Shown here one piece after another: positions 1 through 23,248 of a DNA stretch of 23,248 nucleotides; the stretch's first letter is position 1, and each line of letters begins with the position of its first letter. A program made the translations under genes and the position numbers. Below the pieces are notes generated by a model. The model saw nothing but the letters and a program-made list of their open reading frames with translations. It searched no databases and was not told where the DNA came from. The stretch comes from a virus, in the IMG/VR virus record IMGVR_UViG_3300048785_000151, positions 1 through 23,248 of that record; one strand, given 5' to 3'.

Positions 1-432
1 CGACGCTGCGGCCGCCTTCGGCCCCATGCCCGCGAGGAGGATTGCCGAGCCGGTGCGCCAGGGCTGAGGCGCGAGTCCGAAGTGGGCCAGGCGCTCGCCG
101 GTGTGGTCTCGCTTCTGGAAGTAGGCGTTGGGGTGGCGATCGCCGACGCTGATCTTGTGGTAGCCGGTGAGGCGTCCGCCCTCGCGCCGGCCCCAATAGC
201 CGAGGTCGATGTAGACCGCGGGCTTCTTCGCCGCCTTGAAGTCGCGGAACATGCGGGCGTTGTTCGAGGCGAGGCCATAGAAGACCGCGACGTCGCAATC
301 GGCCGCGCTCCGGTAGTTCGCCGAGCTGAGGAGCCGGGCCTCGTCGCCCACCTTGGCGATCCCCGCCGCCATGGCGACGCAAACGGCACGCGACCGCGGG
401 TGGCCGGGGAGCTGGTAGAGGCCGACCTTCAT
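1..432 (-). CDS. Glycosyltransferase-like protein, N-terminal part (cut by window edge)
   Basis: The open frame runs from an ATG at 432 to the window edge: 144 codons without a stop, so the C-terminus is missing. It starts MKVGLYQLPGHPRSRA and has a Rossmann-like alternation (CDVAVFYGLA, KPAVYIDLGYWG). The segment with HFGLAPQPWR followed by AILLAGMGPK aligns by eye with SFGIELQPWR and HIVILPQRGFGP in the gene at 1011-1805, so the two look like diverged paralogs. Its ATG overlaps the stop of the 37-codon gene upstream (ATGA), placing it at the end of one translationally coupled string. By analogy with the better preserved paralog I infer a GT-B-type sugar transferase. The substrate could be virion protein, a modified base or cell-surface glycan; nothing here decides. 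Confidence 0.6.
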   Translation of the reverse strand, partial: MKVGLYQLPGHPRSRAVCVAMAAGIAKVGDEARLLSSANYRSAADCDVAVFYGLASNNARMFRDFKAAKKPAVYIDLGYWGRREGGRLTGYHKISVGDRHPNAYFQKRDHTGERLAHFGLAPQPWRTGSAILLAGMGPKAAAAS

Positions 433-542
433 TCTCGCCGCCTCAGGAGGTTCACCACCGGCCCGGCCAGCCCGAGCGCGATGAAGGCAAGCGCGGCGAT
501 GCGCCAGGGCTCGAGGAAGCACCAAGCCAGGAAGTCGCTCAT
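429..542 (-). CDS. 37-residue single-pass membrane protein
   Basis: This ATG-initiated frame encodes MSDFLAWCFLEPWRI, a hydrophobic stretch at about residues 14-32 (IAALAFIALGLAGPVV), and a basic end (LLRRRE). It therefore looks like a one-pass inner-membrane peptide with a positively charged cytoplasmic tail. Its start overlaps the stop of the cysteine-rich gene upstream, and its stop overlaps the start of the glycosyltransferase-like gene downstream, both as ATGA. That double coupling is the main argument that so short a gene is real. Function unknown. Confidence 0.6.
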   Translation of the reverse strand: MSDFLAWCFLEPWRIAALAFIALGLAGPVVNLLRRRE

Positions 543-793
543 CCGCTGCCCCGGCGCCGCGTCCTCCAGGCGTGCCACGCCGACGTGTGCTCAGGACAGA
601 GGTCTTTCCCCGGCTCTGGCGAGGTCGAGCACGCCTCGCAAATCGGGCGGTCGCACGTCCCGCTCTTCTTCGCCGGCACTTTCCAATCGCAGAGGAGCGG
701 CGCGTCGGCGCCGCACGCGCAAAAGCGGCGGCGAGAGGGCTCCGAGCAGACGATCGCGACGCCGGTCGGGGTGCGGACGACGGTGCAAGTCAT
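539..793 (-). CDS. Small cysteine-rich (zinc-ribbon-like) phage protein
   Basis: 84 residues. Cysteines fall in clusters: a C-A-C-G at about residues 25-28, then CDRPIC and CEAC-like spacing at about 47-55, and a final C-P-E-H near residue 66. This arrangement suggests a bound zinc ion, as in small phage zinc-ribbon proteins. The ATG overlaps the stop of the DUF7352-like gene (ATGA at 790-793) and its TGA overlaps the next ATG, so it sits in a coupled run of four genes. No catalytic motif is visible. Similar small Cys-rich proteins recur at 12562, 13072 and 13274. Confidence 0.7.
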   Translation of the reverse strand: MTCTVVRTPTGVAIVCSEPSRRRFCACGADAPLLCDWKVPAKKSGTCDRPICEACSTSPEPGKDLCPEHTSAWHAWRTRRRGSG

Positions 794-1056
794 GAGAGCG
801 CCACCTCGCCCTCATCGAAAACGTGCCAGACGAAGGGGCCGTCCTGAAAGGTGCCGACATAGTTGCCCGGCGAGGAGGCCAGCTCGCGGCCGGTTCCATA
901 GACCCGGAGCCGCCGCGTGCGCTTGGGCGCGTCGGGATCGACCGTCGCCCAGAGTTGCGGGCCTCCGTCATTCCACTGGACGCAGAGAATGATCGCGCCG
1001 GCCGGCATCGCTACGCCGGTGGCGAGGTCGAACTTCCAGATGACCCGAGCAGCCAT
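790..1056 (-). CDS. DUF7352-like small phage protein
   Basis: 88 residues from the ATG at 1056; an upstream in-frame extension to 1260 lies within the preceding gene and is not needed. The protein starts MAARVIWKFDL and carries VAMPAGAIIL, LWATVDPDAP, RVYGTG and VGTFQDGPFVWHVFD. That succession (MPxGAxIL, LWAxVDPxAP, xGTG, YxGTFQ, FVxHVF) matches my memory of the DUF7352 family of small all-beta phage proteins of unknown role. A GGAGACG ribosome-binding motif lies at 1064-1070, shared with several other genes here. It overlaps the upstream glycosyltransferase-like gene by 46 nt and the downstream gene by 4 nt. Confidence 0.75.
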   Translation of the reverse strand: MAARVIWKFDLATGVAMPAGAIILCVQWNDGGPQLWATVDPDAPKRTRRLRVYGTGRELASSPGNYVGTFQDGPFVWHVFDEGEVALS

Positions 1057-1805
1057 GCGAACGCGTCTCCTCGTTCGATCTCCGCCAAGGTCCATTGCGC
1101 CCAGGCGAGGCGCTCGAACATGGGCCGGCAGTCGCCGAGCCAGGGCTCTTCGAGGTCGAGGAGGCCGAGCCGCGCCGCTGGCGCGCCGATCCACCTCGGA
1201 AACTCGTGAAAGACTGGGCATCCGACCGCCAGCGCCTTGATCGCGGCGCCTGAGCCCCACGTTACCGCTGCGTGCGCGCCGCGCAAGGCCTCATAGGGCT
1301 CGGTCTTGTCTTGGCCTGGGTGGTGGCGAACGACGATCCGGCGCTTGGTCCGCCGGCGGAGCTCGCTGAACGCGCGCTGCGGCCACCCGCTCGGCATGGC
1401 GACGCCCGGTGGCCCGAAGCCTCGCTGAGGCAGGATCACGATATGTTCGCCCGCTTCTCGCCAGGGCTGTAGCTCGATCCCGAAGCTCGCCCAGCGATCC
1501 GGACCGCCGACGCGCCAGGCCCCGGCGCCGTTGTGGTGGCCGAGCGCCAGGGCGTAGAACTTCGCGCCGTCTCGAGTGCGGGGCAGGTAGCCGTTCTCGG
1601 CGACCAGCGCGCGAGCGCCGGCCCTCTCGTGGGTGCGCACCGCCTGCTCCAGCGGCGCGCGGCGGTTCCACGTGAGGATCAGATCGTCCGGCGAGGGCCT
1701 GGGGTTCCGCGCCGCGATCTCGTAGCCCAGGGCCGCCAGGCCGCGCGCCCAGGCCTCGCGCTTGTAGTGCGGCGTCGCCTGGAGGAGGACGGTGGCGATC
1801 GGCAC
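1011..1805 (-). CDS. Glycosyltransferase-like protein (KpsC/KpsS-type GT-B fold suspected)
   Basis: 264 residues from the GTG at 1805, one base after the stop of the upstream gene; a longer ATG start at 1841 would sit inside that gene. The first half has a Rossmann-like start (PIATVLLQATPHYKREAWA). The second half contains HIVILPQRGFGPPG, RRIVVRHHPGQ, AAVTWGSGAAIKALAVGCPV and FHEFPRWIGAP. The order basic-HHPG, then S-G-A-A-I-K-A-L-A-x-G-x-P-V, resembles the nucleotide-sugar half of capsule polysaccharide (Kdo-type) transferases, where the donor phosphate is bound. It lies between head and further morphogenesis genes, so it may decorate virions, DNA or the host surface. It is paralogous to the protein at 1-432. 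Confidence 0.6.
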   Translation of the reverse strand: MPIATVLLQATPHYKREAWARGLAALGYEIAARNPRPSPDDLILTWNRRAPLEQAVRTHERAGARALVAENGYLPRTRDGAKFYALALGHHNGAGAWRVGGPDRWASFGIELQPWREAGEHIVILPQRGFGPPGVAMPSGWPQRAFSELRRRTKRRIVVRHHPGQDKTEPYEALRGAHAAVTWGSGAAIKALAVGCPVFHEFPRWIGAPAARLGLLDLEEPWLGDCRPMFERLAWAQWTLAEIERGDAFAWLLGSSGSSTSPPA

Positions 1806-1806
1806 C

Positions 1807-2355
1807 CTAGAAGCCGCGGACGAAGCGGTACTCCTGATCAAAGCTGGTGCGCTCGCAAGTCCCGCTGGCCTCGGCCGCGAAAAGGTTGGTCCCGCCGAGC
1901 CAGAGCGCGATCAGCTCGGTGATGTTTTTCGGGAAGGGCGTGATCGGGTCGATGTTGCGGAAGTAGTCGATCGCCACCGACCCCGCCTTGAGCGAGCGCG
2001 TCACCTGGGCGTTGGGATCGTTCTGGACCGGCGAGCCGGCGACGAGCCCCATGGCGATCAGCGAGTCCGCGTCGAGCACGCTCTGCGGGATCACATTGTC
2101 GGGAAGAGGCTGGCCCTGGGCGTCGAACATGCCAGAGCGCGGCCACGCGAGGGGCTGGTACTCGTCGGTCGGCGCGCCCGTCCAGGCGAGGGCGTTGAGG
2201 AGCCGGGTCGCCGAGACCGCGCCGCGGGCCTGGAGCAGCGGATCGGCGGCCAGCCATGCGTCGGCGTCCGAGCTGAGCTGAGCCTGGGCGTAGAGGGTGA
2301 TCCCCGCCTCGTCCTCGAAGACCTCGTAGTCGGTGCTGTTGATGGTGACTATCAT
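1807..2355 (-). CDS. DnaT-like / head-completion candidate protein
   Basis: 182 residues, starting MIVTINSTDYEVFEDEAGITLYA. The central segment ARGAVSATRLLNALAWTGAP followed by YQPLAWPRSGMFD is the hallmark of a phage family annotated as putative DnaT-like ssDNA-binding protein. It is normally encoded just downstream of portal/capsid genes, and is more plausibly a head-tail adaptor than a DnaT. The ATG overlaps the portal stop (ATGA at 2352-2355). The N-terminal 25 residues look beta-rich, the middle helical (LLQARGAVSATRLLNALAW), and the C-terminus ends FDQEYRFVRGF. Family by eye; the structural role is inferred from position. Confidence 0.65.
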   Translation of the reverse strand: MIVTINSTDYEVFEDEAGITLYAQAQLSSDADAWLAADPLLQARGAVSATRLLNALAWTGAPTDEYQPLAWPRSGMFDAQGQPLPDNVIPQSVLDADSLIAMGLVAGSPVQNDPNAQVTRSLKAGSVAIDYFRNIDPITPFPKNITELIALWLGGTNLFAAEASGTCERTSFDQEYRFVRGF

Positions 2356-3836
2356 CGGGGTGCCTTGCGTGGCGGGGCGCGTGCGGCGCGCGGCGCTGGC
2401 GCTGGAGGCGTGCCGGCGCCCGGCGTCGGTTGCCCTGGCTGCGGGATGTACCCCATCAGCGCCGGGTCGGGCTCGGGCGCGCGGCTCAGGCCAGCGAGGT
2501 CGCGCATGTCGTCAATCGCTGGATCGTCTGCTTGCAGCACCGCGCCGGCCAGCGCCATGTTCGAAAGCATGGTCGAGAGCGCCACGACGTCCTTGAAGGC
2601 AACGTCCTCGGTCTTGAGCTTTGGCTTGATCTCGTCGGGCAGGCCGTTCAGCGCCCAGATCGGGTCGCGGATATCGCGCTGCATGGCCTCGCGGATATCG
2701 CCGACGGTCCCGTTGACCGCGAGGTAGAGGTTGCGGCTCTTGTCCTCGCCCAGCGCCCGGTTGCCCGAGCCCTGCTCGCCCAGGAGGAGCGCCTCGACGC
2801 CCAGGATACGCGCCATGTCGTGGTTAAGCCGGTCGATCGCGCCGCCCTTGCCGCCGATATCCTTCACGCTCAAGGCGCCACCCGTCAGCAGTTCGACGCC
2901 CCACTTGTAGGTATTGCTGATCGTGGTCCCGTCGGCGGTCACCCCCTTGTAGGGCGTCGAGTCCATGACGATTCCGGTGTCCTCGGCGCGCACCTGGGTC
3001 TTCACGAACTTGCGGTGCGCGGCGAGGAGCATCTCGCCGTTCTCCTTCGTCATCGCGCCTCCAGCGACCGCCCTGTTGATCTCGTCAATCGGCGCCCTGG
3101 CGATCGGGATCCCGCGAAGGTCGCGCTCGAAGCCCTGCCCCTCCAGCTTGAGGTACTTCTTGATCCGCTCGGCCGGCTCCACGAGGTGGCGGAACAGCCC
3201 CATGCCCTCGGGCGAGTCGCTGAGCATGTCGTCCACGAGGTAGACGTACTTGGCGCGCGGGAGCCACAGGAGCTTGCCCGTCTGCGGCGAGCGCTGTTGC
3301 ACCCCCAGGATCGAGCCGTCCTCGTCGGGTATCCACTTCTCGATCGTGTGCTGAGGCCGGCTCTCGATGTCCTCCAGCACCGTCCGCCCGTCGGCGCGCT
3401 TCTTCGCGGTCCACTCTTGGATGCCGAAGCCGTGGTAGCGATACATGCCGGAGCGCCGGACGATTCGGCTCCAGCTGGTCGCGGTGCTTTCGAGCACCTC
3501 CTCCATGAACTCGGCCGCCTCTTTGGCCGCGTCGCTCGACTTCCCCTCGCCCAGGTCCTGCGCCGCCTCAACCGACCACTCCGGCGAGGCGGCTAGGTTG
3601 AGGAAGAAGCGGATGCCAGCGGCGACGATCGAGACGTTCGCCAGGATATCAGCGGCGGTGCGGTAGCGCTCGGGCCCGTAGAGCTTGTGGTCGCGCTCGA
3701 TGTTCTCGACGTAGCCGCCAAAGATCGCGGTGCCAGAGACGCCGACCTCTTTGTAGGGATTGACCTTGGGCGGCGCGCCACCGAAGAAGCCGCCGCTGAG
3801 AAGGGTGCTCCAGAAACCTTGACCGCCGTCAGCCAT
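2352..3836 (-). CDS. Phage portal protein
   Basis: 494 residues, typical for portals. The early part has YGPERYRTAADILANVSIVAAGIRFF and ASPEWSVEAA; then SGMYRYHGFGIQEW, KWIPDEDG, VYLVDDMLSDSPEGMGLFRH and AERIKKYLKLEGQGFERD. This is the usual portal clip/wing succession, with an SPxGxGLxR segment before the long stem helix. The C-terminus is proline/alanine-rich and probably disordered (PTPGAGTPPAPAP and on). It looks like the Mu Gp29/DUF935-like or a related SPP1-type class; subclass uncertain. In the virion a dodecameric portal would form the DNA channel and dock the terminase. It follows terL but is separated from it by a small gene and two hairpins, and has its own candidate promoter at 3861-3889. 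Confidence 0.85.
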   Translation of the reverse strand: MADGGQGFWSTLLSGGFFGGAPPKVNPYKEVGVSGTAIFGGYVENIERDHKLYGPERYRTAADILANVSIVAAGIRFFLNLAASPEWSVEAAQDLGEGKSSDAAKEAAEFMEEVLESTATSWSRIVRRSGMYRYHGFGIQEWTAKKRADGRTVLEDIESRPQHTIEKWIPDEDGSILGVQQRSPQTGKLLWLPRAKYVYLVDDMLSDSPEGMGLFRHLVEPAERIKKYLKLEGQGFERDLRGIPIARAPIDEINRAVAGGAMTKENGEMLLAAHRKFVKTQVRAEDTGIVMDSTPYKGVTADGTTISNTYKWGVELLTGGALSVKDIGGKGGAIDRLNHDMARILGVEALLLGEQGSGNRALGEDKSRNLYLAVNGTVGDIREAMQRDIRDPIWALNGLPDEIKPKLKTEDVAFKDVVALSTMLSNMALAGAVLQADDPAIDDMRDLAGLSRAPEPDPALMGYIPQPGQPTPGAGTPPAPAPRAARAPPRKAPR

Positions 3837-3860
3837 GCGCGAGCCCCTCAGGTGGCGCGG

Positions 3861-3889
3861 AGGCTACGCGGCGCCGGGCCTGGACGCAA
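3861..3889 (-). promoter_or_regulatory. Candidate promoter upstream of portal
   Basis: On the minus strand TTGCGT (3889-3884) and TAGCCT (3866-3861) are separated by 17 nt, directly after the hairpin at 3890-3925 and upstream of the portal ATG at 3836. The 10-base block GCGTAGCCTC (3869-3860) recurs at the same place before the gene at 4247. Match to sigma70 consensus is weak; the repeat is the stronger argument. Confidence 0.4.
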
Positions 3890-3925
3890 GAAAGCCGGCG
3901 AGGGTTCGACGTCCCGCCGGCTTTC
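3890..3925 (-). terminator. Hairpin between the small membrane gene and portal
   Basis: An 11-bp perfect stem pairs 3890-3900 with 3915-3925 (arm GAAAGCCGGCG) around a 14-nt loop. On the minus strand it is followed by TTGCG, a poor U-tract. It lies downstream of the gene at 4059-4247 and upstream of portal, so it would end the short transcript or act as a processing site. Confidence 0.5.
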
Positions 3926-4058
3926 AATCCATGAGCCTCGGCTGGTACGCAGGGAGTTCCTTCCCCGCCCTCGCCTTGGTCGTAAGTCCGGCCCTTCTCT
4001 AATCTGGGAGCAGACCCGACCGGCTGTCGCTGGCTCCGACGCGATTGTTTGCGCGGGC

Positions 4059-4247
4059 CTAGATCAGGTGGGCCAGCCACAGCACGAGGAGGACGACGAG
4101 TATCAGGCCGAGGCCGCCGCCGAAGTAGCCGCCGCGGCCATAGCCGTAGTAGTTTCCCCTGCGGTCGCCCTTGCTCCGCCCTCCGTGCCAGCCTCCGAAG
4201 AGGAAGAGGAGGACCAGGACGAGGAGGATCAGGACAACGGGGCTCAT
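4059..4247 (-). CDS. 62-residue DUF3309-like glycine-rich membrane protein
   Basis: The N-terminus MSPVVLILLVLVLLFLFGGWHGG is a transmembrane segment; the middle is Gly/Tyr/Arg-rich (RRGNYYGYGRGGYFGGG); the C-terminus GLGLILVVLLVLWLAHLI is a second hydrophobic segment. This two-helix, glycine-centre pattern resembles small DUF3309-type proteins common in alphaproteobacteria. It sits alone between terL and portal, with a hairpin on each side, a position where lambdoid phages often carry moron genes. AAAGG lies upstream of the ATG. A membrane or host-modifying role is guesswork. Confidence 0.65.
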   Translation of the reverse strand: MSPVVLILLVLVLLFLFGGWHGGRSKGDRRGNYYGYGRGGYFGGGLGLILVVLLVLWLAHLI

Positions 4248-4274
4248 GGGGCCAACCTTTCCAGCGAGGCGGCG

Positions 4275-4302
4275 AGGCTACGCCCTAAGCGGCGAAACGG
4301 AA
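4275..4302 (-). promoter_or_regulatory. Candidate promoter upstream of the small membrane gene
   Basis: On the minus strand TTCCGT (4302-4297) and TAGCCT (4280-4275) are 16 nt apart, directly after the hairpin at 4303-4329. The block GCGTAGCCTC (4283-4274) is identical to the one before portal and lies 20 nt from its hairpin, versus 21 nt there. Confidence 0.35.
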
Positions 4303-4329
4303 AGAGCCGGCCGCTGCCGGGCCGGCTCT
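4303..4329 (-). terminator. Hairpin terminator downstream of terL
   Basis: A perfect 10-bp stem pairs 4303-4312 with 4320-4329 (arm AGAGCCGGCC) around a 7-nt loop. Read on the minus strand it is followed by TTCCGTTT, a modest U-tract. It lies about 155 nt past the terL stop; I saw no gene, tRNA or other structure in 4330-4485. Confidence 0.6.
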
Positions 4330-4485
4330 CCGAGGTCGGGCTGATCGGGCACCGGCCTCTCTGCTCTGCGGGCTTAGGGCCTAGGACCCCTGATCGACAA
4401 CCAAGCTATCGGCGCTCCTGGCGTCGGCTGGAGGCCTTGCGAGCCGTGCCAGTCGCCCTCTGGGGTATGACCGGGCCATCGTGCC

Positions 4486-6060
4486 TCAAGCCGCGTCCAT
4501 GTCAATCAGCATCGGCGCGACCAGGCCTTCAAGGTCGACGTCGCCGGCCGCCGAAGGCGCCAGCACGCCGAAGGCGCCGGAGCAGGCGTCAACCACGTCC
4601 TTCCGCGCGCCGCCGGGGAAGAGGCACACCTCGTCAATCCACTCGTCGTTCCAGTCGCCCTCGATCAGGTAGACGTTCCCGATCTCGCACTGGGCGGAGA
4701 AGGGCTCGGCTCGAGTAGCCTTGTCGCCGGTCTCGATGTGCTTGTGGGCGTCCCAGCCGGCGAGCATGACGACGTAGTCCTTGGCCTGGGCCTTGCCCGC
4801 TTGGCCTGGGTCCTGGCTTAGGTGGACCTCGACGCGCCGGCCGTCGGTCTCGGCCGTCGCCTTCACCAGCTTGCGCACCGCGGCGCCCTCCTTCGCGGCG
4901 ACAACGAGGTCGCCGATCCAGAAGGAACCGTCCGGCGCTCGCCCCATCTTCACGCCGGCGGTCCTCGCGCCGCGGAGCGCGCCCTTCTTGAGCTCGGTGC
5001 CGGCGAGGTCCCAATACCGTACCCAGCGGGTACCGATCGGCGCGGCCTTGCGCCTCTTGCCCTCGAAGTACTCCTTGAGGAACATCCCACCCTCCCGCGC
5101 TGTCGGCCGCTGCTGATACTGGCCGGCGTAGGCGAACGGACCCATCCCGTCGGCGCTGGACAGCTCCTTGACGATGATCGAGCGCGGGAAGCGGACCGGA
5201 TCAAGCAGCTCGCCGTCGGCCTCGCGCGGGTCTTGCCAGCCGATCGAGGTGTGGCACTTCCGCTCCGGCTCAAACTCCATCGGGATCATCAGGTGGACGT
5301 AGCCGAGCTTGCTGGCGAGGATCGCGCCGCTGACATCGTTCTCGTTGAGCCGCTGCATGATCACGATGATGGCCGAGCGGACCTGATCGTTGAGGCGGTT
5401 GAGGGCGCCCTCCTTGAACTGGCGCACGGTCTCCTGGCGGACGACCGGGCTCTCGGCGGTCTTGGTCGAGTGCGGGTCGTCCAGAATGAAGCGGTCGCCG
5501 CGCTGGCTGGTGATCGAGCCGAAGGCGACGCCCTCGCGGGTGCCGGTGTCGGTGTTGGCGAAGGATGTCTCGCCGGCCCGGCTTAGCACCACTTCCGGCC
5601 AGAGCTTCTGATACCACTCGCTCTGCAGGAGGTCGCGCATCTTGCGGGTGTCGCGCTTGACCGGCCCGTCGTTGAAGGCCGAGGTCAGGTAGCGGAGCGA
5701 GCGCAAGCCCCTGGGCCCCCACTCCCACGCCGGCCAGAGCACCGAGACGAGAAGGCTCTTCATCGAGCCTGGCGGGACGTTGATGAGAAGCCGGGTGATC
5801 CGGCCGTCGGTCACGGCTTCAAGGTGCTGGCAGATCGCCTCAATGTGCCAGTTGTGGATGTAGGTCGCGTTGGGCTCGAGTACGTGCCACGCCTCGCGCA
5901 CGAAGCCCGCCAGGCTGAGGCACCGGCCGCGGATCGCCTCGGCCGCCAGAGCCAGGACCTTCGCGTCGCGCTCAGCCTCCAACTCGCGCTTGCGCTTCCG
6001 CGCCTGCTCCAGCTGGCGGACGATGAGCGCGTGCTCGCCGGCGGCGGCGTCAGGCGGCAT
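4486..6060 (-). CDS. terL: Terminase large subunit
   Basis: 524 residues from the ATG at 6060. A TTG at 6078 would add six residues and deepen the overlap with terS. The ATPase domain has a Walker A-like NVPPGSMKS at about residues 94-102 and a Walker B DRFILDDPHS at about 189-198. The nuclease domain shows YWDLAG (about 349-354), a central DPGQAGKAQAKD, and a C-terminal ARKDVVDACSGA, the pattern I know from the phage terminase C-terminal (psiM2 ORF9-type) domain. It pumps DNA into the prohead at the portal and cuts the concatemer. An N-terminal helical stretch rich in Arg/Lys/Glu (about 14-40) may contact TerS. It overlaps the terS 3' end by 11 nt. Confidence 0.95.
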   Translation of the reverse strand: MPPDAAAGEHALIVRQLEQARKRKRELEAERDAKVLALAAEAIRGRCLSLAGFVREAWHVLEPNATYIHNWHIEAICQHLEAVTDGRITRLLINVPPGSMKSLLVSVLWPAWEWGPRGLRSLRYLTSAFNDGPVKRDTRKMRDLLQSEWYQKLWPEVVLSRAGETSFANTDTGTREGVAFGSITSQRGDRFILDDPHSTKTAESPVVRQETVRQFKEGALNRLNDQVRSAIIVIMQRLNENDVSGAILASKLGYVHLMIPMEFEPERKCHTSIGWQDPREADGELLDPVRFPRSIIVKELSSADGMGPFAYAGQYQQRPTAREGGMFLKEYFEGKRRKAAPIGTRWVRYWDLAGTELKKGALRGARTAGVKMGRAPDGSFWIGDLVVAAKEGAAVRKLVKATAETDGRRVEVHLSQDPGQAGKAQAKDYVVMLAGWDAHKHIETGDKATRAEPFSAQCEIGNVYLIEGDWNDEWIDEVCLFPGGARKDVVDACSGAFGVLAPSAAGDVDLEGLVAPMLIDMDAA

Positions 6061-6550
6061 CGACGTCGGTCCCACCAACGAGCCGGAGCTTCGCCTCCCG
6101 CCGAGCGAGAACGCGCTCCAGCACCTCGACCTCCTCCAGCGTCGCGTCTTCCGTCAGCAGGCCAAACTCAATCGGCGCACCGTCCTTCCCGGTGTGCTCG
6201 ATCCGCGCCACCGGCTTCTGGCCGCCGCGGGTGTTCAGCCAGTACATCGCCGCCATCTGGCCCTGGGGGTGCTTGATGTCGACCGCCCTCTTTCCCACCG
6301 CCTCCCAGACCCGAGCATTCATTCGGTCAAGGCCGGTCGTCATCTCCACCTTGAAGTGCTTGCGGACGGTCCTATCCGAGAGAGGCTTATCGTCTGACAC
6401 CGGGAGGCCAGCGATCTCGAAGGCTTTGCGGCGCGCCAGCCACACCTCGACGCGCATCGCCTCCATGTTGGTGCCGTAGGCCGAGAGCGCCTGAACGACC
6501 GCCCGCTCCGCCTCGGTCGGCTTGTATGGTGGTCGGCCTCTCGTCGCCAT
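6050..6550 (-). CDS. terS: Terminase small subunit
   Basis: 166 residues from the ATG at 6550, preceded by AAGAGAAG; the longer frame upstream runs into the divergent promoter region. The N-terminus MATRGRPPYKPTEAERAVVQALSAYG and the following LARRKAFEIAGLPVSDDKPLSDRTVRKHF read as a helix-turn-helix region. The middle contains KRAVDIKHPQGQMAAMYWLNTRGG, typical of small terminases, and a C-terminal acidic helix (LTEDATLEEVEVLERVLARR) may mediate oligomerisation or TerL binding. The position immediately upstream of terL and the overlap support the call. It would recognise the packaging site; no such site could be pinned down. Confidence 0.8.
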   Translation of the reverse strand: MATRGRPPYKPTEAERAVVQALSAYGTNMEAMRVEVWLARRKAFEIAGLPVSDDKPLSDRTVRKHFKVEMTTGLDRMNARVWEAVGKRAVDIKHPQGQMAAMYWLNTRGGQKPVARIEHTGKDGAPIEFGLLTEDATLEEVEVLERVLARREAKLRLVGGTDVDAA

Positions 6551-6704
6551 GGCGCCAGCTTCTCTTTTTTTCGCTCGGAAGTAAAACGCGCGAGCTTGCC
6601 AGGCGCGCCGCCGGCCCTCGCTCCTCCTGCGAATCCCCTTGCCACTCGGGGAGATTTCCGCTTTCCCTGCTCTTAGCCGCACCACCGGCGAAGGAGAGAC
6701 GAAG
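6551..6704. promoter_or_regulatory. Divergent intergenic region between terS and the plus-strand small-gene operon
   Basis: It contains two CTTGCCA boxes (6595-6601 and 6638-6644), a 14-base box GGGGAGATTTCCGC (6648-6661), the 18-base repeat at 6672-6689, and AAGGAG (6691-6696) eight bases before the TTG at 6705. A seven-T run lies near 6565. CTTGCCA could serve as a -35-like element, but no convincing -10 was found. A packaging site could also lie here; I see no decisive sign. Confidence 0.5.
6672..6689 (+). repeat. 18-bp leader repeat, copy 1
   Basis: CTTAGCCGCACCACCGGC here is identical to 9122-9139. Both copies lie 15 to 33 bases upstream of a plus-strand start codon and are followed by a GGAG...ACGAA purine stretch. 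Confidence 0.9.
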
Positions 6705-6899
6705 TTGCCCACCGAAAAACCCCTTGACCCTCGGCAGATCAACCGTGTGCGTCAGAGCTTGGCGAATGCGCTCGTCGCCGTTGTGGAAGCCCGCGCGGTT
6801 TTCCACGACGCGGGAAACCCGAGCGGCGAGCGGCCGCTGAACCTCCCGCACGTCGAGCACCTGATCGGGGGCGCCCTCACAGAGAGCGCGAAGCTGTGA
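6705..6899 (+). CDS. Hypothetical 64-residue phage protein
   Basis: The TTG at 6705 is chosen because AAGGAG lies eight bases before it and the shared leader repeat just upstream of that; an in-frame ATG at 6639 would lie inside the regulatory region. The protein begins PTEKPLDPRQINRVRQSL and is mostly helical (ANALVAVVEARAVFHDAG), with a Pro/Gly-rich middle. The stop overlaps the next GTG (GTGA). First gene of the plus-strand run. Family not recognised. Confidence 0.6.
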   Translation: MPTEKPLDPRQINRVRQSLANALVAVVEARAVFHDAGNPSGERPLNLPHVEHLIGGALTESAKL

Positions 6900-7111
6900 G
6901 ATACGCCACCACGCTCCGGCCGGTTCCGCACGGCGGCATCCCACCGGCGCTTCGCTGGGAATGGGCCGAGGCTCCTCAGGACGGGCGCACCTACTACCGC
7001 GATGGGAAGGCGTTGAAGCCGAGCCGCTACCGCTACGGGGTGTTTGAGCCCGAGCGGGACCTGACGCCTGAGGAGATGGCGCACTTCGACATCGTGCTGG
7101 TGGGGCCATGA
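6896..7111 (+). CDS. Hypothetical 71-residue phage protein
   Basis: A GTG start at 6896 overlaps the upstream stop, and the TGA overlaps the next ATG (ATGA at 7108-7111). The protein (MRYATTLRPVPHGGIPP at the start, then LRWEWAEAPQDGRTYYRD) is rich in aromatic residues and arginine and ends in an acidic EEMAHFDIVLVGP. Soluble, with no motif I can name. Coupling on both sides supports it as a real gene. Confidence 0.65.
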   Translation: MRYATTLRPVPHGGIPPALRWEWAEAPQDGRTYYRDGKALKPSRYRYGVFEPERDLTPEEMAHFDIVLVGP

Positions 7112-7476
7112 ACAATCCATTCCTTGTCAAGGAGGTCGACGCGGCACTCGCGAACGAGGCGGCGCGACTCGACGGCGAGGCCGAGCGAGAGCGCGAGTGG
7201 CGGCAGAGCGCGCTCTTCCACTTCCTCACCAACACTGGCTCGGCCTACCCCGACTTCTTGCGGGCGGTGCGCAATCGCTACCGGGCGACGTCGTGGGCAG
7301 ACATGACCGACACGCTGGTGCAGCGGCACTGGCGCGAGGCGCTCGGCCCTGGCGACGAGGACGAGCCGCCAAAGGCGCCGACGGTCGCCGAGGTGCTGGT
7401 GCTGACAAGCGCGCTTGAAGCATACTACCGGCAGCACGTCGCCGAGTTCGATCCCCAGGAGAAGCCGCGTGTCTGA
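7108..7476 (+). CDS. Hypothetical 122-residue phage protein
   Basis: ATG coupled to the previous stop. The N-terminal half is charged and helical (EVDAALANEAARLDGEAERE); the middle has FHFLTNTGSAYPDFLRAVRNRY, and there is a C-terminal helix (VAEVLVLTSALEAYYRQHV). No signal peptide or membrane segment. The helical character would fit a small protein-binding factor, but I do not recognise a family. It overlaps the next gene by 8 nt. Confidence 0.65.
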   Translation: MNNPFLVKEVDAALANEAARLDGEAEREREWRQSALFHFLTNTGSAYPDFLRAVRNRYRATSWADMTDTLVQRHWREALGPGDEDEPPKAPTVAEVLVLTSALEAYYRQHVAEFDPQEKPRV

Positions 7477-7840
7477 CGTCCTTCCCCACGATCACCCCGA
7501 GTTCGAGGTGCTTCGGCGCTTCGCCCGCTGGGCGGTGATCGAGGCGATGGAGCTTGCCGACGGCTCAAGCTCTCCTGACGCCGACGGCGCGCCTCCGGGT
7601 CAGTCTCAGCGCGTCCAGGCCTTCCACTACGCGGTCCAGGCGCTCGTCAACGAGATGCGTTTCGCCGGCCCTGGCAGCGAGGAGCTTGCGATCGCGCTCG
7701 GCGCGGCGCTCGGTGCGCTGGCGTGCCACGTCCAGGCGGACGAGCTTAAACCCTTCATGGAGACCATCGGTGGTCAAGCTACCCTCACTATTTCAGCGGC
7801 GCGGGGCGAAGCTCCTCCAAGCCGCCGCGGCGACGCCTAA
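7469..7840 (+). CDS. Hypothetical 123-residue phage protein
   Basis: The GTG at 7469 gives MSDVLPHDHPEFEVLRRFAR and has GGAG about eight bases upstream; an earlier in-frame ATG lies inside the preceding gene. The middle is alanine- and leucine-rich and helical (ELAIALGAALGALACHVQ), after a disordered Ser/Asp/Pro segment (ADGSSSPDADGAPPGQSQ). Function unknown. Its last 71 nt overlap the next gene. Confidence 0.6.
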   Translation: MSDVLPHDHPEFEVLRRFARWAVIEAMELADGSSSPDADGAPPGQSQRVQAFHYAVQALVNEMRFAGPGSEELAIALGAALGALACHVQADELKPFMETIGGQATLTISAARGEAPPSRRGDA

Positions 7841-8147
7841 GGTGCTCCCGCTCGGTCGCCCGAAGGTTTGCACCTTCGCGACAGGGCGGCGCGCTTGGTA
7901 CTTCCGGCTCAAGTCGGGCACCTATCTGATCACGATGCCGGGGACCGCCGACGGGATCCCGGGTCGGCAAGTCGGGTATGTCTTCGCCAGGGTGAGCGAG
8001 CGCAAGCTCAAGGCGACCGAGGCGGTGCCCTACGGCGTGCTCCCCTCGCGCGCTCCGAACGAGCCCGACCCCGCGCTCTATCAGGGAAACTACCGAGGCT
8101 TCGGCGCCGCCGTCGCCTCGCTCTTCGCCATCGCAGGAGGACTGTGA
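7770..8147 (+). CDS. Hypothetical 125-residue phage protein
   Basis: The start is taken as the GTG at 7770 because GGAG lies at 7759-7762 and the protein then reads MVKLPSLFQRRGAKLLQ. The open frame continues upstream but only as a shadow of the neighbour. The body is beta-rich and basic (RRAWYFRLKSGTYLITMPG, GRQVGYVFARVSERKLK), followed by a Pro-rich stretch and a hydrophobic end (GAAVASLFAIAGGL). No family recognised. The 71-nt overlap with the preceding gene is unusually long for this operon, so the start is uncertain. Confidence 0.5.
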   Translation: MVKLPSLFQRRGAKLLQAAAATPKVLPLGRPKVCTFATGRRAWYFRLKSGTYLITMPGTADGIPGRQVGYVFARVSERKLKATEAVPYGVLPSRAPNEPDPALYQGNYRGFGAAVASLFAIAGGL

Positions 8148-8148
8148 C

Positions 8149-8376
8149 ATGAAGACCGGAATCGCAATCGCGGTGGTGGCCGTGCTGATCTTTGGCACGG
8201 TGGCGACGCTGGCCGAGCTGAGCGCCAGGCCGGCCGACGCGCGGGCGGCTTGCGCTTCGGCGCCCGACCCCGACGACTGCTGGGCGAACGCCGAGGCGCG
8301 CCAGATGGCGCCGGCCCTGGCCGATCTCCAGCGCCAACAGAAGGCCGCCGAAGACCGCGCGGCGAACGGAGGCTGA
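8149..8376 (+). CDS. Small membrane-anchored or exported protein (75 residues)
   Basis: The N-terminus MKTGIAIAVVAVLIFGTVATL is a hydrophobic segment after a single lysine, followed by small residues that could form a signal peptidase site (ADARAACA). The rest is short and polar, with two cysteines eight apart (C-A-S-A-P-D-P-D-D-C) that could form a disulfide in the periplasm, and a helical Gln-rich tail. A spanin-like lysis role is possible from topology alone but not supported by position. The gene starts two bases after the previous stop. Confidence 0.6.
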   Translation: MKTGIAIAVVAVLIFGTVATLAELSARPADARAACASAPDPDDCWANAEARQMAPALADLQRQQKAAEDRAANGG

Positions 8377-8377
8377 G

Positions 8378-8728
8378 GTGGCATACCTCGCCGCTTACGA
8401 AGACCAAGACTTCGACCAGTTCCTCGAAAAGGACGTGGCCTGGATGCTGATCGGCCCCTGCTACTTCGGGGCTCTCCGCTACGTCGATCCGATCAGCCTT
8501 CGCCAGCGAGTCGTTCCCCATACCTCCTACAACTCGCCGCCGCTCTGGCGCGCCAAGGCGCTCCGCTACGGTGCTGACCGGGCGGACGAGGCGGCGACGC
8601 GGAAGGAGGGCGGACCGCAACACCCTTGGACCGCGCACGATGTCGCTCACCAGCGCCAGGACGCTGCCAGGCTCCGCGCCGACGCTGAGGCGCTTGAGGC
8701 CCAGCACGCCCAGGGGACGTGCGCATGA
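8378..8728 (+). CDS. Hypothetical 116-residue phage protein
   Basis: GTG start at 8378, one base after the upstream stop, with GGAGG just before. The N-terminal half has aromatic and acidic residues (AYEDQDFDQFLEKDVAWMLIG) and GALRYVDPISLRQRVVPHT; the C-terminal half is a long charged helix (HDVAHQRQDAARLRADAEAL). No known motif. The stop overlaps the next ATG (ATGA at 8725-8728). Confidence 0.6.
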   Translation: MAYLAAYEDQDFDQFLEKDVAWMLIGPCYFGALRYVDPISLRQRVVPHTSYNSPPLWRAKALRYGADRADEAATRKEGGPQHPWTAHDVAHQRQDAARLRADAEALEAQHAQGTCA

Positions 8729-9066
8729 TCACTCCCCCGCCCTGGCGCGTCGAGGATCGGCGGCTCACGCACCCCACCATGGGGATCAAGAGCGGCGGCG
8801 AGGGCTTGCTGATCCAGGCCCAGCACGCCGGCCCCGGCTCCTCGCGCAACGTCGCGACCGTGAACTCTTATCCGCACGAGAGCGTCGAGGACGACGCCCG
8901 GCTCCTGGCGGCGGCGCCCGAGCTCCTCGCGGCGCTGATCGAAGCCAAGCAAGAGTTGTGGCGGTCGGCGCGTGCGGACTGGACCATGGCGGACTTCAAG
9001 AATTGGGCGGTGGTCCAGCGGATCGACGCGGCCTTGGAGAAGGCGGACGGCTTGCCGCGATCCTAA
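8725..9066 (+). CDS. Hypothetical phage protein with AAAPELLAAL segment (113 residues)
   Basis: The ATG at 8725 overlaps the previous stop and has AGGGGA upstream. The protein starts MITPPPWRVEDR, then VATVNSYPHESVEDDARLLAAAPELLAALIEAKQEL. The pairing of a glycine-rich N-terminal sheet with a D-A-x-L-L-A-A-A-P-E-L-L helix is very common in small, uncharacterised phage and plasmid proteins. It ends the first plus-strand gene string: the next 87 bases are non-coding and carry regulatory repeats. Confidence 0.7.
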   Translation: MITPPPWRVEDRRLTHPTMGIKSGGEGLLIQAQHAGPGSSRNVATVNSYPHESVEDDARLLAAAPELLAALIEAKQELWRSARADWTMADFKNWAVVQRIDAALEKADGLPRS

Positions 9067-9153
9067 AAGCGGAAATATCCCCACTTTAGTCTTGCAACCG
9101 TCCGTGTTCTGGCGATGATGCCTTAGCCGCACCACCGGCTTTCGGAGACGAAC
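9067..9153 (+). promoter_or_regulatory. Intergenic promoter/leader with repeat copy 2
   Basis: A box GCGGAAATATCCCC (9069-9082) is the reverse complement, with one mismatch, of the box at 6648-6661. CTTGCA (9091-9096) and GATGAT (9114-9119) are 17 bases apart and form a plausible promoter. The 18-base repeat lies at 9122-9139 and GGAGACGA at 9144-9151, just before the ATG at 9154. Confidence 0.55.
9122..9139 (+). repeat. 18-bp leader repeat, copy 2
   Basis: CTTAGCCGCACCACCGGC, identical to 6672-6689. A shorter core GCACCACCG occurs at 20857-20865 before another plus-strand gene. Confidence 0.9.
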
Positions 9154-9321
9154 ATGCGCCGCAACAAACTCATCCACATGCGCCTATCGGTCCACGGCGC
9201 TCTGACCGCCTGCTACGTCGCCAACGGCATGTCGCCGGAGGAGGCCAGCAAGAGCGCCTTCAACGTCGTGCAGGGTATGAGCGAGGCCAAGCTGGTCCGC
9301 TACTACGAGACGGGGCGCTGA
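9154..9321 (+). CDS. Hypothetical 55-residue phage protein
   Basis: ATG preceded by GGAGACGA at 9144-9151. The protein reads MRRNKLIHMRLSVHGALTA, then YVANGMSPEEASKSAFNVV and a short tail ending YYETGR. It is helical and basic at the N-terminus; residues about 20-36 look like a helix pair that could bind nucleic acid or protein, but this is only a secondary-structure impression. First gene after a candidate promoter. Confidence 0.65.
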   Translation: MRRNKLIHMRLSVHGALTACYVANGMSPEEASKSAFNVVQGMSEAKLVRYYETGR

Positions 9322-9324
9322 GCC

Positions 9325-9507
9325 ATGAAGCCCGCCTTCACCCCTCGCCCGAACCCTCGCGGCGCGCTCCTGATCCACATGAGCGAGCGCCGCCTCTCCG
9401 CGCCGATCCGCCTCGCGCTCTCCTTCCTCGCCAGCGGCGCGGCATGGGGCGCGGTGCTGGTCCTTCTCCTGACCGTCGCGGCGGTCGCCCACACCCACGG
9501 AGGCTGA
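9325..9507 (+). CDS. Small single-pass membrane protein (60 residues)
   Basis: After a basic, proline-rich N-terminus (MKPAFTPRPNPRG) and the segment MSERRLSAPIRLAL comes a hydrophobic helix (GAAWGAVLVLLLTVAAVAH) and a short His/Gly tail. An internal ATG at residue 19 could give a shorter product. It starts three bases after the previous stop. Function unknown. Confidence 0.55.
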   Translation: MKPAFTPRPNPRGALLIHMSERRLSAPIRLALSFLASGAAWGAVLVLLLTVAAVAHTHGG

Positions 9508-9508
9508 C

Positions 9509-9898
9509 TTGGCGCTCCTCACCTTTGCGCTGGCGGAGGTGAAGGCGGAGTCCGAGGCGGTGAAAGCCGCCTCGGCTCACGCCGAGCCCTACACCGGCGA
9601 GCCCGGCCCTCCGGCCCTCTGGCTGGTCGGGGACGAAGGCGTCTACCTGATGGGGAACGACAAGGGCCGCGTGCCTGAGTGCGCGGGCGGTCGCCCCGTC
9701 GTCTATGCCAAGGAGTGCCCGCGCGGCGCCGACGAGGCCAAGCGCGAAGCCTTCGGCGGCGACGACGGCGTCGAGCCGATCCGCCTCCGCGACGTCGAGG
9801 CTTGGCTGGTCGCCGCCGAGCACCTCGGGCACACCGAGGTCGCGCTCGACCTCAAGCCCGAGTCCCTGGCGCTGGCCTTCGCGTGGTCTGAGCCATGA
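9509..9898 (+). CDS. DUF3085 family protein
   Basis: 129 residues from a TTG at 9509, with GGAGG about seven bases upstream; no better start is available. The core PALWLVGDEGVYLMGND, then RPVVYAKECPRG and REAFGGDDGVEPI, matches my memory of DUF3085, a small family from alphaproteobacterial plasmids and phages with unknown function, marked by LWLVGDxGVYLM and FGGDDGVE. The C-terminus is a helix (DVEAWLVAAEHLGHTEVALD). Its stop overlaps the start of an HTH gene (ATGA at 9895-9898). Confidence 0.8.
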   Translation: MALLTFALAEVKAESEAVKAASAHAEPYTGEPGPPALWLVGDEGVYLMGNDKGRVPECAGGRPVVYAKECPRGADEAKREAFGGDDGVEPIRLRDVEAWLVAAEHLGHTEVALDLKPESLALAFAWSEP

Positions 9899-10080
9899 CG
9901 GGCGCCGACTTCAAGGCCCTCCGCGAGCGGTTCGGGCTCACGCGCTCAGCCCTCGCCGAGGCGCTGGAGATCGACCGCAAGACCGCTCAGCGCTACGAGA
10001 GCGGGGAGCGGCCGATCCCGCGCCACATCGCCCTCGCCTGCCGCGCGCTCGAAGCCCTCGCGGCCCTATCCGATGGCTGA
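9895..10080 (+). CDS. Xre/Cro-type helix-turn-helix protein (61 residues)
   Basis: The whole protein is one HTH domain: FKALRERFGLTRSALAEALE is helix 1 plus the first HTH helix, IDRKTAQRYESGERPIP the recognition helix and the following turn, and HIALACRALEALAALSDG the last helices. A S-G-E-R-P-I-P turn like this is typical of small phage regulators. It probably binds operator DNA as a dimer; the target could be one of the repeated boxes in this window, but that is speculation. Translationally coupled to DUF3085 upstream and overlapping the next gene by 8 nt. Confidence 0.8.
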   Translation: MTGADFKALRERFGLTRSALAEALEIDRKTAQRYESGERPIPRHIALACRALEALAALSDG

Positions 10081-10267
10081 GTGGCCGATCACCGACTGGC
10101 GGCTTGAGGCCTGGATGGTCTTCGGTGGCTGGCAAATCGCCCGCGTCCGCTGGGTGATGAACAGCGACGAGGATCAAGATCAGGAACTCGAGTGGGTTCG
10201 GGACCGAACTGTTTACTTGACCCAGGCCGAGTGCGCCGCCGCAGCCCTGGCGTTCCGAGAGCCTTAA
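10073..10267 (+). CDS. Hypothetical 64-residue phage protein
   Basis: ATG inside the last codons of the HTH gene. The protein is tryptophan-rich (MAEWPITDWRLEAWMVFGGW, then ARVRWVMNSDEDQDQELEW) and ends in LTQAECAAAALAFREP. It looks like a small alpha/beta protein, with no motif I recognise. Its stop is followed by 24 bases without a clear ribosome-binding site. Confidence 0.6.
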   Translation: MAEWPITDWRLEAWMVFGGWQIARVRWVMNSDEDQDQELEWVRDRTVYLTQAECAAAALAFREP

Positions 10268-10291
10268 CGGTTCGCGCCCATCCTCTGGCGC

Positions 10292-10525
10292 ATGGACACC
10301 CCCGCGCTGCTCGCCCACCTCGCCGAGGCCCTGGCCGACGCGTTCACCTTCGAGGAGGCCGGGTGCTTCGGTCTCGCGCGCTGCAGGCGCCGGGACGCGC
10401 GCTGGCTGGCCTTCCGCCTCCACCACGCCCGGTTCTTTCCACTTGCAACACTCCCGCTGAGGGACCATCCAACGACCGCCGCCCCACCACGGGCGCAACA
10501 ACAACCCCAGGAGACGACACCATGA
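10292..10525 (+). CDS. Possible 77-residue protein, weakly supported
   Basis: From the ATG at 10292 the first 48 residues look protein-like (MDTPALLAHLAEALADAF, then EEAGCFGLARCRRRDARWL). The C-terminal third reads as Pro/Thr/Gln-rich filler and coincides with the leader elements at 10442-10518. No ribosome-binding site is visible. It may be a real gene whose end overlaps a promoter, or a remnant. Its stop overlaps the next ATG. Confidence 0.35.
   Translation: MDTPALLAHLAEALADAFTFEEAGCFGLARCRRRDARWLAFRLHHARFFPLATLPLRDHPTTAAPPRAQQQPQETTP
10442..10521 (+). promoter_or_regulatory. Candidate leader/promoter of the DUF3489 gene
   Basis: CTTGCAA (10442-10448), CCACCACGG (10484-10492) and GGAGACGAC (10510-10518) occur in the same order as in the leaders of the genes at 6705, 9154 and 20882. 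CTTGC to the CACCAC core is 43 bases here, versus 38 to 41 in the others. No good -10 is visible. Confidence 0.4.
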
Positions 10526-11079
10526 CCACCTACTCCACCCGCACCAACGCGGTCCGCGCCGCGCGCAAGGCCCTCGGCGCCGACAGGCTGTCCGACGTCC
10601 ACTTCCGCGTCACCGAGGCCAAGGGCGCGGAGCTGGCTCGCCAGGAGGGCCGCGAGGACGAGGCGGATGCGACCATTGCCAACGAGCGGCTCGAAGAGAT
10701 CGCCGCCGACCCGACGCTGCTGGTGAGCGGCGCCGAACTGGAAGCGGCACTCGCCGACCCGCTGGTGGTGGACGGCGTCCGCTTCCCCAACCTCACCCGC
10801 GCGAACGAGGCGCGGCGCCTGATTGACGAGGCGCCTTCGCGCAGCGCCGCCCCGGTCGAGGCGACCGCAGCGGCCAAGACGCCGAAGCACGCCAAGCGCG
10901 ACGAGGTCCTGGCGCTGCTCAAGCGGCCGGAGGGCGCGTCGGTGGCGGATATCCAGGCGATCACCGGCTGGCTCCCGCACACCGCGCGAGCCTTCCTCTC
11001 GGTCACCCCCAAGAAGCTCGGCCTGCAGATGACCACGGAGAAGGTCGACAAGCGGACGGTCTATCGCGTCGCCGCTTAG
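10522..11079 (+). CDS. DUF3489 domain protein
   Basis: 185 residues. The N-terminal 110 residues are helical and charged (TNAVRAARKALGADRLSDVH and on). After an Ala/Pro linker the C-terminus reads KRDEVLALLKRPEGASVADI, ITGWLPHTARAFLS, then LGLQMTTEKVDKRTVYRVAA. That C-terminal block is the DUF3489 winged-helix-like domain as I remember it (x-L-L-x-R-x-x-G-A-S/T-I-x-x-I-x-x-x-T-G-W-x-x-H-T-x-R/A-A). It is common in alphaproteobacterial phages and likely binds DNA. GGAGACGAC lies three bases before the ATG. It is the last gene of the plus-strand operon; its stop overlaps that of the convergent methyltransferase. Confidence 0.85.
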   Translation: MTTYSTRTNAVRAARKALGADRLSDVHFRVTEAKGAELARQEGREDEADATIANERLEEIAADPTLLVSGAELEAALADPLVVDGVRFPNLTRANEARRLIDEAPSRSAAPVEATAAAKTPKHAKRDEVLALLKRPEGASVADIQAITGWLPHTARAFLSVTPKKLGLQMTTEKVDKRTVYRVAA

Positions 11080-12410
11080 ACCGCCGCTGCCCGCCCCTTG
11101 GAGCCCGCCACGCCCGCCGTGGCGGGCTTCCTCGTCCTCTTGCGGGCCTTCGCCCTGGCCTGAGCGACCGCCGCGTACAAGCCGCCGCCTTGGAGCACCG
11201 CGAGCCCACCAGCGAACGCCTGCCAGCGCAGCACCGCAACGTCGCAGTATCCGGGATCCAACTCGACCGCGTAGAGCCGCCGCGCCGTCATCTCCGCCGC
11301 TATCAGCGTCGTGCCGCTGCCGAGGAAGGGGTCGTAGATCGCCTCCCCCGCGGCGGAGTTGTTGACGATCGGCCGATGCATGCACTCGACCGGCTTCTGG
11401 GTCGAGTGCCCGGTCTCGTTCTTCACCTGCCGGTCAATCTTCCAGACCGTCGACTGGTCGCGCGCACCCTGCCAGTGCCCGGTGCGCCCCTGGCGAACAG
11501 CGTACCAACAACTCTCGTGCTGGGAATGATAGTGGCCTCGGCTGATGACCAAGACGCTCTTGACCCACACGATCAGCGTCCGCGGCCCGATCCCGGTCGC
11601 CTGCAGGCTCTCAGCCACCAAGCCGCAAAAGCGATCGCCATGCCAGACGTAGGCGACGTCGCCGGGGAAAAGCGCCCAGGCCTCGCGCCAGTCGGCGCGC
11701 TCGTCGTTCAGCACCTTGCCGATCGCCGCGCCTCGGCCCCCGTTGAGCCGGGAGCCGTCGCCTCGCCTCGCTTGCTGGCGCCGGGTCGCGTCGTAGTTCA
11801 CGCCATAGGGTGGGTCGGTGACCATCAGGTTCGGCTCCGCGCCGTCCAGTAGGCGGGCGACCGTCGCGGCGTCGGTCGAATCGCCGCAGATCAGTCGGTG
11901 GTCGCCAAGGATCCAAACGTCGCCGGGCCTCGTGACTGGCCTGGCGGGCAGCGGCGGCGCCTCCGCGTCGGCCTCGGCCTCCAGATCGCGGAGGAGGCCG
12001 CGCAGGTCAACCAGCGGCAGCGCCGTCAGGGAAAGGTCGAAGCCGGCCGCGCCCAGGCCGACGATCTCAGCGCGCAGCAAGCCGAGGTCCCAGGTCGCCA
12101 GCAGCGCGGTTTGGTTGTCGCTGATCCGCAGCGCGCGCACTTGCTCCGGCGTCAGGCCGACCACGCGGACGCAGGGCACCTCGGTCATGCCGATCCGCTG
12201 CGCGACGGTGTAGCGGCCGTGGCCGGCGATGATCTCGTTCGCCTCGTCAATGATCAGCGGCTGGGTGAACCCGCTGTCGCGGATCACGCGCTCGAGGGTG
12301 ACCAGCTGCTCCTCGGAGTGGACCCTGGCGTTGGCGGCGAACGGTCGGAGGGCGCCGGTCGCGACCATCTCGACCGCTCGGCCGTGGACGGTGATTTCAC
12401 GCTCGCTCAT
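11076..12410 (-). CDS. ParB-like nuclease domain / DNA methyltransferase fusion
   Basis: 444 residues. Residues about 15-100 form a ParB N-terminal-like domain: PLIIDEANEIIAGHGRYTVA, then VRVVGLTPEQVRALRISDNQ. The catalytic half starts at VTRPGDVWILGDHRLICGD; the substrate-amine motif IV is DPPYG at 199-203 and the AdoMet motif I is DPFLGSGTT at about 360-368. That order (IV before I) is the beta class of N6-adenine/N4-cytosine methyltransferases. This ParB-MTase architecture is widespread in phages, usually without a partner nuclease, and is thought to protect phage DNA or regulate. The basic tail (ARAKARKRTRKPATA) overlaps a terminator-like hairpin. The ATG overlaps the stop of the small gene upstream. 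Confidence 0.92.
   Translation of the reverse strand: MSEREITVHGRAVEMVATGALRPFAANARVHSEEQLVTLERVIRDSGFTQPLIIDEANEIIAGHGRYTVAQRIGMTEVPCVRVVGLTPEQVRALRISDNQTALLATWDLGLLRAEIVGLGAAGFDLSLTALPLVDLRGLLRDLEAEADAEAPPLPARPVTRPGDVWILGDHRLICGDSTDAATVARLLDGAEPNLMVTDPPYGVNYDATRRQQARRGDGSRLNGGRGAAIGKVLNDERADWREAWALFPGDVAYVWHGDRFCGLVAESLQATGIGPRTLIVWVKSVLVISRGHYHSQHESCWYAVRQGRTGHWQGARDQSTVWKIDRQVKNETGHSTQKPVECMHRPIVNNSAAGEAIYDPFLGSGTTLIAAEMTARRLYAVELDPGYCDVAVLRWQAFAGGLAVLQGGGLYAAVAQARAKARKRTRKPATAGVAGSKGRAAAV
11101..11129 (+). terminator. Terminator-like hairpin for the plus-strand operon, inside the methyltransferase 3' end
   Basis: A perfect 10-bp stem pairs 11102-11111 (AGCCCGCCAC) with 11119-11128 around a 7-nt loop. 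It is followed on the plus strand by TTCCTCGTCCTCTTG. It lies 23 bases past the DUF3489 stop and within the last codons of the convergent gene. Confidence 0.6.
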
Positions 12411-12574
12411 GTCGCGGCCCTCTCGATCGCTTGGCGCTTCATGCGCTCCCAGATGCGGCGCTCCACCAGCCGCCAGCGACGCCGAGCCACGCTCGCTCGG
12501 TGCGCCGCAGCCCAGATGTCCTCGACATCACCGCCCCAACACGCCCTGTGCTGAGCGGCCGTCACCCCGCGCAT
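12407..12574 (-). CDS. Hypothetical 55-residue basic protein
   Basis: ATG at 12574; its start overlaps the upstream zinc-ribbon gene by 13 bases and its stop overlaps the methyltransferase ATG (ATGA). The protein reads MRGVTAAQHRACWGGDVEDI, then a strongly basic helix (HRASVARRRWRLVERRIWER). The charge suggests nucleic-acid contact or adapter function. It has one cysteine and no recognisable motif. Position argues for expression with the ParB-methyltransferase. Confidence 0.55.
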   Translation of the reverse strand: MRGVTAAQHRACWGGDVEDIWAAAHRASVARRRWRLVERRIWERMKRQAIERAAT

Positions 12575-12735
12575 TGGGCGGTCTCGATGACGCGGTCCAG
12601 GCGCTTGTGTAGCTTGGTCCGGAGGCGCTTCAGCGCCCGGTCGACGCCGCGCCAGTGCTCACCGCACAACCATTCGCCGGGAAACTTGGTCGACCACCGG
12701 CGGCAGAACGGCACGATGCAAGAGGATCGCTCCAT
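12562..12735 (-). CDS. Small zinc-ribbon-like protein (57 residues)
   Basis: MERSSCIVPFCRRWSTKFPG, then EWLCGEHWRGVDRALKRLR. Cysteines at about 6, 11 and 24 with a histidine at about 27 give a C-x4-C-x12-C-x2-H arrangement that could bind zinc; the rest is a basic helix. Phage proteins with C-x-V-P-x-C and L-C-x-x-H-W of this kind are common and uncharacterised. The ATG overlaps the stop of the small membrane gene. Confidence 0.65.
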   Translation of the reverse strand: MERSSCIVPFCRRWSTKFPGEWLCGEHWRGVDRALKRLRTKLHKRLDRVIETAQCAG

Positions 12736-12824
12736 CACCAGCCCAGGGCCTTCGCCGCCGCGGTCACCATAAAGGCGGCCGCCACCAACCCGATGAAGCC
12801 CAGCACGTCGCCGAGGCGCTTCAT
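12735..12824 (-). CDS. 29-residue single-pass membrane peptide
   Basis: MKRLGDVLGFIGLVAAAFMV, then TAAAKALGW: two basic residues followed by a hydrophobic helix. Its ATG overlaps the upstream stop (ATGA at 12821-12824), and its TGA shares one base with the start of the next gene. Very short, but coupled on both sides. Confidence 0.5.
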   Translation of the reverse strand: MKRLGDVLGFIGLVAAAFMVTAAAKALGW

Positions 12825-13075
12825 TGCTGCTCGGGCGACTCGAGCCCGACCGAGAACCCGGTCGGGGTCACGGTGATCACCACCCTCCCCGAGCCCGCGG
12901 CAAAGGCTATCGCCCAGCGCAGCAGGCCGCGACCAGCGGTCGCGATCAGGTCGTTGTCGGCCTTCTCCTGGGCGGCTTCCTCGTTGGCGGCCGCGATGCG
13001 CGCGCCAATTTCGGCGTTGGTTTCGGCCATGATGCGTGCGCCGGCGTTGGTGTCGGCCATCGGGTTCTTCCTCAT
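12821..13075 (-). CDS. Hypothetical 84-residue phage protein
   Basis: The ATG at 13075 overlaps the preceding stop (ATGA). The protein begins MRKNPMADTNAGARIMAETN and continues as a helix (EIGARIAAANEEAAQEKADN). It then has LLRWAIAFAAGSGRVVITV, which could be amphipathic or membrane-associated, and ends GFSVGLESPEQQ. The two N-terminal imperfect repeats (ADTNAGARI and AETNAEIGARI) are a small internal duplication. No family recognised. Confidence 0.6.
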   Translation of the reverse strand: MRKNPMADTNAGARIMAETNAEIGARIAAANEEAAQEKADNDLIATAGRGLLRWAIAFAAGSGRVVITVTPTGFSVGLESPEQQ

Positions 13076-13281
13076 CCTGTTTTCCTCCAGCCCACCCGGC
13101 CTCCGTAGAGGGCCGCGCGCAACTGATCGCGGGGAAAGCCCCACCCGCAAGGCTCGTCGTCCGGCCCGCGCTCGCCCTGAGGAGAGCAAGAGCCGGTAGG
13201 GTCGTTCTCGCCGCCGGCGTTCCGGTGGACGCAAAGGCCACACCGGAAGACGTCGAGGAGCGTGGCATCGATCTCAGCCAC
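13072..13281 (-). CDS. Small cysteine-rich protein (69 residues)
   Basis: The GTG at 13281 overlaps the last codons of the gene upstream; longer in-frame starts lie inside that gene. It reads MAEIDATLLDVFRCGLCVHR, then GSCSPQGERG and EPCGWGFPRDQLRAALYGG. C-x2-C at about residues 14-17 and two later cysteines suggest a zinc site. No enzymatic motif. One of a run of three small putative metal-binding proteins downstream of the replication genes. Confidence 0.6.
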   Translation of the reverse strand: MAEIDATLLDVFRCGLCVHRNAGGENDPTGSCSPQGERGPDDEPCGWGFPRDQLRAALYGGRVGWRKTG

Positions 13282-13528
13282 TCCCGATCTCCACGGCGCG
13301 AAGGGCGTCGGTCGTCCGCATCCAACCCTCCAGCGCCGTGCAGCACTGCTCGCAGAGCAGGATCGGGCCGCTCCACCCGGACTTCTTGAGCGGGAAGTGC
13401 TGGAAGGACCGCCAGTGGTGCGGCGGCGTGACATCATCCGAATGGGATCCCGCGTAGAGGTTGCGGGCTCGCTTGGTCGTCGTCCCGCAGCGGTCGCAGG
13501 TGCTCGCGATGGTGATTGTCGAGGCCAT
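13274..13528 (-). CDS. Small zinc-ribbon-like protein (84 residues)
   Basis: ATG at 13528 with GGAGGAGACGAC directly upstream. Two knuckles are visible: C-D-R-C-G at about residues 11-15 and C-E-Q-C-C at about 59-63, spaced as in zinc ribbons. Between them lies HHWRSFQHFPLKKSGWSGPI. It resembles small phage or bacterial zinc-finger proteins that flank replication genes. Overlaps the next gene by 8 nt. Confidence 0.7.
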   Translation of the reverse strand: MASTITIASTCDRCGTTTKRARNLYAGSHSDDVTPPHHWRSFQHFPLKKSGWSGPILLCEQCCTALEGWMRTTDALRAVEIGSG

Positions 13529-13542
13529 GTCGTCTCCTCCCC

Positions 13543-13791
13543 TCAAGCTCCGGCGAAGAGGTCGCCGGTCCTATCGTCTTGCGTCCAGAGCCCACCGGCC
13601 TCCAGGCACTCCAGCGCTTCCCAGATTTCCGCGCGCTCGGCGGCTATCTGCCGGCGAGCCGCGGGGATCGCGTAGGCGACGGCCAGCGCGCCGCGCTCAA
13701 CCATCGCCGCCCACTCAAGGCCGGCGTCCTCCTCCAGCCTGGCGAGCGCCTCGGCCTCCTGGCGCAAGATGCGAACGGCTGTGTTCACCAT
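13543..13791 (-). CDS. Hypothetical 82-residue helical protein
   Basis: MVNTAVRILRQEAEALARLE, then DAGLEWAAMVERGALAVAYA and a charged helix (RRQIAAERAEIWEALECLEA), ending DDRTGDLFAGA. All-helical and soluble. It starts three bases after the preceding stop. No motif recognised. Confidence 0.6.
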   Translation of the reverse strand: MVNTAVRILRQEAEALARLEEDAGLEWAAMVERGALAVAYAIPAARRQIAAERAEIWEALECLEAGGLWTQDDRTGDLFAGA

Positions 13792-13794
13792 CGC

Positions 13795-13998
13795 TCAGAA
13801 TCTCCTCGTAACGCTGACGCCGAGTTCGGTCTTGTCGGTCCAGACGGGCTCGTCGTCATCGAGCCCCCATGTCTCCACCTCCAAGCCGGCGCGGATGGCG
13901 GCTCGGACGGCTAACTCCAGCGCCTGGGCGGCGCCGCGGATCATCTTGGCGTGGTCTTCATCGGAGAGCGCGAGCTCTTCCGTGGGAGCGGTCACCAT
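13795..13998 (-). CDS. Hypothetical 67-residue acidic protein
   Basis: MVTAPTEELALSDEDHAKMI, helical in the middle (AAQALELAVRAAIRAGLEVE), ending WTDKTELGVSVTRRF. It overlaps the end of the P-like replication gene by 7 bases, so translation is probably coupled. No recognised family. Confidence 0.6.
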   Translation of the reverse strand: MVTAPTEELALSDEDHAKMIRGAAQALELAVRAAIRAGLEVETWGLDDDEPVWTDKTELGVSVTRRF

Positions 13999-14885
13999 GG
14001 CTCAAGCACCACTTCTTCGTCGCAGATCGCCCGCGCCTCCTCGATCAGCGCAGGGTCGAGCTGATCGCCGAGGCCCGCGCTCTCCATGATCCCGACCAGC
14101 ACATCGACCGGGTGCGGCATCTCCGAAGCCTCGCGGCGCAACCGCTCCTCGGTCTGGGCCCGCGACTCGCCGTGCATCAGCGCCAGCGACTCGGCGGTGA
14201 CGTGGTGGCCTGGCGCCAGATCGCCGTGGGTGGCGCGGATCACCGGCCGCGGGCGCTCGGCGAGCCGCCGGGCCTGATCGGTGGTGAAGCCGGCCGCCAT
14301 GGTGCGCACCGCCTCTCGGTCCTCGGGCATCTTCGGGAACCGCTTGATGTGCACCGCCTCCAGTTGGAAGTCCTCGGGCTCGGAGTTTGAGCGCGCCCGC
14401 CGCGCCAGCGCCTCTAGCTCGGCGGCCCGCTCGGTCGCCCTGGCGAGCACGTTCAGCGCCCGCGCGGTCTCGGTGACGCTGGCGGTGGCGATCGCGCGAA
14501 GCTCGCCCGGCTTCGGGAGGAACCGCGCGTCTGGCCGAGCCACCCAGGCCTTGAGCCCGGCCTCGATCGCCTCGGTGCTGAGCCCCGCCAGGGCGTCGGT
14601 GTAGTCCGCCCACCAAGCCGCCCACTCGCCATCGCTCATGTCGGCCTGCGGGAACGTCGCGAGCCGCCGCCCGATCACCGCCCGCACGTCCGTCGGACTG
14701 GCTGCGGCGCGCGCCTTGGCGCGGAGGAGCGGGAGCTGCTGGCGCGCCTCCCCCAGGAGGGCCGACGAGCTGGCGATCCGCTCAACCGCGTCTTCCGCTA
14801 TCGCTGAGGTCAGGAGCGTTGAAAGCGCGGGCGAGGTTCTCGCGTCGCGCGTCGCCGGCAAGCTGGGCTTTTGATCGGTGGTCAT
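13992..14885 (-). CDS. Lambda P-like replicative helicase loader candidate
   Basis: 297 residues from the ATG at 14885, nested in the last 104 nt of the O-like gene. The central part reads ATFPQADMSDGEWAAWWADY, TDALAGLSTEAIEAGLKAWV and ARPDARFLPKPGELRAIATA. The pattern W-x-x-W-x-x-D-Y-x-x-A-L, A-I-x-x-A/G, R-F-x-P-x-P-G-E-L-R is what I associate with phage P-like proteins that load the host DnaB helicase. A long charged helix follows (RATERAAELEALARRARSNS). No Walker A motif, so it is not DnaC-like. Order on the strand (O-like then P-like) mirrors lambda. Confidence 0.65.
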   Translation of the reverse strand: MTTDQKPSLPATRDARTSPALSTLLTSAIAEDAVERIASSSALLGEARQQLPLLRAKARAAASPTDVRAVIGRRLATFPQADMSDGEWAAWWADYTDALAGLSTEAIEAGLKAWVARPDARFLPKPGELRAIATASVTETARALNVLARATERAAELEALARRARSNSEPEDFQLEAVHIKRFPKMPEDREAVRTMAAGFTTDQARRLAERPRPVIRATHGDLAPGHHVTAESLALMHGESRAQTEERLRREASEMPHPVDVLVGIMESAGLGDQLDPALIEEARAICDEEVVLEPW

Positions 14886-15915
14886 CGTGGAGGTTCCTGT
14901 AGAAGCCTTCAATCAGACGGAGGTAGCTCTTGGGCTGGAGCACGAAGTCGAGGTCGGCGCGCCAGCCTTTGTCGTTCTGGCCGGTGAGGAAGGGCGCGCC
15001 GAGCGCCAAGATCGCGTCGGGCCATGTTCCGGGGTTCTCCTTGAGGCGCGTCCGGATTTGCTTCCGGCGCTTCTCGCTGAGGGCCTTGGCGATCGGGAGG
15101 CCAAGTTCTTCAGCGCGTGCGTTGTAGGCCTCGAAGGCGCCCTCGGCGCCAATGGCGGAACCGTTAGGTTCCGACATAAGAGACTCTTCGACAGAAGAGT
15201 CTCTGTGGCTAGTGGCTAGTGGCTTACTACCATTGGGGGGGTGGGCGCCCCCTGGGCGCCCCTTAAGGGGAGGGAACTTTCTCCGTAGTTCTTCAAGGGC
15301 TTGCGGATTGAGAGGGAACCACTCTCCGACGTGCTCCGGGCGCCCCAATAGGCGCCCCAATTTGTCGTGCCACTGCTTTTCGAGGGCGCCCATGTCGTCG
15401 GTTTGGACGGCCCCAATTAGGACGATCGAGGCGTCCTTGAGCCCTCCCCGAATCTTCTGAACGCGGCGCACCGGGTCGCGACTGGCGCCCACTTTATACC
15501 AGTTGTCGGTGCTCCTCGGTCCTGCGAGGTAGACGTACCCAGGCTCGTTGTAATCGCCGCGAAGTGCTGGATTTCCTCCCTTGCGGCCGTTGGAGCGATC
15601 CCTCTCTGTCGCCTTTGCTTCGCGCACCATCCGCCGGCAATAGATGTTCCCCGCGCGATCACGGCTAAAAACGCCGTGCACCTCAAGCTCAGCGACGAGG
15701 GTGCGGAGATGATTGGACGCCACTCCGGTGATCCTGGCGAAGGCCGCCGGCGTCAGCGGCTGGCCCTTGATCCCCACGTAGCCGTAGGGGTCGTTCTGAG
15801 CCGCGACGCACAACATATCCATCCACACGCCGCGAGCGCCTTCGGAGCAGGCTCGGAGGCCCTGGTCGCTGAGCCAGTCGGGCCAAAACCACTTGGTGAA
15901 CAGTTGCCCGCTCAT
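14782..15915 (-). CDS. O-like replication initiator with an internal GIY-YIG (T5orf172/MUG113-type) domain
   Basis: 377 residues, three parts. Residues 1-115 are a winged-helix DNA-binding domain (FTKWFWPDWLSDQGLRACSE, then LTPAAFARITGVASNHLRTL) as in phage replisome organisers. Residues about 126-205 are a GIY-YIG-type domain: GYVYL (126-130), WYKVGASRDPVRR (139-151), E179 in GALEKQWH, and GEWFPL (197-202). Residues 255-345 are the C-terminal replication domain (YNARAEELGLPIAKALSEKR, then WRADLDFVLQPKSYLRLIEG). The GIY-YIG block starts just after NGRKGGNPAL, where relatives normally have a variable linker. The ATG at 15915 is coupled to a 15-codon mini-ORF. Repeats within this gene may form the origin. 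Confidence 0.8.
   Translation of the reverse strand: MSGQLFTKWFWPDWLSDQGLRACSEGARGVWMDMLCVAAQNDPYGYVGIKGQPLTPAAFARITGVASNHLRTLVAELEVHGVFSRDRAGNIYCRRMVREAKATERDRSNGRKGGNPALRGDYNEPGYVYLAGPRSTDNWYKVGASRDPVRRVQKIRGGLKDASIVLIGAVQTDDMGALEKQWHDKLGRLLGRPEHVGEWFPLNPQALEELRRKFPPLKGRPGGAHPPNGSKPLATSHRDSSVEESLMSEPNGSAIGAEGAFEAYNARAEELGLPIAKALSEKRRKQIRTRLKENPGTWPDAILALGAPFLTGQNDKGWRADLDFVLQPKSYLRLIEGFYRNLHDDHRSKAQLAGDARRENLARAFNAPDLSDSGRRG
15179..15391. other. Candidate replication origin inside the initiator gene
   Basis: A perfect 11-bp inverted repeat with a 4-nt loop lies at 15179-15204. Three tandem 7-base units follow (TGGCTAG, TGGCTAG, TGGCTTA, 15206-15226). Next come TGGGCGCCCC repeated 11 bases apart (15242-15251 and 15253-15262), the palindrome CCCCTTAAGGGG (15259-15270), GGCGCCCCAAT twice 12 bases apart (15339-15349, 15351-15361), and GGGCGCCC at 15384-15391. 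The segment at 15175-15233 is visibly richer in A/T than its surroundings. Confidence 0.4.
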
Positions 15916-15959
15916 CCTTGGCGCTCCGCGAGCGCAATGCTATGGAGGTGGCAAGCCAT
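15912..15959 (-). CDS. 15-codon mini-ORF (possible leader peptide) before the replication initiator
   Basis: ATG at 15959, with GGAGACGAC at 15977-15969 upstream, reads MACHLHSIALAERQG and stops at a TGA overlapping the initiator ATG (ATGA). It has the phage-typical ribosome-binding motif and coupling. It could raise initiator translation or simply be a relic. The 95 bases further upstream to the methyltransferase stop hold no other gene. Confidence 0.35.
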   Translation of the reverse strand: MACHLHSIALAERQG

Positions 15960-16054
15960 TGGTGCGGCGTCGTCTCCGGCACTTGTGGTTAGGCGGGGTT
16001 GAGGCTGTGGTGAGCTTCCCCCGCCGCCCCGCTTCTCAAGCATTGCGCGCAAAC

Positions 16055-16822
16055 TCACCCCCTGAGCAAGAGATTGTCGTCGCCAGCTTCTCCCCAGAGG
16101 TCGAGCTGTTCGTCCAGTGGCTTCGCCAGGAGCGAGCCGTAGCGATCCGGGTCGCTCGCGCGCCAGAGCCGGTCGCGCGTGCCTGGCCGGATGATCATAA
16201 GCTGAGGGTTCCGCCATGCCGCCGCGTCGAGCTCAATCCCTCGCGCGCCCGGTCTGATCCAGATGAACCACGCGTGCGCGGTCGCCGTCCCTATCTTGGG
16301 ATCCCAGCGGCCGAGAACCATCGGCACCCGCTCGGCGAAGGGCGCGAAGACTTGCATCGTTCGCATGAGCTCGTAGCGGCCGACGGTCTCCACGAAGGCG
16401 AGGCGGCAGAGAAGCGCCACGCCACGCGTCGCCCGCTGGAGCCCGAGCCGGGCGAACTCGGCGGCGCGGGAGAAGGGTGGGTTGGTGACCACCCAATCGA
16501 AGACCTCATAGGGCTCGTCGGCGCACCAGTCCTCGAGTGGGTAGCCGCGGCCGTAGTCGTGCAAGTCGCTGGCGAGCACCTCGGGGAAGACCTCCGCCAG
16601 GGCATCGGCCATGTGACCCATCCCGGCGGCGGGTTCGCGAACGATCCTCGCGTGCGGGTCGAGGCGCCGGATCAGCTCGGCGCCGGCGCGGCTCGCCCAG
16701 GGCGGCGTCGGGAAGAAGTCCAGGCTCCGGTACTTCGCCACCTCGGGCGAGTCGGTGGCGATGGTGCTGTGCGCCCGGTAGGCCATCACTGCGGTCGCCC
16801 CCCTCGCCTTATGCTGCGCCAT
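16055..16822 (-). CDS. Class I DNA methyltransferase, adenine-type (NPPF)
   Basis: 255 residues from the ATG at 16822, preceded by AGGAGACGAC (16834-16825). Motif X/I region: SLDFFPTPPWASRAGAELI and VREPAAGMGHMADALAEVFP, with EPAAGMGH as the AdoMet loop at about 63-70; an acidic ASDLHDYGRGYP follows. Motif IV is FDWVVTNPPFSRA, with NPPF at about 114-117. After it come LCRLAFVETVGRYELM and AHAWFIWIRPG. The order I then IV is that of gamma-class N6-adenine methyltransferases. It has no obvious target recognition domain and no partner nuclease nearby. It probably methylates phage DNA, or is a degenerate member; specificity cannot be read. Confidence 0.8.
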   Translation of the reverse strand: MAQHKARGATAVMAYRAHSTIATDSPEVAKYRSLDFFPTPPWASRAGAELIRRLDPHARIVREPAAGMGHMADALAEVFPEVLASDLHDYGRGYPLEDWCADEPYEVFDWVVTNPPFSRAAEFARLGLQRATRGVALLCRLAFVETVGRYELMRTMQVFAPFAERVPMVLGRWDPKIGTATAHAWFIWIRPGARGIELDAAAWRNPQLMIIRPGTRDRLWRASDPDRYGSLLAKPLDEQLDLWGEAGDDNLLLRG

Positions 16823-16902
16823 CTGTCGTCTCCTGTTCGAACTCAAGGTTGGCCTGGCGGGGCTGGCCTCGCGGAGCGTGAGCGGGACAGGGAAGAGGCG
16901 TC

Positions 16903-18819
16903 TCACCACCCGCCCTCCTCGAGGAGCCACTCGATCCTGCGGCCTATGTCAGATATGACAGAGACCGCCTGGGAATTGCCCAGGGCGCGGTAGCGCGGCC
17001 CGTCGGGCGTCGCCGCCAGGACGCGGGCCTCGTTCTCGCCGTAGCCGCTCGCCAGGAGGTACTCGATTGTCTGGGCGAGGTCGGTCTCGTCGCGGTGGGC
17101 GTCGGAGTAGGGGATCAGGGTGAAGTCGTCCTCGAAGCCCTGGAGGCGCTCGCATTCTCTTGGGGTTAATCTGCGCACCGTCGTGCCGACGAATAGCACC
17201 GGGTCTTGATCGCCCTTGTCGGCGTCGGCGCTCAGCGGCGGGGACAGATCGCTCGGCGCGCCGTCCTTGTCGCGGGTGTAGTGGCTTGGCTTGAAAGCCA
17301 CGGCGACGAAGGGCTTGTCCGACCCGCCGCCTCCAGTCCGGAGCGCTGGCGCAACCTCGCCCTCCTCGGGCTCGATCACGTTCTCACCGTCCCGGCCGCG
17401 AAGGGAGAAGGCGTGCGCGATCAGGGCGCCGCTCTCGATATCAGTTGTGCGCGGCCCGGCCTGATGGGTGGTGCTGATGATCGGCGCCGAGGTGTCGGGC
17501 GCGTAGGCGATGGCTTGAGAGAAGCCGTCCGTGTCGAGCGGCTGGCAAATCTCGGACGGGCAAGGGTCCTGGCGAGCGTTGAAGGCGACGAGGAGCCCGG
17601 TCTCCGCGTCTTGGCCGGTGGCCGAGCCCGGCGTCTTGTGCCCGCCGCTCTGGAGTGCTCCCGCGACGGGAGCGACGTAGGCGATCGCGGGCGGGTGGCC
17701 CTTGTGCGCCAGCGTCGGCGCCGGGTCGCCGGCTTGCGGGTTGGAGCGGTTCTCGGGGTGGGTGATCTGCGTCGGGTCAAACGGGAGCGGCTCCTCGACC
17801 ACGAAGGTGTCGCTCTCGAAGTCCTGGCGGATGCCAGAACCCGGCTTGGCGAGGAGGCCGGCGGCTACGTCGATAGGTCCGCCGGTGCGGTTTCCTCCGA
17901 AAGCCACTCGCTGAACAGGTCGTCCGTTGGCTCCTTGAGGCCCTCCGCCGCTTCCAGCGCCGCCAGCTCCTCCTCGCTCAGCGCCGCCATCGGCCGCGCC
18001 CGGTCGCTCAGCGCTCGCGCCAGGGCCTCGGGGAGCACCTTCCCGCGGTTGACGGCTCGGCGCAGGATGCCCGCACAGGCTATCGAGGACAGGAAGTAGC
18101 GCGTCGGCAACGCGCAGCGCTCCAGCACCTCCACGAGCGAGCACGAAGACCCTCCGCCTTCGTTGGGGTAGGCCGAAGTACTGGGCGTCCAGCGAGCGCC
18201 ATGCGGCCACGCGGCGGGGTCCAGCAACCACACCCGAGCTTGTCCAGCCCCCGCGCCCTGGCGGAACGAGGGCGGATTGTGCTCCGACCATTCCCGCCAG
18301 GAAGGCGCCGAAGGCGTTGTCTTCGACGCTGAGGACTCCGGGGACGTTTTCCCAGAGGATGGCGACGGGTGGCTTTCCAGCAGCGCGTCGAAAATCGTCA
18401 ATTGCATCGGCCAGCCTCAGGAACTCGAGAGAGAGGTTTCCGCGGTCGTCGGCGAGCGAGCGCCTCAGCCCCGCGAGCGAGAAGGCCTGACAAGGCGTGC
18501 CGCCCACCAGCACGTCGGCCTCGACAATCATGGGCTCGTCGCGAAGGCGCGTGAAGTCGCCCTCGTTGGTGATCAGGGTCCCCCACTCGATCCCGTCGAG
18601 CGCGCGGATCGCGTTCCGCCGGCGGCTCGCTTCCTTCGGATCGGAGCCGTCCTCAGGCTGCGGCATGTATCGCGGCCGGCCGGCGCCGTGCCGCTGGGCA
18701 AGCACGGCCGAGGCAAAGGGGTCGATCTCGGCGTAGGCGAGCGCTTCCCACCCACGCGGCTTCCAAGCCGCCGAGGGCGCGGATATTCCGCTGCATACGC
18801 ACAGGAAGCGAACGGGCAT
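16903..18819 (-). CDS. C5-cytosine DNA methyltransferase with long repetitive variable region
   Basis: 638 residues from the ATG at 18819. Motif I FLCVCSGISAPSAAW (5-19), motif IV VLVGGTPCQAFSLAG with catalytic Cys110, motif VI ENVPGV (157-162), motif VIII QRRRRVFVLA (219-228), motif IX/X region RRLTPRECERLQGFEDDF and YRALGNSQAVSVISDIG near the C-terminus. Between VIII and IX lies an unusually long variable region (about residues 230-560) built from recurring segments such as AIAYVAPVAGAL, VAFNARQDP, AIAYAPDTSAP and VAFKPSHYTRDKDGAP, which would form the target-recognition region. Part of this gene (17865-18407) is also readable as a second gene in another frame. Confidence 0.92.
   Translation of the reverse strand: MPVRFLCVCSGISAPSAAWKPRGWEALAYAEIDPFASAVLAQRHGAGRPRYMPQPEDGSDPKEASRRRNAIRALDGIEWGTLITNEGDFTRLRDEPMIVEADVLVGGTPCQAFSLAGLRRSLADDRGNLSLEFLRLADAIDDFRRAAGKPPVAILWENVPGVLSVEDNAFGAFLAGMVGAQSALVPPGRGGWTSSGVVAGPRRVAAWRSLDAQYFGLPQRRRRVFVLARGGAGALRVADALLPVLDSLCGHPAPSRQPREGAPRGPGASAERPGAADGGAERGGAGGAGSGGGPQGANGRPVQRVAFGGNRTGGPIDVAAGLLAKPGSGIRQDFESDTFVVEEPLPFDPTQITHPENRSNPQAGDPAPTLAHKGHPPAIAYVAPVAGALQSGGHKTPGSATGQDAETGLLVAFNARQDPCPSEICQPLDTDGFSQAIAYAPDTSAPIISTTHQAGPRTTDIESGALIAHAFSLRGRDGENVIEPEEGEVAPALRTGGGGSDKPFVAVAFKPSHYTRDKDGAPSDLSPPLSADADKGDQDPVLFVGTTVRRLTPRECERLQGFEDDFTLIPYSDAHRDETDLAQTIEYLLASGYGENEARVLAATPDGPRYRALGNSQAVSVISDIGRRIEWLLEEGGW
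17865..18407 (-). CDS. Nested alternate-frame gene inside the C5 methyltransferase (180 residues)
   Basis: An ATG at 18407 with a TGAGG ribosome-binding motif opens a frame +1 relative to the methyltransferase and continues 180 codons to a TAG. It reads MQLTIFDALLESHPSPSSGK, TSPESSASKTTPSAPSW, ARVWLLDPAAWPHG, then SCSLVEVLE and PTRYFLSSIACAGILRRAVN. I know the pattern RYFLSxxACAGILRRAxxRGK with an upstream SGxTSPxSSxxxTTPS as a family of hypothetical phage proteins. The same nucleotides encode methyltransferase motifs VI and VIII in the other frame, so the region seems to be dual-coding. No catalytic motif; the SxxTSP N-terminus is disordered and the tail acidic (ALSEEELAALEAAEG). Function unknown. 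Confidence 0.65.
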   Translation of the reverse strand: MQLTIFDALLESHPSPSSGKTSPESSASKTTPSAPSWREWSEHNPPSFRQGAGAGQARVWLLDPAAWPHGARWTPSTSAYPNEGGGSSCSLVEVLERCALPTRYFLSSIACAGILRRAVNRGKVLPEALARALSDRARPMAALSEEELAALEAAEGLKEPTDDLFSEWLSEETAPADLST

Positions 18820-18848
18820 CGGCGGCGTGGCGCTCCGGCGACTGACGA

Positions 18849-19409
18849 TCAGAGCAGGGCGCCGCGTCTTCCGTAAAGGAGCCGATCCCAGCGCTCGCCG
18901 AGCCGGCGGTCCTTGTCGCGGAGGAGTGCGAGCCACACCCCGAAGGAGTCGGCCTCGTCGTCTTGCGCCGGCCCCTCACAAAGGGATAGCCCTATTTTCC
19001 GCGCCGCCGCCACCTGATCTTTTTTGTCGGCGCCGGAAAAGCCGGCGAGGGCGCGCTTCACGTCCTTGGGGTCGTACTCGGTCCAGGGGATTCCGTGCCG
19101 GAAGCAGAGCCACTGGAGGTGGCCGATCACGGCGTCGACCTTCCTCATGAAGCCGTGCGGGTTGATCCGCATCTTTTTGCCGCGCTGATAGACCCGGAGG
19201 AGCGGGCCCTCGTAGCCGAGCTCAGTCACCCGCCGCGGCAGGATGGTGGTGTTGAAGTCCCGGTCGAAGGCGTCAACGAGCTGGCCGAGATCGTCGCCGA
19301 AGTCTTGCCAGCCCCAGTGCCCCACCTCGGGGTGCGCCTCTCCGGTTCCTATCGACCAGCCGGAGAGGTGCGTCGCGAGATCAAGTCCCGCGTAGACGTC
19401 AGTTGACAA
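18849..19409 (-). CDS. RuvC-like Holliday junction resolvase (RNase H fold)
   Basis: 186 residues. The RuvC-type acidic residues are placed as expected: D10 in YAGLDLATHLSGWSIG, E67 in ELGYEGPLLRVYQRG, and D150-D151/D154 in AQDDEADSFGVWLALL. Between them is the WTEYDPKDVKRALAGF and ADKKDQV stretch characteristic of the family. It should cut four-way junctions as a dimer during phage recombination or before packaging. The start is a TTG at 19409, overlapping the upstream stop by 11 nt; no ATG fits. The next gene downstream is the cytosine methyltransferase, 29 bases away. Confidence 0.85.
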   Translation of the reverse strand: MSTDVYAGLDLATHLSGWSIGTGEAHPEVGHWGWQDFGDDLGQLVDAFDRDFNTTILPRRVTELGYEGPLLRVYQRGKKMRINPHGFMRKVDAVIGHLQWLCFRHGIPWTEYDPKDVKRALAGFSGADKKDQVAAARKIGLSLCEGPAQDDEADSFGVWLALLRDKDRRLGERWDRLLYGRRGALL

Positions 19410-20217
19410 GCTCGCCGGCCGGCGCGGTCTGAACGTCGGGCGCCTTGTCGCCTGGCGCGATCGGCGGCTCGTCCTCGGCCTGCTCGTCTTCCTGGTCCTC
19501 GACGCCTGTCTCCTCGTCGTCGTGGTGCTCGCCGTCGCCGTCTTCGTCGTCGGGATCCCCGCCAGCGCCGGCCACTGGGGTGCGGGCTCGAGCCTCGGTT
19601 TTGGCCAGTTCCTTGATGCCCTTCCCGTTCCGCTCGGTGGCCATGTTCAGGCCGCGCTCAAAGTCCTGCAGGTGCTCGGGCGGCGGCTTCGGCATGTCGT
19701 TGGGATCGAGGCCGGCGATCCCGGCGCGGTAGCCCTCGCCCTCCCAATAGACGCCGGGCTGGACCGCCTCGGGGAGCTTGTCGAACATTTCGCCCTGAGG
19801 CCCAGCTGGCAGGCCGAAGGCTTCGCGGACGATCGCGCGCTGGACCTCCTTGCGGTCAAGGTGGACTCGGGTGGTCTTGCCGTCCTTCATGCCCTCGTCA
19901 AAGAGGGCCAGCGGCATACCGGCGGTCTCGACGGCGGCGCGGATCACTTTCCGATCCGCCTTGAGCTCCTTCACCTTGTCGGCCAGCACAGAGATGGCTT
20001 GGTCGATCTTGGTCTGCTTCGAGCGGAGCCCGATGAGTTGGAGCTGGAGCGCCTCGCGGAGCGCCTTTTCCTGGGCGGGCCCGCTGGGCTTGCCGCGCAA
20101 GCCGGCGCGGCCGACCGGAATCTGCGGCTTCACCTTCCCCGCCGCCGCCCTGGGCCTGCTCTTCCCGGCGCCGCGCGCCGCTCGCGTGGGTAGGGTGGTC
20201 ACGTTGTCACCGGCCAT
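19399..20217 (-). CDS. Coiled-coil, acidic-tailed phage protein of unknown function (272 residues)
   Basis: Residues 1-48 are basic and disordered (RAARGAGKSRPRAAAGKVK). Residues about 50-100 form a long helix (ALREALQLQLIGLRSKQTKI, then SVLADKVKELKADRKVIRAA). A globular part follows (VQRAIVREAFGLPAGPQGEM, GVYWEGEGYRAGIAG), and residues about 215-255 are strongly acidic (PDDEDGDGEHHDDEETGVED). A basic N-terminus with an acidic C-terminus suggests an ssDNA-binding or DNA-mimic accessory factor, but I recognise no family. Its ATG overlaps the TAA of the HNH-HTH gene by one base, so the two are coupled. Confidence 0.65.
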   Translation of the reverse strand: MAGDNVTTLPTRAARGAGKSRPRAAAGKVKPQIPVGRAGLRGKPSGPAQEKALREALQLQLIGLRSKQTKIDQAISVLADKVKELKADRKVIRAAVETAGMPLALFDEGMKDGKTTRVHLDRKEVQRAIVREAFGLPAGPQGEMFDKLPEAVQPGVYWEGEGYRAGIAGLDPNDMPKPPPEHLQDFERGLNMATERNGKGIKELAKTEARARTPVAGAGGDPDDEDGDGEHHDDEETGVEDQEDEQAEDEPPIAPGDKAPDVQTAPAGELVN

Positions 20218-20801
20218 TATTCCGTCTCCGGGCGCTCAGGGGTGGCCCAACCCTCTTTACTAAACTCCGCGAGTGCCTCAATCCGGCGCTCCAACTCTTT
20301 GTCCAGCACGCGTCGCATTGTAGTCAGCACGGCGGCTGACGGCGAGCGCTTCCCGGAGCGATATCGCGAGAACGTCGGCTCGGACATCCCTGACAGTTCT
20401 GCAAGCCGCGCTGACGAGACGCCGATAAGAAGTCGGCGGTCTTCGACCTCGACCATAATGGAGACGACCGCGCATCGGAGGCTCCGGACGACACCGTTTT
20501 GCCGGTCGTCGGCGTGCTGGTCTTTGCGCGTGCCCCAGGCCAAGTTATCAGGCCTATCGACCATGTGTCGGCCGTTGAGGTGCCTCACCTCCAGCCCCTC
20601 GCGCGGCGGTTCGCCGTGGAAGGCCAGACACACCGCTCGCGCGACCAGCATTCTAACCTTATGGCCCTCATCGTCCTTGAGGGTCACCGCTAGATATGGC
20701 CCTTGCGGGGTTCTGGTAACGGGCGTAGCCCCTATCCGCACTTGCCCGTCATCAGACGCTTCGTAAGGCGCGAAGCCTGGAATCTCTCGCCACTCAGCCA
20801 T
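20217..20801 (-). CDS. NUMOD4/HNH endonuclease fused to a Cro/CI-type HTH domain
   Basis: 194 residues from the ATG at 20801; the open frame continues far upstream but only opposite plus-strand genes. The N-terminus EWREIPGFAPYEASDDGQVR is the NUMOD4 pattern. Residues about 52-103 are HNH-like: LVARAVCLAFHGEPPREGLE, VRHLNGRHMVDRPDNLAWGT, with H74, N76 and N86 in the usual places. The C-terminal 75 residues are an Xre-type HTH: VSSARLAELSGMSEPTFSRY, then RSGKRSPSAAVLTTM. An internal ATG at residue 116 (20456) falls just before the HTH and could mark a former separate repressor start. It is the first gene of the minus-strand early operon, facing a divergent region with a dyad. Confidence 0.8.
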   Translation of the reverse strand: MAEWREIPGFAPYEASDDGQVRIGATPVTRTPQGPYLAVTLKDDEGHKVRMLVARAVCLAFHGEPPREGLEVRHLNGRHMVDRPDNLAWGTRKDQHADDRQNGVVRSLRCAVVSIMVEVEDRRLLIGVSSARLAELSGMSEPTFSRYRSGKRSPSAAVLTTMRRVLDKELERRIEALAEFSKEGWATPERPETE

Positions 20802-20881
20802 GGGCGGCAATAAAGCTTGCCACCGCCGATTTGGCAAGGCTATGTTGCCAGCACGCGCACCACCGCGGGAGACGGCTTCCA
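20802..20881. promoter_or_regulatory. Divergent operator/promoter region with a 23-bp dyad
   Basis: CTTGCCA (20816-20822) and its exact inverted copy TGGCAAG (20832-20838) are separated by 9 bases; another TTGCCA lies at 20845-20850. TTGCCA (20817-20822) and TATGTT (20841-20846) are 18 bases apart and could be a plus-strand promoter, so the dyad would overlap it. GCACCACCG (20857-20865) and GGAGACG (20868-20874) precede the ATG at 20882. Confidence 0.6.
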
Positions 20882-21106
20882 ATGACAGATACAGCGACCA
20901 ACATTCGCCCCAGCGCGTGCGGGCGGTTCGTCGTCGTCTCGATCGGCGCCGCCAGGCCGCACGTCCTCCCGCTGGCCGACGCCGAGACGCTCGCGGAGGT
21001 CTACCGCTCCTCGGCCAAGAACCTCTCGGACGCCGCCGCGCGCCTGGAGCTGGCCACCGCCGCGCAACTCGAGCTGGCGGTCGGCGAAGCGAAGGGGCGC
21101 ATCTGA
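20882..21106 (+). CDS. Hypothetical 74-residue phage protein
   Basis: ATG at 20882, with GGAG ten bases upstream within the shared leader. It reads MTDTATNIRPSACGRFVVVS, then HVLPLADAETLAEVYRSSAK and a helical tail (AARLELATAAQLELAVGEAK). The short beta part followed by helices resembles small uncharacterised phage proteins. First gene of the rightward operon carrying the exonuclease. Its stop overlaps the next ATG (TGATG). Confidence 0.65.
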   Translation: MTDTATNIRPSACGRFVVVSIGAARPHVLPLADAETLAEVYRSSAKNLSDAAARLELATAAQLELAVGEAKGRI

Positions 21107-21285
21107 TGCGGTACCGGATCATCGGCGAGGATCGCCAGTTGGGCGCGCCCGGCGTGCTGGAGCCCTTCTCAATCACGGTCAAGGCGGCGACGCCCGACGA
21201 GGCGTCCGACGTCGCCATCAAGGCGCGGAGCGATATTGGCCGCGAGCATGTGCGGTGCCTCCAAGTGCGGGCGCTCACCAAGTGA
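21106..21285 (+). CDS. Hypothetical 59-residue phage protein
   Basis: MRYRIIGEDRQLGAPGVLEP, then FSITVKAATPDEASDVAIKA, ending GREHVRCLQVRALTK. A beta-strand, helix, beta-strand arrangement is suggested. The start overlaps the upstream stop and the stop overlaps the next GTG (GTGA), so it is coupled at both ends. No family recognised. Confidence 0.65.
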   Translation: MRYRIIGEDRQLGAPGVLEPFSITVKAATPDEASDVAIKARSDIGREHVRCLQVRALTK

Positions 21286-22103
21286 AAGCGCGCCCGCTCC
21301 ACCACGGGGATACGGTCGCGGCGACCCTCCGCTCGGCGCCCCAACTCAAGCTGCTCAGCCCCTTCAACGAGAAGACGCCGAAGGGCGAAAAGCTCGGCTA
21401 CCTCACCGCGATGCTCTACCTCGCCCCGGCCACCGAGGCTGGCGGCAAGAGCGTTTGCCCGCACAGCACCGAGGCCTGTCAGACCGGGTGCCTTTTCTGG
21501 GCTGGCCGAGGCAAGACGCCGAGGGTTCAGAACGCGCGGCTCGCCCGCACCCGCCGCTTTCACGCCGACCGCGAGGGCTTCCTCCTCGACCTCGTGAGCG
21601 ACCTTCGCCTGATGCAAGGCGTCGCCGACCGCGAGGGGATGAAGCTGGCGATCCGGCTCAACGGCACAAGCGACGTGCTGTGGGAGCGCGAGGCGATCGA
21701 CTTCGGGCGCGGGCCGGAGACTCTCTTCGAACTGATGCCCCGAGCCGTTTACTACGACTATACAAGAACCCCTTTTCAGCACCGCAAGGTGCCCGAGAAC
21801 TGGCGGCTCGTCTTTTCGCTCGCGGACTCGCCCGTCGCCCTGGCGGTCGAGCACCTCCGCGCCGGGCGATCTGTCGCCGCCGTGGTGCCCGAGCTGGCCA
21901 AGTCCTTCGCGCCCAACTGGATAGCGGTCGGCGACCGCGAGGTGACGGTGATCGACGGCGACGAGCACGATCTCCGGTTCCTCGATCCGGTGCCCGCGCT
22001 GGTGCTGCTCAAGCCGAAGGGGCGCCTTCTGCGCGGAGGGCCGATGGTTCGGTCTGGCCTCCTCCGCGACATTCTCAGGGCAGACAAGGAGAGCGGGCGG
22101 TGA
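21282..22103 (+). CDS. Gp88/DUF7227-like phage protein with a three-cysteine motif
   Basis: 273 residues from the GTG at 21282, chosen because it overlaps the preceding stop. Near the N-terminus is KLLSPFNEKTPKGEKLGYLT, then MLYLAPATEAGGKSVCPHST and EACQTGCLFWAGRGKTPRVQ. C59, C66 and C70 give C-x6-C-x3-C, as in the phage Gp88 family I recall. The middle has FHADREGFLLDLVSDLRLM, IRLNGTSDVLWE and AVYYDYTRTPFQHRK. The cysteines and the overall layout (R-x-N-G-x-S/D, Y-D-Y-T) hint at a metal or iron-sulfur protein with a TIM-barrel-like body; this is inference. It sits between small genes and the exonuclease in one operon. Confidence 0.7.
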   Translation: MKARPLHHGDTVAATLRSAPQLKLLSPFNEKTPKGEKLGYLTAMLYLAPATEAGGKSVCPHSTEACQTGCLFWAGRGKTPRVQNARLARTRRFHADREGFLLDLVSDLRLMQGVADREGMKLAIRLNGTSDVLWEREAIDFGRGPETLFELMPRAVYYDYTRTPFQHRKVPENWRLVFSLADSPVALAVEHLRAGRSVAAVVPELAKSFAPNWIAVGDREVTVIDGDEHDLRFLDPVPALVLLKPKGRLLRGGPMVRSGLLRDILRADKESGR

Positions 22104-22531
22104 AGATCATCGGCAAGACCGAGAAGGGCTACATCGTGGAGATCAGCGAGGAGGAGTTGGGCCGAGAACATTTTGCTGGAGATCGCGTGATGCTACTTGG
22201 CCGAACAAAGTGGTCGAAGACGGAGACCGACCTCCGGGCCGGGCGCTACGCCAACGGCTCCCTTGCCCTCTACACCATCGACGGCGAGGGCGAGGTGGCG
22301 CTCAAGCTCACCGTGAACCTCGAGGGCGTCGCGCCGGTGCCGCCAGAGGGCCACGTCTGGCTCAAGGGCTGGTCGGAGAACAAGGGGGTGCCTCAGGCGG
22401 TCGAGACCGCCGGGATCGCCGAACTGACCGGCCTTCGCTTCAAGGTCAATCACGACGCCTACGCCGAGTTGGCGAAGCTCAGCCCCGCGATCCTGGCGTG
22501 GCTGGAGGGGGAGGATACCGATGGCTGTTGA
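22100..22531 (+). CDS. Small conserved phage/plasmid-type protein (143 residues)
   Basis: GTG at 22100 overlapping the upstream stop. The first 25 residues read MKIIGKTEKGYIVEISEEEL, a short beta/helix unit common at the start of small phage proteins. A second unit follows: RYANGSLALYTIDGEGEVAL, KLTVNLEGVAPVPPEGHVWL, KGWSENKGVPQAVETAGIAE. The W-S-E-N-x-G segment after a LxVNL strand resembles DUF4313-type proteins of plasmids and phages; family assignment is tentative. No catalytic residues evident. Its last 11 bases overlap the exonuclease start. Confidence 0.65.
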   Translation: MKIIGKTEKGYIVEISEEELGREHFAGDRVMLLGRTKWSKTETDLRAGRYANGSLALYTIDGEGEVALKLTVNLEGVAPVPPEGHVWLKGWSENKGVPQAVETAGIAELTGLRFKVNHDAYAELAKLSPAILAWLEGEDTDGC

Positions 22532-23248
22532 GCCGCCGCTCGCGCTGGAGCAACTCCCCGATGGGGTCTACCTCGGCCTCAAGGAGGATATCTACTTCGC
22601 CCAGGATCGCCTCGGCTCGTCCGACCTCATCAAGCTCTATAAGTTCAAAGAGGGCTGGTACTGGCAATCGCGCCACAACCCGGATCGCGGCGGGCAAACC
22701 GATGCACAGAATTACGGCTCCGCCCTCCACGCGATCATGCTGGAGGGCATGGCGGCCTACGAGGGCCGTTTCCGGGTCGAGCCCGATCCGAAGGACTACA
22801 AGCCGAAGAAGCTCCTCACCACGAACAAGGCGATCAAGGCCCAGCTTGAGGAGGAGGGCGTCGATACCCGCAAGACCTCGTCCTTCCTCACCGACGACTG
22901 GCTCGACGCCGCAGCGGTCCACCTCCCCGACTGGACGTGCTGGGAAGCGGTGAAGCGCGACTTTGCCAAGGCGTGCCTCAAGCCGGACGGCAAGACCACC
23001 TACCCGACGGTCTCGGCGGTCGAGGATCGGATGCTCCGGTTCATGCGGGAGGTCGCGATGGATGACCCGGATATCCAGGGGATACTCGGCTTCGATCAGG
23101 AGACGCCGGTGCTGGCCGAGGTCTCCGTCTTCTGGACGGATCGCCATGGCCTCAAGCGTCGCGCGCGCTTCGACAAGCCGTGCCCTCAGTTCACCGCCGA
23201 CCTCAAGAGCGTCGGCAACTGGCAGGGCCGCGAGTTGAAGCACGCCCT
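22521..23248 (+). CDS. PD-(D/E)XK exonuclease (RecE/exonuclease VIII-like), C-terminus cut by window
   Basis: 242 codons from the ATG at 22521 (GGAGG seven bases upstream) to the window edge, still open. The N-terminal part LGSSDLIKLYKFKEGWYW, then QNYGSALHAIMLEG, is the usual entrance of phage exonuclease VIII-like proteins. The active-site signature is in place: E200 in LAEVSVFW, D218 in RRARFDKP and the D-x-K of TADLKSV (227-229). It would digest one strand of duplex ends to start single-strand annealing recombination. A recombinase (RecT/Erf-type) would be expected just beyond the window. Related proteins are about 250-330 residues, so little is missing. Confidence 0.88.
   Translation, partial: MAVEPPLALEQLPDGVYLGLKEDIYFAQDRLGSSDLIKLYKFKEGWYWQSRHNPDRGGQTDAQNYGSALHAIMLEGMAAYEGRFRVEPDPKDYKPKKLLTTNKAIKAQLEEEGVDTRKTSSFLTDDWLDAAAVHLPDWTCWEAVKRDFAKACLKPDGKTTYPTVSAVEDRMLRFMREVAMDDPDIQGILGFDQETPVLAEVSVFWTDRHGLKRRARFDKPCPQFTADLKSVGNWQGRELKHA

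Follow-up and report, generated by a model that had tools for sequence, protein, structure and literature searches.

The stretch of viral DNA analysed here, referred to as the window, is a 23,248-base IMG/VR virus record that encodes a terminase (nearest to those of Erythrobacter and Rhizobium phages, with about 45% identity), a portal protein and several methyltransferases. It also carries a replication initiator gene with an internal GIY-YIG domain (Table 1). The gene downstream of the initiator gene (13992-14867, minus strand) overlaps its end and matches phrog_10105 at E 0.005, giving no confident family. Elsewhere in the window, all on the minus strand, are found: a 185-aa protein (20217-20774) with an HNH_3 nuclease (E 7e-7) and an HTH_3 domain (E 8e-6), which resembles a homing endonuclease; a DNA methyltransferase fused to a ParB-like domain (11076-12410; phrog_498, E 3e-124); and a 632-aa DNA methyltransferase (16903-18801) in which a 279-position profile stretch is matched over 624 residues and which therefore contains a long insert.

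Table 1. Features of the initiator locus in window coordinates.
Feature	Position	Strand	Basis or remark
Gene for the 377-aa replication initiator containing the GIY-YIG domain	14782..15915	minus	
N-terminal winged-helix domain, residues 1-118, conserved GGNPAL motif at its end	15562..15915	minus	Pam1 gp56 identity; AlphaFold2
Left junction, GGNPAL codons	15562..15579	minus	point identical in all 14 carriers
GIY-YIG (T5orf172/MUG113) domain, residues 119-213; Tyr129, Arg151, Glu179, GEWF	15277..15561	minus	Pfam, motifs, AlphaFold2
Two GGCGCCCCAAT repeats in 3' part of domain coding DNA	15338..15361	minus	encode LGRLLGRP, missing in other carriers
Two further GGCGCCCC repeats and CCCCTTAAGGGG palindrome directly past domain	15243..15267	minus	candidate origin elements
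Linker inverted repeat, perfect 11-nt arms around a 4-nt loop	15179..15204	.	possible origin element
C-terminal O-like replication domain, residues 232-343	14887..15222	minus	phrog_345, 'replication initiation O-like' (PHROGs), E 3e-16

Domains of the initiator and state of the nuclease fold

The N-domain shares 40% identity with its counterpart in Pseudanabaena phage Pam1 gp56, whose gene directly follows a helicase gene. In an AlphaFold2 model built from a 23-row alignment, pLDDT exceeds 90 for most residues of the N-domain and the GIY-YIG domain; the linker and a portion of the C-domain score low. This N-domain model aligned best (VIA-align) to 4pql, 4pt7, 5kbj and 4pta over 79-82 residues, with rmsd 2.6-2.7 and Z 7.1-7.9; as these Z values lie under the safe level of 8, and CRP-type winged helices score only slightly lower (Z 7.0 and less), the likeness to plasmid initiators is tentative. 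The PDB titles of these entries read "initiator" or "Rep-DNA complex", and presumably all four are RepA_N plasmid proteins. A Pfam search of the window protein gave no RepA_N match in the N-domain.

The initial annotation had placed a GIY-YIG domain at 15279-15558 (residues 120-212, minus strand), between a winged-helix N-domain and the replication domain of an O-like initiator, and this layout was borne out. Two Pfam models match above their cut-offs, MUG113 at residues 140-210 (E 1.9e-5; 25.6 bits against 22.3) and T5orf172 at residues 126-213 (E 7.5e-5; 23.6 bits against 20), and the protein carries the motifs as claimed: GYVY (126-129), YKVG, the arginine, the glutamate within EKQWH, and GEWF. 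In the full-length model, pLDDT ranges from 75 to 95 by block over residues 121-210, and the domain modelled alone has a mean of 88.6. The eight solved chains aligning best to this isolated model are all GIY-YIG proteins (Slx1, I-TevI, UPF0213), at Z values of only 3.8-4.8; Foldseek found no PDB match at E ≤ 0.001 for either model.

The tyrosine of the first motif, the arginine and the glutamate are conserved in all 14 distinct carriers of the domain described below, and the second tyrosine, that of YIG, is present only in the window and L090. Its absence from the other 12, together with the UniProt titles that call T5orf172 a DNA-binding domain, could mean that the insert does not cut at all and serves the initiator as an additional DNA-binding or spacing module. 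The co-evolution of domain and N-domain in one pair of carriers (L092 and L096) would also fit this. Between these two, dS is 0.87 for the domain and 0.86 for the N-domain, so the two parts travel together there; the domain, with a dN/dS of 0.062/0.866, is under purifying selection. However, the catalytic arginine and glutamate are kept throughout, and DNA cutting is reported for Odn (PMC8263062), a T5orf172 protein in which a different conserved residue is missing. We therefore consider a non-cutting module unlikely; the inserted domain is probably an active nuclease that the N-domain takes to origin DNA.

A fixed insertion site and a scattered distribution

Carriers were collected by several routes. 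In a first scan, the N-domain retrieved 100 relatives; 80 of these were kept, and a motif expression identified the domain in three of the 80 loci (L008 and L013, with identical proteins, and L050). A second scan gave at least 577 relatives, and the best 80 of these included two carriers, both already known. Scanning with the domain region yielded 10 loci, and a junction DNA pattern yielded 26 viral stretches (nine being contigs already known) plus 23 from bacterial genomes. Removal of copies from the same virus or nearly identical ones (L008, L013, L089, L050, L202, L093, L094, L110, L121, L157 and re-fetched contigs) left 14 distinct carriers: the window, L088, L090, L091, L092, L095, L096, L097, L104, L111, L113, L115, L120 and L129, the last located in the chromosome of Hymenobacter sp. 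YC55. Viral contigs scanned with the whole window protein gave no relative, and genome contigs scanned with the domain region gave none. Among cellular genomes, the domain occurred in one of 385 from the class of a Rhizobiales MAG, where by reading the match is not in an initiator, and in one of 200 from the Hymenobacter family, which is L129 itself. The carriers have C-domains of several kinds (phrog_345, 678, 3992/1408 and 9327/270), and the N-domain of L097 is a DUF1376 (E 1e-26). Each carrier record, many being fragments, has a single match to the domain; 13 have a single match to the N-domain and the L097 record has none.

In all 14 carriers the domain begins at GG[NS]P-x-[LVIF]-3 residues-YN. 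The GGNP motif belongs to the N-domain and is found at the expected place in 119 of 158 domain-less genes, every one of the 119 reading GG.PxL. At least one domain-less gene homologous on both flanks was found for ten carriers (the window, L088, L090, L091, L092, L096, L097, L104, L111 and L115), the match for L097 being Acetobacter phage phiAX1; among the relatives collected, none was found for L095, L113, L120 or L129. Flank identities (N-domain and C-part, respectively) are 47% and 42% for the window against L023, 40% and 43% for the window against L059, 73% and 78% for L096 against L052, and 80% and 45% for L090 against L011. At the junction, the window has GGNPA-LRGDYN...FPP-LKGR and L023 has GGNPA-LKRG. 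Thus, the GIY-YIG domain is a clean, in-frame insertion at a fixed codon of the initiator linker, with both flanks conserved as initially proposed, and related initiators without it argue against a segment ancestral to all relatives. Neither this outcome nor the other one named as refuting in the initial annotation, the lack of a GIY-YIG match with catalytic residues, was observed. At the DNA level, L096 and L052 are 88% identical in the C-part and 66% in the N-domain, and hence a larger module (N-domain, insert and linker) differs between them, not the insert alone.

On an N-domain tree of 107 rows with 13 carriers (L097 could not be aligned and was left out), the carriers require eight changes, at least five of them forced by well-supported branches, and a single carrier clade is rejected (p-AU 3.7e-11). 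L104 and L113 share 70% identity in the domain and 43% in the N-domain; N-domains reject a clade of these two (p 1e-5), and domains reject one of L104 and L129 (p 0.04, from a weak tree of 76 columns). The domain has therefore been exchanged between N-domain backgrounds at least once, and related phages have repeatedly gained or lost it, always at one position. At the same time, identities between distinct carriers average 46% for the domain and 43% for the N-domain and correlate with each other (Spearman 0.46, 78 pairs), so much of the history of the two parts is shared.

The initial annotation had suggested a homing element that landed in a tolerant linker and became permanent there. The first half of this suggestion agrees with the scatter of the domain and with its having changed background at least once; permanence need not be assumed, as carriers are interspersed with non-carriers in groups of close relatives (L090 is placed among the domain-less L009-L012). 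A purely selfish version, in which cleavage of the empty GGNPxL site drives the spread of a domain that brings the phage no benefit, would account for the codon fixed in 14 of 14 carriers, the clean empty sites and the scatter. It appears quite improbable to us, as no recent transfer between diverged phages was seen at the DNA level in the few pairs compared, and as one restricted scan for copies beginning YN-x-P-G outside initiators found none (a TAC/AAC-restricted pattern returned 35 stretches, 33 of them non-GIY-YIG by reading and two known carriers).

Repeats within the initiator gene

Across 78 domain-less genes from the second scan, copies of AAGGTTA/TAACCTT number 155 in N-domain DNA (3.1 expected), 140 in the 150 nt that follow GGNP (3.6 expected) and one further on (2.3 expected), amounting to 295 against 6.7 expected over N-domain and linker DNA; AAGGTTAACCTT repeats occur in GGNP-type phages. 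Two or more GG[AT]TAA half-sites are present in the linker (150 nt after GGNP) of 39 of 41 and 74 of 78, that is 113 of 119, domain-less genes, a count that covers genes bearing GGNP and excludes 39 without it. These arrays suggest that the origin of GGNP-type initiators probably lies within the initiator gene. The origin of lambda likewise lies within its initiator gene.

No carrier has two or more such half-sites within 250 nt after the domain (0 of 14). This contrast with domain-less genes is confounded by kinship, and a different set of repeats is present in the window. GGCGCCCC occurs at 15244, 15255, 15339 and 15351, four times in 115 bp, and is the sole 8-mer of the window with four same-strand copies in 120 bp, any such 8-mer arising in one of 200 shuffles; its window-wide total is ordinary (7 against 6.4 expected). 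Two of the four copies are inside the domain coding DNA, at residues that are extra in the window protein. GGCGCCC has six copies in the window gene against a shuffled maximum of 4. Among other carriers, AAGGTGA is found in L092, L111 and L115, and AAGGGTA in L104, L113 and L129, with counts that nowhere exceed the shuffled maximum beyond the range of chance. A CTTAAG palindrome lies 25-80 nt past the domain in 12 of the 14 carriers, its distance in these being 36-60 nt, and is also present in 30 of 119 domain-less linkers. From these sequence features, placement of the GIY-YIG domain at a putative intragenic origin is probable.

Such a placement could also mean, in line with the other alternative in the initial annotation, that the initiator acts on itself, its GIY-YIG domain nicking or opening its own origin at or near the CCTTAAGG palindrome or the GGCGCCCC repeats in place of the usual melting at multiple iterons. 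The absence of the usual half-site array from every carrier, the palindrome shortly past the domain in most of them, and the single copy of the domain per record, with a single N-domain match in 13, would agree with this, as would the inverted repeats of the GTGGACGTCCAC type, read by eye, about 48 nt past the domain of a Myxococcus phage Mx8 protein discussed below. On the other hand, the domain is rare and scattered and hence dispensable in close relatives, we know of no GIY-YIG enzyme that is an initiator, and the palindrome may just mark the border between folded domain and origin DNA. A self-acting initiator therefore seems rather unlikely.

Known relatives and a proposed mechanism

Our search of the open-licence PMC literature (titles and abstract openings) found no published description of a GIY-YIG domain lying within a complete initiator, so the earlier statement that such nucleases are not known inside an O-like initiator holds to that extent; it must be softened in view of Odn and Mx8 p19. 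Odn (origin-directed nuclease, gp88) of Vibrio phage ICP1 requires iterons and cuts the origin of a rival (PMC8263062), and related proteins occur in phages Inny, Muut and Mt1B1_P17 (PMC10448857). Odn and the window protein both join an initiator-type DNA-binding domain to a T5orf172 GIY-YIG domain with the arginine and glutamate kept, and both would be expected to target origin repeats. Odn, however, is a small effector of two domains, its DNA-binding part imitating the initiator of another element, whereas the window nuclease is inside what appears to be an initiator that belongs to the phage itself and is complete, C-terminal replication domain included. Compared with the RepA_N domain of the Odn type, the window N-domain has no Pfam match, only the structural alignment with Rep initiators of plasmids (Z 7.1-7.9). 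In the L113 region 8010-11192, the carrier initiator, which has no C-domain, was considered as an Odn-like two-domain effector and dropped; the genes after it look, from their translations, like those of a DEAD-type helicase and a primase, and it is therefore probably still the initiator.

Mx8 p19 (AAK94354.1; L262 9248-10426) matches phrog_8130 over its length (E 1.7e-195), with a MUG113/T5orf172 domain (E 3.8e-13), an N-domain that matches initiator families, and a C-tail. It is labelled only p19 or "replication initiation protein" (NC_003085), its nuclease domain being unannotated, and its gene adjoins a DnaC-like gene. Thus, a cultured phage has the same layout as the window, although with an N-domain of another family and without the GGNPxL-YN junction. 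In Mx8 p19, palindromic GTGGACGTCCAC-type repeats start about 48 nt past the GEWF codons. The N-domain of p19 is shared by phrog_5718, named HNH endonuclease, a possible HNH counterpart of the initiator-nuclease fusion; its members were found in none of 150 genomes. A Bordetella phage "HNH endonuclease" with an Mx8-type N-domain was rejected as such a counterpart, as Pfam finds no HNH in it and the name looks like annotation carry-over.

With lambda O-type initiators (phrog_345), the window protein shares the C-domain match and the intragenic repeats between domains, but it adds the GIY-YIG insert and has an N-domain of the Pam1 gp56 kind. With GIY-YIG homing endonucleases (I-TevI and phage T5orf172 HEGs), it shares the catalytic fold and motifs, a separate DNA-binding module and clean empty sites, the insert being missing in close relatives with flanks kept for 10 of the 14 carriers. 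Yet it is not free-standing, has no intron, intein or splicing, and is in frame in an essential-type gene.

We judge the initiator with its insert to be an initiator-guided, origin-directed nuclease with a logic close to that of ICP1 Odn, and here we infer four things: the cutting, its target, the self-protection and the identity of the repeats as the origin. In the reading that we prefer, with a probability of roughly 0.4, the origin-binding initiator cuts the origins of rivals or empty alleles in trans, enabling exclusion and homing while its own allele is spared. A working initiator, with an origin-binding winged helix and an O-like C-domain, would have acquired an intact GIY-YIG domain as an in-frame, unspliced linker insert. 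Binding of the N-domain to origin repeats within its own gene would deliver the nuclease to origin DNA, and the nuclease would cut, in trans, the origins of co-infecting or resident related phages with the insert-less allele. The rival would then be excluded and the insert-bearing module copied in (homing). The phage's own allele may escape, the distance from binding site to cutting site being altered there by the insert and the different repeat pattern. Action on rival or empty origins is favoured since the domain is rare, optional and mobile, and since Odn, a protein of like logic, cuts origins in an iteron-dependent way (PMC8263062). Several points speak against it: there is no sign of a recent sweep, the domain being about as alike as the N-domain between distinct carriers; and the initiator has to bind its own origin and so could be expected to cut it. 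The joint travel of domain and N-domain in L092 and L096, the influence of kinship on the repeat contrast, the window's own repeats, the CTTAAG copies in domain-less linkers and the retention of the second tyrosine in just two carriers also count on this side.

More tentative, and doubtful at present, is the idea of the initiator as its own homing and exclusion weapon, in which the insert, aimed by the origin-binding domain, would attack rivals' origins from within the same locus and would protect its own origin through altered repeats and spacing around the insertion point; nuclease-armed and unarmed initiators would then compete as alleles at one origin locus. The pairs of carrier and non-carrier alleles (L096/L052, L092/L198, L090/L011 and window/L023), together with cultured Mx8, offer direct material for testing origin cutting, homing and replicon exclusion. 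If the proposal is true, nuclease domains would be built into the replication initiator itself and not carried as separate genes.

Follow-up and report, generated by a model that had tools for sequence, protein, structure and literature searches.

The window, by which is meant the whole 23,248-nucleotide stretch of viral DNA that was analysed (positions 1 to 23,248 of IMG/VR record IMGVR_UViG_3300048785_000151), carries on its minus strand a gene for a C-5 cytosine DNA methyltransferase, whose frame matches PF00145 with an E-value of 1.5e-26 (Table 1). An ATG at 18819, giving a protein of 638 aa, is a more likely start for this chain (alpha) than the GTG; it comes after the end of a RuvC-like gene at 18849. 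This RuvC-like resolvase gene (window 18849-19409, minus strand) ends about 30 bases 5' of the likely methyltransferase ATG, and another DNA methyltransferase, of the N6/N4 type with an N-terminal ParB domain, is encoded at 11076-12410, also on the minus strand. Within the cytosine methyltransferase gene, a second open reading frame runs from slightly 5' of motif IV to beyond motif VIII. A preliminary description of the sequence had proposed it as a 180-codon out-of-frame gene with its own ATG and ribosome-binding motif, and with motif VIII lying inside the overlap. The coordinates and frame are borne out, as are the cytosine methyltransferase identity of the outer frame and the ATG placed 3' of a GAGG, and motif IV is overlapped as well as motif VIII.

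Table 1. Features of the methyltransferase locus in the window
Feature	Position	Strand	Remark
C-5 cytosine DNA methyltransferase (alpha), 677 codons from GTG	16903..18936	(-)	PF00145
Nested ORF (putative beta), 180 codons from ATG, +1 frame of the methyltransferase	17865..18407	(-)	family without annotation
GAGG, Shine-Dalgarno of the nested ORF	18415..18418	(-)	7 nt 5' of the ATG
QLTIF, nested codons 2-6	18390..18404	(-)	fits the sliding-clamp-binding consensus QLxLF
Nested core, residues 89-133, CSLVEVLERCALPTRYFLSSIACAGILRRAVNRGKVLPEALARAL	18009..18143	(-)	three predicted helices
Outer-frame motif IV, WENVPGVLS	18328..18354	(-)	overlapped by nested ORF
Outer-frame motif VIII, GLPQRRRRVF	18145..18174	(-)	overlapped by nested ORF
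Outer-frame LCGHPAPSRQPREG	18037..18078	(-)	under nested core; poorly conserved in this window
Outer-frame motif IX, RRLTPRECERLQGF	17134..17175	(-)	beyond overlap
Outer-frame motif X, YRALGNSQAVSVI	16954..16992	(-)	beyond overlap

The Shine-Dalgarno sequence of the nested ORF is stronger than the outer coding sequence alone would lead one to expect. The anti-SD energy at the nested start of the window is -5.6, as against -2.0 in synonymous shuffles, and at 124 of 148 loci the nested Shine-Dalgarno is the stronger in this comparison (p 4e-18, a value that ignores the kinship of the loci).

Related methyltransferases were retrieved from viral contigs with a query confined to the N-terminal 100 residues, which lie before the overlap; the nested frame thus had no role in the choice of loci, and ascertainment through that frame was avoided. 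In 152 of these 155 loci no stop interrupts the +1 frame between motif IV and the far side of motif VIII, a run of at least 127 codons; the other frame is free of stops in 37. When a non-redundant set was scored over the whole overlap, the +1 frame proved open at 88 of 91 loci, where a synonymous codon shuffle predicts 16.1, and the other frame at none of the 91, where the shuffle predicts 2.2. Stop codons or a lost start in relatives were looked for in particular, and three of the 155 loci (L201, L206 and L238) have an N-terminal stop in the nested ORF; the core is kept in all three, and a later start codon may serve there. A chance open frame in GC-rich DNA is ruled out by the unbiased sample, the synonymous shuffles, the control with the other frame and the existence of AT-rich relatives. 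The +1 frame of E. coli dcm is packed with stops, and no comparable nested frame was found in it.

Synonymous change was measured in 45 independent pairs from the unbiased methyltransferase set. In the methyltransferase frame, the ratio of observed to expected synonymous change is 0.97-1.03 across most of the sequence upstream of the overlap (one small bin gives 0.85), 0.63-0.75 across the opening stretch of the nested ORF (with a single bin at 0.41), and then 0.41, 0.34 and 0.15 along motif VIII and the nested core, before it returns to 1.04 beyond the usual nested stop. In the 5' flank, methyltransferase codon positions 1, 2 and 3 differ at rates of 0.205, 0.155 and 0.512, as against 0.351, 0.184 and 0.144 in the final stretch of the core, where position 1, at which changes are silent in the nested frame, is the fastest. 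Within the core the nested protein is also the better conserved of the two, with an identity of 0.763 compared to 0.660 for the methyltransferase. The synonymous constraint, the flipped codon-position rates and the higher nested identity together argue that both frames are selected, and hence that purifying selection is not confined to the methyltransferase frame. Judged by these substitution patterns, the nested frame dominates selection in the core, both among the relatives and in the window itself. The preliminary description had anticipated this from a V-R-R-D-x-A-P-S-R-E form at this place in other methyltransferases, and such a form does exist (MRRDSAPRREAG, MRRDHPPRRGQG, VRRDTPPSREAR); identity of the window's core to four relatives is 0.54-0.68 in the nested frame and 0.15-0.42 in the outer one. 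Its proposal of a long-lived overlapping gene also holds, with start and frame kept in distant relatives and selection visible in both frames.

Strong synonymous constraint could by itself stem from RNA elements, and the region might in that case be held by an RNA structure or by codon preference rather than by a second protein. Such a non-coding signal is scarcely credible here, given that the constraint is frame-specific (in openness, in the flipped codon-position rates and in amino-acid conservation limited to the +1 frame) and that the ORF has a start codon and Shine-Dalgarno of its own. We hold with very high confidence that the nested ORF is a real gene.

The gene is widespread. Searches by tblastn detected the nested protein in phages infecting Vibrio, Pseudomonas, Escherichia (P1 and P7), Akkermansia, Caulobacter, Mycobacterium, Streptococcus, Faecalibacterium, Ruminococcus and Pseudanabaena. 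Homologues stand at the equivalent place in phages of Proteobacteria, Firmicutes, Actinobacteria, Verrucomicrobia and Cyanobacteria, P1 dmt included, and the +1 position is common to the loci examined, among them that of the AT-rich Streptococcus Javan261. A methyltransferase frame surrounds the nested ORF every time in subfamilies B (80 loci) and C (13 loci), and in subfamily D a methyltransferase ORF of 250 codons or more is clear at 72 of the 80 loci. In a non-exhaustive search no homologue was found outside a methyltransferase, and a 274-genome sample yielded two new matches, both inside methyltransferases. Nearly all the records annotate the methyltransferase alone, and the papers searched contained nothing on this overlap. 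The segment RYFLSxxACAGILRRAxxRGK, which the preliminary description had ascribed to many phage hypothetical proteins, is indeed present and common in phages, but it almost always lies unannotated within a methyltransferase and usually does not form a separate hypothetical. PHROG 16143 ('DNA methyltransferase', 139 aa) matches nested proteins weakly to well (E 1.8e-12 to 0.014); it is named for the methyltransferase, without recognition as an overlapping partner. The nested family is far more widely distributed than its annotation would lead one to think.

Some loci have an unusual architecture. The methyltransferase of Faecalibacterium phage FP_Toutatis (L329; NC_047915, 2114-3537) is split and circularly permuted, with motif I after motif X, and its annotated first half continues in frame into the nested core. 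Mycobacterium phages Schatzie (L325) and Thibault (L326) have an HNH endonuclease ORF within the methyltransferase; the Schatzie record states that intron boundaries could not be determined, and Thibault gp104 coincides with the nested core.

The 45-residue core is predicted by AF2 to form three helices with a pLDDT of 86-96, and most of the remaining protein, where values are low, looks disordered in the model. Searches of Pfam, NCBIfam, PDB sequences and PDB folds found no known domain or fold for the nested protein, and matches in a viral fold search were limited to a methyltransferase record and to Thibault gp104, which has the coordinates of the nested core. A counterpart of the core is found within methyltransferases themselves. 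Monomeric enzymes (Dcm, plasmid, RB43-like and Bacteroides phage methyltransferases) carry a LKDILEDEVDEKYYLSDKA-type segment in frame, 26-40 residues past motif VIII and before the target-recognition domain, with the consensus LxDILExxVxEKYYLSxKA. An HMM built from nested cores alone, whose best score among 3000 decoys was 4.2 bits, matches the in-frame segments of two monomeric methyltransferases (L467 and L470) 26-38 residues past motif VIII with E-values of 5e-9 and 3e-8, which carry some selection because these loci were located with a query composed to resemble such segments. Most methyltransferases chosen regardless of the segment have their best match, a sub-significant one, 30-60 residues past motif VIII. 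An HMM from a narrower nested set matches the in-frame segment at E about 1e-5, and a first attempt at profile-profile comparison with eight monomeric methyltransferases found nothing. By this profile similarity, the nested core is homologous to the segment that monomers carry in frame past motif VIII, ahead of their target-recognition domain.

The same HMM scores above 0 bits on none of 250 alpha chains of classes A-C. Among the 80 alpha chains of class D it exceeds 8 bits once (8.4), at a frameshifted locus, because an indel has shifted the segment into the frame of that chain. Since the segment is present in monomers and lacking in the phage alpha chains, the piece held there in cis lies here in trans, out of frame. 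On M.HhaI the segment aligns around residues 190-220, which we take to be where the small domain of that structure begins. The homology of the core to the in-cis segment favors the earlier conjecture that the nested protein is perhaps an accessory to the methyltransferase, as does the 'C5 methyltransferase beta subunit' annotation of a homologue in phage MM1 1998. With an in-frame methyltransferase homologue for its core, the nested gene differs from an orphan overprinted de novo; for the N-terminal part of the protein, no in-frame methyltransferase homologue was seen.

The start of the core (CSLSQVLE) and the RVFVVAS of motif VIII are encoded by one and the same stretch of bases in all classes. 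The core start thus overlaps the codons of motif VIII, and plain deletion from a monomeric gene cannot explain the overlap. At one locus, L541 (IMGVR_UViG_2907632656_000001), indels in the overlap have brought KYFLSREK into frame with the methyltransferase, whose ORF ends thereafter, apparently a natural frame swap or decay. In Bacteroides phages BK687P3 and F4 (L470 and L471), the methyltransferase ORF carries a DILE..YYVS segment in frame and stops soon past it, and the C-terminal motifs are found downstream in another frame, so these enzymes are split or frameshifted.

Two other accounts of the core can be weighed against these data. The first is that ribosomes shift into the +1 frame within the methyltransferase, joining its N-terminal domain to the core. 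The in-frame connection of the motif II-VI part with the core in FP_Toutatis is in keeping with such a fusion, as are the short methyltransferase ORFs of BK687P3 and F4 that end past the in-frame segment; however, the conserved nested ATG and Shine-Dalgarno, and constraint that extends up to the N-terminus, point to independent initiation and make a fusion very improbable. The second account gives the nested protein an unrelated function, such as anti-restriction or toxin-like regulation, with the gene merely persisting in the overlap. No Pfam or NCBIfam family or solved structure resembles the protein, as that account would have it, but it is made quite unlikely by the homology of the core to a methyltransferase segment, by the confinement of the gene to methyltransferases in the loci examined and by the MM1 1998 beta-subunit annotation.

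The explanation that we favor, and consider probably correct, is that the nested ORF encodes one of the two chains, beta, of a cytosine-5 methyltransferase made of two polypeptides, with a core that fills the slot which monomers fill in cis. The nested gene carries a piece that ordinary enzymes have built in, and so is probably the missing second subunit. Dual coding, independent initiation signals, wide conservation, the homology of the core and the absence of the segment from alpha are established here from sequence comparison, and the steps of the mechanism would be as follows. The nested protein would be translated from its own ATG and Shine-Dalgarno within the methyltransferase message, yielding the small (beta) polypeptide of the two-polypeptide enzyme. 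Its C-terminal helical core of 45 residues corresponds to the segment that monomers hold in frame and that the large (alpha) chain of this phage type has presumably lost from its own frame. The probable docking site of the core is the base of the alpha small domain, and once docked the core would complete or stabilise the enzyme, perhaps being needed for activity. The N-terminal QLxLF-like peptide and the disordered linker may in addition tether the enzyme to the replication clamp.

The nested protein of the window begins MQLTIFD, and a QLxLF-like peptide recurs near the start of its relatives in shifting register (MQLSIF, MSQLTFF, MTNTQLTFF, MKSTQLDMF, ILEQLTFL, and QMTLF in MM1). The pentapeptide QL(S/D)LF is a bacterial sliding-clamp ligand (PMC9690074, PMC4549789). 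QLxLF occurs in the N-terminal region of 42 of 89 unbiased nested ORFs, against 2.0 expected from a synonymous shuffle, in 30 of 32 of class B (0.43 expected) and in 7 of 19 of class D (1.4 expected), all counts that shared ancestry inflates; four permuted motifs, used as a control in the unbiased set, occur 1-3 times with 1.1-2.4 expected. That the register shifts speaks for selection acting on the peptide itself, which looks like a candidate sliding-clamp ligand. It is missing from the enterobacterial/P1 group and from most gut Firmicutes, and therefore is not essential to the family.

This motif raises the alternative that the nested protein works apart from the enzyme as an accessory linked to replication, bound to the clamp through QLxLF and recruiting or regulating at the fork from outside the methyltransferase structure. 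The excess of QLxLF over a near-expected count of permuted motifs, its sliding register and the QMTLF of MM1 beta all fit such an accessory. It is nonetheless unlikely, because the P1-like group and most gut Firmicutes lack the motif when the methyltransferase-like core is always kept, and because a methyltransferase frame surrounds the nested ORF in all class A-C loci examined and in 72 of 80 of class D. A bolder form of the two-polypeptide explanation, possible but doubtful, is that phages of many phyla share an out-of-frame bipartite adaptor, in which the core completes the enzyme in trans and QLxLF binds the clamp so that methylation tracks the fork. Eukaryotic Dnmt1 binds PCNA (PMC9690074), and such an adaptor, if real, would be a dual-coded phage counterpart of Dnmt1-PCNA. 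The motif suggests that DNA methylation by phages may be linked to the replication clamp of the host.

If the two-polypeptide explanation is correct, a very common phage enzyme has a second chain that nearly all annotated records seen, that of P1 dmt included, leave out. Should beta be needed for activity, failures to express phage orphan methyltransferases, or to assign their specificity, from the large chain alone would be simply explained, and gene callers would do well to include the nested frame in their output. Among bacterial viruses the overlap also stands as a deep natural example of dual coding out of frame, and its sequences are numerous enough for the co-evolution of two frames to be studied.

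Several known systems bear comparison. In work by Lee et al. in 1995, the small-chain gene of M.EcoHK31I was reportedly found out of frame within the large one, with both chains needed in vitro. M.EcoHK31I and M.AquI are biochemically known examples of two-polypeptide m5C methyltransferases, and the small chain of the former is said to hold motif IX (PMC3404938). In the window motif IX lies on alpha, together with motif X, and beta carries the segment past motif VIII, so that the division of motifs differs from that in M.EcoHK31I. M.AquI shares out its target-recognition region over two chains and has motifs IX and X on the small one, whereas both are on alpha here; the out-of-frame nesting present in the window is not described for M.AquI in that source (PMC3404938). 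Monomeric m5C methyltransferases (E. coli Dcm, M.HhaI, and those of RB43 and Bacteroides phage SJC10) have motifs I-X in common with the window enzyme, but hold the DILE..KYYLS segment in cis past motif VIII, which the window alpha lacks, as do the class A-C alpha chains, all of which score below 0 bits. In E. coli dcm-vsr a cytosine methyltransferase gene is likewise overlapped by the gene of its partner, but the overlap there is 20 bp and terminal, and Vsr is a mismatch endonuclease in which no homology to the nested protein was seen. Out-of-frame HNH elements like that of ShiLan occur in mycobacteriophage methylases (PMC11855218), but they are homing insertions, nuclease-coding and sporadic, unlike the conserved overlap described here.

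The closest parallel is Streptococcus phage MM1 1998, where DQ113772 orf14 (AAZ82426) is annotated as 'C5 methyltransferase beta subunit' and its partner as alpha. Like the nested ORF of the window, MM1 beta is a +1 ORF (of 141 codons) within a C5 methyltransferase. The protein, MTSQQYQMTLFEES...CSLSDILEEEVDERYFLS, has QMTLF near its N-terminus and the homologous core CSLSDILEEEVDERYFLS, and it is related to the window protein through a shared core HMM and through Caulobacter phage DMCA, one place of which is matched by both (5e-10 for the window protein and 2e-6 for MM1 beta). The MM1 methyltransferase belongs to another subfamily than that of the window, direct identity is low, and its subunit name is an annotation. 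Two-polypeptide m5C methyltransferases and the MM1 1998 beta-subunit annotation were thus already known; what is new here is the breadth of the family, the proof of dual coding, the displaced segment and the N-terminal QLxLF motif.
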